Below the pieces are notes generated by a model. The model was not told where the DNA came from, ran no database searches, and saw only the letters and a list, made by a program, of their open reading frames with translations. A program made the position numbers and the translations under genes. This document shows positions 1 through 64,000 of a stretch of DNA of 64,000 nt, piece after piece (position 1 is the stretch's first letter; the number at the start of each line of letters is the position of its first letter). Source of the stretch: Halorubrum persicum (GTDB lineage: Archaea; Halobacteriota; Halobacteria; Halobacteriales; Haloferacaceae); the NCBI RefSeq assembly GCF_002727125.1, contig NZ_NHOA01000030.1:1-64000 (forward strand), read 5' to 3'.

Positions 1-1140
1 GAATCCGCGTCCGGCTCCGGATCTGATTCTGACTCCGACTCCGGACTCGCGGACCGCGACGCGCTCGTCGGGCCCGACAGGCTCCGTCGCGTCGCGGCAA
101 ACGAACGCGCCGAGGCGTGGCGGCTGCTGTACGTGGCGGTGACGCGCGCCCGGGATCACCTCGTCGTTCCCCTTCCCCGCTCGGACGGGGGTGCGGACCG
201 GAGCCGGGACCGGTGGCTCGACGCGATCCGCGAGGGGCTGGCGTTCCCGCGCGGCGGGACCGACTCCTACGAGCTTCGGCTCGACGCGGACCCGAACCGG
301 AACGCGATCGACGTCGGCGTCAACGACGTCGACCTGTTCGCCGGACGCGACGTCCCGTCCCGAACCGGATGTGACCTCGTCGCCCGGTCCCCGCCGCGCC
401 GCGATCGGCTCGCCCCGTGGGTCCCGCGGTTCCTGAGCCCGAGCACGATGTACCCGCTGACGGAGGACGCGGACCGGTACGCGCTCGCTCACCTGTTGGG
501 CGAGCCGCTGCACACGACGACGAACGCGGTCGCCGACGATCTACCCCTCCGGTTCGACCGGCTCGGTCCCGAAGCGGTCGGCACGTGTCTCCACGACGCG
601 CTCACGGAACTGGTCGCCCGCGGTGTGGACGAACGGGCCATCCGGGCCGGGGGACCGGCGGTGCGCGCCGCCTTCGACGAGGCCGTTGACGGGATTCGTA
701 CACCGGTCGGCGAGCCCGAGCGTGAGGGGATGTTCGCCTTCTTCGAGACCGTCCTCGACGACTTCGTCGGCTCCGACCTGTGGGACCGGATCGCGGATCC
801 GGCGACCGAGGTCGGGATCGAACGCCCCCTGGACGGACTGGCCGAAGTCGGCGGTCTGGAGTTCGAGATCCACGGGCGGGCGGATTTCGTCGTCGAACAC
901 CCCACCGGAGAGCGGTTCGTGACCGACGTGAAGATCGCCTTAGCCGAGCCGACCGCCGAAACCCGGCGACGCTACGAGATTCAGATCGCGGCGTACGCGT
1001 TCCTCGCGGCCCAGCACGGCGCGTCCGACGCGCCCGTTCACCGGACCGTCGAGACGTTCGGCGTCGCGACCGAGACGACGACGGCCTCGTGGCCGGTCGA
1101 CGTCGTCCACCGTCGACTGCGGCGGCTTCTCGATCGGTGA
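1..1140 (+). CDS. RecB/UvrD-like helicase-nuclease, C-terminal part (partial)
   Basis: The reading frame is open from base 1, so the gene starts outside the window; 379 residues are visible. After a Ser/Asp-rich linker comes a superfamily 1 helicase motif VI, VAVTRAR, at visible residues 45-51. A PD-(D/E)xK nuclease domain lies around residues 290-325: GRAD, then the D-x-K of VTDVKIA, then a QIAAYAF helix. Helicase motif VI followed by a RecB-type nuclease is the layout of AddA/RecB-like double-strand-break processing enzymes. The family call rests on these motifs; the motor domain itself cannot be seen. The product is probably an ATP-dependent exonuclease acting on DNA ends. Confidence 0.85.
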   Translation, partial: ESASGSGSDSDSDSGLADRDALVGPDRLRRVAANERAEAWRLLYVAVTRARDHLVVPLPRSDGGADRSRDRWLDAIREGLAFPRGGTDSYELRLDADPNRNAIDVGVNDVDLFAGRDVPSRTGCDLVARSPPRRDRLAPWVPRFLSPSTMYPLTEDADRYALAHLLGEPLHTTTNAVADDLPLRFDRLGPEAVGTCLHDALTELVARGVDERAIRAGGPAVRAAFDEAVDGIRTPVGEPEREGMFAFFETVLDDFVGSDLWDRIADPATEVGIERPLDGLAEVGGLEFEIHGRADFVVEHPTGERFVTDVKIALAEPTAETRRRYEIQIAAYAFLAAQHGASDAPVHRTVETFGVATETTTASWPVDVVHRRLRRLLDR

Positions 1141-1200
1141 GGCAGACTCGGCCACGGCGCTGACGCGAGCCTTTAAGCCCGTCCGACAACAATAGTGTGT

Positions 1201-1581
1201 ATGGAATCCAAGACTGGATCGGCGGACTCGGGGTCTGCGGAGGACGCCTCCGCCGAGCCCCGACGGCCGACCCCCCTCGACGACGAGGACGCGCTCGACG
1301 CCTTCGTCGCCGACGCGGACGCCGCCGTGGTCGAGTTCTACACGGACGGCTGCGGCATCTGTGCGAGCATGGAGCCCGTCCTCGGAAACGTCGCCCGCGA
1401 GCTCGACGTCGCCGTCGCCACGGTGAACCCCCGCGACGACCCGCCGCTCGTCGAGCGGTTCGACGTGCGAAGCGTCCCGCTGTTCGTGCTGTTCGTCGAC
1501 GGCGAGCCGGTCGCGCGCCGCGCGGACGGGTTCATCCCGGGAGACGATCTCACGGCGTGGATCGCGGATCGCGTCGCGTAA
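1201..1581 (+). CDS. Thioredoxin-family protein
   Basis: The protein has 126 residues from ATG 1201; an in-frame GTG two codons earlier (1195) is the alternative start. An acidic, Ala/Ser-rich N-terminus of about 30 residues precedes a thioredoxin fold with VEFYTDGCGIC, in which the redox motif is CGIC instead of CGPC. A SVPLFVLFVDGEPV stretch carries the cis-proline expected opposite the active site. It is probably a cytoplasmic thiol-disulfide oxidoreductase; the substrate is unknown. It stands alone between the helicase gene and the convergent aEF-1beta pair. A second, canonical thioredoxin lies at 45876. Confidence 0.85.
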   Translation: MESKTGSADSGSAEDASAEPRRPTPLDDEDALDAFVADADAAVVEFYTDGCGICASMEPVLGNVARELDVAVATVNPRDDPPLVERFDVRSVPLFVLFVDGEPVARRADGFIPGDDLTAWIADRVA

Positions 1582-1680
1582 CGCCGCATCCCGTTGAGCC
1601 GGCCGCACGGCCGACGCTCTCCGGTCACGGACGGTCGCTTCGAAAAGGTGTGTTCGCGCCGTCGACGAGATCGGCGTCGT

Positions 1681-1947
1681 CTACAGGCGGCCGACGTTCT
1701 CGACGGCGACGGACTCGACGCCGTCGACCTCGTTGAACGCCTCTTCGACGGCCTCGGTGCCGCCCGCGCCGTCGGGGACGATGACGGTCGGCAGGAGGGC
1801 GACGAGCCCGAACGCGACGTCGTCGCGCTGGAAGCCGCGGATCTTGGCGCCCTGCGGGAGCGACTCCTCCAGCCGGTCCTGCAGGTCGTCGAGGTCCACG
1901 TCGGGGCTGTTCGGCATGACCTTGATCTTGGCGGCGACGTCTCCCAT
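1681..1947 (-). CDS. aef1b: Translation elongation factor aEF-1beta
   Basis: The 88-residue product is the usual length for archaeal EF-1beta, the nucleotide exchange factor that recharges EF-1alpha with GTP. It starts [18 protein letters not shown] and has the characteristic AFGLVAL and terminal [12 protein letters not shown] stretches. The ATG at 1947 follows the stop of the upstream zinc-finger gene by two bases, so the two are almost certainly co-transcribed and translationally coupled. It converges with the thioredoxin-like gene. Confidence 0.95.
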
Positions 1948-1949
1948 TG

Positions 1950-2129
1950 TTAGGGCCCTCGGAAGCCGCAGTCGGGACACTCGTAGAGGTTGCTCTGCTT
2001 CCGGCACTTGGCGCACCGGTGGATCGTCTCGCCGCAGTCGGGGCAGGAGAACCGCGCAGCGTTCATCCCGGCCACCTGAATGCCACAGGAGACACACTGC
2101 CGGGTGCCCTGCGTTTCACTCTCGCTCAT
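1950..2129 (-). CDS. Small two-zinc-finger protein (HVO_2753-like)
   Basis: The 59-residue protein has four CxxC pairs at residues 12/15, 29/32, 39/42 and 51/54, enough ligands for two zinc sites. Length, cysteine spacing and the position directly before aEF-1beta match the conserved haloarchaeal micro-protein HVO_2753 of Haloferax volcanii, for which a deletion has been linked to swarming and biofilm defects. The start is ATG 2129, with a TATA-like TTTTAACC on the coding-strand complement about 25 bases upstream, giving a leaderless or near-leaderless mRNA. Its molecular target is not known; a role near the ribosome is inference from gene order. Confidence 0.9.
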
Positions 2130-2151
2130 ACAGTGATCCACCACCGCGCGA

Positions 2152-2159
2152 CTTTTAAC
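2152..2159 (-). promoter_or_regulatory. Probable TATA box of the zinc-finger/aEF-1beta operon
   Basis: On the minus strand this reads GGTTAAAA, 23-30 bases before ATG 2129. That is the usual distance for haloarchaeal promoters that give leaderless messages. Confidence 0.45.
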
Positions 2160-2212
2160 CGTTGTTCTTTGCCCTCGGTCCCGCACGGCCGATTGCGACG
2201 CGATACCGTGGT

Positions 2213-2587
2213 TCATCCGAGCATGAGCGGCCCGATCAACACTCCCATCAGGTGTACTCGCCGCGCGCCGACTCGCGGCGGGACGAGCCCCAGCGTCCCG
2301 GCGAGGGCGAACACGCCGACGCCGAAAGCGCCCGCGAACGCGTACGATATCACTGCGAGCAACCCCAGTACGCCGACTGAGAGCCGCGTGTAGTCGGCGT
2401 TCCCGACGACGCGGAGGTAGGTGTCGCCGACCAGCAGCACGAGCGCGAAGCCGCACGCCGCGGCGGTCGCGGCCGCGACGAGCAGGATCGGGAGCGCGAA
2501 GGGGACTTCGGCGCGGTCGATCGCGACCGTCACGCCCGTCCGCGGCGTCCCGAGCGCGACGAGCGCGAACAGCGCGAAGATCGTGTT
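2213..2587 (-). pseudogene. TctA-type permease, 3' fragment (interrupted gene)
   Basis: This fragment holds the last ~124 codons of a tripartite-tricarboxylate-type (TctA family) membrane permease. It begins at the integration core with Asn-Thr-Ile-Phe-Ala-Leu-Phe and runs through hydrophobic helices to [15 protein letters not shown] and a stop. The matching 5' part lies 5.18 kb away at 7763-8628 on the same strand. In intact relatives the NTANT[13 protein letters not shown] region is continuous, which places the insertion in a conserved stretch. In-frame codons upstream of the junction (2588-2647) come from the inserted element, so any product would be an orphan C-terminal half. Confidence 0.85.
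2582..2587. repeat. Left attachment core
   Basis: The six bases CGTGTT (AACACG on the gene strand, codons Asn-Thr) are shared with 7763-7768 in direct orientation. The near-repeat continues as GAAnnnCGTGTTnGCC at both ends. The codons sit in the same reading frame at both junctions. Confidence 0.7.
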
Positions 2588-2605
2588 AGCCATTTGGGTG
2601 GCCCT

Positions 2606-2617
2606 ACAGTGCAAACA
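2606..2617. repeat. Left terminal inverted repeat of the element
   Basis: ACAGTGCAAACA is the exact reverse complement of 7728-7739. It begins 18 bases inside the left core. It is a candidate arm-type binding site for the recombinase or its accessory protein. Confidence 0.65.
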
Positions 2618-2664
2618 ATACGACCCAACTAGACTAAGTGTATTCAATCAAACAACATTAGAAT

Positions 2665-3114
2665 ATGGCTACTACACCTTCAGTTATATTGGGAGTAGGG
2701 GTTATGATATGGTTGATCCTCCCATTTTATGTACTACAAGATGCTAAAAGACGTGATAAGAATGAACTTTTCTGGGCTTTCCTCACAATAATTTTCGGAA
2801 TTATTGCTGTAGTCATATATAGCGTGGAGATAACACCATATCCTAAAAATCGTCCGTTGAATAACTCATGGAGTAATTCCTCAACGAATGAGGTACCAGA
2901 TATACCAAAACAATCTGGTTGGAGACATTCAATTGAAAGACATAATGAGGATAATGAGCCAGTCGTCTATGTCTCTGACGGGGTGAACGACGCCGAATTC
3001 ATAATCAAAGAAAATGAAATATCACCCTACTCTAAGGTATATCAACGTAAGTACGGCGATAAGTGGATAGAATCTGCAGAGTCGTACCTACGAACGGAAT
3101 TTAAGAACGAATAA
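2665..3114 (+). CDS. Small membrane protein of the element, function unknown
   Basis: The 149-residue product has two predicted membrane helices, about residues 5-24 and 35-53, joined by a short basic/acidic loop (LQDAKRRDKNEL), then a hydrophilic tail of about 90 residues. The helical hairpin resembles the N-terminal anchor domain found in phospholipase-D-nuclease-like and other small membrane proteins, but that is only a shape likeness. Codon use is strongly AT-rich compared with the host genes, which supports foreign origin. It is the only plus-strand gene of the element and lies closest to the left attachment core. Confidence 0.7.
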   Translation: MATTPSVILGVGVMIWLILPFYVLQDAKRRDKNELFWAFLTIIFGIIAVVIYSVEITPYPKNRPLNNSWSNSSTNEVPDIPKQSGWRHSIERHNEDNEPVVYVSDGVNDAEFIIKENEISPYSKVYQRKYGDKWIESAESYLRTEFKNE

Positions 3115-3177
3115 CACCGCTACAGCAGTGTCGTCCGCGCACTTTCCCGCAAATCGGCTACTGATTACGCCTATGAG

Positions 3178-3867
3178 CTAGCGGCTTACGACCGTGACAC
3201 TATCCGACTCAGATACGGCCTTGTGATTGACGCTTACTCCCCCACTAGGGCGATTCACCTCCCCTCGCTTTTCACGGAAGGCAGTTTCCTGTTCGTCCGT
3301 GGTGCGACCGTTAAGCAACCCTACGGACTTGAGACGGTCCTTCACGTCCGTCTCCCGTATCTCAAGTAGCTCTGCAATTTCCTCAGTGCTACAACCTACC
3401 AAGTATAAGGAACTAAACAGCAACACATTGTTACTGTCTAACATGGACCCATCTATCTCATATCCAAGTACCTCAGAAACAAGGCCTTCACGGTCGAGTT
3501 CCTCCCGTGAATCTGCGAATAGGTCTTCACTGGATAACCCGTGAAGCTCTGCCGCCGACTCTAGACTGTCTAGCCAAGAGCGCATCATACCCTCCGTTCT
3601 GGCACCTGTCATTTCCTTTACAGCATCGGCATACGACCCTACCAATTCATGGGAAAATAGTGTCTCTAGAAACTCCCCTTGAGACGGGTTAGCAAGGTCT
3701 TCACGGTCGGGATAGTCGTTGTAGCTAGAACCGACTAGAGGATCTCCCGACCCAAAGCCAATAGTATCAGATACCAAAGTATTGTCAATTCGTGAAGGGC
3801 GGTCATCTGCCGCGTTCCCACCCCTCTGCCGCGCCTCTTCAACCGTCTCTGTGTCAATTTCAAGCAT
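3178..3867 (-). CDS. Helix-turn-helix-containing protein of the element, function unknown
   Basis: The product has 229 residues from ATG 3867. This start overlaps the stop of the preceding gene by 8 bases (AATGCTTGA), so I prefer it to the upstream in-frame ATGs at 3921 and 3942. The N-terminus is acidic and polar. A sigma-region-4-like helix-turn-helix, CSTEEIAELLEIRETDVKDR, lies near residues 152-171. The C-terminal 45 residues are hydrophilic and probably disordered. It is the last and longest gene of a five-gene overlapping operon. A DNA-binding regulator or replication accessory role is inference; I recognise no named family. Confidence 0.7.
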   Translation of the reverse strand: MLEIDTETVEEARQRGGNAADDRPSRIDNTLVSDTIGFGSGDPLVGSSYNDYPDREDLANPSQGEFLETLFSHELVGSYADAVKEMTGARTEGMMRSWLDSLESAAELHGLSSEDLFADSREELDREGLVSEVLGYEIDGSMLDSNNVLLFSSLYLVGCSTEEIAELLEIRETDVKDRLKSVGLLNGRTTDEQETAFREKRGEVNRPSGGVSVNHKAVSESDSVTVVSR

Positions 3868-4057
3868 TGTATCCCCGCCCGTAGTTCCGTGGTTCACTAT
3901 CGCTCGTTTCCTCTGGCTCATCGGCGTTGTCGTCCGACACAAGCCGTTCTATAGCAGAACGAGCCTCCCCCTCAGTCACGTCCGAATCTGCATCAAGAAC
4001 GACCGTGAACCGCTTTGCCTCGGTCGTTTCCTCGAAGTCGAACGTTTCAGTATTCAT
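3860..4057 (-). CDS. Small acidic element protein
   Basis: The 65-residue product has a predicted strand-helix pattern (KRFTVVLDADSDVTEGEARSAIERLV) and a disordered acidic tail. The start ATG at 4057 overlaps the previous stop in an ATGA, and its own stop overlaps the next start by 8 bases, which argues strongly that it is translated. No family recognised. Confidence 0.65.
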   Translation of the reverse strand: MNTETFDFEETTEAKRFTVVLDADSDVTEGEARSAIERLVSDDNADEPEETSDSEPRNYGRGYNA

Positions 4058-4326
4058 TCTCCACCTCCGTATTCCTCGATAGGCACCAAGGCACGGAGGT
4101 TTCCCCCCGACATTTCGAGAATAATACTTCCATCGGGTAGCGTAACATCGGTTGTTTGTTCCGCATTGTTATAGTTGAAATTTGCCACGACATACTTGTC
4201 TGGCTCAGCATCGGCCTTATAAGCGGCCTTTAAATACTCCCCATCATAGTCTACCTTTCCGTCTTTCACGACTTCAACACGGTCGAAAAGGTCTATCCGT
4301 GTTTCTAAGACCGTAATCTCACTCAT
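4054..4326 (-). CDS. Small element protein, function unknown
   Basis: The 90-residue product is mostly predicted beta-structure (ITVLETRIDLFDRVEVV, then YVVANFNYNNAEQTTDV) with a Gly-rich acidic end. The start overlaps the stop of the preceding small gene by 8 bases (ATGAGTGA), and the 3' end overlaps the next start by 4 bases. It is the third gene of the five-gene chain. Not recognised. Confidence 0.65.
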   Translation of the reverse strand: MSEITVLETRIDLFDRVEVVKDGKVDYDGEYLKAAYKADAEPDKYVVANFNYNNAEQTTDVTLPDGSIILEMSGGNLRALVPIEEYGGGE

Positions 4327-4495
4327 CGATATTCTCCATGTGGTCTAGCACAGTCTCAAGCACTAGCTCCAGATTGTCCCGCCGTGCTTGCGGTTGGCTG
4401 TCGTAGTGACCTATCTCAATACCCACATTTACCAAGCGGTGATACTGAGCCGAATCAATGGGGATCTTCTTCGTTTTGCGGGAACGTGTTACCAT
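4319..4495 (-). CDS. 58-residue basic-to-acidic element protein
   Basis: From ATG 4495 it begins MVTRSRKTKKIPIDSAQY and ends in a helical DNLELVLETVLDHMENIDE. A basic N-terminus, a short strand and two helices are compatible with a ribbon-helix-helix-like DNA-binding protein, but no diagnostic motif is seen. Its start overlaps the stop of the upstream small gene by 7 bases and its stop overlaps the following start by 8, so it belongs to the overlapping operon. Confidence 0.6.
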   Translation of the reverse strand: MVTRSRKTKKIPIDSAQYHRLVNVGIEIGHYDSQPQARRDNLELVLETVLDHMENIDE

Positions 4496-4659
4496 GTTAC
4501 ACCCCCGTCGTCATCCTCCGAATCTGACGACAGCAACGACCGACAAGCCCGAGCCACTACCACCCCAAGAGGGACGTTCTCATCATAGACCGTTTCTTGT
4601 GTCAATTCCAAAACCCGTTTCTCGTCGTCTGAAAGTCGAATACGATTGTCACGTACCAT
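4489..4659 (-). CDS. 56-residue element protein, possible ribbon-helix-helix
   Basis: From ATG 4659 it reads MVRDNRIRLSDDEKRVLEL, a short basic strand followed by two helices and an acidic tail. This order resembles small CopG/Arc-type regulators. It is the first gene of the five-gene overlapping operon. The region upstream (4660 onward) is the non-coding block, so it would be the promoter-proximal product and a plausible autorepressor. The family assignment is inference from pattern only. Confidence 0.55.
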   Translation of the reverse strand: MVRDNRIRLSDDEKRVLELTQETVYDENVPLGVVVARACRSLLSSDSEDDDGGVTW

Positions 4660-5010
4660 AGTATGAATAAAGTGAGAAGGCAGTTATCCACGGCGGTGAA
4701 CCAACAATGACTGAAACCTTCTAAACACACGGTAGAAGGGACGACAACCGCTTTACCTGACCTGAGTAGTACACCGCCGTGTTCCCCACCTCCCCATATA
4801 TGTATGTAGTGGCAGTGAAAATATTAGACAGTCTCTCGTCTATTCTACGGTCGTTATCCAATATCGGCAGTGATGTAATGCGTGTGTATGGGTATCGGCT
4901 CGACAAAAATACCCGAGTTATACAAGATTATGTATAGTTTTAGCCTTCATTTGCGTGGGAACAGTTGTAGTATGGCAGTTAGAAAGGTGGTTAGAAGGCC
5001 TATAAAGGGC

Positions 5011-5045
5011 AGAAATGTAATTAGGGGGAGAAATTCGATTAGGGG
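5011..5045. repeat. Two 17-bp direct repeats, period 18
   Basis: AGAAATGTAATTAGGGG (5011-5027) and AGAAATTCGATTAGGGG (5029-5045) match at 14 of 17 positions. They precede the bipartite repeats. Confidence 0.7.
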
Positions 5046-5072
5046 TGATACGGGAGGTGGGGGAAATATCAG

Positions 5073-5108
5073 GTGGCTGATACTCGGGGTGTGTGATACA
5101 CCCACATG
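5073..5108 (+). repeat. Bipartite repeat copy 1
   Basis: GTGGCTGAT at 5073-5081 and ACCCACATG at 5100-5108, start-to-start distance 27; followed by CTCCCCA. Confidence 0.75.
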
Positions 5109-5192
5109 CTCCCCAACTGTCGTAATCAGGTTTCGACAACTGTGAAACTCGCCCGTGACGCGCCGCACAGACAGCAACTTGAATCAGGATAC

Positions 5193-5228
5193 GTGGCTGA
5201 TACCCGATTATCGGTCATTACCCACATG
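5193..5228 (+). repeat. Bipartite repeat copy 2
   Basis: GTGGCTGAT at 5193-5201 and ACCCACATG at 5220-5228, start-to-start distance 27; preceded by GATAC as in copy 3. Confidence 0.75.
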
Positions 5229-5240
5229 AGTCGGGGATAC

Positions 5241-5275
5241 GTGGCTGATTTCCGATAGTGAGAACTACCCACATG
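5241..5275 (+). repeat. Bipartite repeat copy 3
   Basis: GTGGCTGAT at 5241-5249 and ACCCACATG at 5267-5275, start-to-start distance 26; followed by CTCCCCA as in copy 1. Confidence 0.75.
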
Positions 5276-5351
5276 CTCCCCACCAAAACAATCGATTTCT
5301 GAAACCGTCGTTTTCGGGGGAAAAACACTGCCACTACTGATGCTGTCTTAT

Positions 5352-5365
5352 TATGTACGTACATA
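5352..5365. promoter_or_regulatory. Perfect 14-bp palindrome
   Basis: TATGTACGTACATA is its own reverse complement. The ACGTACAT part recurs at 5395-5402. It is a possible dimer-binding operator. Confidence 0.45.
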
Positions 5366-5373
5366 GACCACGG

Positions 5374-5398
5374 ACGTTGTAATGCTGTACTACAACGT
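5374..5398. other. Inverted repeat with 8-bp arms and 9-base loop
   Basis: ACGTTGTA (5374-5381) and TACAACGT (5391-5398) are exact complements. It could be a hairpin or a dimer-binding site. Confidence 0.5.
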
Positions 5399-5750
5399 AC
5401 ATGACCGGCCTCGGCTCGTGTTTGCCCCCCGCCTCTGAGCAAACAACACACATGAGCCGCCGAACGTACCTGAGCCAATTCGAGATCCTACAGAGAACCA
5501 CCCCGATATACGCACTAGTTATTCTTTCAGTTACTCCTCTAAACTACACCCCCCTCAAATTCGGCAGTCTGAGTTACCTGAGAGTATCGCAGAAGAGGGG
5601 CAAAATTTGTATTCACAAAACCCCCACCCTTCACGCAACCAGAACCACCTTCCACGGGGTTTCGTACTTTGCGATTCTCCAATTTATTGGTCCCTCAGGT
5701 GCATGAGACGTACACAAATAGCACTTGAGTAACTTTTTACGGATATGCCG

Positions 5751-5770
5751 TCTAGGACCACAATCCTAGA
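5751..5770. other. Inverted repeat with 7-bp arms and 6-base loop
   Basis: TCTAGGA and TCCTAGA flank CCACAA. It is a short AT-balanced stem, without an obvious T-tract, so an operator is as likely as a terminator. Confidence 0.45.
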
Positions 5771-6099
5771 TAACCTCATTAATCTAGATATGTGGGACCA
5801 CCGAATCTTTGATACAGTATTAATTATGTGTAATGAAGTTAATCACGGCTTGTAGGTGATTCAATTAAGTTTGGTAGATGCGTATCTACTTTTTGGCTGT
5901 TCAATCTCCACCTTCGACTGAGTATCACGTCCCTCCCCGGTCAACAATAGTATGCTTATAAAGGGACGTTTCTGCGCTATATGGGGTGCATCAATACGGA
6001 CGACGTGCCTAGACTTTTCGAGACAGTATATATGAACCGCCGACACAACACATTTAAAAATTATTATTTAATTTTTCAGATATGAGTCAAACATTCGGC

Positions 6100-7119
6100 T
6101 CAGATACTCGGACCATGTCTGCGAACCGAGTTTTGTAGATCCTTGGTGGAGTATTTCAGGTAATTCTCTTTCGTCGTCTCAATGTCGTCATGTCCGAGCA
6201 AATCAGCCAAGAAGGAAATATCGCCGCCGTCATTGATGAAATGCACCCCGAACGACTTTCTCAAAGTATGCGCTCCGACTCGATTGATAGCCCTTCCAGT
6301 GTCTGATTCTACCTCCCCCTCTGGTGGCTTTCCTCGATACACTACCTCCTGTAAAGATGCATTTTCGGCGGCAGTGGTTACTACGTCCGTGACTGTCTGT
6401 TCGTCCATACGTTCTTGCCGCCGTGTTGGGAACAGATAATCCGAATCCTCTGCATTGAAAACCGCGGGTCGTTCCGACTCAATCCACCTGTTCAAGTGCC
6501 AATTGAGAGACGACTGATACCATACGTCACGTGGGTCTTCCGTCTTCTTTCCGTACACTGCGATATGGTTTCGCTCTTGGTCGATATGGTCGAGTTTCAC
6601 ACGGACAAGTTCCGACCGCCTCATACCAGTCTGATACAGCATACGGCAGATTAGTTCGTTCCGAACGGTGGGAGTAGGGACGTTCTCAATTAACTCAGCC
6701 ACCTCTTCGCTAGACAGTGGCTTGTCACCCCCTTCCACGTCCTTCTTAGACGACTTATGCATACCGTCTAACCGTTCGGGGGTTGCGTGTTCCGTAGGAT
6801 CTTGGCTAACAGATACCTCAGGGAACCCCCGTCTTCCGTCCGTTCCGAACGTCTCTAGTGTACTGTAGAAATCCCCCAGAGACGCGTGAGCTACCCGCAC
6901 AGAGGAAGGTGCATACTGCTTGTCGTCTTTCATCCATTGATAGAAATCCTCTGCATGACCGCTATGACAATCCCACAAGGTAGCCTCTGTATGGTCTTCG
7001 AGGTAATCACGGAACCGCCGAACGTGACGGCGGTATTCACGGGCGGTGCTGGCAGACTGTTTCTCCTTGTATTGGTGGTATGTGTCAATCGCCCGTTCTG
7101 CATCGGTAGTTTGTGACAT
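6100..7119 (-). CDS. int: Tyrosine recombinase / integrase of the element
   Basis: The product has 339 residues from ATG 7119. I chose this start because it falls 5 bases after the stop of the upstream regulator and has an AGAGGG Shine-Dalgarno-like run before it; an in-frame ATG at 7143 would overlap that gene. The N-terminal ~110 residues are a SAM-like core-binding domain (TAREYRRHVRRFRDYLE). The catalytic domain has Arg167 in TGMRRSE, the H-x-x-R pair His284/Arg287 in AHTLRKSF, His310 in LLGHDD and the nucleophile Tyr320 in KENYLKY. All five canonical residues are present, so it is probably active. It should catalyse integration and excision at the AACACG core. Confidence 0.93.
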   Translation of the reverse strand: MSQTTDAERAIDTYHQYKEKQSASTAREYRRHVRRFRDYLEDHTEATLWDCHSGHAEDFYQWMKDDKQYAPSSVRVAHASLGDFYSTLETFGTDGRRGFPEVSVSQDPTEHATPERLDGMHKSSKKDVEGGDKPLSSEEVAELIENVPTPTVRNELICRMLYQTGMRRSELVRVKLDHIDQERNHIAVYGKKTEDPRDVWYQSSLNWHLNRWIESERPAVFNAEDSDYLFPTRRQERMDEQTVTDVVTTAAENASLQEVVYRGKPPEGEVESDTGRAINRVGAHTLRKSFGVHFINDGGDISFLADLLGHDDIETTKENYLKYSTKDLQNSVRRHGPSI

Positions 7120-7124
7120 GGGCG

Positions 7125-7697
7125 TTATTCCCTCTTGTACCACAGAGGGTTTCGGCGACGTATCGCAGTACCAGTATCTTCAATCTCAAGCTCCCGACCT
7201 TGGTGGTCCGTGATTGTCGTGGTTCCCTCCCCCTCTTCGACTTGCTGTATTTCCCGTTTCTCCACGGCGGCAGTCGTCTCATACAATTGGTCAAGAGCCA
7301 CGCGGGTCGTTTCAGCATCCACGTCAAGCCCTTCTGCAATACCCTCTGCCGTAGTTGCACGGTCGGGAGCCGTGGGAAGGGCATTGAATACCTCTGTTAA
7401 CGTGGATTCAGACACACCTCCACCCGCATTAATCGCCCGTGTTGCGTTCTCTAGCCGTTCCTCAAGGTCTTCAAGTTTGGAATCCATCTGTTCGACAGTC
7501 GTTACAAGCTCCCCGACTTGTTGACTGCCAACCCCACCCCCTTGCCCCTCTGGTCCGTAGTGGTCCGACATTTCATGAGCTACGGCTACACGGAGCAAAT
7601 GACTCAGACTGTCGTATTCGGGATTATCCTCTGCATACGTATCCCACCGTTCTTTTTGTGACTCATCAACACGGAACGCGATTGTAGGTCGTTCCAT
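7125..7697 (-). CDS. Ribbon-helix-helix / coiled-coil / winged-helix-like regulator
   Basis: The 190-residue product starts MERPTIAFRVDESQKERWD, a strand-helix-helix pattern like ribbon-helix-helix proteins. A Gly/Gln linker and a coiled coil follow (EQMDSKLEDLEERLENATRA, about residues 69-88), then a helical segment resembling a winged helix (TTAEGIAEGLDVDAETTRVA). It lies between the right attachment core and the integrase and is co-directional with int, 5 bases apart. A recombination directionality factor or integrase regulator is inferred from this position; haloarchaeal proviruses are known to carry small accessory genes next to int. Confidence 0.75.
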   Translation of the reverse strand: MERPTIAFRVDESQKERWDTYAEDNPEYDSLSHLLRVAVAHEMSDHYGPEGQGGGVGSQQVGELVTTVEQMDSKLEDLEERLENATRAINAGGGVSESTLTEVFNALPTAPDRATTAEGIAEGLDVDAETTRVALDQLYETTAAVEKREIQQVEEGEGTTTITDHQGRELEIEDTGTAIRRRNPLWYKRE

Positions 7698-7727
7698 ACT
7701 GCCATGTCACTGAGCCTCGTACTTGAG

Positions 7728-7739
7728 TGTTTGCACTGT
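7728..7739. repeat. Right terminal inverted repeat of the element
   Basis: TGTTTGCACTGT is the exact reverse complement of 2606-2617. It ends 23 bases inside the right core. Confidence 0.65.
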
Positions 7740-7762
7740 TCCCCCAGCCAGTAAGAGAACAC

Positions 7763-7768
7763 CGTGTT
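7763..7768. repeat. Right attachment core
   Basis: CGTGTT matches 2582-2587 in direct orientation. On the gene strand it encodes Asn-Thr in the same frame as the left copy. Confidence 0.7.
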
Positions 7769-8628
7769 CGCCGTGTTCGCGCCGCTCGTCGCGACGACGA
7801 ACCCGCGGTCCGACTCGTCCCGCGGGACCGCCGGCAGCGCCGCGACCGCCGCGATGGCCGCGGAGACGCCCGGCACGTAGCCGACGACCGCGCCCGCGAG
7901 GGACCCGCCGCCGGCGCTGACCCCGAGCCCGCGGCGGCTCATCGCGATCCGAGCGTCGGCCTGCGGCGGGACGCCCCCGCCGCCCATCGCGTCGACGAGC
8001 ACGGGTGCGCCGAACAGGCCGGCGAAAAGCGGCGCGAGGACCCCGCCGGCGTCGAGGGGCGCCGACGGGTCGGCGTCGAGCGTTGCGAGCCCGAGCGCGG
8101 CGCTCGCGAGGAGGGCGACGAGCCCCCGAGCGCGGCCCGCTTCGAGGACTCCGTGAACACGAGGAAGGCGACGACGACGCCCAGAATCAGCGGGAGGTGG
8201 TCCCTGACGACGGGGTAGCCGCGCATCATGCCCCAGGTGATCGGGAGCGCCAGCGGGACCGCGAGCGCGACCGCCAGCCCCGACCCGACGGCGGACAGCC
8301 GAACCGCCTCCCGACCGCGGCCGGCCACCACGAGCCGATGGCCCGGCAGCGCGGCGACCGCCGTGGCCGCGTCGGGGACGCCGAGCGCGAGCGCGGGCAC
8401 GATGTCGAGGAAGGAGTGGACCACGCCCGCGCCGAGCATCGCGACGCCGACGAGCAGCGGGTCGGCCGACACCGAGGGGGCGATCCCGGCCAGAAACAGG
8501 GCGAAGTTGTTGGCGTGCAGTCCCGGGACGAGCCCGCTCGCGGTTCCGAGGGCGACGCCCCCGCACAGGAACGCCAGCGCCGCCGCCGCGAACCCCGGAT
8601 CGACGACGGGCCGGACCAGTGCGTCCAT
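7763..8628 (-). pseudogene. TctA-type permease, 5' fragment with frameshift
   Basis: From ATG 8628 the frame reads MDALVRPVVDPGF and continues through several hydrophobic helices with the family motif GLVPGLHANNF to about 8128. There, at a run of five C (8123-8127, plus strand), the reading must move one frame to continue as LVALLASAALGLATLD, then PGVSAAIAAVAALPAVP and SGANTANT, where the element begins. The family imports small carboxylates or related solutes in the inner membrane. The gene is therefore broken twice: by the frameshift and by the insertion. The frameshift may be a real mutation or a sequencing error in the homopolymer. Confidence 0.85.
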
Positions 8629-8761
8629 CGCGCCGAGGTGGCCTCGGCTTCCGGGATAAACATGGAGGACGCGAGAGACGCTCGACCGCCGCCGCCGCGG
8701 CGATTACGTGCGACGCCGCGGCTCAGCGGTGGCGGAACGACCCGGCGAGAACTCGAATCCG

Positions 8762-8956
8762 TTACGCCTTCTGGGCCGCCTGCGCCTTCTTCTGGGTGAC
8801 GTAGCCGGCGATCCGGTTGCGGACGCCCTTCGACTCGACGGTCGTCAGCGCGGTGACGCTCTCCTTGTTCGTCTCGAAGTCCGTGTTGAACGAGTCGGGA
8901 TACCGTTCGAGCAGGACGTTCCCGAGCTGCTTGATGTACTTGGGTTTGATGGCCAT
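8762..8956 (-). CDS. rps17e: Ribosomal protein S17e
   Basis: The 64-residue protein starts MAIKPKYIKQLGNVLLERYP and ends basic (YVTQKKAQAAQKA). This is the typical archaeal S17e, a small-subunit protein shared with eukaryotes and absent from bacteria. Length and sequence are full. An AACTAAAAGGG stretch upstream on the coding strand may carry the promoter. Confidence 0.95.
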   Translation of the reverse strand: MAIKPKYIKQLGNVLLERYPDSFNTDFETNKESVTALTTVESKGVRNRIAGYVTQKKAQAAQKA

Positions 8957-9079
8957 ACCGAGCGATACCGCCGGCCCGAACTAAAAGGGTTCGTTACGCC
9001 GCGAGCGGGCCGCAGGCGCGCTCGTGCCCATCGACGCCTCGATCGGTTCCCCTCATCGCCGGTTGCGTCTCGCCGTCGG

Positions 9080-9727
9080 TTACTCCTCACCGGCCCGCGC
9101 CTCCGCCTGCTCCCGCCACCCGGTCGCCTCGTCGATTCTGGCGAACGCCTCGCGCTCCGCCGGGCCGCCGCACCGCTCGACCACGTCGGCGAAGTACCGC
9201 AGTCGGTCGAGCAGCTCCGCCGTGTCGAACCCGGGCACGTCGAGGCGCGAGGCGGCCACCGTCGCGTCGACGACCGCGCCGAACCCGCGGTTCACCGTCG
9301 GCACGCGCTCGCTCACGACCGCGCTTTCCACCGGATCGAGCGCCCACGTCCGGATCGTCGTGTCGCCCTCGACCTCGCTCCCGACCTCCTCGGCGGTCAC
9401 CTCGACCCACGCGTCGGCGGTCGGGAGGACCGGGTCGTCGGCCTCGCGGACCGTCAGCGCGGCGTCGACGAAGGTCCGCGGATCCGCCGTGAACTGCACG
9501 ACTCCGCCGCCGCGCTCCGCGAAGTTCCGCCACGTTCGGGTGCGACCGTACGTCCGCGCGGTGACGGGGTCGTCGGGGCCGTCGGGAGCGTGGAGCCCGA
9601 GCGCCGCGACGTTCCACCGGTCGTTCGGTCCGAGCGTCGTCACGACCGACTCGGTGACGCCGCGGAGGGCGACCGGCCAGCCGTGCGGTGTGACGGCGTC
9701 GGTGTGGTTGGTGTCGCTCCCGCTCAC
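9080..9727 (-). CDS. DUF447 family protein (predicted flavin-binding split barrel)
   Basis: The protein has 215 residues from GTG 9727, chosen because it overlaps the stop of the upstream CitG-like gene by 4 bases (GTGA). The conserved core includes WPVALRGVTESVVTTLGPNDRWNVAALGLH at the N-terminus and ARTYGRTRTWRNF, features of DUF447, a family with a predicted FMN-binding split-barrel fold. It is the last gene of the cofD operon. DUF447 proteins are known mainly from archaea and from methylotrophs with archaeal-type C1 genes; the reaction is unknown. A flavin/F420-related role is inference from the operon. Confidence 0.8.
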   Translation of the reverse strand: MSGSDTNHTDAVTPHGWPVALRGVTESVVTTLGPNDRWNVAALGLHAPDGPDDPVTARTYGRTRTWRNFAERGGGVVQFTADPRTFVDAALTVREADDPVLPTADAWVEVTAEEVGSEVEGDTTIRTWALDPVESAVVSERVPTVNRGFGAVVDATVAASRLDVPGFDTAELLDRLRYFADVVERCGGPAEREAFARIDEATGWREQAEARAGEE

Positions 9728-10692
9728 GGCGCCACCTCCGCGCCGCGCCGGAGCGCGACGTACAGCGCCGCGCAGGTGATGTCCGCGGTCGTCCCGGGGT
9801 TGACCCCCTCGTCGGCGAACGCGGCCGCCAGCTCCTCCGCGGCCTCGAGGTCGGCGCCGTGGACCGCCGCGGCGTCGACGCCGCTGCCAGCGGTGCTCCC
9901 GTCGGAATCCGCGCCATCCCGGCCGAGCAGCGCGGCCACCCGATCGCTGACCTCGCGGGCCGTCTCCGGGCCGTGGTTCGCCGCGACCAGGGTGTCCGGC
10001 TCGCCCGCGAGCAGACCGAGAAACGCTCTCGCCGCGCGGTCGGTCAGCGGTCCCTCGTCGCCCCGGATCCACTCGGCCGCGCGGAACGTCCGCGGGAACC
10101 CCTCGACCCACTCCTGCGCGTTGCGGTCGGGGACCCGCTCGGTGTCGTCCGAGCCACCGGAACCGGCCGGATCCGCGGAGAGGGCCATCACGTCCCGGAG
10201 GGTCGCGTCCCGCTCTCTGAGCGCGGGGGCCGCGTCGCTCCCGCGCCGCACGTCGAGGGCGGCGGCGTCGGTCGGCGGGTCGGCCACCGCCACGTCGACG
10301 TGCTCGAACGCGCGGTAGAACGAGACCGCGTCGTCGACGGTCGCCGCTCGGGTCACCCGATCGACGCCGGCGGGCGAGAGGGCCCCGCCGGCCTCGCCCT
10401 CCGCGACGGTCGCCCGCACCAGCGGAACGAGCAGGAGGAGACAGCCGAACTGGGTGTTCGTTCCGGCCCGCGCCGCCATCCCCGCGACGCCGCGCTCGAA
10501 GGCGCGACCGATCTCGGCCTCCTCGTCCGCGGCCAGCTCGAGCCCCCGTCGGGCCCCGACCGCCCCGCCGAGAAACGCCTCGAACCGGAGGTCGTCGAGG
10601 TCCCGACGTCGGTCGACGTTCCCGGGCTTCGGCGTCCCGGCCACCTCCAGCAGAAGCGCGAGCGTCGCGTCGTCGACGGGCGTCGATGTCAC
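9724..10692 (-). CDS. CitG-like (triphosphoribosyl-dephospho-CoA synthase family) protein
   Basis: The 322-residue product carries the family signatures GTPKPGNVDRRRD near the N-terminus, GTNTQFG in the middle and EGVNPGTTADI near the C-terminus. Bacterial CitG/MdcB enzymes make the prosthetic-group precursor of citrate or malonate decarboxylase from ATP and dephospho-CoA. Here there is no decarboxylase acyl carrier protein nearby, so the archaeal homologue probably transfers a ribosyl group to another substrate. The start overlaps the DUS-like stop by 4 bases (ATGA) and the end overlaps the DUF447 start by 4. An acidic, poorly conserved insert lies around residues 160-185. Confidence 0.85.
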   Translation of the reverse strand: MTSTPVDDATLALLLEVAGTPKPGNVDRRRDLDDLRFEAFLGGAVGARRGLELAADEEAEIGRAFERGVAGMAARAGTNTQFGCLLLLVPLVRATVAEGEAGGALSPAGVDRVTRAATVDDAVSFYRAFEHVDVAVADPPTDAAALDVRRGSDAAPALRERDATLRDVMALSADPAGSGGSDDTERVPDRNAQEWVEGFPRTFRAAEWIRGDEGPLTDRAARAFLGLLAGEPDTLVAANHGPETAREVSDRVAALLGRDGADSDGSTAGSGVDAAAVHGADLEAAEELAAAFADEGVNPGTTADITCAALYVALRRGAEVAP

Positions 10693-11519
10693 GGCGGCGC
10701 CTCCGCCGGGGTCGTCGGGGGGTCATCGAGCAGCTCTCCCTCCCCCCACGCCGCCACCGCGTCGGCGACCCGAGAGAGCGCCGGGGGGCGTTCGCTCGGT
10801 CGCCCGACGCTCACGGCGTCCGCGCCGTACGCGGCGTACTCCGCGACGGTCTCCCGGCCTCGGACGCCGTTGTTGGCGATCACGGTGAGGTCGTCGCGGG
10901 GGCGACTCGTCGCGCCGGCCGTCCGATCGGCGGTCAGCTCGTCGATTGCCGCCTCGGAGTCCATGGCGTCGACGTGGAGCCAGTCGGCGCCCGCGTCCGC
11001 GACCGCGTCCGCGACGGCGCCGAGGTCGACGCCCGGGACCTCGGCGCGGACTTTCACGCTCGTCGTCGCCCCGGTCTCGGCGGCGGCGGTCACGTACGCG
11101 GCCAGCCGGGCCGGATCTCGAAGGAGCGACTCGCCGCAGCCGACCGCGCGCAGTTCGGGCTGTCGGCAGTGGGCGTTCACCTCGCAGACCGCGTCGCGCT
11201 CGGCGCAGATCGCCGCCGCCTCGCGCACGGGACCGACGGTCGCGCTCCGGACGTTGGCGCCGGGGCGGAGCGGGGCGTCGGCGAGCCGGTCGAACTGGCG
11301 ACGGATCCACGCGAGCGGGTCCGCGGGGAGGAACTCCGAGCGGTCGCGCGCGACGAGATCGCGCGCTGCGGCTCGGCTGGCCGGGTCGAGCGCGATCCCC
11401 CCGAGAACCGCGGCGTCGACGTGCGGGGCCGCGGCCCGGGCCCAGTCGGCGTCGGCCGCGCCGCTGAGGCTGGCCGCGACGAGGAACGGGGACGGGCCGT
11501 CGGCCTCGGTCGCCGTCAC
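10689..11519 (-). CDS. tRNA-dihydrouridine-synthase-like flavoprotein
   Basis: The product has 276 residues from GTG 11519, which overlaps the cofD stop by 4 bases. The TIM-barrel pattern of Dus enzymes is visible: [19 protein letters not shown] (with a candidate catalytic Cys), [21 protein letters not shown] and [16 protein letters not shown] before the phosphate-binding GADAVSVGR. It is shorter and more divergent than bacterial Dus, matching the archaeal Dus-like group. Whether it reduces tRNA uridine or acts in cofactor metabolism with its neighbours cannot be told from sequence. Confidence 0.8.
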
Positions 11520-12550
11520 TCCGCCACCTCCGCGTCCGATCCCGCCTCCCCGCCTCCCACCGCCGCCAGCGCGCGCTCGCACGCTCGGGACACGCGCTCG
11601 GCGTCGTCCGCGTCGTCGATGCGGGTGTCGGTGCGCTCGACGTGACGGTCGGGGAGATCGGTCGGATCGTCCTCGTCGAGGACGAACGCGTCCGCGAACG
11701 GGTACGCGTCGGCGACGCCCGCCGTCGAGGGGTCGCGCCCGACGCCAGCCATCAGGTCGGCGGCGGGCCCGGAGAACACCTCCTCCCCGACGAACGGCGA
11801 GACGGCGACGACCGGGGTCGCCGACAGCGCCGCCTCGACGCCCGGCAGGGCGAGCATCGGCCCGACGCTCGTCACGGGGTTCGAGGGGCCGATCACCACG
11901 GGGTCGGCGAGGGCCTCCTCGACGGCGGCGGTCGGCTCCGCGTCCGCGGCGCCTCGGAACTCCACGTCCGCGACTGCCGGGTCGGCGCGCCGCGCGACCC
12001 AGTACTCCTGGAAGTGGATCGTCTCGCCCGCCTCGGTGTGGATCAGCGTCGCGACCGGGTCGTCGGACATCGGGAGGAGGTCGACCTCGAGGTCGAAGGC
12101 GTCCGCGAGGCTCCCGACCGCCTCGGTGAGCGTGCGCCCCTCGTCGAGCAGGCTCGTGCGCGTGACGTGGACCGCGCGGTCGCGGTCGCCGATCTCCATG
12201 AACTCGCCGACGCCCGAGAAACGCCGCCAGCGGGCGATATCTCGACCCGCCGTCTGCGCTTCGTCGCCGAGGTATCTGGGGCCCGATCCGAGCTCGGCGG
12301 CGTCTGCGAGCCGGCGGAGCTCCTCGTGGGTCGCCGTCGTGTCGTCAGCGATGCCCCACCACGTCTCGCGGTCGAGGACGCCGCCGCCAGCGAACAGCAC
12401 GGTGTCGACGTCGGGGCAGACGAGGTGACCGCCGAGCTCGACGTCGTCGCCCGTGTTGGCGACGACCGCGGTCTCGACGGGGTCCCACACGCGGGCCGCC
12501 CCGTCGAGGAGTTTCGGCGTCCCCGTGCCCCCGGCGAGAAACGTAACCAT
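11516..12550 (-). CDS. cofD: CofD, 2-phospho-L-lactate transferase (coenzyme F420 synthesis)
   Basis: The 344-residue product begins [17 protein letters not shown] and has the CofD signatures [29 protein letters not shown] and [16 protein letters not shown]. CofD moves the phospholactyl (or phosphoenolpyruvyl) moiety from its guanosine diphosphate carrier to the deazaflavin Fo, giving F420-0. Length is normal. It is the first gene of a four-gene operon in which every junction overlaps by exactly 4 bases. It diverges from the amino-acid transporter gene, with about 95 bases between the starts. Confidence 0.95.
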
Positions 12551-12644
12551 ACGCGGGCAACGCGGCGGGCGGGTTTGTATCCTCGCCTCCGCGGTCGCCG
12601 CCGGCGGGCGGACGCGCCGCCGCCGAGCGGCTCGCCTCGGCTCG

Positions 12645-14150
12645 ATGGCCAAACAACTAATCCCGTGGAACCGGTCGTTCGCGACGATGAGCGCCGGTGA
12701 GCGCGCGCCAGCCGCCGAACTCGGGCTGCTGGACGCGACAATGATTGGGATGGGGGCGATGATCGGCGCCGGAATCTTCGTGTTGACGGGGCTCGCGGCC
12801 GACATCGCCGGGCCGGCCGCGATATTCGTCTTCCTGTTCAACGGCGTCGTAACGGCGTTCACCGGCTTGTCGTACGCCGAGCTCGCCGCCTCGATCCCGA
12901 AATCTGGCGGCGGGTACGCCTTCGTCCGGGAGACGTTCGACGACCTCCCCTCGTTTCTGATGGGGTGGATGCTCTGGTTCGCCTACATGATCGCGGGCGG
13001 CCTCTACGCGCTCGGGTTCGCGCCGAACTTCCTAGAGCTGTTACACGTCTACGGGCTCACCGCCGCCCCGGGGGAGGTCGGCGCCATCGCGGTACCGATA
13101 CTGCCGGTGTCGGTTCCGGCCGCCGTCGGGCTCGCGCTCGCCGCCGTCGCCCTCCTCGTGACCGTCAACGCGCTCTCGACGGCCGCGAGCGGCAGCGCCG
13201 AGACCGTGTTCACCGCCGTCAAGATCGCCATTCTCGTGGTGTTCGTCGCCTTCGGATTCCTCTCGGCCGGGGGCGGCGGCGAGACCAGCTTCACGTTCCA
13301 GCAGTTCGATCCGCTGTTTCCCGCGGGGAACTCGCCCTTCTCGATCCTCCCGGCGATGGGGCTGACGTTCATCGCCTTCGAGGGGTACGACCTCATCACC
13401 ACCGTCACCGAGGAGGTCGAGAACCCCCGCGAGAACATCCCGCGGGCGATCTTCTACAGCCTCGGCGCCACGGTCGTCGTCTACGCGCTCGTGGTCGTCG
13501 TCGCCATCGGCACCCTCGGCGCCGAGGGGCTCGCGGCCGCGGGCGAGGCGGGCATCGCCCAGGCCGCCACCTCGTTCATGCCCACGGGGCTCCCGATCAT
13601 CCGCAACGGCGGCGCACTCATCGTGTTCGGTGCGGTCTTCTCGACGCTCACGGCGCTGAACGCGGTCGTCATCGCCTCCTCGCGGGTCGCGTTCTCGATG
13701 GGGCGGGAGGGACAGCTCCTCCCGCGGCTCGGACGCATCCACCACCGGTACGGCACCCCGTTCCTCGCCATCCTCGTCAGCGCGGTCGTGATGCTCGGGT
13801 CGGTCGCCCTGCCGACCGAGAGCGCGGGCAACATGTCCAGTCTCTTCTTCCTCCTCTCGTTCATCATCGTGAACGCGGCCGTGATCAAGCTCCGCCGTGA
13901 GCGACCGAACATGCGGCGCCCGTACGAGATGCCATACTACCCGATCCCGCCCGTGTTGGGGATCGTACTGAACAGCCTCCTCACCGTCGTCCTCGTGGTG
14001 TATCTGGTCCGCACCGACCCCCTCGCGCTGGCGCTGAGCGTCGGCTGGATCCTCGCTGGGGGCCTCGCGTACTACGCCCTGCGGCTCCGCCGGAGGGGGT
14101 CGCCCGCGGAATCCACGGACAGTTCTAATGCGGAGGGCGGCGTCGACTGA
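12645..14150 (+). CDS. APC-superfamily amino acid permease
   Basis: The product has 501 residues from ATG 12645; ATG 12687 is a less favoured alternative. The first helix has the APC signature [19 protein letters not shown]. About 12 hydrophobic helices follow, including [11 protein letters not shown] and the helix-6 region [20 protein letters not shown]. These are the hallmarks of amino acid/polyamine/organocation transporters. A TrkA-type nucleotide-binding protein follows after 3 bases, a pairing seen in haloarchaeal APC operons, and probably gates or regulates transport. Confidence 0.92.
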
Positions 14151-14153
14151 TCC

Positions 14154-14804
14154 ATGGACGGGAACTTCCGGATCGTCATCGCGGGCGGCGGCCGCGTCGG
14201 GAAGCGAGTCGCCCACATCCTCGACGACAGGGGCCACGACGTGACCGTCATCGAACGGGACCCGGAGCAGGCGGCAACGCTCAGCGGCGACTACGTCGCC
14301 ACGGTGATCGAGGGCGACGCTACGCGACCGGGCGTCCTCGAGCAGGCGGGGTTAGAGCGCGCGGACGTCGTCGCCGCGCTGACGAGCCAAAGCGGAACGA
14401 ACCTCGCAGTCTGCCTGCTGACCCGCGAACTGGCCCCGGACACCCAGACCGTCGTCCGGACCGAGGACGAACCCGGCACGGAGTTCGACCGCTTCGTCGA
14501 CGAGGTGATATTCCCCGAGCGCGCCGGCGCGCGGGCGGCGGTCAACGCCATCGAACCCGACGTGAACACCTTAGAGGACGTCACCGGCACCCTCGACATC
14601 CTCGAACTCCACGTCGCCGAGCACGCTCCGGTCGCCGACCGATCGCTCGAGGAGGTGTCGCTGCCTCGCGGGAGCCTGATCGTCTCCGACGCCGCCGGCG
14701 ACACCCTCGCCGGCCCAGACACGGTGCTCCACCCCGGCGAGTCGTACCTCGTCGCCGTGGAGCCGTCGGTCGTGGACGAGGTGCTGAACCTCTTCCGGGG
14801 GTAG
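14154..14804 (+). CDS. TrkA-type (RCK) nucleotide-binding regulatory protein
   Basis: The 216-residue product has an N-terminal Rossmann domain, RIVIAGGGRVGKRVAHIL (the GxGxxG loop), with acidic VIERD at the end of strand 2, typical of NAD-binding TrkA-N. A TrkA-C domain (DILELHVAEHAPVADRSLEEV) completes it. Such proteins regulate potassium channels and APC-type carriers by binding nucleotides. The gene starts 3 bases after the permease stop and is surely co-transcribed with it. Confidence 0.92.
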   Translation: MDGNFRIVIAGGGRVGKRVAHILDDRGHDVTVIERDPEQAATLSGDYVATVIEGDATRPGVLEQAGLERADVVAALTSQSGTNLAVCLLTRELAPDTQTVVRTEDEPGTEFDRFVDEVIFPERAGARAAVNAIEPDVNTLEDVTGTLDILELHVAEHAPVADRSLEEVSLPRGSLIVSDAAGDTLAGPDTVLHPGESYLVAVEPSVVDEVLNLFRG

Positions 14805-14835
14805 GCGTCGGCGCCGGGCCGGCTCGGTGACTCCC

Positions 14836-14935
14836 CCGCCTCACTCGTCGACGGTCCCGCCTCACTTGCTGACCGTCCCGCCTCACTCGCCGACGGTCCC
14901 GCCTCACTTGCTGACCGTCACGCCTCACTCGTCGA
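14836..14935. repeat. 21-bp tandem repeat, four units plus a partial fifth, at the asparaginase 3' end
   Basis: The unit CCGCCTCACTnGnnGACnGTC repeats at 14836, 14857, 14878 and 14899, with a variant fifth at 14920 that includes the stop codon of the asparaginase gene (14925-14927). Units 2 and 4 are identical and differ from 1 and 3, suggesting duplication of a 42-bp pair. Confidence 0.9.
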
Positions 14936-15857
14936 GCGCGACGCTCGTCTGCATCCCCGCGGTGTTGAACGCGCTCCCCGCGGCGCCCCCGCCCGCCGCG
15001 TCCGGGGCGAGAACGATGACGCCCGCGCCGGACCCGGTGATCGCCTCGAACTCGTCGATCGCCCGGTCGGCGGCCGCCTGCGCGTCGAGTCCGTCGTCGA
15101 GGGCCTCCACCGCGCGCCGCGAGAGCGTCACGCGCGCGATATCCTCCCCGGCCCCGGTCGCGCTCGCGCCGCCCGCCTCGGTACAGAAGAAGCCCGACCC
15201 GACCTGCGGCACGTCGCCGACGCGCCCCGCGAGCGCGAACGACCGACCGCCCGTGGAGGTCGCCGCGGCGACCGTCTCGCCGTCGGTCGCGACCGCGCCG
15301 ACCGTGTCGTGGTCCGGAGCGCCGCGCTCCCCGTCTCCGTCCGATCGGTCGTCGCGGCCCCCCGCCTGATCCTCGCCGGATCCGAACCGCGTCGCGAGCC
15401 AGTCGAGGTGCTCGCGGGGGCCGCCTCGCGGCGGGTCCTCGGCCTCGTACCGCTCGCGCGTCTCGTCGGTGAGCAGATCGGTGCCGGTCTCGATCCCGAA
15501 CTCGTCGGCGAGGGCGACCGCGTGCTCCCCGGAGACGAAGACGTGCGGAGTCTCCGCGTGGACGACGCGGGCGACGCTCGCCGCGTGCTCGACGCCCGGC
15601 ATCGAGCAGGCCGCGCCGATCTCGCGGTCCGATGTCATCACGCCCGCGTCGGTGCGGACGACGCCGTCGGACTGGACCGCGCCGCCGACGCCGGCGTTGA
15701 ACCGCGGGTCCGATTCGAGGACGCCGAGCGCCGCCTCGACCGCGTCGAGGGGCGTCTCGGCGTCGGCCCCGCGGCGTGTCGCCTCGTCGAGCGTCTCCTG
15801 TCTGGCAGCCGGTTCGTCCGGGGATCCCCCGGCGCCGCCGTGAGCGATGACGCGCAT
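14925..15857 (-). CDS. Isoaspartyl peptidase / L-asparaginase (Ntn hydrolase)
   Basis: The 310-residue product starts MRVIAHGGAGGSPD. It belongs to the plant-type asparaginase/isoaspartyl aminopeptidase family, which matures by self-cleavage before a threonine; the site is in DHDTVGAVATDG. A second hallmark, GGASATGAGEDI, forms the active-site glycine-rich loop. A low-complexity acidic insert (about residues 160-185) precedes the cleavage site. It degrades asparagine or repairs isoaspartyl peptides in the cytoplasm. Tandem 21-bp repeats begin at its stop codon. Confidence 0.92.
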   Translation of the reverse strand: MRVIAHGGAGGSPDEPAARQETLDEATRRGADAETPLDAVEAALGVLESDPRFNAGVGGAVQSDGVVRTDAGVMTSDREIGAACSMPGVEHAASVARVVHAETPHVFVSGEHAVALADEFGIETGTDLLTDETRERYEAEDPPRGGPREHLDWLATRFGSGEDQAGGRDDRSDGDGERGAPDHDTVGAVATDGETVAAATSTGGRSFALAGRVGDVPQVGSGFFCTEAGGASATGAGEDIARVTLSRRAVEALDDGLDAQAAADRAIDEFEAITGSGAGVIVLAPDAAGGGAAGSAFNTAGMQTSVALDE

Positions 15858-15973
15858 ACCCCGGCGTCTCGCGGCGCCCGGATAAGCGCCCGGGACGCGC
15901 TGGGACCGCCCCGGCTTCCGGTCCGTTCGCCCCCGTAAGACCTATTCGCCCTCCTCGGAGAGTCGTCACCATC

Positions 15974-17611
15974 GTGGCCGACCACCGAGACGCCCGCGCC
16001 GGATCCGGCGATGACGACGCCTGGAGCGTCGGCGACACCGCCGAGAGCGCCGGCGACGCCACCAGCTCCCCGTCCGAGGCGTCGGGGTCACCGGACGACC
16101 CCCCGCCTGCTGACCCCCCGCCTGCTGACCCCCCGCCCTCCGACCGCCTCCGCGCCGCACTCCGGCGCCGGCTCGGAATCGACGTGCGCGCGCTCGCGGC
16201 GTTCCGGATCGCGCTCGCCGCCGTCCTCCTCGTCGACCTCGCCCTGCGCGCCCGGAACCTGACGGCCTTCTACACCGACGCCGGCGTCCTTCCCCGACCG
16301 CTGCTCGCGGAGGCGTACCCACTCGCGCGCGTCTCGCTGTACGCCCTCTCCGGCGAGGCGCAGGTCGCCGGCCTGCTGTTCCTCGCCGCCGCGGTCGCCG
16401 CGGTCGCCCTCGCGGTCGGCTACCGAACCCGGATCGCGGCCGCGGTCTCGCTGGCCCTGCTCGCGTCGCTGCAGGCCCGGAACCCGTTCGTGCTCAACGC
16501 CGGCGACACGCTGCTCTGGCAGCTGCTCGGAGCCGGACTGCTGTGCCCGCTCGGCGCGCGGTGGTCGGTGGACGCGGTTCGGCGACGGGGGGACGCTCCG
16601 GGGACTCGCTCACCGACCCCGGACGGCCGATTCGCCGGTCCCCGATCGGCGCTCCTGTTCGCCGTCGTCCTCGCGGTCTACGTCTCGAACGCGGTCGTGA
16701 AGCTCCGGGGCGAGGCGTGGCCCGCGGGCGAGGCGGTCGAGACCGTCTTCCGACTCACGTACCTCCACGGCCCGCTCGGGGGGGCGGTGCCCGAGAGCCC
16801 GGAGCTGCTCACGGCCGCCACGTACGGCTGGCTCGCGCTGCTCGTCGCGTCACCGCTGCTCGTCGCGGCCGCCGGTCGCATCCGGGCCGCCCTCGCCGGA
16901 ACCCTGATCGCTGCCCACCTCTCGATGGCCCTCACGCTGCAGATCGGCGTCTTCGCCGCCGTGTCGGCGACCGCGCTGCTCCCCTTCCTGCCGCCGTTCG
17001 TCTGGGACCGGATCGAGTCGCTGGTCGCCCCGGCGGTCCGGCCCTCCCGGTCGGCGGCCGAGCGGCTCCTCAGCTCGCTGGGCGGTGGATCGGTCGCCAC
17101 AGGTCGGATTTCCGGCCTCGGCCTCGGACGGGCGACCCGCGGTCGCGTCGCCGACGCCGTCGCGGCGCTCCTCCTCGTCTCGCTGTTGGCGTGGACCGTC
17201 ATGGGGCTCGGGGTCGTCGGCGCGCCCGACTCCGTCGCGGCGGTGTCCGACCCGACCGAGAGCGACTGGGACATGTTCGCGCCGGAGCCGCCGTCGACCG
17301 ACGACCTCGTGCTCGCGACGGCGACGACCGCCGACGGCGACCGGATCGACGCGCTGTACGGCGACCCCGTGGCGACCGACCGCCCCCCGTCGGACGCGCG
17401 GGGATACCCCACCGCTCGCTGGCGGAAGCACTTCTCGCTGCTGTCGGCCGCCGACGCCGACCGCGTCGACGCGACGCTCGCACGCCTCTGTGACCGCGCC
17501 GCGGGACTCTCCGGCGCGGAGGCGGAGTCGGTGACGGTCTCGTCGGTCGAGGTCGCCGTCGGGAGCGGCGACACGCGGGTCGTCGAGCTCGGCTCGCGCG
17601 AGTGCCGGTGA
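15974..17611 (+). CDS. HTTM-domain membrane protein
   Basis: The product has 545 residues from GTG 15974. The first ~55 residues are a disordered Asp/Ser/Pro-rich stretch containing a repeated PPPAD unit. A multi-helix membrane region follows, starting LRRRLGIDVRALAAFRIALA and containing YTDAGVLPRPLL and FVLNAGDTLLWQLLG. These match the HTTM (vitamin-K-dependent-carboxylase-like, horizontally transferred transmembrane) family. After the last helix (about residue 420) there is an outside-facing soluble domain. Function in archaea is unknown. The start is uncertain because the N-terminus is low complexity. Confidence 0.8.
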   Translation: MADHRDARAGSGDDDAWSVGDTAESAGDATSSPSEASGSPDDPPPADPPPADPPPSDRLRAALRRRLGIDVRALAAFRIALAAVLLVDLALRARNLTAFYTDAGVLPRPLLAEAYPLARVSLYALSGEAQVAGLLFLAAAVAAVALAVGYRTRIAAAVSLALLASLQARNPFVLNAGDTLLWQLLGAGLLCPLGARWSVDAVRRRGDAPGTRSPTPDGRFAGPRSALLFAVVLAVYVSNAVVKLRGEAWPAGEAVETVFRLTYLHGPLGGAVPESPELLTAATYGWLALLVASPLLVAAAGRIRAALAGTLIAAHLSMALTLQIGVFAAVSATALLPFLPPFVWDRIESLVAPAVRPSRSAAERLLSSLGGGSVATGRISGLGLGRATRGRVADAVAALLLVSLLAWTVMGLGVVGAPDSVAAVSDPTESDWDMFAPEPPSTDDLVLATATTADGDRIDALYGDPVATDRPPSDARGYPTARWRKHFSLLSAADADRVDATLARLCDRAAGLSGAEAESVTVSSVEVAVGSGDTRVVELGSRECR

Positions 17612-17717
17612 GATCGAGGCGCGCGGTTCTCGGTGGGAACGCGGTACGGGGTTCTCGGCGCGCAGGCGACGGGTCGAGCAGTTACCACTTATACGTCCCC
17701 CGCGCGAAGCGGTCGGC

Positions 17718-18656
17718 GTGACGAGCACGGATCAGGACCACGCGCCGACCTCCGTCCTCCTCCCCACCGTGCGCTGGACCGACGCCTGCGAGGAGGTGGC
17801 CGCGCAGCTCGGCGACCGCGACGAACTGCTCGTGATCTGCGACACCGACGCCGACCCCGTCGCCGACCGCCGAGGAACGACGCCGGACGGCGTCCGGATC
17901 CTCCTCGCCGGCGAGCCCGAGGGGTGCTCCGGCAAGGCGAACGCCATCGCCGCGGGGATGGAGGCGGCCGACCGCGACCGACTCCTCTGGACCGACGACG
18001 ACTTCGCGCACCCGGACGACTGGCTCGCGACGCTCAACGCCGACTACGAGCGACAGGGACCGACGACCGAGATACCGGTCTTCGTCGGGGAGGACCCCCT
18101 CGCTCGCCTGTTCGAGCCCGCGTACGCGATCGGCGGGACCGCCGCGGTGTTCGCCGGCGGGATCGCCTGGGGCGGCGCGGTCATCTTCGAGCGCGACGAC
18201 CTCCGAGACGGCGAAGACGCGTTCCTCGCGGACCTCCGCCGGACCGTCAGCGACGACGGGACCCTCTCCGAGTACGTCGACGTAACGGCCGCGGACCGGA
18301 CGCGGACCGTGCCGTGCGGCGGGTCGCTTCGCGGCTCGCTGGAGCGGTTCGTTCGGTTCTTCCGCATCATGCGGTTCCACGCTCCCCGCGCGGCCGCGTT
18401 CGACGTCGCGTTCGCGACCGCGTTCGCCGCGCTGTGTCTGTTCGCGCCGGTGATCGGCGTGACGCTCGTCACCGCGGTGTCGGCCGCGGTGTACGCACGG
18501 TTCGGGATCCGCCGCGCGACGTTCCTGCTCACCGGACCGTCGGTGCTCGTCTCGCCGATTTTCCTCGGGTACGCGATCGCGCGTCGAACGTTCGTCTGGG
18601 GCGGGCGGCGGTACCGGTGGCGATCGCCGTTCGACGTGGAAGTGCTCCCCGAGTAG
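17718..18656 (+). CDS. Membrane-associated family 2 glycosyltransferase
   Basis: The product has 312 residues from GTG 17718, with a TATA-like CACTTATACG about 30 bases before it. The GT-A pattern is visible: SVLLPTVRWTD at the start, GCSGKANAIAAGM and the metal-binding LLWTDDDFAHPDDWL. C-terminal hydrophobic helices (about residues 230-290) anchor it. The arrangement resembles glucosylceramide-synthase-like (GT21) enzymes. It probably adds a sugar to a lipid or surface glycan on the cytoplasmic face; the acceptor is unknown. Confidence 0.85.
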   Translation: MTSTDQDHAPTSVLLPTVRWTDACEEVAAQLGDRDELLVICDTDADPVADRRGTTPDGVRILLAGEPEGCSGKANAIAAGMEAADRDRLLWTDDDFAHPDDWLATLNADYERQGPTTEIPVFVGEDPLARLFEPAYAIGGTAAVFAGGIAWGGAVIFERDDLRDGEDAFLADLRRTVSDDGTLSEYVDVTAADRTRTVPCGGSLRGSLERFVRFFRIMRFHAPRAAAFDVAFATAFAALCLFAPVIGVTLVTAVSAAVYARFGIRRATFLLTGPSVLVSPIFLGYAIARRTFVWGGRRYRWRSPFDVEVLPE

Positions 18657-18746
18657 CGCCGGCAACAGCCGCCGATTCCGCGGGATCTGGCGGCCAGCGG
18701 CAAAGCGGCAGGCACTTTACGCGGCTCCGACAACGCACGAACGTTC

Positions 18747-20009
18747 ATGAGCTACGACAAGGTCGATGTCCCCGACGACGGTGAGGCGATCACGCTTGCC
18801 GACGAGGAGACCGGCGAGCTGAACGTTCCCGAGAACCCGATCATCCCGATCATTCACGGTGACGGGATCGGCACCGACGTCGGGCCGGCCGCCCAGAAGG
18901 TACTGGACGCGGCCGCGGAGGCGACGGGTCGCTCCATCGCGTGGATGCGCGTCTACGCCGGCGAGAGCGCCCGCGAGAAGTACGACGAGAACCTTCCCGA
19001 GGACACCGTCTCGGCGATCCGAAGCCACCGCGTCGCGATCAAGGGCCCGCTCACCACGCCCGTCGGCGCCGGCTTCCGCTCGCTGAACGTCGCGCTCCGC
19101 AAGACGCTCGACATGTACGCGAACGTCCGGCCGACCTACCACCTCGACGGCGTCCCGTCGCCCGTCAAGAACCCCGAGGCGATGGACATGATCACGTTCC
19201 GGGAGAACACCGAGGACGTGTACGCCGGCATCGAGTGGGAAGCCGGCACCGACGAGGTCGAGCGGGTGCGCGACTTCCTCGAGGAGGATATGGAGGTCCC
19301 CGACGTCATCCACGACGGTCCGGTCGGGATCGGCGTCAAACCCATCTCCGAGCACGGATCGAAACGCCTCATCCGCGAGGCGATCGACTACGCGCTCGCC
19401 AACGACCGCGACTCGGTCACCCTCGTCCACAAGGGGAACATCATGAAGTTCACCGAGGGCGCGTTCCGCGACTGGGGCTACGAGGTCGCCGAGGAAGAGT
19501 ACGGCGAGGACGTCATCACCGAGGACGAACTGTGGGACGACCACGACGGCGAACGCCCCGAGGGAACCGTCGTCGTCAAGGACCGCATCGCGGACAACAT
19601 GCTCCAGCAGCTGCTGACCCGCACCGACGAGTACTCCGTCATCGCGACGATGAACCTCAACGGTGACTACATGTCCGACGCCGCCGGCGCGCAGATCGGC
19701 GGCCTCGGCATCGCCCCCGGGATCAACCGCGGCCACGGCCGCTGTCTCGCCGAACCCGTCCACGGCTCCGCGCCCAAGTACGCCGGCGAAGACAAGGTGA
19801 ACCCCACCGCGATGATCCTCTCCGGCCGCGAGATGCTCGACTACCTCGGCTGGGACGACGCCGCGGACCTCGTGCGCGACGCCGTCGAAGAGACCATCTC
19901 CTCGGGGAAGGTCACCTACGACCTCCACCGGCAGATCGAAGGCGGCGAGAAACTCGCCACCAGCGAGTTCGCCGACGCCGTCGTCGAAAACATCGACGAG
20001 CTCGCTTAA
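18747..20009 (+). CDS. icd: Isocitrate dehydrogenase (NADP-type)
   Basis: The 420-residue product has the complete family sequence: IHGDGIGTDVGPAAQ, the isocitrate loop KGPLTTPVGAGFRSLNV, FRENTEDVYAGIEW, the catalytic KPISEHGSKRL/LVHKGNIMKFTEG and the coenzyme region NRGHGRCLAEPVHGSAP. It oxidises isocitrate to 2-oxoglutarate in the citric acid cycle. Normal length, ATG start with an ACTTTACG element about 30 bases upstream. Its stop codon is at the centre of a perfect 22-bp palindrome. Confidence 0.97.
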   Translation: MSYDKVDVPDDGEAITLADEETGELNVPENPIIPIIHGDGIGTDVGPAAQKVLDAAAEATGRSIAWMRVYAGESAREKYDENLPEDTVSAIRSHRVAIKGPLTTPVGAGFRSLNVALRKTLDMYANVRPTYHLDGVPSPVKNPEAMDMITFRENTEDVYAGIEWEAGTDEVERVRDFLEEDMEVPDVIHDGPVGIGVKPISEHGSKRLIREAIDYALANDRDSVTLVHKGNIMKFTEGAFRDWGYEVAEEEYGEDVITEDELWDDHDGERPEGTVVVKDRIADNMLQQLLTRTDEYSVIATMNLNGDYMSDAAGAQIGGLGIAPGINRGHGRCLAEPVHGSAPKYAGEDKVNPTAMILSGREMLDYLGWDDAADLVRDAVEETISSGKVTYDLHRQIEGGEKLATSEFADAVVENIDELA

Positions 20010-20018
20010 GCGAGCTCG
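19997..20018. terminator. Perfect 22-bp palindrome over the icd stop codon
   Basis: CGAGCTCGCTT and its complement are directly joined (centre CTTAAG), so both strands read Glu-Leu-Ala-stop. It may serve as a bidirectional terminator or is the scar of an inverted duplication. Confidence 0.5.
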
Positions 20019-20165
20019 CCGAACCGCGCGCCCGTTTCGCTTTCTGTCGACATCGCGTCGATCGCATCGCGCACCGCTCCGGCCTCGACCGCTTCCCGTG
20101 CGTCGCGGACACTCTCCGCGGTGGCGCCCGCGCCTCGGTCGAGCGCGCTATCCCCGGAGCGAAAT
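20006..20165 (-). pseudogene. Possible 3' remnant of a coding gene
   Basis: On the minus strand about 50 codons of GC-rich, acidic, host-like sequence (ATAESVRDAREAVEAGAVRD, ending RFGELA) run into the palindrome. Upstream of 20165 the frame passes abruptly into AT-rich sequence unlike coding DNA. The tail resembles ends of DUF2267-type proteins, but weakly. I read it as a decayed gene end; it could also be a chance frame. Confidence 0.35.
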
Positions 20166-20259
20166 TGTTTATAATGGTTGTAAATTACAAACCAGAGATT
20201 GGTGCGAATTGTAACCATATACCTGCGTATCGGATAACGTTCCTTTACTATATCCTCAG

Positions 20260-20270
20260 ATATATATACT
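20260..20270 (+). promoter_or_regulatory. TATA box of the TAXI-TRAP operon
   Basis: ATATATATACT lies 23-33 bases before ATG 20293 inside an AT-rich intergenic stretch. Confidence 0.5.
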
Positions 20271-20292
20271 TGTCTTCGTATTCGATTAACGT

Positions 20293-21342
20293 ATGTCATC
20301 ACACCGAACACGACGTAGATTCCTTGAGGCGACAGGTGTCGCTGGCGTGGCCGCACTCGCCGGCTGTAGCGGAAACGGCGGCGACGGCGGCGACGGAAGC
20401 GACGGAAGCGACGGAAGCGATGGCAGTGACGGAAGCGATGGCAGTGACGGAAGCGACGGAAGCGACGGAAGCGACGGTGGCGACAGCGGAAGCCGCCTGA
20501 GCTGGCACGCCGGCGGTACCGGCGGCACCTACTACCCGCTCTCGAACGAGTTCAAGACGATCGTCGAGGCCAACACCGACTTCTCGCTGAACGTCCAGTC
20601 CACGGGCGCGAGCGTCGAGAACGTCGGCAGCCTCGCCGACGGCTCGGCAGACTTCGCGCTGATCCAGAACGACATCGCCTCGTTCGCGAAGAACGGGACG
20701 GGCATCGACGCCTTCCAGGACAACGCGATCGAGAATCTCCAGGGCGTCGCGACGCTGTACCCGGAGACGATCACGCTGGTCACGCTGGCCGGGAACGACA
20801 TCTCCTCGGTCGACGACCTCAGCGGCGCGACGATCAACACCGGCGACCTCGGGTCGGGGACGCAGGTCAACGCGGTACAGATCCTGGAGTCGCTCGGCAT
20901 CTCCGACTACAACGAGCAGAACGCCGGCTTCTCGCAGGCGTCCGAACAGCTCGCGAACGGCGACATCGACGCCGCCTTCGTCGTCGGCGGCTGGCCGGTC
21001 GGCGCGATCGAGGACCTCGCGAACACGAACGACCTCGAGATCGTCCCGATCGCGGGCGACAACCGCGAGGCCGTCAAGGAGGACGCCTCCTGGTTCGCGG
21101 ACGACACCATCCCCGGCGGCACCTACAGCGGCGTCGAGGATGACGTCGAGACCGTCGCCGTGCAGGCGATGATCGCCACCAACTCCGAGGTTTCGGCCGA
21201 CACCGTCGAGACGGTCACCGCGGCGATCTTCGACAACCTCGGCGAGCTGACGATCAAGACCGACTTCATCACCGCCGACAGCGCGCAGGACGGAATGTCT
21301 ATCGAGCTTCACGAGGGCGCTGCGTCGTACTTCGACGCCTGA
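20293..21342 (+). CDS. TAXI-family TRAP transporter substrate-binding lipoprotein
   Basis: The 349-residue product starts with a Tat signal (RTRRRFLEATG) ending in a lipobox LAGC, so it is exported folded and lipid-anchored. A low-complexity linker follows with nine Gly-Ser-Asp triplets. The mature domain begins with WHAGGTGGTYYPLSNEF and has QSTGASVENV and ALIQNDIA, typical of TAXI solute receptors, which bind glutamate-like or other acidic solutes. It heads an operon with a DUF1850 protein and the fused permease. Confidence 0.93.
   Translation: MSSHRTRRRFLEATGVAGVAALAGCSGNGGDGGDGSDGSDGSDGSDGSDGSDGSDGSDGSDGGDSGSRLSWHAGGTGGTYYPLSNEFKTIVEANTDFSLNVQSTGASVENVGSLADGSADFALIQNDIASFAKNGTGIDAFQDNAIENLQGVATLYPETITLVTLAGNDISSVDDLSGATINTGDLGSGTQVNAVQILESLGISDYNEQNAGFSQASEQLANGDIDAAFVVGGWPVGAIEDLANTNDLEIVPIAGDNREAVKEDASWFADDTIPGGTYSGVEDDVETVAVQAMIATNSEVSADTVETVTAAIFDNLGELTIKTDFITADSAQDGMSIELHEGAASYFDA
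20379..20482. repeat. 9-bp tandem repeats encoding (Gly-Ser-Asp)n
   Basis: Units of the form GGAAGCGAC/GGCAGTGAC repeat about nine times in frame and form the linker behind the lipobox of the binding protein. Two synonymous variants alternate. Confidence 0.85.
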
Positions 21343-21445
21343 CTCGCTCCACCGCGAACCGCCTCGATCGATCCGCTCCATTCGGCCCGTCCGCGGATCG
21401 TTTCACAAACGTTTCAAACTCGATCCCACGACAATCACCCGAACC

Positions 21446-21943
21446 ATGGGCCACCTTTCTCGCTCGACCGCGGGCGCCGCGATCCTCGCAGTCGCGGTGC
21501 TCGTCCTCGTCGGCGTCGCGATGACGGCACCGGTCGGGGCCGTGCTCGTCGTCGAGGACATCGAGACGGGTGAACGCTATCTTACGGAGCCGGTCAACTC
21601 CGGAAGCACCGTGGCGCTGGAGTACACCCACAGCGTCGAGAAGTCCCGTGTGTACGACGAGTACCGCGTCGACGGCGAGACGCTCGTGAACACGCGGATG
21701 GAGTTCGAGTCGTACGGATGGGGGCTCCCCGCGCGCGTCAACGTCACGAACGTGAACGGGACGCTCGTGTACGATCCCGCGGAGCCGATAACCGAGCTTG
21801 AACGCCTCTCCGTCTCGCCGGGCCGGATCGCCGGCCACACGCTGATCGTCGACGGGCGGGAACACGACCTCGTCGCGGTGACCGACTCCAACGACGTCAC
21901 GCTCCACATCGAACAACGGTCGTTCCTTGAGATGATTCTATGA
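21446..21943 (+). CDS. DUF1850 protein of the TRAP operon
   Basis: The 165-residue product has an N-terminal membrane helix or signal (residues 8-32) and the DUF1850 core: ALEYTHSVEKSRVYDEYRV followed by ETRMEFESYGWGLP-like sequence. DUF1850 proteins are regularly encoded between the binding protein and the permease of TAXI-type TRAP systems. Its stop overlaps the permease start in an ATGA. Role unknown; probably an outside-facing accessory of the transporter. Confidence 0.88.
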   Translation: MGHLSRSTAGAAILAVAVLVLVGVAMTAPVGAVLVVEDIETGERYLTEPVNSGSTVALEYTHSVEKSRVYDEYRVDGETLVNTRMEFESYGWGLPARVNVTNVNGTLVYDPAEPITELERLSVSPGRIAGHTLIVDGREHDLVAVTDSNDVTLHIEQRSFLEMIL

Positions 21944-24801
21944 CCACGACTCACCGAACGGACGGCGGCACCGACGATCCGAACGACGACGGCTCGCGAG
22001 ACCCCGGCCCCGGGGGCCCGGACGCTCCCGACGCGTCCGGCGCGGGTGCCTCGCCGGGCGACGGCGACGGGGAACTCTCCCGCGAGGAGGCCGACGAGCT
22101 GATAGAGGAGATCGAGCGCCGCCGCTCGCTGCAGGGGACCGCGGCGGTGGCGGTCGCGGCGGTCGGAATCCTGTTCTCGATCTTCCAGCTGTTCCTCGCC
22201 GCCCGGAGCTTCACGTTCACCGTTTGGCTCCCGACCGTCGAGTTCGCCGGAATCTCGCTCGCCCCCTGGCAGGTGTCGCTCCAGCTCCTGCAGGCGAACG
22301 CGATCCACGTCGCCTTCGCGCTCGTGCTCACCTTCCTGCTCTTCCCGGGGAGTATGGGCGACGGTATCGTCTCCCGGAACCTCGGGCGAATCGTGCCGGC
22401 GATCTCCCGGCAGTTCGGTGGGAACAACCCGCTCACGCGACTCGCGACGAGCGTTCGGTCGGCGTTCCGGTGGGCGTTCCTCGACCCCGACCGCGAGCGC
22501 GTGACGCCGTTCGATCTGCTGTGTATCGCGGCGGCGATCCTGTCGGCGCTCTACTTCCTGACCGAGTTCTCGGAGATCCAGAACATGCGCGTCTTCGGGA
22601 TCGATTCGGGGCGCCCGGTGACCGAGGTGTTCGCGTTCCTGCGACCCCTCCTCGGCGGCGTCCCGTTCGTGAGCGAGTACTCCTACGCGATGATTCTCGG
22701 CGTGACCGGCGTTCTGCTGGTATTAGAGGCCACCCGCCGGACGCTCGGCCTCCCGCTGATGATCATCGTCGCCACGTTCATCGTCTACGCTCGGTGGGGG
22801 TACCTCATCAGCTCGGGGACGCCGTTCCTCGGCCTGCTCGCGATCCCGGAGCTCACTTGGCCGGACATCGTCCAGAACCTCTGGTACAACACGGAGAACG
22901 GCGTCTTCGGCATCCCGGTCACCGTCTCGGTGAGCTTCATCTACATCTTCATCCTCTTCGGCTCGTTCCTCGAGATGAGCGGGGCCGGCCAGTGGTTCAT
23001 CGACCTCGCGTACGCGCTCACCGGCGGGCGGAAGGGCGGGCCGGCCAAGGCGAGCATCCTCGCCAGCGGGTTCATGGGAACGATCTCCGGCTCGTCGATC
23101 GCCAACACGGTCACCACCGGCGCGTTCACCATTCCGCTGATGAAGCGGTCGGGTTACTCGCCCGAGTTCTCGGGGGCCGTCGAATCCTCCGCCTCCTCCG
23201 GCGGACAGATCCTCCCGCCCGTGATGGGGGCCGCCGCCTTCCTGATGGTCCAGTACACCGCGACGCCGTTCGCGGACATCATCATCCTCTCGACGATTCC
23301 GGCGATCGTCTTCTTCTTCGGCGTCTGGGTGATGGTTCACCTCAAGGCGGTCGAGGAGGGGATCGGCGGCGTCTCCGACGAGGACACCGTCTCCTTCTGG
23401 AGCCATCTCCAGCGCGGCTGGTTCTACCTCGTTCCGATCGGGCTGCTCCTCTACTACCTCATCATCGAGCGGCTCTCGGTCTCCCGGTCCGCGTGGTTCA
23501 CGTTGGTCGCGCTGGTCGCGCTGATCGCCTTCATCGCGGCGTACAGCGAGGAGACGCGGGTCCGGCTCTTCGGGATCCTCGCGGCGATCGTGGGCCTCAA
23601 CCTGGCGAGCCACGTCCTCGCGGGCGTCCCCCTTACCGGCCTCGTGACCGGATCCGGCGGTGCGGGGCTCCCGATCGCGGACGCAGTTAGCGCCGTGAGC
23701 GCCGGCATCGAGTGGTACGTGATGCTCGCGGGGGCGTTGACGCTCCTCTCCAAGCCGGACCTCGACGCGACGCTGCTCGAACTCAACCCGACGATCCAGG
23801 ACACGGCCACGGACCTCGGCGAGCGTACCGACCGCGATCTGGGCGACAGCCAACCGTTCAAGCTCGGCACGTTCGTGGTCAAATCGATGGACGAGGGCGC
23901 CCGGACCGCGGTCCCGGTCGTGATCGCGGTCGCGGCCGCGGGGATCATCCCCGGCGTTATCAGCGTCTCCGGACTCGGTCCCAACCTGACCTCGCTGCTG
24001 TTGGCCCTCTCGGGCGGGTCGAAGGTGATCATGCTGCTCGTGACGGCCGTCGCGAGCATCATCCTGGGGATGGGGATGCCGACGACGGTCACCTACATCA
24101 TCCTCATCTCCATGCTGGCGACGCCGCTCGTGCAGTTCGGCATCCCGCTCCTGGCCGCCCACCTGTACATCCTCTACTTCGGCGTGATCGCCGACATCAC
24201 GCCGCCGGTGGCCGTGGCGGCGTACGCCGCGAGCGGGGTCGCTAAATCTGACCCGTTCCAGACCGGGGTGAAGGCGTTCTCGCTGTCGCTGAACAAGGCG
24301 ATCGTCCCCTTCGCGTTCGTGTTCGTCCCGGGGATCGTCCTGCTCCGGCGGAAGGAGAACGCGGCTGAGCTCGCAATCCGCGAGCAGTACCGCGTGGTCA
24401 ACTTCGCCGACCTCGCCGACCTCTCCTACTCAGTCCCCGAGATCCTCATCCCCGTCGTCGGTGTGTTCCTCGGCGTGATCGCGCTCGGCGCCACCGTCAT
24501 CGGGACGCTGTACACCCGCGTCGACCGGCTCGGGCGGACCGTGTTCGCGTTCAGCTCGCTGCTGTTGATGGCGCCGGGGATGTTGTCCGAGTCCGTCTTC
24601 GACGTTCTCGGGCTCTTCGGCGTGAGCGTCTCCGTCAACGCGCTCCTGCTCGACCTGGCCCTGCGCGGAGTCGGTTTCGTCCTGTTCGCGCTGTTCGCGC
24701 TCCGGAACCGACGGACCTCCGAGGGCGAGGGGGACGGCGCGGTCGGAGCCGGCGAGCCGACGGGATCGGCCGCGGTCGCCGCCGACTCCGAGTCGACCTG
24801 A
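21940..24801 (+). CDS. TRAP transporter fused permease (TAXI type)
   Basis: The 953-residue product joins a small 4-TM DctQ-like part and a large DctM-like part, the 4TM/12TM fusion of TAXI systems. After an acidic disordered N-terminus (about 55 residues) come many membrane helices. DctM signatures include FMGTISGSSIANTVTTGAFT, SSGGQILPPVMGAAAFLM and LGMGMPTTVTYIILISML. It imports the solute captured by the lipoprotein, driven by an ion gradient (sodium in characterised TRAP systems). The start overlaps the DUF1850 stop by 4 bases. A Gly/Ala/Ser tail ends it. Confidence 0.95.
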   Translation: MTTTHRTDGGTDDPNDDGSRDPGPGGPDAPDASGAGASPGDGDGELSREEADELIEEIERRRSLQGTAAVAVAAVGILFSIFQLFLAARSFTFTVWLPTVEFAGISLAPWQVSLQLLQANAIHVAFALVLTFLLFPGSMGDGIVSRNLGRIVPAISRQFGGNNPLTRLATSVRSAFRWAFLDPDRERVTPFDLLCIAAAILSALYFLTEFSEIQNMRVFGIDSGRPVTEVFAFLRPLLGGVPFVSEYSYAMILGVTGVLLVLEATRRTLGLPLMIIVATFIVYARWGYLISSGTPFLGLLAIPELTWPDIVQNLWYNTENGVFGIPVTVSVSFIYIFILFGSFLEMSGAGQWFIDLAYALTGGRKGGPAKASILASGFMGTISGSSIANTVTTGAFTIPLMKRSGYSPEFSGAVESSASSGGQILPPVMGAAAFLMVQYTATPFADIIILSTIPAIVFFFGVWVMVHLKAVEEGIGGVSDEDTVSFWSHLQRGWFYLVPIGLLLYYLIIERLSVSRSAWFTLVALVALIAFIAAYSEETRVRLFGILAAIVGLNLASHVLAGVPLTGLVTGSGGAGLPIADAVSAVSAGIEWYVMLAGALTLLSKPDLDATLLELNPTIQDTATDLGERTDRDLGDSQPFKLGTFVVKSMDEGARTAVPVVIAVAAAGIIPGVISVSGLGPNLTSLLLALSGGSKVIMLLVTAVASIILGMGMPTTVTYIILISMLATPLVQFGIPLLAAHLYILYFGVIADITPPVAVAAYAASGVAKSDPFQTGVKAFSLSLNKAIVPFAFVFVPGIVLLRRKENAAELAIREQYRVVNFADLADLSYSVPEILIPVVGVFLGVIALGATVIGTLYTRVDRLGRTVFAFSSLLLMAPGMLSESVFDVLGLFGVSVSVNALLLDLALRGVGFVLFALFALRNRRTSEGEGDGAVGAGEPTGSAAVAADSEST

Positions 24802-25029
24802 TCGGCGCTGTCGGTTCCGCCCGGAGTTTCGTCGGTCGGCGTTTTCGCTGCGTTGGCTCTGTTGAACCCCTTCGATACTGACAGCTACGAAGCGTCTTGC
24901 TGAATGCGGCGGATGAGTCCAGCAGGGCACCGTCCGTTATCTCACGTGGTGGTGTCGGTCAAACGGAAGAACGAGCGCACACGTCTACCATCACGTCCCC
25001 ACGAGGGGCATCAGCCGTACTAGATCGGT
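24802..25029. other. Intergenic stretch with possible insertion-sequence remnant
   Basis: From about 24856 the sequence GGCTCTGTTGAACCCCTTCG resembles the terminal sequence of several haloarchaeal insertion sequences or their miniature derivatives. No transposase reading frame and no matching second end were found. GC is lower than in the flanking permease gene. Confidence 0.25.
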
Positions 25030-25611
25030 TTAGGGGTCGTGATACTCGACGGCGATCTCGGTTGGTCGGTCGGCACCGTTCAGCTGCCAGCGGGTGAACG
25101 TATAATCGTAATGATACTCGGGTGTGCCTGGGTCCGGGGGGAACGCTTGATATGAAGTTACGTCGTAGTGGAGTCGTCCGTCTCGGTAGGCAGAGCGCTC
25201 GCTGAAGTCATCGACGACGTCTTCGACGAGGTTCTTGTCGTCTTCGCTATGCTCCGTGAGACCGTCACCCGTTGGGAGCACACCGACGATAGCTGACATG
25301 AACTGCGTATCCGGGTCAAACGTGCGGAACTCCTTTCCGGGACCGCTGTCCCCGTCGATGGGCGTGAGCGCCCCCCAGTCGATGAGTTTACGCGCGGCGT
25401 CTGGATGGGCGAATACGATCCCCCACGCTGCGGGGACACCGTTCTCGGGAGTTGGTTGGCCATCGATAACCCCATCGTCGGCGGTCGTTCCAAGCGACGA
25501 ATCGACCTGCGGTCGGGCGTCGAAACCGAGGGTACTGCACCCAGCGAGACCGGCGAGGACTGCTGTGCTGGAGAGGTGGAGGGTCTTCCGCCGTGACCAG
25601 TCGGGGGCCAT
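25030..25611 (-). CDS. Tat-type lipoprotein, function unknown
   Basis: The product has 193 residues from ATG 25611. The signal has a twin arginine (WSRRKTLHLSS), a hydrophobic stretch and the lipobox LAGC. The mature part has no motif I recognise; it is polar, with a Trp/Tyr-rich C-terminus (YHYDYTFTRWQL). Codon use is less GC-rich than in neighbours, and the gene sits beside a possible IS remnant, so it may have been acquired. Monocistronic by layout. Confidence 0.7.
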   Translation of the reverse strand: MAPDWSRRKTLHLSSTAVLAGLAGCSTLGFDARPQVDSSLGTTADDGVIDGQPTPENGVPAAWGIVFAHPDAARKLIDWGALTPIDGDSGPGKEFRTFDPDTQFMSAIVGVLPTGDGLTEHSEDDKNLVEDVVDDFSERSAYRDGRLHYDVTSYQAFPPDPGTPEYHYDYTFTRWQLNGADRPTEIAVEYHDP

Positions 25612-25774
25612 ACACACAGGTCACCTCACCAACGCATATAACCAACCTATCGCATCCGAGATATCGGGGGATTCGAGGGGCGACGCCTCTGCTGCTTACG
25701 TCGCCCGTACTGACCGACTCCTCGTCTCGTTTTTATCGGCGGATCACTGACGGATTGCCACGGAGCCGCCGCGT

Positions 25775-26188
25775 TCACCCGAGCCGCTCGTCGAGAATGA
25801 GCCGCGTCTTCGTCGACTTGACCTCGTCCATCTCGCGGGCCTGCGAGATGAGTTCGTTGACCGCGCGCGTGTCGACCGCGTCGACGACGAGAACGATGTC
25901 GTCTTCGCCCGAAACCTGCCAGACGAAGTCCACCTCCTCCCAGTCGACCATGCGCTCGCCGACGGCGGCGGTGTCGACGTTCATCTCCACCGAGATCTCG
26001 ATCATCGCCTTCACGTTGCCAGTGCGGGTCGTGACCGTGAACCGCTCGATGATCCCCTCGTCGGTCATGCGATCGACGCGGTTGCGCACCGTCCCCTCCG
26101 AGGTGCCGACCCGGTCCGCGATCTCCGTGTAAGGGGTTCGCGCGTCCCGTCGCAGTATCGAGAGGATCCGGCGATCGAGGTCGTCCAT
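25775..26188 (-). CDS. Lrp/AsnC-family transcriptional regulator
   Basis: The product has 137 residues from ATG 26188. The N-terminal helix-turn-helix is LDRRILSILRRDARTPYTEIADRVGTSEGTVRNRV. The C-terminal RAM (ligand-binding, ferredoxin-like) domain includes VWQVSGEDDIVLVVDAVD. The family senses amino acids. It is divergent from carA, an arrangement conserved in other haloarchaea, and the shared upstream region has a strong palindrome (26219-26235). Control of its own gene and of carbamoyl-phosphate synthesis is inferred. Confidence 0.92.
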   Translation of the reverse strand: MDDLDRRILSILRRDARTPYTEIADRVGTSEGTVRNRVDRMTDEGIIERFTVTTRTGNVKAMIEISVEMNVDTAAVGERMVDWEEVDFVWQVSGEDDIVLVVDAVDTRAVNELISQAREMDEVKSTKTRLILDERLG

Positions 26189-26218
26189 ACCCGACCCTCT
26201 CACCCCGCCAACTTACTC

Positions 26219-26235
26219 GTTACGAATATCGTAAC
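26219..26235. promoter_or_regulatory. Palindromic operator between lrp and carA
   Basis: GTTACGA-ATA-TCGTAAC has perfect 7-bp arms with a 3-base centre. It lies 31 bases before the lrp start and 50 before carA, overlapping the expected lrp promoter. Lrp/AsnC proteins typically bind such dyads. Confidence 0.65.
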
Positions 26236-26253
26236 GAAGCTACGAACGACGCA

Positions 26254-26260
26254 TTTATTA
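26254..26260 (+). promoter_or_regulatory. TATA box of carA
   Basis: TTTATTA lies 25-31 bases before ATG 26285, consistent with a leaderless carA message. Confidence 0.55.
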
Positions 26261-26284
26261 CCCTTTGCGTGTACGTTTCTCGTA

Positions 26285-27346
26285 ATGTCGGACGCCTACA
26301 TCGCGCTGGCCGACGGACGCGTGCTCGAAGCGCGCGCTCGTGCGCCGGGGCGTACCCGTGGCGAACTGGTGTTTACGACCGCGTACACCGGCTACGAGGA
26401 GTCGCTCACTGACCCCTCCTACGCCGAACAGATACTCACCTTCTCGTACCCGCTGATCGGGAACTACGGCGTCCGAAGCGAGCGGTTCGAGTCCGACTCG
26501 GTCCAGCCGCGCGCGGCGATCGCCCGCGAGCTGACCGACGACGTCGCCGAGTGGCTCGCCGACGAGGGTGTGCCCGCCGTCGACCACGTCGACACCCGCG
26601 AGATCGTCACCACGGTCCGCGAGGAGGGCGCGATGGCCTGCGGGATCGCCGCCGGGCCGGACGCGACCCCCGAGGACGCCGTCGAGGAGATGGAGGCGTG
26701 CAAGCCGATGAGCGACCACGTCGACATCGGCGCGCAGGTGTCGGTGACCGAGCCGACCGTCTACGAGGGCGACGGCGTCGCCGACGTGGCCCTGCTCGAC
26801 TGCGGCGCGAAGGGGTCGATCATCTCCTCGCTCACCGAGCGCGGCGCGGACGTGCACGTCCTCCCGTACGACGCGACCCCCGAGGACGTGGCCGACGTTG
26901 ATCCGGACGTGCTGTTCGTCTCGAACGGACCGGGCGACCCGGAGAACTTCGTCGCCGCGCAGGAGGTCGTCGACGAGTTCGCGGGCGAGCTACCCATGGC
27001 CGGCATCTGTCTCGGCCAGCAGGTGATCACGAGCGCGCTCGGCGGCTCGACCGAGAAGATGGCGTTCGGGCACCGCGGCGTCAACCAGCCCGTCAAGGAC
27101 CTCCGCACCGACAAGGTCGTGATGACCACCCAGAACCACGGCTACACCGTCGACGACACCGGTCCGCTTGAGGTGACGCAGGTGAACGTCAACGACGACA
27201 CCGTCGAGGGGCTCGACAGCGAGGAGCTGGACGTCATCACCCGCCAGTACCACCCCGAGGCGAACCCCGGCCCGCACGACTCGCTCGGCTTCTTCGACGA
27301 CGTGCTCGACTTGGCACGATCGACGCCGTCGGTCGCGGCCGACTGA
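26285..27346 (+). CDS. carA: Carbamoyl-phosphate synthase small subunit
   Basis: The 353-residue product starts MSDAYIALADGRVLEARA. It is the glutaminase subunit that supplies ammonia to CarB for arginine and pyrimidine synthesis. The N-terminal domain has TAYTGYEESLTDPSYAEQI. The class I amidotransferase domain has the nucleophile Cys242 in AGICLGQQ and the catalytic His/Glu in QYHPEANPGPHD. Full length. carB is not in the window. It is divergent from the Lrp regulator. Confidence 0.97.
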   Translation: MSDAYIALADGRVLEARARAPGRTRGELVFTTAYTGYEESLTDPSYAEQILTFSYPLIGNYGVRSERFESDSVQPRAAIARELTDDVAEWLADEGVPAVDHVDTREIVTTVREEGAMACGIAAGPDATPEDAVEEMEACKPMSDHVDIGAQVSVTEPTVYEGDGVADVALLDCGAKGSIISSLTERGADVHVLPYDATPEDVADVDPDVLFVSNGPGDPENFVAAQEVVDEFAGELPMAGICLGQQVITSALGGSTEKMAFGHRGVNQPVKDLRTDKVVMTTQNHGYTVDDTGPLEVTQVNVNDDTVEGLDSEELDVITRQYHPEANPGPHDSLGFFDDVLDLARSTPSVAAD

Positions 27347-27509
27347 CGCCGGCTCCCGCGCGCCACCACCCCGCTTCCCGCCCCTCTCGCTGACCACCGA
27401 GTACCACCGAGCCGACGCCCGCGGTCCACACACGGTTTCGCACACGTCCGCCGGGTCCCATCCGTCCGCGACCGGCGACGTTTTCCCCCGTCCCCTCGCA
27501 GTGACGGCC

Positions 27510-28403
27510 ATGACGACGGAGATCCTCCTCACCAACGACGACGGCATCGACGCCGTCGGGCTCCGGGCGCTGTCCGACGCGCTCTCGCACGACTACGAGG
27601 TGACGGTGGTCGCCCCCGCGAGCAACCAGTCCGGCGTCGGCGGCGCGCGTTCGTGGTGGGACACGACGGTGGAGTACGCCGAGACCGACCTCGGCTACGC
27701 GGTCGAAGGGACCCCCGCCGACTGCGTCGCCGTCGCTGACGTGGCGCTCGGACTCGACCCCGACGTGGTCGTCTCCGGCTGTAACCACGGACCGAACATC
27801 GGCGCGCACATCCTCGGCCAGTCCGGGACGGTCGGCGCCGCGATGGAGGCGTCGTTCCTCGGCACCCCGGCGATCGCGGTGTCGCTGTACGACCGCGGCA
27901 ACCTCCCGGTTCCGCCGACGCTCGACAACGGCGACTTCGCGGTCGCCGGCGAGGTCGTCGCCGACCTGCTCGACCGGGCCGAGAGCGGAGACGGGCCTCC
28001 CGCCCTCCCGTTCGGCGCCGACGTGCTGAACGTCAACGTTCCGGCGGCCGACGACGAGGCGGCCGCGGACCCGACGTACCGGCTGACGGAGCCCGCGCGC
28101 GGCTTCGACGTGATCGAGTTCCGACCGGGAGAGGAGGCTCCGGAGGCGGAAGACGTCCCCGACGACTGGCAGTTCAGCGAGCGACGCGGGGAGATGGGGA
28201 TGGAGCTCCGCGACCGCTTCTGGCGGGAGTTCCTCCGCGGCGACGTTCCCGACGACGCCGGTTCCGACCGGCTCGCGGCCGTCGAGGGCGAAGTGAGCAT
28301 CTCGCCGCTGTCGTCGTCGCGCTCGGTCGCGGGCGACCGCGCCGGCGAGGTCGTTACGGGCCCGGCGATCGGCTCGGCGGCCTCGCGGATCGAACAGGAC
28401 TGA
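27510..28403 (+). CDS. surE: 5'-nucleotidase SurE
   Basis: The product has 297 residues from ATG 27510; an ATG/GTG three codons earlier is possible. The SurE fold shows the metal ligands Asp10-Asp11 in LLTNDDGID, the SNQSGVGG loop and VVSGCNHGPNIG. SurE hydrolyses nucleoside 5'/3'-monophosphates and is linked to stationary-phase survival. A C-terminal extension of acidic residues ends it. Monocistronic by layout. Confidence 0.93.
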   Translation: MTTEILLTNDDGIDAVGLRALSDALSHDYEVTVVAPASNQSGVGGARSWWDTTVEYAETDLGYAVEGTPADCVAVADVALGLDPDVVVSGCNHGPNIGAHILGQSGTVGAAMEASFLGTPAIAVSLYDRGNLPVPPTLDNGDFAVAGEVVADLLDRAESGDGPPALPFGADVLNVNVPAADDEAAADPTYRLTEPARGFDVIEFRPGEEAPEAEDVPDDWQFSERRGEMGMELRDRFWREFLRGDVPDDAGSDRLAAVEGEVSISPLSSSRSVAGDRAGEVVTGPAIGSAASRIEQD

Positions 28404-28417
28404 CGGACGACCCCTCT

Positions 28418-28645
28418 TCAGCGCCGGCGGCCCGGTCGACGCGATTCCCCGGTGAACTCCTTCCCCAACCGCCCCAGATACCACACGACGACCAGCCCCA
28501 GCGCGGTCCCGCCGCCGAGCGCGGCGAGCAGCTCGATCGGAGCGGGGTCGAACTGGAGCGAGATGAGCGGCGGCGACACCGCCACGACGAGGAGGATGAC
28601 GGCCTTTATCCGTCGGTTTCCGCTGTCGCGCTCCGCCTCCGACAT
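28418..28645 (-). CDS. Small two-helix membrane protein
   Basis: The product has 75 residues from ATG 28645. It has two hydrophobic helices (about residues 14-30 and 38-56) and a basic tail (RLGKEFTGESRRPGRRR). It converges with surE, 14 bases apart. No family recognised; small proteins of this type are common in haloarchaea. Confidence 0.6.
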   Translation of the reverse strand: MSEAERDSGNRRIKAVILLVVAVSPPLISLQFDPAPIELLAALGGGTALGLVVVWYLGRLGKEFTGESRRPGRRR

Positions 28646-29043
28646 CGGTCCTACCACGCCGACCCCTCCGCGGTCCGCGTCCGGTCTCCGATCGCTCCCG
28701 TGTCCATGGGCCATCCACGGTTCGCCCCGATATCAAGCCGGCGGAGCCCGGCCGACGCGGCACGTGCTTCGCGAACAACCCACACGCCTACGCCGTCGGT
28801 CCTGATAAGTCTCTCGACCGTTTACGCCGATACCGCCGATCTCCGGCCGTGAACGGTCTCGACCGTTTAACTTCGTCCGCGCGCAGGTGTCTCACGCCCC
28901 TACCCGCGGACCCCTTCCACCGCGGTCCCGCCTCGTCGACGCGCTCCGGCTCGGATCTGTCCGCGACGGGTCGCGTCTCGGCGAGTCGCCCCCTCGGCCG
29001 CCGTTCCGCGGCGCTTTTGAGCCGACCCCGACAACCGGTGGGC
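28646..29043. other. Intergenic region before gltX
   Basis: No gene is seen in these ~400 bases. TCTCGACCGTTTA occurs twice in direct orientation, at 28812-28824 and 28857-28869, spaced 45 bases. A TATA-like CGCTTTTGAG lies about 30 bases before the gltX start. Confidence 0.45.
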
Positions 29044-30816
29044 ATGGACGACGAACTCCGCGAGCGCGTCGAGGCGGCGGGCGAGGCCGCCGCGCTGTTT
29101 AACGCGCTCAAACACGGCAACGATCCGGACGTGGGGGCCATCATGGGGCCGCTCATGGGCGAGAACCCCGAGTTCCGACCGCACGGCGACGAGATTCCCG
29201 GCGTCGTCGCGCCGGTCGTGAATCGGATCGCCGGCATGGACGAGGCGGAGCGCCGGGAGCGGCTCGGCGAGCTCGCGCCCGACAAGCTCGCGGAGCTGGA
29301 GGCGGAAGACGAGGCGGACGGACACGTCCTCCCCGAGCTCCCGAACGCCGAGGCGGGCGAGGTCGTGATGCGCGCCGCGCCGAACCCGAACGGCCCGTGG
29401 CACGTCGGTCACGCGCGCATGCCCGCCGTCATCGGGACGTACAAGGAGCGCTACGACGGCGAGTTCATCTGCCGGTTCGACGACACCGACCCGGAGACGA
29501 AACGGCCCGATCTGGCGGCGTACGACGCGATCTTGGAGGACATCGAGTACCTCGGCTTCGAGCCCGACCGCGTGCTCCGGGCGTCCGACCGGCTGGAGAC
29601 CTACTACGACCACGCCCGTGATCTGATCGACGCCGGGGGCGCCTACACCTGCTCGTGTTCCGGCGACGACTTCTCCGAGCTGAAGAACGCGGGCGAGGCG
29701 TGCCCCCACCGCGACAAGGACGTCGACACCGTCCACGAGGAGTTCGCGGCGATGGTCGACGGCGACTACTCCGCCGGCGAGATGGTCCTCCGGGTCCGGA
29801 CCGACATCGAACACAAGAACCCCGCGCTGCGCGACTGGGTCGCGTTCCGGCTGATCGACACCCCGCATCCGCGCGAGGAGGCGGCCGAGTACCGCTGCTG
29901 GCCCATGCTCGACTTCCAGTCCGGCGTCGACGACCATCTCACGGGCGTCACGCACATCATCCGCGGCATCGACCTGCAGGACTCCGCGAAGCGCCAGCGG
30001 TTCGTCTACGACTACTTCGACTGGGAGTACCCCGAGGTGCTCCACTGGGGCCACGTGCAGGTCGACGAGTACGACGTGAAACTGTCCACCTCGACGATCA
30101 AGGGGCTGATCGACGACGGCGAACTGACGGGGTGGGACGACCCGCGCGCCCCGACGATCCGGTCGATGCGCCGCCGCGGGATTCAGGGGCAGGCCCTCGT
30201 CGACTCGATGACCGAACTCGGGATGTCCACCTCCGACGTGGATCTGGCGATGTCGTCGGTGTACGCGAACAACCGCGACCTCGTCGACGACGAGGCGAAC
30301 CGCTACTTCCTCGTGCGCGACCGCGACGACGCGCCCGCCGCTGAGCTCCCGGTCGTCGACGGCGACGCTCCCGCGCCCGAGGCGGGCCACCCGCCGCTCC
30401 ACCCCGACCACGCCGACCGCGGCGACCGCGAGGTGCCCGCCGGTCGGATCGTCGTCGAATCCCCGGACCTCCCGAGCGAGGGCGAGCGCGTCTGGCTCAA
30501 GGGGTACGGCTGCGTCCGGTACGAGGGCGACAAGCTGGTCTTCGTCGACGCCGACATCGACGTGGTCCGTGAGGGCGGCGTGGACGTAATCCACTGGGCC
30601 CCGGCCGAGGAGGGCCTCGACACGCTCCTTCGAACCGTCTCCGGCGACGTTCGAGGCGTCGCGGAGCCCGCGCTCGCCGAGGTCGATCCCGACACGGTCG
30701 TCCAGTTCGTGCGCGTCGGCTTCGCCCGGATCGACGCGTTCGACCCCGAGGCGACCGACGAACCCGACGGACCGAACGGCGAGGAGGACCTGCTCGCGTA
30801 CTACGCGCACCCGTAG
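29044..30816 (+). CDS. gltX: Glutamyl-tRNA synthetase
   Basis: The 590-residue product is a class I synthetase of the archaeal type. The HIGH-like motif is PNPNGPWHVGHAR near residue 119, and the KMSKS equivalent is KLSTS near residue 346. In between are FDDTDPETKRP and the acceptor-binding region. The anticodon-binding part is the beta-barrel type of archaeal/eukaryotic GluRS. It contains an acidic haloarchaeal insert (HPPLHPDHADRGDRE). It charges tRNA-Glu and, in archaea, also tRNA-Gln for later transamidation. Confidence 0.97.
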   Translation: MDDELRERVEAAGEAAALFNALKHGNDPDVGAIMGPLMGENPEFRPHGDEIPGVVAPVVNRIAGMDEAERRERLGELAPDKLAELEAEDEADGHVLPELPNAEAGEVVMRAAPNPNGPWHVGHARMPAVIGTYKERYDGEFICRFDDTDPETKRPDLAAYDAILEDIEYLGFEPDRVLRASDRLETYYDHARDLIDAGGAYTCSCSGDDFSELKNAGEACPHRDKDVDTVHEEFAAMVDGDYSAGEMVLRVRTDIEHKNPALRDWVAFRLIDTPHPREEAAEYRCWPMLDFQSGVDDHLTGVTHIIRGIDLQDSAKRQRFVYDYFDWEYPEVLHWGHVQVDEYDVKLSTSTIKGLIDDGELTGWDDPRAPTIRSMRRRGIQGQALVDSMTELGMSTSDVDLAMSSVYANNRDLVDDEANRYFLVRDRDDAPAAELPVVDGDAPAPEAGHPPLHPDHADRGDREVPAGRIVVESPDLPSEGERVWLKGYGCVRYEGDKLVFVDADIDVVREGGVDVIHWAPAEEGLDTLLRTVSGDVRGVAEPALAEVDPDTVVQFVRVGFARIDAFDPEATDEPDGPNGEEDLLAYYAHP

Positions 30817-30882
30817 CCGGCGCCGCCGGCGACGCGGCACGGTCCCCGAGCGCTCTCTTCGACCGCCTGCCGCGGGGGTTAA

Positions 30883-31239
<357 letters not shown>

Positions 31240-31320
31240 TCGGTCGGCGAAGCCCGACGACCTCACGCGTGCGACTCGCAGCCTGACGGCCGCTCCTCGC
31301 TACGCGCCACCGCAGATCTG

Positions 31321-31330
31321 TTTATAAATA
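31321..31330. promoter_or_regulatory. Orphan TATA-like element between convergent genes
   Basis: TTTATAAATA is a near-perfect archaeal TATA sequence but lies between the 3' ends of the ferredoxin and tmcA genes, with no start codon nearby. Being nearly palindromic it could drive either strand. Confidence 0.35.
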
Positions 31331-31346
31331 TCGTTGTCGACGCCGC

Positions 31347-33707
31347 TCAGTCGCTCGTAAACCGCTCCCGTTCTTCGAGCGCGAAGTCGGTCCCGTACCG
31401 CTCGACGAGGGGTTTGTAGGCGTCGCCGAGCGCGCGCATGCACGCCCCCGTCGACACGTACCCGAGGTCGTCAGCGACCGACTCGCTCGGGCGGCCTTGG
31501 AGGACCTTCTCGACGAGCAGGCGCTCCTCGCGGTCGTCGAGGCGCTCGTTGCTCCCGGCGTCGCCCTCGATCAGCGCCGCGAGCGCGAGGTCGCGGAACG
31601 CGCCCGGCGCGCTGTCGTACATCCCCGGGCCGAACGACGCACCCACCACGGAGCGCCACTCGGCCTCGGTCAGGTCGGTCGGCGCCGGCGCGGAACACGC
31701 GCGGAGCGCACCGACGACCACGTCCGGCTCCACGTCCCGGTGGGCGTCCGAGAGCCCGTCGCGCTCGCGGTCCCGGAAGGTGACCGCGTGGCGGTCGAGG
31801 AGGTCGCTCCCCGGCCCGTCCTCGCCGGGCGCGGTCACCGGTCGCACCATGATCGCGGAGTGCTCCCCGGACGCGTCGTTGCGCGACGTCGACAGGTGGA
31901 CCGTCCGGTAGCCCGCGCGCCGCCAGAACCGGAGCAGGCGCGGGGTCGCGCCGTAGCCGACCGAGAAGTAGTCGACGCCGTCGCTCTCGCTCCCGTCGGT
32001 CCCGAACTCCCCGTGCACCTCGTCGAGCAGCCGAGCGCCGAACCCCTCGCCTCGGAGCGCGTGGTGGGTCGCGATCCGGAGCGTCCGCAGCCCCCGCGGT
32101 TCGGCGGCGGCCTCGTCCCGGAGCTGGCTCGTGAGCACGTCCGGCACCATGTTGCCGCGGACGCGCTCGCCCTCGTACATCCGCCTGCGGGTCTCGGCGT
32201 CGAGCCCGCCCTCCCGCGCGAGCAACGCGACCGCGACGACGCGCCCGTCCGCGACCAGCGCCCGCGCGGCGAGGTTCGGCGCGTCGAGCAGCCGCGCCAG
32301 GTCGTTCGGCTCCGTGCGGTAGTGCGCGGCGACGAGCAGCCCGAACGCCTCGCGGAGCAGGGCCTCGTCCGCGAGCAGGTCGTCGGGAGCCAGCGTCCGA
32401 TACGTCGCCCCGTCGAGCGCCGCGCCCGCGACCGCCTCGTCGACCGCCGGGCGCGCGTCCAACAGGAGCGCCCGCGACGCCCACGCCTCCACCGGATCGC
32501 TCCGGGCGTACCGGATCGGCTCGTCGAGCCGCACGTCACGCACCGCGAACCGGCTCTCACGCAGGCGCTCTCTGAACCGGATCGAGAACCCGCGGCCGGC
32601 CCCCTCGTAACCGTGAACCGTCGTGCAGAACGCGACCGCCGGCGCGTCGAGGAACCGTTCGAGCAGCCGCACCGGGAGCGCCGCCGCCTCGTCGACGATC
32701 ACCGCGTCCGGGTCGTCGGGCAGGTCGGCGGCCTCGGCGGGAGTGCGGTAGCGCACCCGCCCCCCGCCGGTCGCGTCGAGACGGTGAGCGTCGCCGCCGG
32801 GGGCAGGCTCGTTCTCGTCGCGTTCACACCGTTCGAACAGCTCCTCGGCCCGTTCGAACACCTCCGCCGCGTTGCGGAACGCCGGCGCCGTGACGAGCAC
32901 GTCGGCGCCCGCGAGCGCGAGCGCGCCGGCCGCGATCCCCGCCGCGCTCGACTTCCCCCGCCCGCGGTCCGCCTCGGCGACGACCGCGTTCCCCGGCGTC
33001 GCGAGCGACTCGAACGCCCGCACCGCCCGGACCTGATCGCCGGTGAGACAGGCCTCGTAGGCCGCCGTCGGGAACGCCGCGTTCGGCGGGGCGGCCGGTC
33101 GCTCCGCGGGCGCCCGCTGGCTCGATGCGCCGATCGCGTCGTTTCGGGGGCCGGTGCGTCCGTCGCGCTCGATCGCGTCGCCCCCAGGTCCGTCCGCCCC
33201 GAGCGAGGCGATCGCGATCCCCGGGTGCGACCGGAGCGTGTCGACGAAGCGGTCGCGGAACCGTCCGGTCACGTCGTCGATCTCGTAGGGGGGGACCGCG
33301 AGCGAGTCGTCGAACCGGTCGCGGATCGCGGGCCACGCGTCGAGGCCGGGAGTCAGCAGGACGAGGAGACCGCCGCCGTCGACCGCGCCGACGCACCGAC
33401 CGACCGCGTTCGGGACGAACTGCTCGTGGCAGTCGAGGACGACCACCTCGCGGGTGCGGCCGAGCAGTTCGTCGGCGCCCCGCGGGCGATGCTCCTCGAA
33501 CCGGAACCCCTCGCGCGTGGAGACGATCGAGACCGACGCTCGTTCGCGACGCCCCTCGACGTCGTCCGACTCGTCGCTGACGACCGCCTCGATCGCGTCG
33601 TAGGCCGCGTCGAATCCGCGATCGCGGTCGCCGGCGAGCACGAGAACGCGCCGCTCGTTCGTCGCTTCGGCCTCCCGCTTCGCGCCTCGTGCCAGCCCCG
33701 CGATCAT
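31347..33707 (-). CDS. tmcA: tRNA(Met) cytidine acetyltransferase TmcA
   Basis: The product has 786 residues from ATG 33707, the only good start in the frame after the longer open stretch upstream. The order of domains fits TmcA: an N-terminal DUF1726-like part, an ATPase with a Walker A variant VAEADRGRGKSSAAG and the box DPDAVIVDEAAALP, then a GNAT acetyltransferase (RTLRIATHHALRGEGFGARLL). A C-terminal RNA-binding region completes it. It makes N4-acetylcytidine in tRNA and possibly rRNA. It is divergent from a UPF0179 gene, with about 120 bases between. Confidence 0.93.
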   Translation of the reverse strand: MIAGLARGAKREAEATNERRVLVLAGDRDRGFDAAYDAIEAVVSDESDDVEGRRERASVSIVSTREGFRFEEHRPRGADELLGRTREVVVLDCHEQFVPNAVGRCVGAVDGGGLLVLLTPGLDAWPAIRDRFDDSLAVPPYEIDDVTGRFRDRFVDTLRSHPGIAIASLGADGPGGDAIERDGRTGPRNDAIGASSQRAPAERPAAPPNAAFPTAAYEACLTGDQVRAVRAFESLATPGNAVVAEADRGRGKSSAAGIAAGALALAGADVLVTAPAFRNAAEVFERAEELFERCERDENEPAPGGDAHRLDATGGGRVRYRTPAEAADLPDDPDAVIVDEAAALPVRLLERFLDAPAVAFCTTVHGYEGAGRGFSIRFRERLRESRFAVRDVRLDEPIRYARSDPVEAWASRALLLDARPAVDEAVAGAALDGATYRTLAPDDLLADEALLREAFGLLVAAHYRTEPNDLARLLDAPNLAARALVADGRVVAVALLAREGGLDAETRRRMYEGERVRGNMVPDVLTSQLRDEAAAEPRGLRTLRIATHHALRGEGFGARLLDEVHGEFGTDGSESDGVDYFSVGYGATPRLLRFWRRAGYRTVHLSTSRNDASGEHSAIMVRPVTAPGEDGPGSDLLDRHAVTFRDRERDGLSDAHRDVEPDVVVGALRACSAPAPTDLTEAEWRSVVGASFGPGMYDSAPGAFRDLALAALIEGDAGSNERLDDREERLLVEKVLQGRPSESVADDLGYVSTGACMRALGDAYKPLVERYGTDFALEERERFTSD

Positions 33708-33830
33708 CGTTCGGTCGTCGTTGCCGGGGGGTGCAGATGTGTCTTGCCCTCCCGCGCCGCCTTCGTCGCCAACGCCGACCCCGCCACGCGAGGCGGGACG
33801 CTTACGGACGCCCGGCGCGTCCCTCCGGGC

Positions 33831-34280
33831 ATGACCACGGTCACGCTCATCGGCACGCGGCTCGCGGACACGGGCCGCGAGTTCGTCTATCAGGGGGAGT
33901 CGCCCGACTGCGAGGGGTGTCCCTACCGGAGCCAGTGTCTCAACCTCTCCGAGGGAACTCGGTACCGCGTGACCGGGATCCGCGAGAACGCCCAGACGCT
34001 CGACTGCGCCGTCCACGACGCCGGCGTCCGCGCGGTCGAGGTCGAGCCCGCGCCCGTCCCCGCGAACGTCCCGTCGCGGCAGGCGTACGCCGGCAGTCGC
34101 GTCTCGCTCGCCGGTCCGTGTCCGCACACCGAGTGCCCGAGCCACGGATACTGCGTCCCCGACGGCGCCGACTTCGACGACGAGCGCGTGATCGACCAGG
34201 TGCTCGGCGAGCCGCCGCACGACACCTGCGCGCTCGACCGAGACCTGACGCTGGTGGAGTTCCGGGCGGAAGACGGGTAG
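33831..34280 (+). CDS. UPF0179 family protein
   Basis: The product has 149 residues from ATG 33831. It contains two cysteine groups, CEGCPYRSQC (about residues 27-36) and CPHTECPSHGYC (about 96-107) with a later Cys, spacing suggestive of a metal or Fe-S site. It matches the conserved archaeal UPF0179 family by its start (TLIGTRLADTGREFVYQG) and length. Function unknown. Divergent from tmcA. Confidence 0.88.
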   Translation: MTTVTLIGTRLADTGREFVYQGESPDCEGCPYRSQCLNLSEGTRYRVTGIRENAQTLDCAVHDAGVRAVEVEPAPVPANVPSRQAYAGSRVSLAGPCPHTECPSHGYCVPDGADFDDERVIDQVLGEPPHDTCALDRDLTLVEFRAEDG

Positions 34281-34303
34281 GAGTCGGACTCGGGACGCGA
34301 CCC

Positions 34304-35029
34304 TTACAGCGCGGTGACCGCGTTCAGCGTGATCCGGATCGCGCGTTCGACGTTGTCTTTCGCCTTCTCCGGCAGTTCGTCGTCGGAGTCGGCGCCCTTC
34401 TGCGAGCCCGCGACGAGGTTGCCGTCGACGGTGCAGATCGCGCCGGCCCGCAGCCCCTTGCGGCGCGCCAGCGAGAAGACGGTGGCCGCTTCCATCTCGA
34501 TCGCGAGCAGGTTCGCGTCGTTCCAGTCTGCGACGTACTCGTCGTCCTCGTTGTAGAACGCGTCGTCGGAGACGATCGGCCCGACGTGGATCTCCTCGTC
34601 GTTGTCCTCGGCGGCGCCGACGAGCTCGGTGAGCGCCTCGTAGTCGGGGACCGCGGGGTACTCGACCGACTCGTACCGCTTGCTCGTCCCCTCCTCCTTG
34701 GCGGCGCCGGTCGCGACCACCATGTCGCCGACCTCCATGTCGGCCTGCAGGGCGCCACAGGTGCCACACCGGAGGAACGTCTCGACGCCGACCCGCGAGA
34801 GCTCTTCGACCGCGATGGCCGCGGAGGGACAGCCGATCCCGGTCGAGCAGATCGTGAGGTCCGTCCCGTCGTAGCTCGCGTTGACGATCTTGTACTCCCG
34901 GTTCTGCGCGACGAGCTCGCTCTCGTCACAGAGGTTCGCGATCCGGTCGACGCGCCCCGGATCGCCCGGAATGATCGCGATCTCGTGGACGTCGCCCTCC
35001 TCGACCAGCAGATGCGGCTGTTTCGCCAT
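34304..35029 (-). CDS. Nucleoside (uridine-type) phosphorylase
   Basis: The product has 241 residues from ATG 35029. PNP/UDP-family signatures are IIPGDPGRVDRIA (phosphate loop), STGIGCPSAAIAVEEL, and LAIEMEAATVFSLARRKG, whose Glu-Met-Glu contacts the ribose. GTCGALQADMEVGDMVVATGA is also conserved. It splits nucleosides with phosphate for salvage. Uridine specificity is likely from the family pattern but not certain. Convergent with the UPF0179 gene. Confidence 0.92.
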   Translation of the reverse strand: MAKQPHLLVEEGDVHEIAIIPGDPGRVDRIANLCDESELVAQNREYKIVNASYDGTDLTICSTGIGCPSAAIAVEELSRVGVETFLRCGTCGALQADMEVGDMVVATGAAKEEGTSKRYESVEYPAVPDYEALTELVGAAEDNDEEIHVGPIVSDDAFYNEDDEYVADWNDANLLAIEMEAATVFSLARRKGLRAGAICTVDGNLVAGSQKGADSDDELPEKAKDNVERAIRITLNAVTAL

Positions 35030-35374
35030 ACGCGCCGAGACAGCCGCCGCGCGCAAAAACGGACCGGTCGGGCGGCGGGATTGGCGTCGCAGACCCGATT
35101 CGATATCGCGCCATGTGATTTATCGGTGGGTGCGTCACCGTATTCTCCGCTCCGCAACCCCGACGATCGAAACGGCCGATAACCCGGATTCGTCGCTCGT
35201 TAGCGGCAGATCCGCCTCCATCTGGCTCGTCCGATTCGCTCGCGTCGGCGTGGACGACGGCCCGCCGGGCGGCGGACGACGGCTGAATCGCCCGCGATTC
35301 GGGGGCGAAGACGGTTATCGCGACTGAGACGCCGGGCGGAGGCTTTTATACGCGTCCGGGTTCGATATCTCGTC
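35030..35374. other. Divergent intergenic region before the pilin-like gene
   Basis: No gene seen. It must hold the promoters of the phosphorylase (minus) and the pilin-like gene (plus). For the latter CTTTTATA at 35343-35350 lies 25-32 bases before the ATG. Confidence 0.45.
35343..35350 (+). promoter_or_regulatory. TATA box of the pilin-like gene
   Basis: CTTTTATA lies 25-32 bases before ATG 35375. Confidence 0.5.
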
Positions 35375-36943
35375 ATGCGATTCAGCCACGACCGTCGGGG
35401 ACAGTCGGTCGTGATCGGGACCGTGATCCTGTTCGGCTTCCTGATCGTAGCGCTCTCGCTGTATCAGGTGCAGGTGGTTCCGCAGGAGAATAGTGAGGTC
35501 GAGTTCGACCACAGCCAGCAGGTCGAAGGTGAAATCATCGACCTCCGGAACGCGATCTTGAGCGCGAGCCGCACCGGTGACGGTCGACCGACCTCGCTGA
35601 AACTCGGTACTCGTTATCCGCAGCGGACGTTCTCTCTTAATCCCCCACCGGCGTCGGGCGAGTTATCGACAACTGAACCCCGGGAGCTGCGTATTGAAAA
35701 CGTAACGGTGGACGACGACAATAATATCGGTTCATACTGGGCAAACAGGACTGCGACTGACGACGCGATCACATTCGACACCCGCTCGTTGCGGTACTCC
35801 CCGGGATACAACGAATTCAGAAACGGTCCGGACCTCGTTTACGAACACTCGCTCGTCGTAGCCGAGTTCGACACCGCCGCCCTCGGCCGGACCGGGCAGA
35901 CAGCGGTCGACAGCGGTCGTGATCGGATCCGACTGACGGCGCTGGACGGGGAGGTCGACGAGTCGGGCGTCGAACGGACGAGTCTGGATCCGGAGACGCT
36001 CTCGCAGAGCCGGCGTTCGGTGACGCTGAGTGCGACCGGTGGCGACCCGATCGTCCTCGAACTACCGACCGCTGTCTCACCGGATCGAGCGACGGACCTC
36101 GAACAACAGTGGGGTGCTCGTCTCGGTGAAAACGCCGAAGATGTCACCGTTACAGGCGGAGCGATCCGAATCGTGCTCGACGGAACCGAGACCTACCGTC
36201 TCGAACTCGGAAAAATCGGCCTCGGTACCGGGACAACCCCTGAGAACGAGTCCAACGGATACATCACCAAGGTCTCGTCGACTAACGGCGTGGCAGTCGC
36301 AGAGGTCCGTGACAGGTTCAACAATCCGGTTGTAGGTGCCGAGGTTGAAGTCGATGTCAATAATGACGGGACAGCCGACGCAACCCTTTCGACCGACGAA
36401 TCGGGCCGTGTGGAGTACGAGGTAGACGCAGTCCGCGACGTCGAATTTCATATTAATGAGTTTGAAGACGTGGACCGACCGTGGGAGTCGGTCCTATTTG
36501 AGGACCTCGGTGCCGCAGGAGGTGTGGGTGAAGGAGGTGAATCAGAAGCCAACCCTAACGTCAATGAAGTTGTATTTGAGGGGGCGGATTTGATCAAAAA
36601 TGGTAACGATCGCGGATGGAATCTCAAATTTAAAAATACTGGTGACACACAACAGAATATTACCCAATTTAGACTGAGCTATTACAACACGCAATCTCAG
36701 GGCAGTGGCAATCAGGTCACCGATGGAACTGTTCGCGATGGATCTGAAGGCCTTGTCCCATTTGACGTAGGAGGAGATCGTGTATCTCTTGATCCTCCTG
36801 TGTCCTTGCCAGCAGCCGAGAACACAGACCCTGTGAGAAATTTGGAAATTAGGGGTATCGATTCCAAGAAAGGTGATTGGTTCATTGTAACACTCGATTA
36901 CGACGACGGCACCAGAGCACAATATTTTGTATCCGACCAGTAA
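35375..36943 (+). CDS. Type IV pilin-like surface protein with Ig/carboxypeptidase-regulatory-like domain
   Basis: The 522-residue product starts MRFSHDRRGQSVVIGTVILFG: a short basic leader, then Gly-Gln and a hydrophobic helix, the class III signal processed by PibD-type peptidase. Beta-rich sequence follows; AEVRDRFNNPVVGAEVEVDV (about residues 308-327) with a TDESGRVEYEV end looks like a bacterial-Ig/carboxypeptidase-regulatory repeat. The last ~170 codons are markedly AT-richer than the first ones. It probably sits on the cell surface as a pilin subunit or anchor; partners are not nearby. Confidence 0.75.
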   Translation: MRFSHDRRGQSVVIGTVILFGFLIVALSLYQVQVVPQENSEVEFDHSQQVEGEIIDLRNAILSASRTGDGRPTSLKLGTRYPQRTFSLNPPPASGELSTTEPRELRIENVTVDDDNNIGSYWANRTATDDAITFDTRSLRYSPGYNEFRNGPDLVYEHSLVVAEFDTAALGRTGQTAVDSGRDRIRLTALDGEVDESGVERTSLDPETLSQSRRSVTLSATGGDPIVLELPTAVSPDRATDLEQQWGARLGENAEDVTVTGGAIRIVLDGTETYRLELGKIGLGTGTTPENESNGYITKVSSTNGVAVAEVRDRFNNPVVGAEVEVDVNNDGTADATLSTDESGRVEYEVDAVRDVEFHINEFEDVDRPWESVLFEDLGAAGGVGEGGESEANPNVNEVVFEGADLIKNGNDRGWNLKFKNTGDTQQNITQFRLSYYNTQSQGSGNQVTDGTVRDGSEGLVPFDVGGDRVSLDPPVSLPAAENTDPVRNLEIRGIDSKKGDWFIVTLDYDDGTRAQYFVSDQ

Positions 36944-37214
36944 TTTAAATCTATAATTTTATTACTAATTCAATATTATAAATGAGCAGGTTTGCAAATT
37001 CCAGTGTATCGCTAACACAAAGTCAAACTAATAAACTAAGATCAGAATTGATTGAACACAACCAATTGATACGTTTTGACTAAACCGGCTGCAATCACGG
37101 GAAGTAGATCCGTAATTACGATAACTTCGACACTGACTGGCCGTGTAAATACTTCCACGATCGACGTAAACGCCCATCGACAAAACCATATGCCGGCCGC
37201 ATGAACGACCGTGT
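36944..37214. other. AT-rich intergenic region
   Basis: No gene seen. TATTATAAAT at about 36973-36982 is a TATA-like element without a gene start close by. A weaker CCATATGCC lies about 25 bases before the HMG-CoA synthase start. The low GC continues that of the preceding gene's 3' half. Confidence 0.4.
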
Positions 37215-38558
37215 ATGACCGAAGTCGGCATCGACGCCGTCGAGATCTGGACCGGAAAGCTCAAGCTCGACTTGCCGGGCACGTTCGCGCCGGAGAAGGG
37301 CGACGACCCGGAGAAGTACACGAAGGGGCTCGGGCTCAACAACTCCTCGTTCCCGGACGTGTACGAGGACATCGTCACGATGGGCGCCAACGCCGCGAAG
37401 GGGCTGATGGACCGCAAGGGGCTCGAACCCGACGACATCGGCCGGATCGACGTGGCGACGGAGTCGGCGTTCGACCACTCGAAGCCGGTGTCGACGTACA
37501 TCGCGGGCTGTCTCGAAGGGGTGTACGACGGCGACTTCACCCACGCGAACAAGGGCGAGCGCAAGTTCGCCTGTCTGGCCGGGACGCAAGCGATCGACGA
37601 CGCCTACAACTGGATCCGAGCGGGGCGGAACCGCGACCGCGCCGCGCTCGTCGTCACGACGGACACGGCGCTGTACGCCCGCGGCGACCCCGGCGAGGCG
37701 ACGCAGGGCGCCGGCGCCGTCGCGATGCTGATCGACGAGGACCCCTCGATCGTCGCGCTCTCGACGGAACAGGGGTACGGTTCGAAGGACGAGACGGACT
37801 TCCTGAAGCCGAATCAGCAGTTCCCCAGCGTCGACGGGAAGCGCTCCGTCCAGGTGTACCTCTCGCGGATGCGCGAGGCCCTCGAAGATTACGAGTCCGT
37901 CACCGACGACATCGAACTCGACGACTTCGCGTACGCCCCCTTCCACACGCCGTTCCCCGGCATGGTTCGGAAGGCGGCGCTGCTGGCGTACCGCCACGTC
38001 ATCCGCGACTCGGAGCACGAGGACGCGCTCGCCGACGAGATCGGGCGACAGCCCCGCGAGGAGGACTACGCGGACCGCGAGGCGTACGAAGCGGCCATTC
38101 GCGACTACATGGACGACCTGAAGACGACCGAGCAGTATCAGACGTGGTACGACACCGCCGTGGAGCCGACGCTCGGGCTCTCGCGGGAGGTCGGCAACTG
38201 GTACACCAGCTCGGTTCACATCGCCCGCATCAGCGCGCTGCGCGACGCCCTGACCCGCGACCGGTCGTTCGTCGACGACACGCTGCTCGTGGCCTCTTAC
38301 GGCTCCGGCGCGCAGGCGGAGATTCACGCGGAGACGATCCGCGAGGGCTGGCGCGCGGAGATCGAGTCGCTCGACATTGACGACCGGCTCGCCGCGCGCT
38401 ACGACCTCACGTGGGAGGAGTACGAGGACGTGCACGACGTTCACGAGTACGACATGGACGTTGAACGCGAGATCGAAGAGTTCACGCAGCCAGAGGCGGA
38501 GTTCGTCTTCACCGGCTGGGGCCGCATGAACGAGCGGAAGTACGAGTACGTCGAGTAG
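37215..38558 (+). CDS. hmgB: Hydroxymethylglutaryl-CoA synthase
   Basis: The 447-residue product condenses acetyl-CoA and acetoacetyl-CoA into HMG-CoA, the start of the mevalonate route to archaeal isoprenoid lipids. The nucleophile is Cys120 in RKFACLAGTQA, the general acid Glu lies in ATESAFDHSKP and the catalytic His in YAPFHTPFPGMVRKA. Length and C-terminal FVFTGWGRMNERKYEY fit the haloarchaeal enzyme. No HMG-CoA reductase is adjacent. Confidence 0.95.
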   Translation: MTEVGIDAVEIWTGKLKLDLPGTFAPEKGDDPEKYTKGLGLNNSSFPDVYEDIVTMGANAAKGLMDRKGLEPDDIGRIDVATESAFDHSKPVSTYIAGCLEGVYDGDFTHANKGERKFACLAGTQAIDDAYNWIRAGRNRDRAALVVTTDTALYARGDPGEATQGAGAVAMLIDEDPSIVALSTEQGYGSKDETDFLKPNQQFPSVDGKRSVQVYLSRMREALEDYESVTDDIELDDFAYAPFHTPFPGMVRKAALLAYRHVIRDSEHEDALADEIGRQPREEDYADREAYEAAIRDYMDDLKTTEQYQTWYDTAVEPTLGLSREVGNWYTSSVHIARISALRDALTRDRSFVDDTLLVASYGSGAQAEIHAETIREGWRAEIESLDIDDRLAARYDLTWEEYEDVHDVHEYDMDVEREIEEFTQPEAEFVFTGWGRMNERKYEYVE

Positions 38559-38695
38559 CCGTTCGGCTGCGCGCTGCGGGCGAGAGATTTTGCCCGCCGA
38601 TTCCGTTGCTGTAGCTCCGCTACCCGTGAAAACCGGTCACACGACGCTTCTCGAATACGATGGGTTTAAACGACGTTAGGCAGAAATTCACCTCA

Positions 38696-39151
38696 ATGGT
38701 AACCATCTACGACGTGCCGGCCGACGCCCTCATCGAGGAGGTCGCCGCACGACTCGAGGACCGGATCGACGAGCCCGACTGGGTCGAGTTCGCCAAGAGC
38801 GGCGCCGGGAAGGAGCTCCCGCCGGAACAGGAGGACTTCTGGTACGTGCGCTCCGCCAGCCTCCTCCGGAAGGTCGCCCAGAACGAGCCGATCGGCATCG
38901 AGCGGCTCGCCACCGAGTACGGCTCGAAGAAGCGCGGCTCGAACCGCTACTCCGTCCGCCCCGGCGAGCACGAGGGCGGCTCCCGCAAGCTCATCCGCGC
39001 GTCGCTGCAGGCCCTCGAAGACGACGGGCTCGTGACGACCGCCGCCGGCGAGGGACGCCGCATCTCCGACGAGGGCGAGGCCTTCCTCTCTGAGGTCGCC
39101 ACTGAGGTCTTCGAGGACCTCGACCGGCCGGAACTCGAACGCTACGCGTAG
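38696..39151 (+). CDS. rps19e: Ribosomal protein S19e
   Basis: The product has 151 residues from ATG 38696; an in-frame ATG at 38660 would add 12 residues not typical for the family. It starts MVTIYDVPADALIEEVA and has DFWYVRSASLLRKV and SRKLIRASLQALEDDGLV, diagnostic of archaeal/eukaryotic S19e. Confidence 0.96.
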   Translation: MVTIYDVPADALIEEVAARLEDRIDEPDWVEFAKSGAGKELPPEQEDFWYVRSASLLRKVAQNEPIGIERLATEYGSKKRGSNRYSVRPGEHEGGSRKLIRASLQALEDDGLVTTAAGEGRRISDEGEAFLSEVATEVFEDLDRPELERYA

Positions 39152-39445
39152 ATCGCCGATTCGTTTTCCCGATATCGATCGCCCCCGAGCCACAGCGCTC
39201 GGAGTGAGAGTCCCACAAATACGCCGATAATCGGCCGCTACGCGGTTTCTCTCTCGTCTCGCCGCTCAGTGGCGACCGCCTCTCGTCTGGCGGCATACAC
39301 TGCATGTCGATATACAAAATCCGCTGCGCGATCGGTAAGGTGACCGTCGCGCTCGGCGTGCCGGCGCCTCTGCTCTCGATGGCGTCGGCGAAAAACGGCG
39401 TCGGGCGGAGCGGTCAGCGTCGCTTCGATCGAACCGCGTCCCGGC
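39152..39445. other. Intergenic region between rps19e and ppc
   Basis: Convergent 3' ends; no gene, terminator stem or repeat stood out to me. Confidence 0.3.
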
Positions 39446-42148
39446 TTATCCCGTGTTCTTCATCCCGGCGGCGATCCCGTTGACGGTGAGCCGCAGCGTC
39501 CGCTCTTCCTCTTCGGTGCGGTGGGTCCGTCCGAGCAGGTCCGCCTGCAGCAGGTTCAGCGGATCGACGTAGGGGTTCCGCCGGTCGAGACTCTCTTCGA
39601 GCCACTCGCGACGGATCAGCTCGTCGCGACCGCTGATCGCCAAGACGAGTTCGCGACCGCGCTCGTACTCGCCGATCAGCTCGGGGAAGAAGCGCTCGCG
39701 GAGGTCGTCGTCCGCGAGGTCGGCGTACTCGGCGGCGATCTCCGGCTCGGTGCGGGCGAGCGCGAGCGCGGCGTTGTCGAGGGTGGTGCGGAAGAACGGC
39801 CACTCCTCGTACATCTCCCGGAGGGTCTCAAGCCCCTCGTCCTCGCCGACGTCGTCGAGGTAGGCGTCGAGCCCGGAGGCGAGCGAGTACCACCCCGGAA
39901 GGATGAGCCGCGTCTGGGTCCACGAGAACACCCACGGGATTGCACGCAGGTCCTCGACGGTGCGCTCGCCCGAGCGCGACGCGGGCCGCGAGCCGAGGTT
40001 GAGGTCCTCGACGACGGAGATGGGCGTCGCCTGGCCGAAGTAGGAGACGAACCCGTCGGTGTTCAGGAGGTCGCGGTACGTCGTTCGGGCCGCGGGCGCC
40101 ATCGTCTCCATCGCGTCGACCCACTCTCCGGGCACGTCTTCGGTGGGCTCCTCGTTGGCCTCCTGTCGCGCGCGGATCTGCGCGTCGAGCATCTGCTCGA
40201 GCTCGCGTTCGGCGATCCGCGGGTTGGCGTACTTCTCCGCGATCGCCTCGCCCTGCTCGGTGAACTTCACCTGTCCCGTGACGGTCTCGTTGGGGAGCGC
40301 GAGCAGCGCCTCGTTCATCGGGCCGCCGCCGCGCGAGATGGAGCCGCCCCGCCCGTGGAACAGCCGGAGGGTGACCTCCTCTTCGCGACAGAACCGCGCG
40401 ATCCGGCGCTGGTTCTCGTAGAGGTCCCAGTTCGCGGCGAGGAACCCGTTCTCCTTGTTGGAGTCGGAGTAGCCGAGCATCACCTCTTGGACCTCGTCGC
40501 GGACCTCGAGGGCCGTCGCGTACGCCTCGTTTTCGAACAGCGCTCCGAGGATGCGCTCGGCGCCGTTGAGCGCGGACTCGGTCTCCAACAGGGGGACGAC
40601 GTCGAGCCCGCAGTGGTCCGGCAGCGAGACGACGCCGACCTGATCGGCGAGGAAGAGCACTTCGAGCACGTGGCTCGGCTCCTCCGTCATCGAGATGCAG
40701 TAGGTGTCGATGGCCTGTGCGCCGTACTCGTCCTGCCACTCGGCGAGCTCTTGGAACCGGCGGAGCACGCGCTCGGTGGTCTCGGAGACGTCGCCGGGCT
40801 CGTCGGCGTCGACGACCGGGTCCTCTTGGAGGATCGCCTCGGTGAGGAACTCCTGCCGGGCGTCCTCGTCCATCTCGCGGTAATCGACGCCCTCGGTCGC
40901 GACCGCCTCGGCGACGGCCTCGGTGTGGTTCTCGCGGTGGTCGCGGAGGTCCAGCGACGCGAGCGTGAACCCGAACGTGTCGACCTGCCGGCGGAGCGGC
41001 TCGACGAACGACTCGCGGACCGCGTCCTGTCCGTCGGCCGCCAGCGAGTCGGCGATCACGTCGAGGTCCGCGAGGAACGCGTCGCCGTCGGGGTACTCGC
41101 CGGGTCGCACGTCGTCGACGCGGTCGAGCCGTTCGCGCATCAGGCGGAGCTTCTGGCGGTACGGCTCGTCGGGGTACCGCTCGCGGGCCTCCTCGACCAC
41201 CGTCGGGAACCGGTCGGCGTCGGCCGCCAGCGACTCGGCGAGCCGGTCGTCGACCGCGTAGCGCTCGCCGTCTTGGCTCAGCACGGCCGAGAGGCGCTTA
41301 CACCGGTCGCGGTACTTCTCGACGGCCACCTCGCGTTGCCGCCCCAGCGTCTCGTCGGTGACCTCCGGCGTGACGAACGGGTTGCCGTCGCGGTCGGACC
41401 CCGCCCACGAGCGGAACTCGAAGAGCTTCGGGCAGTCCACGTCGTCGTACTCCTTCGAGATGGTCTCCTCGAACTCCTCGTAGGCGTCGCCCACCACGTC
41501 GAAGAGGGTGTTCTCCAAGTACCACTGGACGTTGCGCGCCTCGTCTTCCGGCTCCGGGCTGCGCTGGCGGACCTGTCGGGTCCCCCAGAGGCTCGTCACC
41601 TCGGCGGTGACGTCGCGCCAGATCCCGTTTCGCTCGCGCTCGGTGAGGTTGCGCTCGTCGAGCTCCTCCAGGTGGTTCGCGATCGAGCGGAGCTTCGCCT
41701 TCACGGTCGCTCGCCGGGCCTCGGTGGGGTGCGCCGTGAACGTCGGCTCGATGAGCACGTCCTGTAACAGCTCTCGGAGCTCGTCGGGTTCGACGCCGGC
41801 CTCCGCGAACTCGGCGACCGTGGCGTCGAACGAGTCGTGAAGCGATCCGTCCTCGTCGGCGTCCCGAATGGCGCGGACCCGTTCGCGCTCCTCGGCGAGG
41901 TTGATGAGTTCGAAGTACGTCGTGAACGCGCGGGCGACGATCCCCTCTCGGGTCGTCGACAGCTCTTCGACGGACTCGTGGAGTACGTCCCGGCTCGCCG
42001 CGTCGCCGCGCCGATAGTCGATCGCCGCGTTTCGGAGGTCCTCGACGGTCTCGTACGCCTCGGTGGAGGCCTGCGCGGCGAGGACATCCCCAACGAGCGC
42101 ACCGAGCTCGCGCACGTCCGTCCGCACGTCCCGATTGTGCAACACCAT
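39446..42148 (-). CDS. ppc: Phosphoenolpyruvate carboxylase
   Basis: The product has 900 residues from ATG 42148; the frame is open further upstream but that part does not look like the family. Bacterial-type PEPC motifs are complete: PTFTAHPTEARR with the catalytic His, FRSWAGSDRDGNPFVT, the Gly-rich LRLFHGRGGSISRGGGP, EVMLGYSDSNKENGF and the C-terminal MKNTG. It fixes bicarbonate onto PEP to give oxaloacetate, replenishing the citric acid cycle. Monocistronic by layout. Confidence 0.97.
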   Translation of the reverse strand: MVLHNRDVRTDVRELGALVGDVLAAQASTEAYETVEDLRNAAIDYRRGDAASRDVLHESVEELSTTREGIVARAFTTYFELINLAEERERVRAIRDADEDGSLHDSFDATVAEFAEAGVEPDELRELLQDVLIEPTFTAHPTEARRATVKAKLRSIANHLEELDERNLTERERNGIWRDVTAEVTSLWGTRQVRQRSPEPEDEARNVQWYLENTLFDVVGDAYEEFEETISKEYDDVDCPKLFEFRSWAGSDRDGNPFVTPEVTDETLGRQREVAVEKYRDRCKRLSAVLSQDGERYAVDDRLAESLAADADRFPTVVEEARERYPDEPYRQKLRLMRERLDRVDDVRPGEYPDGDAFLADLDVIADSLAADGQDAVRESFVEPLRRQVDTFGFTLASLDLRDHRENHTEAVAEAVATEGVDYREMDEDARQEFLTEAILQEDPVVDADEPGDVSETTERVLRRFQELAEWQDEYGAQAIDTYCISMTEEPSHVLEVLFLADQVGVVSLPDHCGLDVVPLLETESALNGAERILGALFENEAYATALEVRDEVQEVMLGYSDSNKENGFLAANWDLYENQRRIARFCREEEVTLRLFHGRGGSISRGGGPMNEALLALPNETVTGQVKFTEQGEAIAEKYANPRIAERELEQMLDAQIRARQEANEEPTEDVPGEWVDAMETMAPAARTTYRDLLNTDGFVSYFGQATPISVVEDLNLGSRPASRSGERTVEDLRAIPWVFSWTQTRLILPGWYSLASGLDAYLDDVGEDEGLETLREMYEEWPFFRTTLDNAALALARTEPEIAAEYADLADDDLRERFFPELIGEYERGRELVLAISGRDELIRREWLEESLDRRNPYVDPLNLLQADLLGRTHRTEEEERTLRLTVNGIAAGMKNTG

Positions 42149-42332
42149 ACCACAGACACACCCGTCGTGGTGGGTTAAAAGCGGTGTCTGAACGAAGGTT
42201 TGCCTCAGTTTTGAGTAAACGTATTGATCGATCGTCCGACACCTCGATCGCGGTCGGGTCGATAACCTGTACCGTTCCCGCTCAGGTGGAGGGTTCGTCA
42301 CCCTTTTTACCGGTCCAACCCGAGTAGCGAGT

Positions 42333-43175
42333 ATGAGTCAGTCCGACAAGTATCCGGCCGAGTCCGGTCGGCGTCGCTTCGTGAAGGGCGTCGTCGGCGG
42401 CGCGGCCCTCGCGGGGGTCGGTGCGATGGGGTCGGCGACGGTGAACACCCTGACGACCTCCGGCGGTGTCGGCGGCGGCTCGACCGTCGCGATGTCGATC
42501 GCCCAGACCGGTGGCCCGGCCCCGCGCGGCCTCCCACAGATCCCGGTTGAGGTCACGGACGACGGGTTCATCCGCGGGATCTGGCCCGAAACGCAGACCG
42601 TCACGCAGGAGGGTAAGGAGATCCAGGTCGCACAGGAGCAGATCGGCGGGAAGACCTACTCCGGCGCGTGGTTCCAGTACTGCGGCGTTGAGTCGCAGGA
42701 GAACGTCTCCCCGGACTACGAGTCGGACAACCTGTTCCGGGCGGCGCCCGGCAAGTACGACTGGCAGGACGAGACGTACGACCAGGGCGCCAAGATCCAC
42801 GTCGACGACTTCGACGACTACGCCGAGTGGGGCAACGGGGTCGGCGACGACGGCGTCGGGAAGCCGGCCTCCGTCACGTGGCGGTCTCAAGACGCCGACA
42901 CCAACCTGAACGCGATCGTCATCCGCTCCCCGCGGATCGAGGAAGCCGTCGAGAACTCGGACGACGAGTGGCTCCAGGCGTCCACCGATCAGGGGTTCGT
43001 CGCGTACCTCAACGTCTGTACGCACTTCTGCTGTATCCCCGACTACAAGGTGCTCGAAGAGTCGGCCCGATACGACGCCGCGAACGGGACCTACTGCGTC
43101 TGTCACCAGTCGACGTACGACCCGTTCACGCTGGAAGAGTCGCTGTTCATCGCTCGTCCGCGTCCGGGCGAGTAA
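42333..43175 (+). CDS. Rieske 2Fe-2S protein (cytochrome bc type), Tat-exported
   Basis: The 280-residue product has a Tat signal/anchor (SGRRRFVKGVVGGAALAG). The cluster ligands are Cys229 and His231 (CTHFCC) and Cys255 and His258 (CVCH), with Cys234 and Cys257 placed to form the usual disulfide, so it belongs to the high-potential respiratory class. A TATA-like CTTTTTAC lies about 25 bases before ATG 42333. Cytochrome b genes are not adjacent. It would work on the outer face of the membrane in a bc-like complex. Confidence 0.9.
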   Translation: MSQSDKYPAESGRRRFVKGVVGGAALAGVGAMGSATVNTLTTSGGVGGGSTVAMSIAQTGGPAPRGLPQIPVEVTDDGFIRGIWPETQTVTQEGKEIQVAQEQIGGKTYSGAWFQYCGVESQENVSPDYESDNLFRAAPGKYDWQDETYDQGAKIHVDDFDDYAEWGNGVGDDGVGKPASVTWRSQDADTNLNAIVIRSPRIEEAVENSDDEWLQASTDQGFVAYLNVCTHFCCIPDYKVLEESARYDAANGTYCVCHQSTYDPFTLEESLFIARPRPGE

Positions 43176-43263
43176 CCGACGGACCCGCCCAAACCGGCGG
43201 GCTCGCGACCCGCGCGCCGCGACGGGCGCCGCGCTTTTCTCTCCGCTTCGCGTACGCGTCTCC

Positions 43264-43599
43264 ATGAGCGACGACGAGGTCCCCGAAGACGGAGCGACGC
43301 CCGACGACTCGTTCGCCGCGGAGATCGACCGCGCCCGCGACCTCCTCGACGGCGAGGAGATCGAGGCGGTTCACGTCGGCGTCGTCCGCGACGGCGAAAT
43401 CGACACCACGTTCGCCCAGCGGAACGACGGCGACGCGGAGAACGACGGGCTCCGCGCGCTCGCGCTTCTCGCCGCGCACGTCCGGTTGGTCGCGAGCGAG
43501 GCCGGCGTCGACGCCTCCACCGTCGCGGGTGACGCGGCGACGCTCGCGGGACAGGTCGAGCAGATTCCGGCCAACACCGACGACCTCCCTGAAGAGTAG
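43264..43599 (+). CDS. Small acidic conserved haloarchaeal protein
   Basis: The 111-residue product is acidic and helical, with a central strand pair (AVHVGVVRDGEIDTTF) and an Ala/Val-rich helix (LRALALLAAHVRLVASEAG). No metal site or membrane segment. It follows the Rieske gene on the same strand but 88 bases away. Function unknown. Confidence 0.65.
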   Translation: MSDDEVPEDGATPDDSFAAEIDRARDLLDGEEIEAVHVGVVRDGEIDTTFAQRNDGDAENDGLRALALLAAHVRLVASEAGVDASTVAGDAATLAGQVEQIPANTDDLPEE

Positions 43600-43621
43600 A
43601 CCCTCGAAGGCGATTCGACCG

Positions 43622-44086
43622 CTACTGCTCCCCGTCGCCGCCCTCCCCCTCGCTCCGGCGGATCCGGTAGAGCTGGTGGGCGACGCCGGCGAGCGCGACG
43701 AGCAGCACCGCGAGGTTGAACGCCGCGAGGGCGATCGGCTGATACGCCGGGTCGAGCCACGTCCGGATCGCTCGGCCGGCCTGGCTGTAGAAGCTCCAGC
43801 CGGCGATCAGCGCGAGCAGGATCAGCGCCGCCAGCCCGATCCGGTCGATGAGCCCGCGGAGGTCGTCAGTGGAGAGCCGACTGAAGCGGCCGCCCCCGTC
43901 GGCGTTTTCGGGGTCGTTCGTTCGCGGTGCGGGATCGTCGGTCGCGGTGTCGTCGGTCGCTGTGTCGGTCATGGATCCGGTGTGTGAGTCGGTGGTGTCG
44001 GCTGACGCGGTGGTCGGACTGCTGTCGTTCGGGGCGGGGTCGTCGGCACCGCCGGTCGAATCGCCGCGGTCGCGCTCGTCGGTCAT
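43622..44086 (-). CDS. Two-helix membrane protein with disordered acidic N-terminus
   Basis: The 154-residue product has about 65 Asp/Thr/Ser-rich residues, then two membrane helices (LAALILLALIAGWSFY and ALAAFNLAVLLVALAGVAHQ). ATG 44086 overlaps the stop of the PGF-CTERM gene in an ATGA, supporting this start despite the low-complexity region. Co-transcribed with that surface protein; function unknown. Confidence 0.7.
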   Translation of the reverse strand: MTDERDRGDSTGGADDPAPNDSSPTTASADTTDSHTGSMTDTATDDTATDDPAPRTNDPENADGGGRFSRLSTDDLRGLIDRIGLAALILLALIAGWSFYSQAGRAIRTWLDPAYQPIALAAFNLAVLLVALAGVAHQLYRIRRSEGEGGDGEQ

Positions 44087-45096
44087 GGTCGCCTCCGCGC
44101 AACGAGCGCCGCGACGACGAGCGCGACGAGCGCGACGAGGGGACCGAAGCCGGGCGTTGAATCCCCGCCGCTACTGCCGTCGGCGCCCCGGTCGGCGCCG
44201 TCGCCTCCCGCGTCGCCGCCCTCTTCGCGCGTGAAGTCCTCAACGGTAAAATCGACCTCTTCGACCGTTTCGTTGGCGCTGATCGTCTCGCGCGGGTTCA
44301 GGTTGGCGACGCCCTGCGTCTCGTCGATGAGCACGTCGTCGCTCCACAGCGCGGCGTCGACGTAGTAGTTGTAGTTCGCGGGCACCTCGACGCTCGTCGT
44401 CACGGTGTCGGTCCGGCCGGGTCTGACCTCGCCGACCGTCTCGGTTGCCTCGTCCGCGATCACGTTCGACTCCGACTGCCGGAGCAGCACGCGGAGGTCC
44501 AGCGGCTCCGAGACGGCGTCGCCGCGGTTCGTCACCGAGACCGACACCGACAGCGTCGCGGTCTCGTTGTCGGCCTCGCTCACGCTGACCGCGACGGTCG
44601 GCCAGACGTCGCCTTCGGTAAAGCCGACGCGCGAGTCGGCGTAGTCGGGGGTGAGCGCCGCGACGCCGCCGACGCGGGTCGTCTGGGCCGCGCGCCGTTC
44701 ACCGTCGGCGAAGACGACCGTCTCGATCCGGTAGCCGCCTTCGCGCTCCACGTCGACGGAGCCGTTCACGGTCCGCTCGCCGCCGCCGTCGACCTCGCCG
44801 ACCGCGACCGTCGTCTCGTCGACGAGCAGCCCCGAGTCGGCGCCGATCGCGCGGTGGCGGACCGTGACGTTCTCCACGGCCGACCCCCGGTGCCGGAGGT
44901 CGACGCCGAGCCGGAGCTCCGCGGTCTCGCCGCGCACCTCGCCCGGCGAGACGACCGTGCCAACGATTCTAACGTCGCCGGGGCGCTCGTCGGCCTTGCG
45001 AGGGTCGACGATCGCGTCCGGCGCGGCGACGGCGCCGACCGCGCTGACGAGCAGGAGCGCGGCGGCGGCCGCCAGGAGGGCAGTTCGCGTGTCCAT
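44083..45096 (-). CDS. PGF-CTERM-anchored surface protein
   Basis: The product has 337 residues from ATG 45096; an in-frame GTG at 45105 is possible. An N-terminal signal (TALLAAAAALLLVSAVGAVAA) is followed by beta-rich, CARDB-like modules (ATLSVSVSVTNRGDAVSEPL). The C-terminus has a Gly/Asp/Ser spacer, Pro-Gly-Phe, a hydrophobic helix and RRRP: the tripartite PGF-CTERM signal processed by archaeosortase ArtA and replaced by a lipid anchor. It sits outside the cell on the S-layer side. Confidence 0.85.
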   Translation of the reverse strand: MDTRTALLAAAAALLLVSAVGAVAAPDAIVDPRKADERPGDVRIVGTVVSPGEVRGETAELRLGVDLRHRGSAVENVTVRHRAIGADSGLLVDETTVAVGEVDGGGERTVNGSVDVEREGGYRIETVVFADGERRAAQTTRVGGVAALTPDYADSRVGFTEGDVWPTVAVSVSEADNETATLSVSVSVTNRGDAVSEPLDLRVLLRQSESNVIADEATETVGEVRPGRTDTVTTSVEVPANYNYYVDAALWSDDVLIDETQGVANLNPRETISANETVEEVDFTVEDFTREEGGDAGGDGADRGADGSSGGDSTPGFGPLVALVALVVAALVARRRP

Positions 45097-45207
45097 ACCC
45101 GTCACGTCTAAACGACAACATAAGTGCTTTGTCAGGGACCGGCGTCCGGGGCGGCGTCGCTCGGCGTCGTATCGCCCGGCGCCGTGTCGCTCGGCGCCGC
45201 GTCCCCG

Positions 45208-45738
45208 TCAGAGCACGCGGTAGCGCCCGCCCGACTCGGAGAGCTCCCCGCGGCGCGCGAGCCGGGTCAGAATTTCTCTGGCCGTCTCGGCGGGGACGCC
45301 GTGCTCGCTTGCGTGGGCCGCAACATTCTCTTCGGTGGGATCGTCGACGGCCCTCACCGCGTCGCGGACGATCTCGGTCCGACTTCGCGCACTCGACCCG
45401 CCGCCCTCGGCGCGGGCGCCCGCCTCGTCGACGGCGTCGGCGTCGATCCCCGACGCCTCCAGGTACTCGCGGTCGTCGATCCCCGCCTCGTCGACGGCGC
45501 GTTCGAGCTCCGAGACGTGGTCGAGTTCGGCGAACGCTGCGCTCTCGTCCCGCTTCTTCGCGAGCAGGGCGGCCCGAGCCTCGCGGGCCGCCTCCCGGTC
45601 TTCCGACTCGAAGAACCGCTTGAGCTTCGCCGTCCGGTGCGTCTTCGCGCAGCGGGGACACTGCGCGCTGTCGCTCGTTCGCGGGTCCGAGAGGAGCCAC
45701 ATCGCCGCGCACTCGTTGCAGCCGACGACCGCGTACAT
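45208..45738 (-). CDS. Zinc-ribbon / helix-turn-helix protein (DUF5817-like)
   Basis: The product has 176 residues from ATG 45738. It begins MYAVVGCNECAAMWLLSDP and has CPRC shortly after, giving a CxxC...CxxC zinc ribbon at residues 7-33. A long charged helical middle follows, and the end is a winged-helix-like segment (ETAREILTRLARRGELSESG). The layout matches a conserved haloarchaeal family (DUF5817). Likely nucleic-acid binding. Divergent from trxA. Confidence 0.8.
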   Translation of the reverse strand: MYAVVGCNECAAMWLLSDPRTSDSAQCPRCAKTHRTAKLKRFFESEDREAAREARAALLAKKRDESAAFAELDHVSELERAVDEAGIDDREYLEASGIDADAVDEAGARAEGGGSSARSRTEIVRDAVRAVDDPTEENVAAHASEHGVPAETAREILTRLARRGELSESGGRYRVL

Positions 45739-45875
45739 GCCGCGCGGTTCGTCGCCCCCGGATTTGAACCCTCGGACCGGCGCCGCCGGATCGATCTGTG
45801 TGCGGCTCGCTCGACATGCGGTATTGTGTTCTCTATTCAAAACCATTATCCGCGTGGGGCGCGTAGCAAAGCGTG

Positions 45876-46217
45876 ATGAGTTCAACCGATGCTGTCCCCA
45901 CGGAACCGATTCAGCTGTCAAACGCCGACGAGTTCGACGACTACGTCACCGATCACGACGTGGTCCTCGTCGACTTCTACGCGGACTGGTGCGGACCGTG
46001 TCAGATGATGGAGCCCGCGGTCGAGGCGATCGCGAACGACACCGGCGCGGCCGTGCTGAAGGTCGACGTCGACGAACACCAGGGGTTAGCCGCCGAGTAC
46101 GGCGTGCAGGGCATCCCGACGCTGCTCGTGTTCGCCGGCGACGAGCTCGCGGAGCAGATGGTCGGCGCACAGACGGAGGCGGCGCTCACCGACGCGATCA
46201 CGGAGCACACCGCCTGA
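45876..46217 (+). CDS. trxA: Thioredoxin
   Basis: The product has 113 residues from ATG 45876 (a GTG one codon earlier is in frame). It has the canonical VDFYADWCGPCQMMEP active site and the cis-proline in VQGIPTLLVFAGDE. It reduces protein disulfides. The stop at 46217 is followed at once by the start of a class V aminotransferase, so the two are translated from one message. Confidence 0.96.
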   Translation: MSSTDAVPTEPIQLSNADEFDDYVTDHDVVLVDFYADWCGPCQMMEPAVEAIANDTGAAVLKVDVDEHQGLAAEYGVQGIPTLLVFAGDELAEQMVGAQTEAALTDAITEHTA

Positions 46218-47357
46218 ATGAACGACCCCGAGTCCGACGGCAGAATGACGCCGCGCGAGCTGCGCGCGGACGTGCCGGCGCTCCACGAGGCCGCGTACTT
46301 CAACTTCGGGGCGCACGGGCCGAGCCCGGAGTACGTCGTCGAGGCGGCGTCCGACTTCATCGCCGACCACGAGTTCGGCTCGGGGACGACCGACCCGTAC
46401 GAGCGCGCCTTCGAGACGTACGAGATCGTACGCGAGCGCGTCGCCGACTTCGTCGGCGCCGAACCCGACGAGATCGCTCTGACCGAGAGCACCACCGACG
46501 GGATCACCCGGATCGCGGGCGCGATCGACTGGGAGCCCGGCGACGTGGTCGTCCGGACCGATCTCGAACACCCCGCCGGCGTCCTCCCGTGGAAGCGGCT
46601 CGAGCGCGAGGGCGTCGAGGTGCGGGTCGTCGAGACCGAGGACGGTCGGATCGACCTCGAGGCGTACGCGGAGGCGGTCGCGGACGCGCGGCTCGTCTGC
46701 TTCAGCGCGATCACGTGGACGCACGGGACGCGGCTCCCGGTGGCGGACCTCGTCGAAATCGCCGACGAGGCGGGCGCGTTCACGCTCGTCGACGCGGTTC
46801 AGTCGCCCGGACAGGTCGCGATGGACGTGTCGGCGTGGGGCGCCGACGCGGTGGCGGCGGCGGGCCACAAGTGGCTGCTCGGGCCGTGGGGCTCCGGGTT
46901 CCTCTACGTCGACCGCGAGGCCGCGGCGGAGCTGGCGCCGCGCGCGGTCGGCTACCGGAGCGTCGAGGATTCCGGCGCCGACACGATCACGTTCAAGCCG
47001 GGCGCGAGGCGCTTCGAGATCGGGACGACGACGCCGGCCGCCCACGTCGGCCTGGTCGAAGCGCTCGACGCGGTCGACGCGGTCGGGCTCCCGGCGATCC
47101 GCGACCGGATCGCGTCGCTCACAGATCGGTTCAAGGACGGCGTCCCCGACGACCGCCTGTTGAGCCCCCGCGAGTACGAGACCGGGCTCGTCACGGTCGA
47201 CGTCGACGACCCCGAGGCGACGGTGGACCGGCTCGCCGACGAGGGGATCGTCGTCCGCTCGCTTCCCCACCCCGACGGCGTCCGGGTGTCGATCCACGCC
47301 GTCTCCGCCGAGGCCGAGATCGACCGGTTGACCGACGCCCTCGCCGCCGAGTGGTGA
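46218..47357 (+). CDS. Class V aminotransferase (cysteine-desulfurase-like)
   Basis: The product has 379 residues. The fold-type I PLP site is the Lys in AAGHKWLLGPWGSGF, with the Asp of LVDAVQSPGQVAMDV holding the cofactor ring. TESTTDGITRIA binds the phosphate. It resembles SufS/CsdA and kynureninase-like enzymes but I see no clear catalytic-Cys loop, so desulfurase activity is uncertain. The start is directly after the trxA stop, which suggests a thiol-linked reaction. Confidence 0.85.
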   Translation: MNDPESDGRMTPRELRADVPALHEAAYFNFGAHGPSPEYVVEAASDFIADHEFGSGTTDPYERAFETYEIVRERVADFVGAEPDEIALTESTTDGITRIAGAIDWEPGDVVVRTDLEHPAGVLPWKRLEREGVEVRVVETEDGRIDLEAYAEAVADARLVCFSAITWTHGTRLPVADLVEIADEAGAFTLVDAVQSPGQVAMDVSAWGADAVAAAGHKWLLGPWGSGFLYVDREAAAELAPRAVGYRSVEDSGADTITFKPGARRFEIGTTTPAAHVGLVEALDAVDAVGLPAIRDRIASLTDRFKDGVPDDRLLSPREYETGLVTVDVDDPEATVDRLADEGIVVRSLPHPDGVRVSIHAVSAEAEIDRLTDALAAEW

Positions 47358-47402
47358 GCGCTCGACCGGACGCGTTTTAGTGGTTCGCGCACAAGACCGC
47401 GC

Positions 47403-47975
47403 ATGGGATTTCACACGTTCGACGCCGACAAGGCCGACCGACTGGAGCGTCCCGCGGTCCGGTATCGCTGGGTGTCCGCCGAGGAGATTATCGGCGCGCT
47501 GGGGGCCGACCGCGCCGACCGCGCGGCGGCGACCGTCGCCGACCTCGGAAGCGGCACCGGCTTCTACACCGACGCGGTCGCGCCACACGTCGAGACCGTC
47601 TACGGCGTCGACGTCCAGGCCGAGATGCACGCGTTCTACCGCGAGAAGGGGGTCCCCGAGAACGTCGACCTCGTCGAGAGCGACGTGGCGACGCTCCCGT
47701 TCGACGACGGCGAGCTGGACGCCGTGTTCTCCACGATGACGTACCACGAGTTCGCCAGCGACGACGCTATCGCGGAGCTGGCCCGCGTGCTCAGGTCCGG
47801 CGGACGGATCGCCCTCTTCGACTGGTCGGCCGCGGGCGACGGCGAGCACGGTCCGCCGGTCGACGAGCGGTTCGCCGCGAGCGACGCGGTCGAGGCGCTG
47901 GAGGCGGCGGGGTTCGAGGTCCGCTCCGCGTCCGAACGCACTGAGACGTTCGCCGTCGTCGCCGTCGCGCCGTAG
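47403..47975 (+). CDS. SAM-dependent methyltransferase
   Basis: The 190-residue product has the class I motif I VADLGSGTGFYTDAV, acidic GVDV at the end of strand 2 and the UbiE-type DAVFSTMTYHEFASDD, followed by LRSGGRIALFDW. Substrate unknown; small molecule or protein. It lies 45 bases after the aminotransferase and may share its message. Confidence 0.88.
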   Translation: MGFHTFDADKADRLERPAVRYRWVSAEEIIGALGADRADRAAATVADLGSGTGFYTDAVAPHVETVYGVDVQAEMHAFYREKGVPENVDLVESDVATLPFDDGELDAVFSTMTYHEFASDDAIAELARVLRSGGRIALFDWSAAGDGEHGPPVDERFAASDAVEALEAAGFEVRSASERTETFAVVAVAP

Positions 47976-48080
47976 GCGCTCTCGACCGCGTCGACCGTCC
48001 TCACGGAGTCAGCGACCGCCGTCACGGCGTCGCCGACTCGTCGCGACGTACCGATCTACCGATGTACCGCCCTCGTCGCC

Positions 48081-48962
48081 TTATTCTTCGAGCACCGTCG
48101 ACCCCCGCCCGATCCGCGTCTGGTAGGCGCGGGCGTCGATGCCGGCGTCGGCGAAGGCGTCGAGCATCGCCGCGGCGACTCCCCGTCGGCGCCCGCCGCG
48201 GCAGACGGCGAGGATCGCGGGGCCGGCGCCGCTGACGGTGACCCCGGTCGCGCCGGCGTCGAAGGCGGCCGCGCGCACGTCGTCGTACCCGGTGATCAGG
48301 CGGGCGCGCTCCGGGGTGACGACGGGGTCGCTCATCCCGGCGCCCACGAGGTCGGGGTCGGAGCGACACATCCCGACCGCGAGGGTGGCGGCGTTGCCGA
48401 CCGTCTCGACTAACGCGTCCATCGAGGCCGTCTCGGGGACGACCCGGCGCGCGTCGCGGGTCGAGACGGCGACGTCGGGGAGACAGACCACGAGCGGGAT
48501 CGAGGCGTCGACGGCGTGGGTCCCCTCGCTCGTCGTCACCGTGAAGCCGCCGAGGATCGAGGGGGCGACGTTGTCCGAGTGTGCGACGCCGGAGACGACC
48601 GCCTCGCCCTCGGCCGCGATCGGAACCAGCTCCGACCGAGAGTACCCCCGGTCGTACAGCCGGTTGAGCGCGACGGCGGCGGCGGCGGCGCTGGCCGCCG
48701 AGGAGCCGAGCCCGGAGGCCGGGCGGACGCCCTTGTCGATGTGGATCCGCGCGGGCGCGTCGAGCGCCTCGACGACGGCGCCGACCGTGTTCTTCTCGGG
48801 GTCCTCGGGGATGTACTGCGCCCCGGCCCCGGTGACCTCGATCGTCGTCTCTGCCGCCTTCTCGACGGTGACGACGTCCGCCGGCCGCGTGAGGGCCGCG
48901 CCGAACACGTCGAACCCGCTGCCGAGGTTCGCGCTCGTGGCGGGTGCCCGTACCGTAACCAT
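48081..48962 (-). CDS. thrB: Homoserine kinase
   Basis: The product has 293 residues from ATG 48962. It is a GHMP kinase: the N-terminal MVTVRAPATSANLGSGFDVFG, the ATP loop GVRPASGLGSSAASAAAAAV and the C-terminal GVTVSGAGPAILAV. It phosphorylates homoserine on the way to threonine. Full length. No other threonine genes are adjacent. Confidence 0.95.
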   Translation of the reverse strand: MVTVRAPATSANLGSGFDVFGAALTRPADVVTVEKAAETTIEVTGAGAQYIPEDPEKNTVGAVVEALDAPARIHIDKGVRPASGLGSSAASAAAAAVALNRLYDRGYSRSELVPIAAEGEAVVSGVAHSDNVAPSILGGFTVTTSEGTHAVDASIPLVVCLPDVAVSTRDARRVVPETASMDALVETVGNAATLAVGMCRSDPDLVGAGMSDPVVTPERARLITGYDDVRAAAFDAGATGVTVSGAGPAILAVCRGGRRRGVAAAMLDAFADAGIDARAYQTRIGRGSTVLEE

Positions 48963-49110
48963 GGCGGTGAGTGTCGCTCGGGGTGCAAAAAGAGGCGGGA
49001 TCGAGCAACGGCACGGCGAGGCGCCCCGGCGGTGTGTGAGACGAGAGGCCAGCGCTGTCGGAGCAGCGGAACGCGCGCGGGGTCGGGGGCGGCGGAAGCG
49101 AGAGACGAAG

Positions 49111-49175
49111 GCGACAGAAATGCGAGTGAGGGGCGACAGAAACGGGATGAGAGAGCGACAGAAACGGGAGTGAGG
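49111..49175. repeat. Three direct repeats, period 22 bp
   Basis: GCGACAGAAA begins at 49111, 49133 and 49155, each followed by a variant of CGGGAGTGAGGG. The array lies in the gap upstream of thrB and is purine-rich on the plus strand. Confidence 0.8.
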
Positions 49176-49210
49176 GGGCGGGAGAAAACGGAGGCGCAGT
49201 CGGAACCGCG

Positions 49211-49462
49211 TCAGTTCCCGGCCATCGTCCACAGCAGCGCGCCGATCAGGATCAGCGGAATGCCCCCGAGGATGTACACCTGCGGCATCGTCGTGTACGG
49301 GGCGACCAGGAAGATCGTCCCGAAGCCGGCGAAGACGGACGCGATCACCTTCTGGGACTTCAGGGGCGCGGTCGCCAGCAGCGAGACGATGAACCCGAGC
49401 AGTATGACGTGCCCGAGGTGGTAATCGAGCAGGAACGTGTCGATGAACAGCGGCGAGAGCAT
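49211..49462 (-). CDS. Small three-helix membrane protein
   Basis: The 83-residue product has hydrophobic helices at about residues 13-31, 38-54 and 61-79, with few charges. It ends ILIGALLWTMAGN. Not recognised beyond being a conserved-looking haloarchaeal membrane protein; codon use is host-like. Confidence 0.65.
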   Translation of the reverse strand: MLSPLFIDTFLLDYHLGHVILLGFIVSLLATAPLKSQKVIASVFAGFGTIFLVAPYTTMPQVYILGGIPLILIGALLWTMAGN

Positions 49463-49644
49463 TCTTGTCTGAACGTGCGAGGGATTCGCGCATTAAAGTT
49501 CCGTTTCGCGCGGGACGGACGGGGAGTCGCCGCCGGGATCGACGACCCCGAGGCCGATCGGGACTCCCGACTCGCCGCGCGTCCTCCCGGTCCCGCCGCT
49601 CCGGTCACCGTCTCTTATAAGTCGTGCCGGCGAGACGACCGACC

Positions 49645-50934
49645 GTGCGACTCGTTCAGGTCATGATCCCGGCGGGGAAGCGCGCCGCCGTGATCCGCGC
49701 GCTCGACGACGAGGGCGTCGACTACGTCGTCACCGACGAGACGAGCGGCCGCGAGTACACCGCGGTCGCGACGTTCCCGCTCCCGACCGCCGCCGTCGAG
49801 CCGGTGCTCGAACGGCTCCGGGAGGCGGGTATCGACGAGAGCACCTACACCGTTATCGTCGCGGCCGAGACGGTGATCTCCCGCCGGTTCGAGGCGCTCG
49901 AAGACAAGTACGAAGCGGAGGCCGAACGCGGCGGCGACCGGATCTCCCGGGAGGAGCTACAGGCGAAGGCCGACGACCTCGCCTCCGGGCTCCGGACGTA
50001 CGTCCTGATGACCGTCATCTCGGCCGTGATCGCGACCGCCGGGCTCCTGCTCGACTCGCCGGCGACGGTGGTCGGCTCGATGGTGATCGCCCCCCTGATC
50101 GGGCCGGCGATGTCGGCCGCGATCGGCACGGTCGTCGACGACGAGGACATGTTCCGGCGCGGCGTTCGGATGCAGGTTCTCGGCGTCGCGGTCGCGGTCG
50201 CGGCCGCGACCCTGTTCGCGCTCGCCCTGCAGTGGCTCGCGCTCGTCCCGCCCGGGCTCAACCCGCTCGAGCTCGCGGAGGTCGGCGAGCGGCTCGCGCC
50301 CAACGTTCTGGTGCTCGTCGTGGCGATCGGCGCCGGCGTCGCCGGGATCGTCTCGCTGATGACGGGCGTTTCCGCGACGCTCGTCGGCGTGATGATCGCG
50401 GTGGCGCTCATCCCGCCCGCGGCCGCCGTCGGGATCGGGATCGCCTTCCAGATCCCCCGGCTGGTGCTCGGTGCCGGCGTGATCGTCGCGGTGAACGTCC
50501 TCTCGATCAACCTCTCCGCGCTGGTCGTGCTCTGGTACGAGGGGTACCGCCCGCAGCGCTGGTTCCGCGAGGACGAGGCGCGCGCGGCGTTCCTGAAGCG
50601 AGCGGCCGTGCTCGCGGCCGCCATCGCGCTGCTCTCGGTGTTCCTCGGCGGCGTCACCTACGAGTCGTACGTCGCCTCGACCACCGAGGCCGACATCCGG
50701 AGCGCCGCCGGCGACGAGCTCGCCGCGCTCGACTCCGGTCTCGAACTGCTGGAACTGGAGGTCGAGCGCACCGGGACGGTCCCGCCGCTCACCACCGAGC
50801 GCGTGGTCGTCACCGTGGGAGCGCCGCCCGGCGGCGTCGAGGGCGTGGCCGACGCCCTCGACCGCCGGATCGAGGCGACCACCGGGACCGAGGTGCGCGT
50901 CGAGGTGCGCCTCGTGACCATCGACCGGGCTTGA
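49645..50934 (+). CDS. DUF389 (TIGR00341) membrane protein
   Basis: The product has 429 residues from GTG 49645, where the family typically begins (RLVQVMIPAGKR); a GTG at 49624 is the alternative. A soluble ACT-like N-terminal domain is followed by about six membrane helices with the signature TVVGSMVIAPLIGPAMSAAIG and VSATLVGVMIAVALIPPAAA. A soluble C-terminal tail follows. Function unknown. A 21-bp tandem duplication spans its stop codon. Confidence 0.9.
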   Translation: MRLVQVMIPAGKRAAVIRALDDEGVDYVVTDETSGREYTAVATFPLPTAAVEPVLERLREAGIDESTYTVIVAAETVISRRFEALEDKYEAEAERGGDRISREELQAKADDLASGLRTYVLMTVISAVIATAGLLLDSPATVVGSMVIAPLIGPAMSAAIGTVVDDEDMFRRGVRMQVLGVAVAVAAATLFALALQWLALVPPGLNPLELAEVGERLAPNVLVLVVAIGAGVAGIVSLMTGVSATLVGVMIAVALIPPAAAVGIGIAFQIPRLVLGAGVIVAVNVLSINLSALVVLWYEGYRPQRWFREDEARAAFLKRAAVLAAAIALLSVFLGGVTYESYVASTTEADIRSAAGDELAALDSGLELLELEVERTGTVPPLTTERVVVTVGAPPGGVEGVADALDRRIEATTGTEVRVEVRLVTIDRA

Positions 50935-50964
50935 CACGCGGCTGACCGGGCTTGACACGCGGCC
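50923..50964. repeat. 21-bp tandem duplication over the DUF389 stop codon
   Basis: GACCGGGCTTGACACGCGGC followed by T or C occurs twice head to tail; the first copy holds the TGA stop (50932-50934). Confidence 0.9.
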
Positions 50965-51120
50965 GACAGCGCCCGAGACGCGGCCGGCCCGAGGCGTCGC
51001 TTCGATGGTGCCGGTGTGACAACTGAAACGATCTAAGCGGCCTTTTTGAACACGTCTTCCAACTTTTCAGATATCCTTGCTGTACCCGGCGTTTTACACA
51101 CGCATGGCGAAAGAGGAACT

Positions 51121-51130
51121 ACTTTTTATC
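51121..51130 (+). promoter_or_regulatory. TATA box of the FNT-Usp gene
   Basis: ACTTTTTATC lies 21-30 bases before GTG 51151, which supports that start and a leaderless message. Confidence 0.5.
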
Positions 51131-51150
51131 CCGCCGACAGTGATCCGCCA

Positions 51151-53289
51151 GTGACTGACTCACAGCGACCCGACGACGATTCCATGCGCGAGGTCGTCGA
51201 GCGCTCCCGGAGCGGCGCCCCGGCGGTCGGCGAGGCCGTCCGAGACCGCTTCTCGTCCGACGAGGTGTTCCAGCGGATCATCGCGGCCGCGGACGAGGAG
51301 GTGACCTCGGGGAGCCGCGAACTCTTCTTCAGCGGGCTCGCCGCCGGGCTGGCGATCACGATCACGTTCATGCTGTACGCGTCGCTGACGGCGGCGACCG
51401 GCCGAAACCCCATTCTGAGCGTGCTTCTCTACCCCCTCGGGTTCATCTACATCATCATCGGCGGCTACCAGCTGTACACCGAGAACACCCTGCCGCCGGT
51501 GGCGCTGACGTTGGAGCGGCTCGCGAGCGTCCCGACGCTGCTGCGTCACTGGACGATCGTGCTCGCGGGCAACTTCGTCGGCGGCGGTATCGGCGCGCTC
51601 GTGCTGTCGTACGGCGGCGTCTTCACGGGCGACACCGTCGACGTGGCGCGGTACATCTCCGAGGGCGGGTTCAAAGTCGGCGCCGTCCCGCTGTTCTTCA
51701 AGGCCGCGATGGCGGGGCTGATCGTCGCCGGCGTCGTCTGGGTCGGCTTCGCCTCGACCGACTCCGTGAGCCGGATGCTCGTCGTCTACCTCGCCTTCCT
51801 CGCGATCCCGCTCGGCGACCTGTTCCACGTCGTCGTCTCCTTCACCGAGGTGCTCTACCTGTTCTTCGAGTACAGCATCCCGCTGTACGGCGCTGAGATC
51901 AGCCTCTACTCGGGGATCGTCGGGTTCGTGATTCCGGTGTTGCTCGGGAACACCATCGGCGGGGTGGTGTTGGTGACGCTGGTGAACTACTTCCAGACCA
52001 GCGAGGAGCGTCTGGAGGAAGCGCGCTTCGAGGGGATGACCCGCCGGCTCACAGTGCCCGAGTGGGTGCTCGGTCGCGCCGCGGGCCGCTCCTACGTCCC
52101 GATCTTGGACGCGACGGAGGCGACGCTGTTCGCCAACGAGGGATACCGGATCATGGTCCCCATCACGAACCCGCGAACCGACGGCCCCGTCGTCGAACTC
52201 GCGAGCCGGCTCGCCAGCGACCACGAGGACGGGCTTGTCCACATCGTCCACGTCGTGCAGGCGCCGGAGCGGATGTCGCTGGCGGCGGGCGCCGGTCGCA
52301 TCGCCGACGTCTCCGAGGAGGGGATGGCCGGACTCCGCGAGACCGCCGAGGAGTACGACGTCGACGTCTCCACCTCCACGGTCGTCTCGCACCGCTCCTT
52401 CGAGGAGGTGTTCAACATGGCCCGCCGGACTCGTCCCGACGCCGTGTTGATGGGGTGGGGCGAAGACCAGCTCTGGAGCGCGGCCCGCGCCGAGCGGCCG
52501 ATCGACGAGCTGACCAACCAGCTCCCCTGCGACTTCCTCATCCTGAGCGAGAGCGACCTCGACACGTCCCGGATCCTGGTCCCGACTTCCGGGGGGCCGG
52601 ACTCGGGGCTGGGCGCGGAGGTCGCGAGCGTGCTCTCCCGGACCGCGGGCGCAACGGTGAGCCTGCTCCACGTCGTCGACGGGCCCGAGAACCGCCCGGA
52701 GGGCGAAGAGTTCCTCACCGCGTGGGCCGCCGAAAACGGGCTCTCGGGCGCCGACCTGATCATCGACGACAGCGGCGACGTCGAGGACGCCATCGCCAGG
52801 GAGGCGGCGGACAACTCCCTCGTCATCATCGGCGCGACCGAGAAGGGGCTGCTCTCGCGGCTCGTCTCGAACTCGCTTCACCTCGACGTGGTCAACGACG
52901 TGGACTGCTCGCTGCTGCTCGCCGAGCGTCCCAGCCGGCGCACGATCCGCGAGCGCCTCTTCGGCTCCGGGCGACGGGTGTCCGGCCCGCCGGACGGCGG
53001 CGTGGAGCGCGACCCGGACGCGTCGAGCGGAGCGCAGATCGGCGACTCGGACCGGCGGAACGAGACAGACTCCGAGCTCGACGGCTCCGTTCCGGGAGAC
53101 GACGAGAGCGACGACGGTGACAGAGACGCCGATAGCGGCGACGAGGCGGACGACGACTCGCTGCCGGAGCCCGCGGTGATCACGGACCACGACGACCCCG
53201 ATGCTGACGCGGAAGCGGCGGACGACCGCGGGACGGACGGCGACGAAGACGACGAGGGCGACGACGCCGACGAGGGTCGCTCCGCCTGA
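51151..53289 (+). CDS. Formate/nitrite-type channel fused to universal stress domains
   Basis: The product has 712 residues from GTG 51151; an ATG 11 codons on is the alternative, and a longer frame to 51046 is not supported. Residues ~45-290 form six helices of the FNT (FocA/NirC) family: FFSGLAAGLAITITFMLYAS, AGNFVGGGIGALVL, FKAAMAGLIVAGVVWVGFAS and LGNTIGGVVLVTLVNYFQ. Two UspA-like domains follow (IMVPITNPRTDGPVVELASRL; ILVPTSGGPDSGLGAEVASV, ending in an ATEKG nucleotide loop). A ~110-residue acidic disordered tail ends it. It would be a channel for small anions with a built-in nucleotide sensor. Confidence 0.9.
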   Translation: MTDSQRPDDDSMREVVERSRSGAPAVGEAVRDRFSSDEVFQRIIAAADEEVTSGSRELFFSGLAAGLAITITFMLYASLTAATGRNPILSVLLYPLGFIYIIIGGYQLYTENTLPPVALTLERLASVPTLLRHWTIVLAGNFVGGGIGALVLSYGGVFTGDTVDVARYISEGGFKVGAVPLFFKAAMAGLIVAGVVWVGFASTDSVSRMLVVYLAFLAIPLGDLFHVVVSFTEVLYLFFEYSIPLYGAEISLYSGIVGFVIPVLLGNTIGGVVLVTLVNYFQTSEERLEEARFEGMTRRLTVPEWVLGRAAGRSYVPILDATEATLFANEGYRIMVPITNPRTDGPVVELASRLASDHEDGLVHIVHVVQAPERMSLAAGAGRIADVSEEGMAGLRETAEEYDVDVSTSTVVSHRSFEEVFNMARRTRPDAVLMGWGEDQLWSAARAERPIDELTNQLPCDFLILSESDLDTSRILVPTSGGPDSGLGAEVASVLSRTAGATVSLLHVVDGPENRPEGEEFLTAWAAENGLSGADLIIDDSGDVEDAIAREAADNSLVIIGATEKGLLSRLVSNSLHLDVVNDVDCSLLLAERPSRRTIRERLFGSGRRVSGPPDGGVERDPDASSGAQIGDSDRRNETDSELDGSVPGDDESDDGDRDADSGDEADDDSLPEPAVITDHDDPDADAEAADDRGTDGDEDDEGDDADEGRSA

Positions 53290-53380
53290 TCGCGGTCGTC
53301 GGATCGGCCGCGTCCGATAGCGCAAACGGCTCTTTGTCCTATCTGTGCCTTATTTGATGCTACCCGCCGACGCTCCGGGT

Positions 53381-54139
53381 ATGAACCGAAAACTGGTAAC
53401 TGCGATCGGCGTCACGCTGCTCGTCGCGCTCGCGGGCTGTACGGGGCTCGCCGGCTCGACGGGGGTCGGTGGCGTCGACGCGGGCGACGAACCGGCGCTC
53501 GAACGGAACATCGAAGTGGTCGCAGACGGCGAGGCCACGGCCGAACCGGACCGCGCGACGATCCGCGTCGCGGTGACCGCCACCGGCGACGACTCGGCGG
53601 CCGTCCGCGACGAGCTCGCCGCCGGCGACGAGGAGCTCCGCGCGGCGCTCACCGACTGGGGACTCGACGAGGACGACATCAAGACCGACCGGTACGACGT
53701 GCGGGAGTCCTACGAGACGCGCGACAACCCCGAACGGACGGAGTACCAGGGGGTTCACCGCTACGCGATCGAGATCGACGACGTGGACGCGGTCGGTGAG
53801 GTCATCGACGTCGCCGTCGACGCCGGCGCCGACGAGGTCCAGCGGATCGCGTTCGGACTCAGCGAGGAGCGAGAGCGCGAGGTCCGCGACGCCGCCATCG
53901 AGAACGCGATGGCGAGCGCCGAGGACGACGCCACCGTGCTCGCGAACTCCAGCGAGCTCGAGCTGGCCGGCGTCTACAGCGTCTCGACCGCCAACGCGGG
54001 CGTGACGCCGTACCGGGTGTCCGACGCCGCCATGGCGACCGAGAGCGACGGAGCGGGCGGCGCCGCCACCAGTATCGAGACGGGCGACGTGAGCGTGCGG
54101 GTCAGCGTCAACGTCGTCTACGTCGCCGAGCAGGCCTGA
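53381..54139 (+). CDS. SIMPL-domain (DUF541) lipoprotein
   Basis: The product has 252 residues from ATG 53381. A signal ending in the lipobox LAGC is followed by the SIMPL fold: EVVADGEATAEPDRATIRVAV, LTDWGLDEDDIKTDRYDV and an EYQGVHRYAIEIDDVD strand. The family forms outward-facing, often oligomeric, proteins of unclear role (stress-associated in bacteria). Monocistronic; a TATA-like CCTTATTTG lies about 30 bases upstream. Confidence 0.9.
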   Translation: MNRKLVTAIGVTLLVALAGCTGLAGSTGVGGVDAGDEPALERNIEVVADGEATAEPDRATIRVAVTATGDDSAAVRDELAAGDEELRAALTDWGLDEDDIKTDRYDVRESYETRDNPERTEYQGVHRYAIEIDDVDAVGEVIDVAVDAGADEVQRIAFGLSEEREREVRDAAIENAMASAEDDATVLANSSELELAGVYSVSTANAGVTPYRVSDAAMATESDGAGGAATSIETGDVSVRVSVNVVYVAEQA

Positions 54140-54218
54140 CCGGGCACTCGCTCGGGAGTTTTTCTTAACTGAGAAGCGTCGACGGCGGAGCCGCGGCGAC
54201 GACGCGCTGTGTCCGTCG

Positions 54219-55205
54219 TTACTCCTCGCCGTCGCGCGTCGGGAGGTCGGGCTCGAACGCGGCGGCCTCGACGGCCATGTCGAGCACGCGCTCGACGTTC
54301 TCGTCTTTGGTGACGCTCATCGTCGCGTCGACCGACTCCGCCTGCACCGCGTCGAAGCGGTCGTGTTTGTTCGCCACGGTGAGGAACGGGACCGCCTCGC
54401 CGAACAGCTCGCGGACCTCCTCGCGGAGTTCGAGCTGGACGCCGAGGGGGTAGCCGCAGTCGCCGGAGGGGTCAAGCACGAACACGACCACGTCAGCGAG
54501 GTGTTCGAGGGCGCTGACCGCCTGCCGCTCGATGTCGTTGCGCTCGTCGGCGGGCCGGTCGAGCAGGCCGGGGGTGTCGACGATCTGGTAGCGAATGTGG
54601 TCCCGCTCGAAGTGGCCGATCTGGACGCCCTTCGTGGTGAACGGGTACTCCGCGATCTGGTTCGAGGCGCGGGTGACCCGGTTGACGAACGACGACTTGC
54701 CGACGTTGGGGTAGCCCGCGACCACGATGGCGGGCTCGTCCGGCTTGACGTCCGGCAGCACCTTCAGCTGGTCCCGCGAGTCGCCGATGTACCGCAAGTC
54801 GTCCTCGATCTGGTCCATCACGTCGGCCATGCGCGCGAACGCCTGCTTCCGGTGTTTCCGCGCGGTGTCCACGTCGGAGTTGCGGATCTTCGTCGTGTAC
54901 TCGTCGCGGAGGTCCTCGATCTGCCGGCTGGCCCACATCACCTGCGACAGCGCCTGCCGGAGCCGGTCGACGTCGACGATGGCGTCGGCGAGCTCGTAGT
55001 AGAACGGCTCCACGTCGAAGCCGAAGTCGGGCCACGACACCACGACGTTCTCCAGGTTGTCCGAGAGCACGTTGCCGGCGGTCCGCAGCATCGACTCCTG
55101 CGCCTCGTGTCCGTGTTTGGCGCGCCCCGCGCGCGCCGCCCGCGAGAACGCCTTGTCGACGAGTTCCTCCGAGCGGGGGGTCGTCGGGAGGCCCTCAAAT
55201 ATCAT
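54219..55205 (-). CDS. Nog1-type GTPase (Obg/DRG-like)
   Basis: The product has 328 residues. A helical N-terminal domain (about 160 residues, with EDLRDEYTTKIRNSDVDTAR) precedes the G domain: G1 GYPNVGKSS, G2 TTKG, G3 DTPGLLD, G4 NKHD. This order is that of Nog1, the nucleolar GTPase needed for large-subunit assembly in eukaryotes. The archaeal protein is probably a ribosome assembly factor. Divergent from the NhaC gene. Confidence 0.93.
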   Translation of the reverse strand: MIFEGLPTTPRSEELVDKAFSRAARAGRAKHGHEAQESMLRTAGNVLSDNLENVVVSWPDFGFDVEPFYYELADAIVDVDRLRQALSQVMWASRQIEDLRDEYTTKIRNSDVDTARKHRKQAFARMADVMDQIEDDLRYIGDSRDQLKVLPDVKPDEPAIVVAGYPNVGKSSFVNRVTRASNQIAEYPFTTKGVQIGHFERDHIRYQIVDTPGLLDRPADERNDIERQAVSALEHLADVVVFVLDPSGDCGYPLGVQLELREEVRELFGEAVPFLTVANKHDRFDAVQAESVDATMSVTKDENVERVLDMAVEAAAFEPDLPTRDGEE

Positions 55206-55427
55206 GTTGCCCGGACTTGACCGCCGACCCGTATAAGACCGTCCGTTCGGCGATCCCCGCGATACGGCGGCACACGGTCGGACGCGGCGGGTGGCGCCGC
55301 CGGCTCCCCGACGGGCACACCGATCGCGGTGGCCCCTGCCCGCCGACCGCGAACGACGATGAACGATCGTTATACTATTGGCTCATATTCCGAGTCATAT
55401 TTATGCTTCAAAGGAATACGATCGGCC

Positions 55428-56891
55428 ATGGCACGCTCGTTCACGCCCACGACGTACGAGGATCTCGACCCGGACCGTCGCCCGAGCTTGGCGGCGGCGC
55501 TGGTCCCGGTCCTCGCCATCGTGGCGTTCCTCGGCATCGGCTCGGCCGTCCTCGGACTGGACCCGCACCCGCCGCTCCTCTGGAGTATCGCCTTCGTCGG
55601 CGCGTTCGGGCTGTGGCTCGGCTACGACTGGGACGACCTCTTCGACGGCATCGCCAACGGCCTCGTGATGGGGCTGCAGGCGATCCTTATCATCTTCACC
55701 ATCTACGGGCTGATCGCGACGTGGGTCAGCGCCGGCACGATCCCCAGCATGATGTACTACGGGCTGGAGGTCCTCTCGCCGACGACGTTCCTCCCCGCTG
55801 CCGCGGTCCTCGCGGCGATCGTCGCGTTCGCCATCGGTTCCTCGTGGACCACGGTCGGGACGCTCGGCGTCGCCTTCGTCGGCATCGGCGCGGGGCTCGG
55901 CGTCCCGGCACCGATGACGGTCGGGGCCGTCCTCTCTGGCGCGTACGCGGGCGACAAGCAGTCGCCGCTCTCCGACACCACGAACCTCGCGGCCGGCGTC
56001 ACCAACACCGACCTGTACGGACACATCCGCCGGATGCGGACCGGCACCGCGATCGCCTTCGGTCTCGCGGTCCTCGGCTTCGCCGCGCTCGGTCTCCGCA
56101 CGAGCGGCGACATCCCGGCCGGCGAGATCGCGGCGATCCAGGGCGGTCTCACCGAGACGTACGCGATCACCGTCGTCGCCTTCGTCCCGCTCGTCGTCAC
56201 CTTCGGGCTGGCGCTGCGCGGGTACGCCGCGCTCCCGACGCTCGTCGCGGGCGTGTTCGCCGGCGCGCTCACGACGATCCTCCTCCAGGGGACCGGCTTC
56301 GTCGCCGCCTGGGAGATATTCATGTCCGGGACCGGGCCGGAGTCGGCCTCCACGACGGTGAACGAACTCCTCGATACGGGCGGACTCACCGGCTCCGCGT
56401 GGACGATCACGGTCGTCGTCGCCGCGCTCTCGCTCGGCGGCATCCTGGAGCGCACGGGCGTCCTCGCGGTGATCGCGCACGCGTTCACCTCCGCCGTGCG
56501 CAGTCCCGGCGCGCTCGTCGCGGGGACCGGCGTCTCGGCGATCCTCATCAACGCGCTCACCTCCCAGCAGTACATGAGCATCGTCCTTCCGGGCGTCACG
56601 CTCCGGAACACCTACGACGAGTTCGGCCTGGACACCGATCAGCTCTCACGCGCGGTCGAGGCCGCCGGGACCCCGACGGGCGCGCTGATCCCGTGGCACG
56701 CGGGCGCCGTGTTCATGGCGGGCGCCACCGACGTTCCGACCTTGGAGTACGCGCCGTACTTCCTGTTCGCGTTCCTCTCGCCGCTCGTGCTGTTCGCGAT
56801 GGCCGCGACCGGCTACAGCCTGAACGCGACGCCGACCGACGCGGAGGTCGGCTCCGCGGCGACGGCGCCCGCGGCGACCGACGACGACTGA
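55428..56891 (+). CDS. nhaC: NhaC-type Na+/H+ antiporter
   Basis: The product has 487 residues from ATG 55428 (upstream in-frame codons look non-coding). Eleven or twelve hydrophobic helices include the NhaC signatures FAIGSSWTTVGTLGVAFVGIG, SGAYAGDKQSPLSDTTNLAAG and LTSQQYMSIVLPG. It expels sodium in exchange for protons or carries out a related exchange, fitting life in brine. An AT-rich stretch with TATTTATGC upstream may be the promoter. Confidence 0.93.
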   Translation: MARSFTPTTYEDLDPDRRPSLAAALVPVLAIVAFLGIGSAVLGLDPHPPLLWSIAFVGAFGLWLGYDWDDLFDGIANGLVMGLQAILIIFTIYGLIATWVSAGTIPSMMYYGLEVLSPTTFLPAAAVLAAIVAFAIGSSWTTVGTLGVAFVGIGAGLGVPAPMTVGAVLSGAYAGDKQSPLSDTTNLAAGVTNTDLYGHIRRMRTGTAIAFGLAVLGFAALGLRTSGDIPAGEIAAIQGGLTETYAITVVAFVPLVVTFGLALRGYAALPTLVAGVFAGALTTILLQGTGFVAAWEIFMSGTGPESASTTVNELLDTGGLTGSAWTITVVVAALSLGGILERTGVLAVIAHAFTSAVRSPGALVAGTGVSAILINALTSQQYMSIVLPGVTLRNTYDEFGLDTDQLSRAVEAAGTPTGALIPWHAGAVFMAGATDVPTLEYAPYFLFAFLSPLVLFAMAATGYSLNATPTDAEVGSAATAPAATDDD

Positions 56892-57031
56892 CGGGTCGAC
56901 GGCGGCGGTCGGCTGACGCATCGCCCCTGCTCTCGAGGGCCTACCTCTGCTCTCGAGGGCCTCGCTCTGACCACCCACTCGGGCGTGTACCGACCAGTCC
57001 CTCTAATATCGGGGGATTCCGTTGATTCGGT

Positions 57032-57871
57032 ATGGAGCTTCAGTCCCCGCTTCTGCGGGAGGACACCCCGCGCGAGGTGGTGCGGTTCTATCTGCTCGAC
57101 CACACCACGCCGATCGGGAAGGCGATCGACATCGCGCTGCTCTCGCTGAATCTCCTGTTCATCTTGGTGTTCGTCGTCGAGACCTATCCTCACACCGCGG
57201 CGACTGACGCGCTGCTGTGGCGTCTGGAGGTCGGTATCGCCGGCGTGTTTCTGGTCGAGTACGTCCTGCGACTCTACGGCGCGGAGGACCGCTTCGAAGA
57301 ACTCACCAACCCCCACACGGTGATCGATCTGCTCTCGGTGCTTCCGACGCTGTCGGTGCTGCTGCTGCCGGGCCCCGTCACCTTCGAACTCGGGTTCCTC
57401 CGCGTGGCTCGGATCGTCCGGGTGCTCCGCTTCTACCGGTTCACCCAAGACGAGAAGTTCTTCTTCGGCACCGTCGAGGCGCAGACGCTCCGCGCCGGGG
57501 AGTTGGTGCTCACCATTTTCGTCCTGCTGTTCGCTACCGCAGGGATCTTTTATAGCGCCGAGCACGTCGTCAACCCCGGCGTTCGCACCTTCGGGGACGC
57601 CTTTTACTACACCGTCGTCTCGCTCACCACCGTCGGATTCGGTGACATTACGCCCGTCACGACCGGCGGTCGGTGGGTGACGGTAAGCGCTATCCTCGCC
57701 GGGATCCTCCTCATCCCCTGGCAGGCCGGGCGAATCGTCCGCGAGTGGACCTCCCGAGACAGGGTCGATGCCACCTGTCCGAACTGCGGGCTCAACCACC
57801 ACGACGCCGACGCGTCCCACTGTAAGGCCTGCGGACACGTGATCTACCAGGAGTACGACGACAGCAGCTAG
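57032..57871 (+). CDS. Voltage-gated potassium channel with C-terminal zinc ribbon
   Basis: The 279-residue product has a six-helix voltage-gated layout. S4 carries regularly spaced Arg in FLRVARIVRVLRFYRF, and the pore has the filter TTVGFGD between S5 and S6. After S6 a C-terminal zinc ribbon, CPNCGLNHHDADASHCKACG, replaces the usual RCK domain. It conducts K+ and opens with voltage; the zinc ribbon could be a tetramerisation or sensing module. Confidence 0.92.
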   Translation: MELQSPLLREDTPREVVRFYLLDHTTPIGKAIDIALLSLNLLFILVFVVETYPHTAATDALLWRLEVGIAGVFLVEYVLRLYGAEDRFEELTNPHTVIDLLSVLPTLSVLLLPGPVTFELGFLRVARIVRVLRFYRFTQDEKFFFGTVEAQTLRAGELVLTIFVLLFATAGIFYSAEHVVNPGVRTFGDAFYYTVVSLTTVGFGDITPVTTGGRWVTVSAILAGILLIPWQAGRIVREWTSRDRVDATCPNCGLNHHDADASHCKACGHVIYQEYDDSS

Positions 57872-57911
57872 CAAACTGAACGGCTTCGACGCGCCCCCAT
57901 CTTGGCGGTCG

Positions 57912-58694
57912 TCACCTCGGCAGCCGAAACGCGAGACTGTACATCCGACCGACCGATTCGGACCCGATCTCGCTCGCGAGACCACGGCTGGCCGCCGCCA
58001 GCGCGTCACCCGCCCCCTCGGGGCACTCCGCGGCCATGGAGACCGCCTCGTCGGCGTGGGCGGCGACGTGGCTCTCGGTCCACGGTACCGGCTCCAGAAG
58101 CGTCCGCTCCCGCTCGAACTCCCAGCCGCGCCCCGCGAAGAGCCGCCGCAGGAACGCCGCCGGGTAGAAGGTGAGCGCCGGACGGCCGCGAGCCAACTCC
58201 GACGCGGCGTTCTCGACGGCGAACAGCTCGCGAATCGCGGCGCCGTCCGGGAGCGGGTCGTAGTCGTCGACGACGAGCCGTGCACCGGCGGCCGCGACCC
58301 GCGAGAACTCCTCGGCGACCGCCGACAGCGCCGCGGGGTCGAGGACGTTACAGAGACCGTGTGCCGTGATCAGGTCGACGGAGTCGTCGGGGAGCGGGAC
58401 CGCGCGGAGGTCGGCCTCCACCACCGCCAGCCGGTCGTCGCGGCTGTCGGTTCCGTCGTCGGTGTCATTGCTGTCGCCGCCCCCGCTGTCGTCGGTGTCG
58501 TCACCCACGTCACCCACGCGCCGCCGCGTCGTCCGCGCGTGCTCGCTGTCGTCGGTCACCGCGTACACCCGAGCGGCACCGTTCGCGAGCAGTCCGGCGG
58601 TCGCGTTCCCGGCGCCCGCACCGGCCTCCAGACAGCGCGTCCCGGCAACCTCCCGGTCGTCGAGCGCGGTCGCGACCGTCTCCGGCACGTTCAT
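57912..58694 (-). CDS. SAM-dependent methyltransferase-like protein
   Basis: The product has 260 residues from ATG 58694. Motif I is RCLEAGAGAGNATAG, and VDLITAHGLCNVLDP forms the post-motif strands. Between strands 2 and 3 there is a low-complexity Asp/Gly/Ser insert of about 25 residues. C-terminal residues (WTESHVAAHADEAVSMA) are conserved-looking. It begins 8 bases after the aldo/keto reductase stop, so they form an operon. Substrate unknown. Confidence 0.8.
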   Translation of the reverse strand: MNVPETVATALDDREVAGTRCLEAGAGAGNATAGLLANGAARVYAVTDDSEHARTTRRRVGDVGDDTDDSGGGDSNDTDDGTDSRDDRLAVVEADLRAVPLPDDSVDLITAHGLCNVLDPAALSAVAEEFSRVAAAGARLVVDDYDPLPDGAAIRELFAVENAASELARGRPALTFYPAAFLRRLFAGRGWEFERERTLLEPVPWTESHVAAHADEAVSMAAECPEGAGDALAAASRGLASEIGSESVGRMYSLAFRLPR

Positions 58695-58702
58695 CGTCGC
58701 GC

Positions 58703-59587
58703 TCAGTGGTGCAGCTGTTCGGGAACCGGGCTCTCGTCGTGGCGCACCCGTTCGATCAGCGACCGCCGGGCGGCCTCGTCCATCCCGTCGTAGTCGGCGG
58801 CGGCCTCGAGGATCATGGTGACGAGCTTCGGATCGCCGGCGCTGACGACGCTGGTGAGCCCCTGTGCGGCGGCGAAGTCGAACCGCTCGCGGATCTCGTC
58901 CGGCGCGGTGACCGGTCGGTACCAGTTCGCGAACGGTCGGTCCGACTCGGGGAGCTCGTCGGTCGACGGCCACGTGCCGCCGGCGAACGCCTTGATCCCC
59001 AGCGTGCCGACGTTCCGCTCGTCGGCGCGGGCGAGCACCGCCTCGTAGTCGTGCTCGTCGTCGTCCTTCCCGGCGACGACGGGGTTCAGGGGGAACATCA
59101 CCGACTCGAGGTCGTCGATGCGGTCGAGCGCGTCGAGGACGAGGTCCGGGTGGCCGTGGCTCGTCAGCCCGATGTGGTCGATCAGCCCCTGCTCTTTGGC
59201 TTCACGAAACGCCGCGAGCGCCCCGTCGTCGCCCGTGATCGCGTCGAGCTCCTCGTCGTACTCGAGCCCGTGGACCTGGTACAGGTCGATCGCGTCGACG
59301 CCGAGACGGTTCAGCGATCGGTCGAGCGTGCGCCACGCGCCCTCGTAGGTCCGCTCCTGTGTCTTACAGCCGAGGAATATCTCCTCGCGGTGTTGGCGGA
59401 GTTTCGGGCCGAGCTTCAGCTCCGCGTCGCCGTACGTCGGGGCCACGTCGACGTGGTTGACGCCGTAGTCGAGCACGTGCTCGACCAGCTGATTCGCGCC
59501 CTCCTGTTCGAGCCAGTTGAGCGCGATCGCACCGAACGTCATGACGGTGCTGTCGTGGCCGGTGTCGCCGAGCGAGCGGGTCTGCAT
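58703..59587 (-). CDS. Aldo/keto reductase family protein
   Basis: The product has 294 residues from ATG 59587. AKR TIM-barrel motifs are visible: VNHVDVAPTYGDAELKLGP with the catalytic Asp/Tyr, TQERTYEGAWRTLDRSLNRLGVDAIDLYQVHG and a late TSVVSAGDPKLV loop. It reduces carbonyls with NAD(P)H. First gene of a two-gene operon with the methyltransferase. Confidence 0.92.
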   Translation of the reverse strand: MQTRSLGDTGHDSTVMTFGAIALNWLEQEGANQLVEHVLDYGVNHVDVAPTYGDAELKLGPKLRQHREEIFLGCKTQERTYEGAWRTLDRSLNRLGVDAIDLYQVHGLEYDEELDAITGDDGALAAFREAKEQGLIDHIGLTSHGHPDLVLDALDRIDDLESVMFPLNPVVAGKDDDEHDYEAVLARADERNVGTLGIKAFAGGTWPSTDELPESDRPFANWYRPVTAPDEIRERFDFAAAQGLTSVVSAGDPKLVTMILEAAADYDGMDEAARRSLIERVRHDESPVPEQLHH

Positions 59588-59742
59588 GCGTACGCCATCA
59601 CGCCGGCGCGGCATAACGGTTGTCGGCGGCGCGGGTCTCGATCGCGAGCGACGGGCGTCGACCGCGCTCCGGGCCTCACACCCCCTCGCTCTCGGACCGC
59701 GGTCCGGTAGGTTTACCGCCGTCGACGCCCCCTCGTCCGTAC

Positions 59743-60264
59743 ATGAGCCTCGAGGTCGCCGTCGCCGTGCCCTTCAAACAGCGAGCGACGGAGCGGCTGG
59801 GTGAGGGGGAGTTCGTCGTCGCGCTGTCGCTCGATCGGGACTGGTTCTCGCCGGATCAGGCGAAGCGGCTCGTCGATGTCGCGGTCGGGCGCGGGCTGGT
59901 GGCCGAGGAGGACGGCGACCTGGTCGCGCGGTTCGACCCCGCCGACGTGACCGTTCCAGAGGGGTTCACCCCCGACGAGTCGATCCTCCGGGAGCAGTCC
60001 ACCTTCGAGACGGCGCTCGACGCGATCGTCGCCGCCGGCGTCGAGAAGCAGCGCGCGGTCGCGGGCATCAACGAGCGCCAGCGCTCGCTCGCGATCAGCA
60101 TCGAGGCGGCCGCGGTCCTCTTCGCGAAGGAGCACGGCGCCGCCGTCGACCAGCTCGCGGCGGACGTCCGCGAGGAGCTGGCCGCCGCCGGCGACGCGGA
60201 CGACACGCCGAGCGACGCGGACGCGGGGACCGGCGCGACGACCGGCGCCCCGGGGGCCGAGTGA
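59743..60264 (+). CDS. DUF2240 family protein
   Basis: The product has 173 residues from ATG 59743; the open frame upstream is non-coding in character. It starts MSLEVAVAVPFKQRATERLG and has DWFSPDQAKRLVDVAVGRGL, a helix-turn-helix-like pattern typical of the archaeal DUF2240 family. The C-terminal ~30 residues are acidic low complexity. The stop overlaps the next ATG by one base (TGATG). Confidence 0.85.
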   Translation: MSLEVAVAVPFKQRATERLGEGEFVVALSLDRDWFSPDQAKRLVDVAVGRGLVAEEDGDLVARFDPADVTVPEGFTPDESILREQSTFETALDAIVAAGVEKQRAVAGINERQRSLAISIEAAAVLFAKEHGAAVDQLAADVREELAAAGDADDTPSDADAGTGATTGAPGAE

Positions 60265-60698
60265 TGGTCGACGAGCGCCTGACCGACGGGGTCCGGATCG
60301 GCCAGCTGCTCGCCTCGGAGATCTCCGGCAACGAGGGGCGCCTGCGGGACCTCGCCCTGTCCGACGCCGACCCCGACGCCGAGCCGACGCCCGACGGGGC
60401 GCTCGCGTATAGGGTGGTTCGCGACGGCGGGAGCGCGGCGGACCTCGTCGCCGAGGCGTACGTCCAGCCCGACCGGCTCCGGGTCGAGTTCGTCGGCGGG
60501 GTCGGGAGAGACGACGGGAGCGACGCCACCGACATCCCCGAGGTCGTCGCCGACGCCGCCGGCGGTGAGGGGTTACGAGTCAGGCCGAAGGCGGTCCGTC
60601 CGCCCCGGACGCTGGTGTTCGTCGAGAACGGCGCCCAGGTGAAACGGGTGCTCCCGGTGTTCGAAGCGGTCGTCGACGCGGTCGCGAAAAGCGAGTAG
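60264..60698 (+). CDS. Conserved haloarchaeal protein of unknown function
   Basis: The product has 144 residues from ATG 60264, sharing one base with the previous stop, so it is translationally coupled to the DUF2240 gene. It has mixed alpha/beta pattern with PPRTLVFVENGAQVKRVLPV near the C-terminus. No catalytic motif recognised. Confidence 0.7.
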   Translation: MVDERLTDGVRIGQLLASEISGNEGRLRDLALSDADPDAEPTPDGALAYRVVRDGGSAADLVAEAYVQPDRLRVEFVGGVGRDDGSDATDIPEVVADAAGGEGLRVRPKAVRPPRTLVFVENGAQVKRVLPVFEAVVDAVAKSE

Positions 60699-60734
60699 CG
60701 GGGTGGGACGTCGACGCGGTTCTCGCGGTCGCCG

Positions 60735-62675
60735 TCAGTTGCTCTGTCCGCCGTCGCCGATGGCGACGTTGCGCGATCCCGACGCCGACGGGTCGTCGAC
60801 CGACCCGCTGCGGACCTCGAACTTCCGGAGCAGCGCCCGGAGCCGCTCGGCCTGCTCGGCGACCGAACCGGCCTCGGCGGTCGCCTGCGACATCGCGGCG
60901 AGCTGCTCGTCGGCCGCCGCGCCGACCTCGTCGGCCTCGTCGGCGGTCGCCCGGCTGATCCCCGCGACCTCCTCGGCCATCGACACCGTCTCCTCCGTGC
61001 TCGCGGCCTGATCGTCGGTCGCCTTGCTGATCTCGCGGATCCCGTCGTCGGTCTCCGCGGCGTTGGCCGCCACCTCGGCGAACGCGTCGGCGGCGTCCCC
61101 GACCGCCTCGGCGCCCTCCTCCATGTGCTCTTCGGCGGTCCGGACCTCCCCGACGGTCGCCTGCGTCTGCGCCTGCGTCCCGGCGATGAGCTCCTCGATC
61201 TCCTGGGCCGCCTCCTGCGTCTCCTCGGCCAGCTGTTTCACCTCGTCGGCGACGACGGCGAACCCGTCGCTCCCGCCGCCGCTCCCGCCCGCCCGCGCCG
61301 CCTCGATGTTGGCGTTGAGCGCGAGCAGGTTCGTCTGCTCGGCGATGTCGCCGATGAGGTCGACGATCTCGCCGATATCCTCCATCCGCTCGTCGAGCAC
61401 CCGCACCTTCTCCGCCGTCTCGCCGATCGCGTCCTGCGACTCCCGGACGCTGTCGATCGCCTCGCCGGCGGTGTCCTGCCCCTCGTCGGCGATCGAGGCC
61501 GTCTGCTGGGCCGCGTCGGCGACCGTCTCCGTCGAGGAAGCGACCTCCTCGATCGTCGCCGAGAGGTTGTTCATCTCGCCGGAGACCTGCTCTAACATCT
61601 CGCGCTGGTCGTCGGCCCCCTCCGCGATCTCCTCGATCGAGCGGCGAACGTCCTCGCTGCGCGCCTCGGCGGTTTCGACGCCCTCGACCGTCTTCCCGCT
61701 CGCCGTCGACACCTCGCCGGCGAACGACTGCACGTCGCGCATCGTCGCCTCGATGTCGTCCATCATCTGGTTGAACGCGGCGCCGATCTGCTCCATGGCC
61801 TCGCTCTCGCTTTCGGCGTCCAACCGGACCGTGAGATCGCCGTCGGCGGCGATATCCATCGTCGCGCTGTAGTCGTCGGCCTTCGTTTCGAGGTGTTGGT
61901 TCAGCCGTTCGACCTCTCGGCGGCGCTGTTCGACCTCCGCCTTCGCCTCCTCGACGTCTTGGATCTCCGACTTCTGCTCGGCGACGAGGTCGAGCTGCCG
62001 CTGCGCCTCCTCGCGGGACTTCTCGATGGAGTACCAGTTGATCATCAGCGCGCCCACGAGCCCGAGGACGAAGAACGCGTGAATGCCGCCCCAGATGACC
62101 GGGTTTTCGATCGCTGCGGAGTGGTTGTACACCAGACTGGAGTCGATCAGGCTGAACGCGCCGTGCCCGACCGCGACGTATCCGACGCCGACCGCGAACG
62201 GGAGCCAGTCCTCGTACAGCGCGAGCACCGCGACGAAGACGAAGAAGCTGAAGTGAGCCTCGATGTACCCCCCCGAGAGCTTGACGAGCGCCATCGAGAC
62301 CGTCATGAGGCTAAACGCCGCGAGGACGGTCCGCGTCCGGCGCCCGAACCGCGACCAGTTCGCCAGCGCCGCCGTCCCGATGATGACGGCGGTGAACCCG
62401 CCGAGCATCCACGTCGGCGTCGCCGGGATCTGCGCACCGGTGATCGACTCGGTCCCGCTGTACAGCCCTAACGCGATGAGAAACGGTACCTGCACGAGGA
62501 TCGACAGCAGGATGTTTCGGTGGCGCCCCGCCCACATCTCCTTCGGCATCGACGTGCCGTCAGGGACGTATCTGAGCACCTCTCTCACCTTCGCCACCGG
62601 CCCCGACGGGCCGCCTCCCGCGGCGGTCGACGGGCCGTAGCTCTCTCCGCTCGACCCGACCGTTGATTCAGCCAT
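60735..62675 (-). CDS. Methyl-accepting transducer with six-helix N-terminal membrane domain
   Basis: The 646-residue product has about six membrane helices (residues ~50-215), with no large outside domain, then a coiled-coil (EAKAEVEQRRREVERLN), a HAMP-like segment and a full MCP signalling domain. The CheA/CheW contact hairpin is EQTNLLALNANIEAARAG, followed by GFAVVADEVKQLAEET. The end is acidic. The six-helix input is like haloarchaeal Htr transducers that sense through the membrane part (for example HtrVIII in oxygen taxis). A His-containing helix, NHSAAIENPVIWGGIHAFF, may bind a ligand. Stimulus unknown. Confidence 0.92.
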   Translation of the reverse strand: MAESTVGSSGESYGPSTAAGGGPSGPVAKVREVLRYVPDGTSMPKEMWAGRHRNILLSILVQVPFLIALGLYSGTESITGAQIPATPTWMLGGFTAVIIGTAALANWSRFGRRTRTVLAAFSLMTVSMALVKLSGGYIEAHFSFFVFVAVLALYEDWLPFAVGVGYVAVGHGAFSLIDSSLVYNHSAAIENPVIWGGIHAFFVLGLVGALMINWYSIEKSREEAQRQLDLVAEQKSEIQDVEEAKAEVEQRRREVERLNQHLETKADDYSATMDIAADGDLTVRLDAESESEAMEQIGAAFNQMMDDIEATMRDVQSFAGEVSTASGKTVEGVETAEARSEDVRRSIEEIAEGADDQREMLEQVSGEMNNLSATIEEVASSTETVADAAQQTASIADEGQDTAGEAIDSVRESQDAIGETAEKVRVLDERMEDIGEIVDLIGDIAEQTNLLALNANIEAARAGGSGGGSDGFAVVADEVKQLAEETQEAAQEIEELIAGTQAQTQATVGEVRTAEEHMEEGAEAVGDAADAFAEVAANAAETDDGIREISKATDDQAASTEETVSMAEEVAGISRATADEADEVGAAADEQLAAMSQATAEAGSVAEQAERLRALLRKFEVRSGSVDDPSASGSRNVAIGDGGQSN

Positions 62676-62808
62676 ACTAAACGCTCGTCGTGCCGTTTAA
62701 AAGATTACACCCTCCGAATATTACCCCTGATACCGTCGCTCGCCGCTCGAACGCCGCTCCGGGCACAGATGAGTGGCCGGCCCCGCCTCGCGTCCACCTG
62801 AGCCGACG

Positions 62809-62818
62809 TATTTTATAT
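62809..62818 (+). promoter_or_regulatory. TATA box of nurA
   Basis: TATTTTATAT lies 23-32 bases before GTG 62841, which supports that start. Confidence 0.6.
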
Positions 62819-62840
62819 CCCTCCGCACCCCGGTACGGCC

Positions 62841-64000
62841 GTGACGCTCGATCCGATCCACGTCGAGAACATCGCACAGCTCGCGTACGGCATCGCGGGC
62901 GACGTGGACACGACCGATCACGACGACCTCGCGGGGCGGGTGTGGCGCGACTGGCTCCCCGAGATCCGCCGCGACGGCCGGGTCGTGATCGAGCCCGTCG
63001 ACGAGCACGAGCGCCGGCGGGCCCCCATCGACGACGCCGCGCTCACCGACCGCCCGTTCGAGACGGTCCACGGGCTCGACTCCGGCACGATCAACCCGAC
63101 GACGTTCAAAAACGGGCTCGTCGTCGACGTGGCCCACGCCGCGATGGCGAGCGCGCCGAGCGACCTGGACCTCCACCGCGACCGGACGATCGTCGCGACC
63201 GTCCACGCCGGCGACTCGACCGCGAACTTCGACGGCGAGTGGCGCAAGCGCGACGACGGTCACACCCGTCAGCGCGTGCTTCACGCGCCGCGGGTGAACC
63301 GGTACGCGGAGGGCGTCGTCCACGCGCTCGCCCTATACCTCGCCGAGGGCACCCACGCGCTCGATCACGCCGACCGGGTCGACGACCTGCTCGTGTTGGA
63401 CGGCCCGATCTACCCCAAAGAGCTGTTCACGTGGGACGACCGCAACCCCGAACTCGGCGCGCTCGCCCGGGAGGCGAAACCCCGCGCCGTGGTCGAGAAG
63501 TACGTCCGGCTCGTCGAGCGGTTCGTCGAGCGCGACGTGCCGCTCGCCGGCTTCGTGAAGAACCCCTCCAGCGGGACGATCGTCCGTGCGTTGGCCCGGA
63601 AGGGCGTCGAGCCGCCGTGGCCCGACGACACGGCGCTTTTCACCCGGCTCCTGGAGCGGCGCGAGGACGGCGGCGGGGGCGGCGGCGACTCCCCCGGCGA
63701 CGCTCCCGGCGGCCGCCCCGCCCGCGTCGACGGCGAACTCACCTTCACCACGTGGTTCCGCAGCCGGGGCGGCGCCGACGCGACGATGGCCGCCGACGGT
63801 GACGCCCTCGGGATCGAGCGCGAGCTCGACCCGGAGCTGTACGAGCCGGCGTTCATGGTCGTGTACGACCCCCGGACCGACGTGACGTACAAGTTTGAGA
63901 CGCCGTACGCGTTCGCCCGCGACGACTCGGTGCGCGAGCGGCTCACCCGGCAGGTCCTCGCCGACGTGGCGACCACCCGCGGGCCGCCCGAGGCGGTCGG
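62841..64000 (+). CDS. nurA: DNA repair nuclease NurA (partial)
   Basis: The frame from GTG 62841 (VTLDPIHVENIAQLAYG) is open to the end of the window, so the C-terminus is missing; 386 codons are visible. The NurA active-site motifs are VHGLDSGTINPTTF with its metal-binding Asp and LLVLDGPIYPKELF. A Gly/Asp-rich insert lies near residue 277. NurA works with the HerA pump and Mre11-Rad50 to resect double-strand breaks; herA would be expected nearby but is not in view. Confidence 0.9.
   Translation, partial: MTLDPIHVENIAQLAYGIAGDVDTTDHDDLAGRVWRDWLPEIRRDGRVVIEPVDEHERRRAPIDDAALTDRPFETVHGLDSGTINPTTFKNGLVVDVAHAAMASAPSDLDLHRDRTIVATVHAGDSTANFDGEWRKRDDGHTRQRVLHAPRVNRYAEGVVHALALYLAEGTHALDHADRVDDLLVLDGPIYPKELFTWDDRNPELGALAREAKPRAVVEKYVRLVERFVERDVPLAGFVKNPSSGTIVRALARKGVEPPWPDDTALFTRLLERREDGGGGGGDSPGDAPGGRPARVDGELTFTTWFRSRGGADATMAADGDALGIERELDPELYEPAFMVVYDPRTDVTYKFETPYAFARDDSVRERLTRQVLADVATTRGPPEAV

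Follow-up and report, generated by a model that had tools for sequence, protein, structure and literature searches.

Integration into protein-coding genes is a known kind of event. According to TIGER/Islander, coding sequences harbour 43.4% of genomic islands (PMC12424338), and a review already covers archaeal cases (PMC8371274, section 19). The same 2021 review of archaeal tyrosine recombinases states that protein-gene attB sites, although reported, had never been tested, and raises the question of whether they show the usual dyad symmetry. Among described systems, BJ1 uses an attB in the HMG-CoA reductase gene, and thaumarchaeal elements occupy the 3′ ends of protein genes (PMC8371274, section 19; PMC6563490). 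The SNJ2-type integrase module of betapleolipoviruses (PMC8371274, PMC13107129) is also haloarchaeal; it shares with the module described here a classical (uninterrupted) SAM-like plus PF00589 layout, and co-transcription of its integrase with small upstream genes is a further likeness. However, SNJ2-type modules integrate into tRNA genes (PMC8371274), whereas no tRNA gene is found near the element studied here or any of its mapped relatives; this comparison concerns layout and target. Finally, the HE-PICI integrase clade (PMC10111431) shows a similarly repeated preference for protein genes, which are cut without a replacement end. HE-PICIs, however, are bacterial satellites in prophage late genes.

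We analysed a 64,000-nucleotide stretch of Halorubrum persicum DNA (hereafter the window), in which the membrane-protein gene tctA (PF01970) is split by a 5,181 bp element. The features of the locus are as follows.

2213-2581, minus strand: 3′ (C-terminal) part of tctA; PF01970, E=4e-13; aligns to residues 283-410 of the rejoined TctA
2582-2587, minus strand: core copy 1, AACACG (Asn-Thr), junction of the element with the tctA C part; codon pair common to all ten tctA insertions
2606-2617, plus strand: inverted arm ACAGTGCAAACA, left end (repeat search)
2665-3114, plus strand: 149-residue predicted membrane protein (ORF); no Pfam match above cut-off, weak match to a PHROG of unknown function
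3178-3921, minus strand: 247-residue protein, possibly containing a helix-turn-helix region; homologous (35% identity, E=1e-30) to a protein encoded by a 4.5-kb circular plasmid of Halomicrobium urmianum
3860-4057, minus strand: 65-residue ORF, no assignment
4054-4326, minus strand: 90-residue ORF, weakly like the 94-residue protein at the same position of the plasmid (E=0.002); 34% to L036 (E=1e-13)
4319-4495, minus strand: 58-residue ORF, like the 57-residue protein at the same position of the plasmid (E=3e-7)
4489-4659, minus strand: 56-residue ORF, no assignment
4660-6099, no strand: 1.4-kb region, sparse in coding sequence, that contains direct repeats such as 5187-5208 and 5235-5256 (repeat search)
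6100-7116, minus strand: tyrosine recombinase (integrase) of 338 residues; PF00589, E=5e-29, motifs conserved in relatives
7125-7697, minus strand: 190-residue protein with a probable ribbon-helix-helix (RHH) N-terminus and a helix-turn-helix-like C-terminus (family alignment)
7728-7739, plus strand: inverted arm TGTTTGCACTGT, right end (repeat search)
7763-7768, minus strand: core copy 2, AACACG (Asn-Thr), junction of the tctA N part with the element (sequence match)
7769-8628, minus strand: 5′ (N-terminal) part of tctA; PF01970, E=2e-26; frameshifted near 8122 by a deletion relative to intact copies

The initial annotation had proposed an integrative element of 5.18 kb, AT-richer than its surroundings, splitting a TctA-type gene at a six-base core. 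This is borne out by several observations. AACACG (CGTGTT as read) stands in the same frame at both junctions. GC content drops from about 0.70 in the flanks to about 0.48 between the two copies. PF01970 matches both flanks, and the translation of the joined flanks gives a single continuous TctA match (E=1e-58). The reconstructed empty site is 91.5% identical over 1,236 nt to the intact tctA of a congener, and the alignment is gap-free across the join. Thus, the empty site holds one copy of the core and the element carries it as a direct repeat at both ends, as in a site-specific integrative element. The interruption falls mid-gene: the N part runs on into foreign codons, the C part is cut off by the element, and the element supplies no replacement end, which is the disruption found in regulated gene integrity. 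Relatives do possess a continuous homologue: of the 52 further genomes in the genus, 50 give one continuous tctA match, and the other two seem to be explained by a small indel and by a contig edge.

The N part of tctA also carries a 1-nt deletion near 8122, which causes a frameshift by comparison with L039 and other intact copies. This frameshift may be genuine or a draft-assembly error. The deletion falls in a G-run, and the assembly is a draft of 158 contigs.

At six bases, the core would alone be weak evidence for the insertion site. However, the gene is interrupted at identical codons in seven more of the sampled genomes and in two named ones. A search across Halobacteria, suggested by the initial annotation, detected tctA in 388 of 392 sampled genomes. 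In eight of the 392, the gene was split at query residues 283-297, always at one codon pair (Asn-Thr/Ser/Ala); multi-match genomes in which tctA was broken by a frameshift or a contig end were not counted as insertions. Halospeciosus flavus and Haloglomus irregulare, two named genomes beyond this sample, are split at that same pair. The total is ten tctA insertions, so that at least nine other mobile elements share the insertion point of the window element. Their inserts span 3.4-121 kb and carry integrases of at least two unrelated families. Such repeated use by unrelated integrases, and the cut in mid-gene rather than at a 3′ end as in the thaumarchaeal elements, set tctA apart from the archaeal protein-gene sites described above.

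The core variants (AACACG, AACTCG, AACGCG, AATACG, AACACC) match each host's own codons, and the identical blocks range from 6 to 19 bp with the codon pair always inside. This pattern speaks against a transposase-made insertion in which AACACG would be the duplicated target site. Transposition could account for a direct repeat of six bases and for ends that are partly inverted, but independent elements hit identical codons. Moreover, no transposase gene was found in Pfam, PHROGs or NCBIfam searches, and a tyrosine integrase with its catalytic residues is present instead. We consider transposition practically negligible as an explanation.

Two of the other tctA occupants rank among the nearest known counterparts of the window element. 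The element of Halospeciosus flavus XZGYJ-43 (NZ_CP122312.1) and that of Haloglomus irregulare F16-60 (NZ_QMDX01000001.1) share both the codon pair and the RHH/integrase module, with integrases 69% and 38% identical to that of the window. They differ in size (about 3.4 kb and about 6.0 kb, respectively) and cargo, the latter carrying a PF07232 putative Rep. The integrase family of the window element has reached tctA at least twice.

The integrase is XerC-like, and in the window element's family it is paired with an RHH-type gene. Alignment with relatives and with the XerA and XerD structures identifies its catalytic set as R166, K190/191, H283, R286, H309 and Y319, which makes up the complete R-K-HxxR-H-Y pattern of PF00589, and its ORF is intact. 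The gene of the 190-residue protein adjoins the integrase gene upstream, in the window and in nearly all related loci examined. AlphaFold models were too poor for use (mean pLDDT of 49 for the RHH protein and 40 for the 247-residue protein). The arms TGTTTGCACTGT and ACAGTGCAAACA form a 12-bp inverted repeat that would flank the core in a circular form; no inverted repeat of such length was found at 150 random positions, and L181 has a near-identical arm, TTGTTTTGCACTGT.

Relatives of the RHH-integrase pair rebuild other protein genes by the rule seen at tctA. Rejoining their flanks restores tctA, tspO, ABC transporters, secretion ATPases, volactin, menB, EF-2, aRF1 and others, for some twenty mapped protein-gene targets. 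Only joins that rebuild a recognisable gene were counted, because some top-scoring repeats of the automatic search are due to chance, for instance in the window, where the 6-bp core is under the cut-off. Loci such as L027, L028, L034, L038, L179, L180, L189 and L190, and likewise L194, L200, L202, L204, L207 and L209, are outside the resolved set. The initial annotation had called a conserved permease codon block an unusual target. Given the share of islands in coding sequences, protein genes are not uncommon as targets overall; the notable points are the repeated use of one tctA codon pair and the use of protein genes by a whole integrase family. In the literature examined, we found no description of the tctA target or of this family-wide habit.

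A palindromic attB was considered as a general rule and rejected, only 2 of 24 sites being above local background. As a first answer to the question of dyad symmetry, chromosomal sites of the RHH-integrase family are not generally symmetrical, and inverted arms are frequent on the plasmid side.

Beyond the integrase, the gene content had initially been left unrecognised; it proved to include the RHH-type gene and three genes syntenic with a plasmid. Halomicrobium urmianum plasmid unnamed4 (NZ_CP084094.1) is a 4,491 bp circle on which genes of 57, 94 and 214 residues follow the order of the 58-, 90- and 247-residue genes of the window. The plasmid also has about 1.5 kb of non-coding sequence at the same place as the 4660-6099 region, which is a candidate replication origin or control region. 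The plasmid encodes a CopG-type RHH protein, but one unlike that of the window; it has no integrase, and protein identity to the window element is only 27-35%. Homologues of the 247-residue protein occur in 16 other sampled genomes. No recognisable Pfam Rep family was detected in the window element, PF07232 putative Rep proteins being present in two relatives (L078, in tctA, and L026, in tspO), and no credible Rfam family of structured RNA was detected.

Because its cargo partly matches the gene order of this circular plasmid, the element is most likely an integrative plasmid and not a virus. We also weighed whether the element is a provirus, either defective or a satellite, that depends on a helper virus for its mobilisation, since it is small and its integrase virus-like (PHROG integrase, E=4e-38). 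However, searches of Pfam, PHROGs and NCBIfam revealed no family for capsid, packaging or any other structural function. IMG/VR contains no relatives of the 247-residue or RHH proteins and only remote integrase matches (at most 39%), and the 247-residue protein has its match on a circular plasmid, with none among phage records. A direct search of IMG/VR for the circular junction of the element gave no hit. A viral origin was rejected for want of structural genes and close viral-contig relatives, and the helper-dependent variant appears very improbable.

We therefore favor, with a probability of roughly 0.87, the site-specific integration of a small plasmid into tctA by means of an RHH-type protein and a XerC-like recombinase. 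This reading draws on the element ends, core, empty site, recurrence, catalytic residues and plasmid-like cargo, as read in the sequence. A small haloarchaeal plasmid, presumably circular and perhaps replicating autonomously, would bring the two-gene module. Presumably directed by the DNA-binding RHH-type protein, the recombinase would swap strands between the six-base core of the plasmid and the same six bases of tctA, the Asn-Thr codons of a conserved TctA segment. Integration would insert 5,181 bp and cut tctA in two, and the reverse reaction would rejoin the codons. Exact rejoining, as initially proposed, agrees with the sequence, but excision would restore tctA in this genome only if sequencing error accounts for the frameshift near 8122.

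If genuine, the frameshift may mean that the insertion is old and functionally no longer reversible. The element and tctA could then be relics, both decaying after recombination had ceased. We hold this to be rather unlikely, as the integrase ORF, its catalytic residues and the element ends are intact, both tctA halves are open in most of the other occupied genomes, and the deletion, lying where it does, is possibly an error. Conversely, integration might act as a regulated switch that turns tctA off until programmed excision restores it. The mid-frame cut without a replacement end is as in described regulated gene integrity (PMC10111431, PMC12424338), but occupancy is limited to a few percent of genomes, tctA is frameshifted in the window host, and there is no sign of control genes linked to a physiological cue. 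Little likelihood can be given to such a switch.

Overall, this analysis provides a set of ten natural attB sites within tctA, whose core variants track host codons and for which at least two unrelated integrases exist, together with an integrase family whose mapped protein-gene targets can serve the question raised in the 2021 review (PMC8371274). More speculatively, and we think improbably as a whole, the NTANT codons of tctA might be a general haloarchaeal docking site, on which several unrelated integrase families would have converged because disruption of tctA is tolerated or useful, integration and excision acting as an on/off switch for the transporter. The RHH-integrase family would then switch targets freely from one conserved protein motif to another, interrupting dispensable genes internally and giving essential ones (EF-2, aRF1) a replacement end. 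Since tctA is present in nearly all sampled Halobacteria, its core could be used in haloarchaeal genetics as a landing site at which constructs are inserted in single copy.

In the tctA coding direction (minus strand), AACACG stands at both ends of a 5,181-bp insert with a GC content of about 48%, as compared to about 70% or more in the flanks. The features are, in that direction:

Near 8122, minus strand: 1-nt deletion in the N part of tctA
7763-7768, minus strand: AACACG, following the N-terminal two thirds of tctA
7125-7697, minus strand: ribbon-helix-helix-type (RHH) gene
6100-7116, minus strand: integrase (PF00589, catalytic residues present)
4660-6099: 1.4 kb, low coding, with direct and inverted repeats
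4319-4495, minus strand: 58-aa gene
4054-4326, minus strand: 90-aa gene
3178-3921, minus strand: 247-aa gene
2582-2587, minus strand: second AACACG, preceding the C-terminal third of tctA

Each flank matched Pfam TctA and the rejoined product gave one match spanning the whole domain. Joined with the core counted once, the flanks aligned over 1,236 nt (91.5%) with the intact congeneric gene of locus L039, ungapped at the join. This bears out the initial annotation, which had placed an in-frame AACACG at both junctions of an AT-richer 5.18-kb insert in a TctA gene. The same alignment contained one 1-nt gap near 8122, leaving the N part of tctA in two frames. This deletion, seen against intact congeners, falls in a G-run and reflects either a pseudogene or a homopolymer sequencing error in the 158-contig draft.

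Using the rejoined TctA as query, tctA was found in 388 of 392 Halobacteria genomes (one per species), and a second search covered the 29 in which matches were multiple, weak or absent. In eight genomes, including that of the window, the gene was cut at query residues 283-297, with pieces 5 to 121 kb apart; the remaining re-searched genomes were rejected as insertions, showing frameshifts, contig ends or absence of the gene instead. One continuous match was observed in 50 of the 52 other genomes of the window's genus, contrary to the alternative that relatives lack a continuous homologue. The search for the same core in other Halobacteria, proposed with the initial annotation, showed the site occupied in seven further sampled genomes and, from the genome collection, in Halospeciosus flavus (NZ_CP122312.1) and Haloglomus irregulare (NZ_QMDX01000001.1). 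At every junction of these ten insertions, the same codon pair lay inside the block common to both sides, which was limited to the six core bases in the window and in genome G175.

Core at the ten tctA insertions (L, loci; G, genomes)
AACACG: window, L025, L030, G321, G277
AACTCG: L029, L078
AACGCG: G224
AATACG: G175
AACACC: L077

The core sequence thus tracks the host codons, as would be expected if strand exchange by tyrosine recombinases requires overlap identity. In their inferred circular form, 8 of 24 elements, including that of the window, have inverted arms that are 9-21 bp long and stand 8-23 bp away from the core; the window's arm TGTTTGCACTGT was found again nearly unchanged in L181. 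Strong dyad symmetry marks the chromosomal site of L030 and that of the window's host, but did not hold as a general rule across elements.

An RHH-type gene directly followed by a window-type integrase was present in six of the ten tctA elements. In a tree of 58 integrases, these six did not group together: the window, L077 and L025 formed one group and L029, L030 and L078 another, so that at least two changes of target are needed. In the elements of G277, G321 and G224 (54-121 kb), the integrase adjoining one end is 433-441 aa long and bears a zinc ribbon at its C terminus; it is far from the window kind, and its best relatives belong to a Halococcus plasmid (44%) and to Halorubrum tailed virus 27 (38%). 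Therefore, two unrelated integrase families converge on the same six bases. Loci L069-L076 (G224, G321, G175, G277) comprise 38-121 kb elements at the same tctA codons, with the zinc-ribbon integrase at one end in three. Neither end of the G175 element (38 kb) yielded an integrase within 10 kb.

A circular Halomicrobium urmianum plasmid (4,491 bp) has genes of 57, 94 and 214 aa that match the window's 58-, 90- and 247-aa genes in the same order, and a non-coding gap similar in size and place to the window's 4660-6099 stretch, a possible replication origin. Gene content beyond the integrase, initially described as unrecognised, is partly recognisable. Related elements L078 and L026 encode PF07232 (putative plasmid Rep), and neither virus-structure genes nor close viral relatives were found for the window element. 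We conclude that it is most likely an integrative plasmid, in which no Pfam Rep family of its own was found.

The RHH protein profile matched in 95 of the 392 genomes. Forty further loci were added, RHH and integrase genes were paired, direct repeats shared by the RHH-side end and the opposite side were sought, and the flanks were joined, an open frame crossing the join being the criterion. In about twenty elements the join gave back a recognisable gene. The window's genome contains two more RHH + integrase modules (G000:C38:18609-20067, L201; G000:C52:64045-65705).

Target genes of the RHH + integrase family (menB, EF-2, DoxX and methylase named by reading the rebuilt sequences, without family search)
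tctA: six elements, cut mid-gene
ABC exporter: two elements in different genera (L036, L191), same motif (W/Y)PM-(A/R)Q(F/M)GQII
ABC-2 permease: two elements in different genera (L035, L175), same motif SIFHGRWNEY
menB, 3′ end: two elements (one is L177)
GNAT acetyltransferase: L181 mapped; L185 adjoins the same gene
aRF1, 5′ end: L183 (G152) mapped, at the RHH-side end; neighbours L182 and L199 alike
tspO: one element, cut mid-gene
Type II/IV secretion ATPase: two such genes, one element each
Volactin: one element, cut mid-gene
HhH-GPD glycosylase: one element
Sensor kinase: one element
DoxX-like genes: one element each
EF-2, 3′ end: one element, L033 (G103)
Methylase-like gene: one element

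Pfam domains cross or abut the join in all ten cases tested, the insertion in aRF1 lying just before its first domain. The two transporter pairs, each at one motif, show that tctA is not the sole recurrent site. No tRNA gene was found near any mapped element of the family. The initial annotation regarded a conserved permease codon block as an unusual target. Protein genes are in general no uncommon targets: archaeal elements in protein genes are already known (PMC8371274, section 19; PMC6563490) and protein-coding sites account for 43.4% of genomic islands at large (PMC12424338). Integration into protein genes is therefore of a known kind; what appears new to the open-licence literature, where we found no report of either, is the tctA site and a haloarchaeal integrase family using protein genes, although the TIGER table may already list the loci of both without comment.

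The EF-2 element carries a replacement end in which SIDYF-stop is kept, and L177 does so for menB with PWHY-stop; L183 gives aRF1 a new in-frame start codon and N-terminus, MSSDDKSNTMEDSDRRKYEFKK. The EF-2 gene is also a target of thaumarchaeal casposons (PMC6563490). The family thus supplies a replacement end at EF-2, menB and aRF1, whereas genes such as tctA, tspO and volactin are cut mid-gene, a contrast that is our reading of a few cases.
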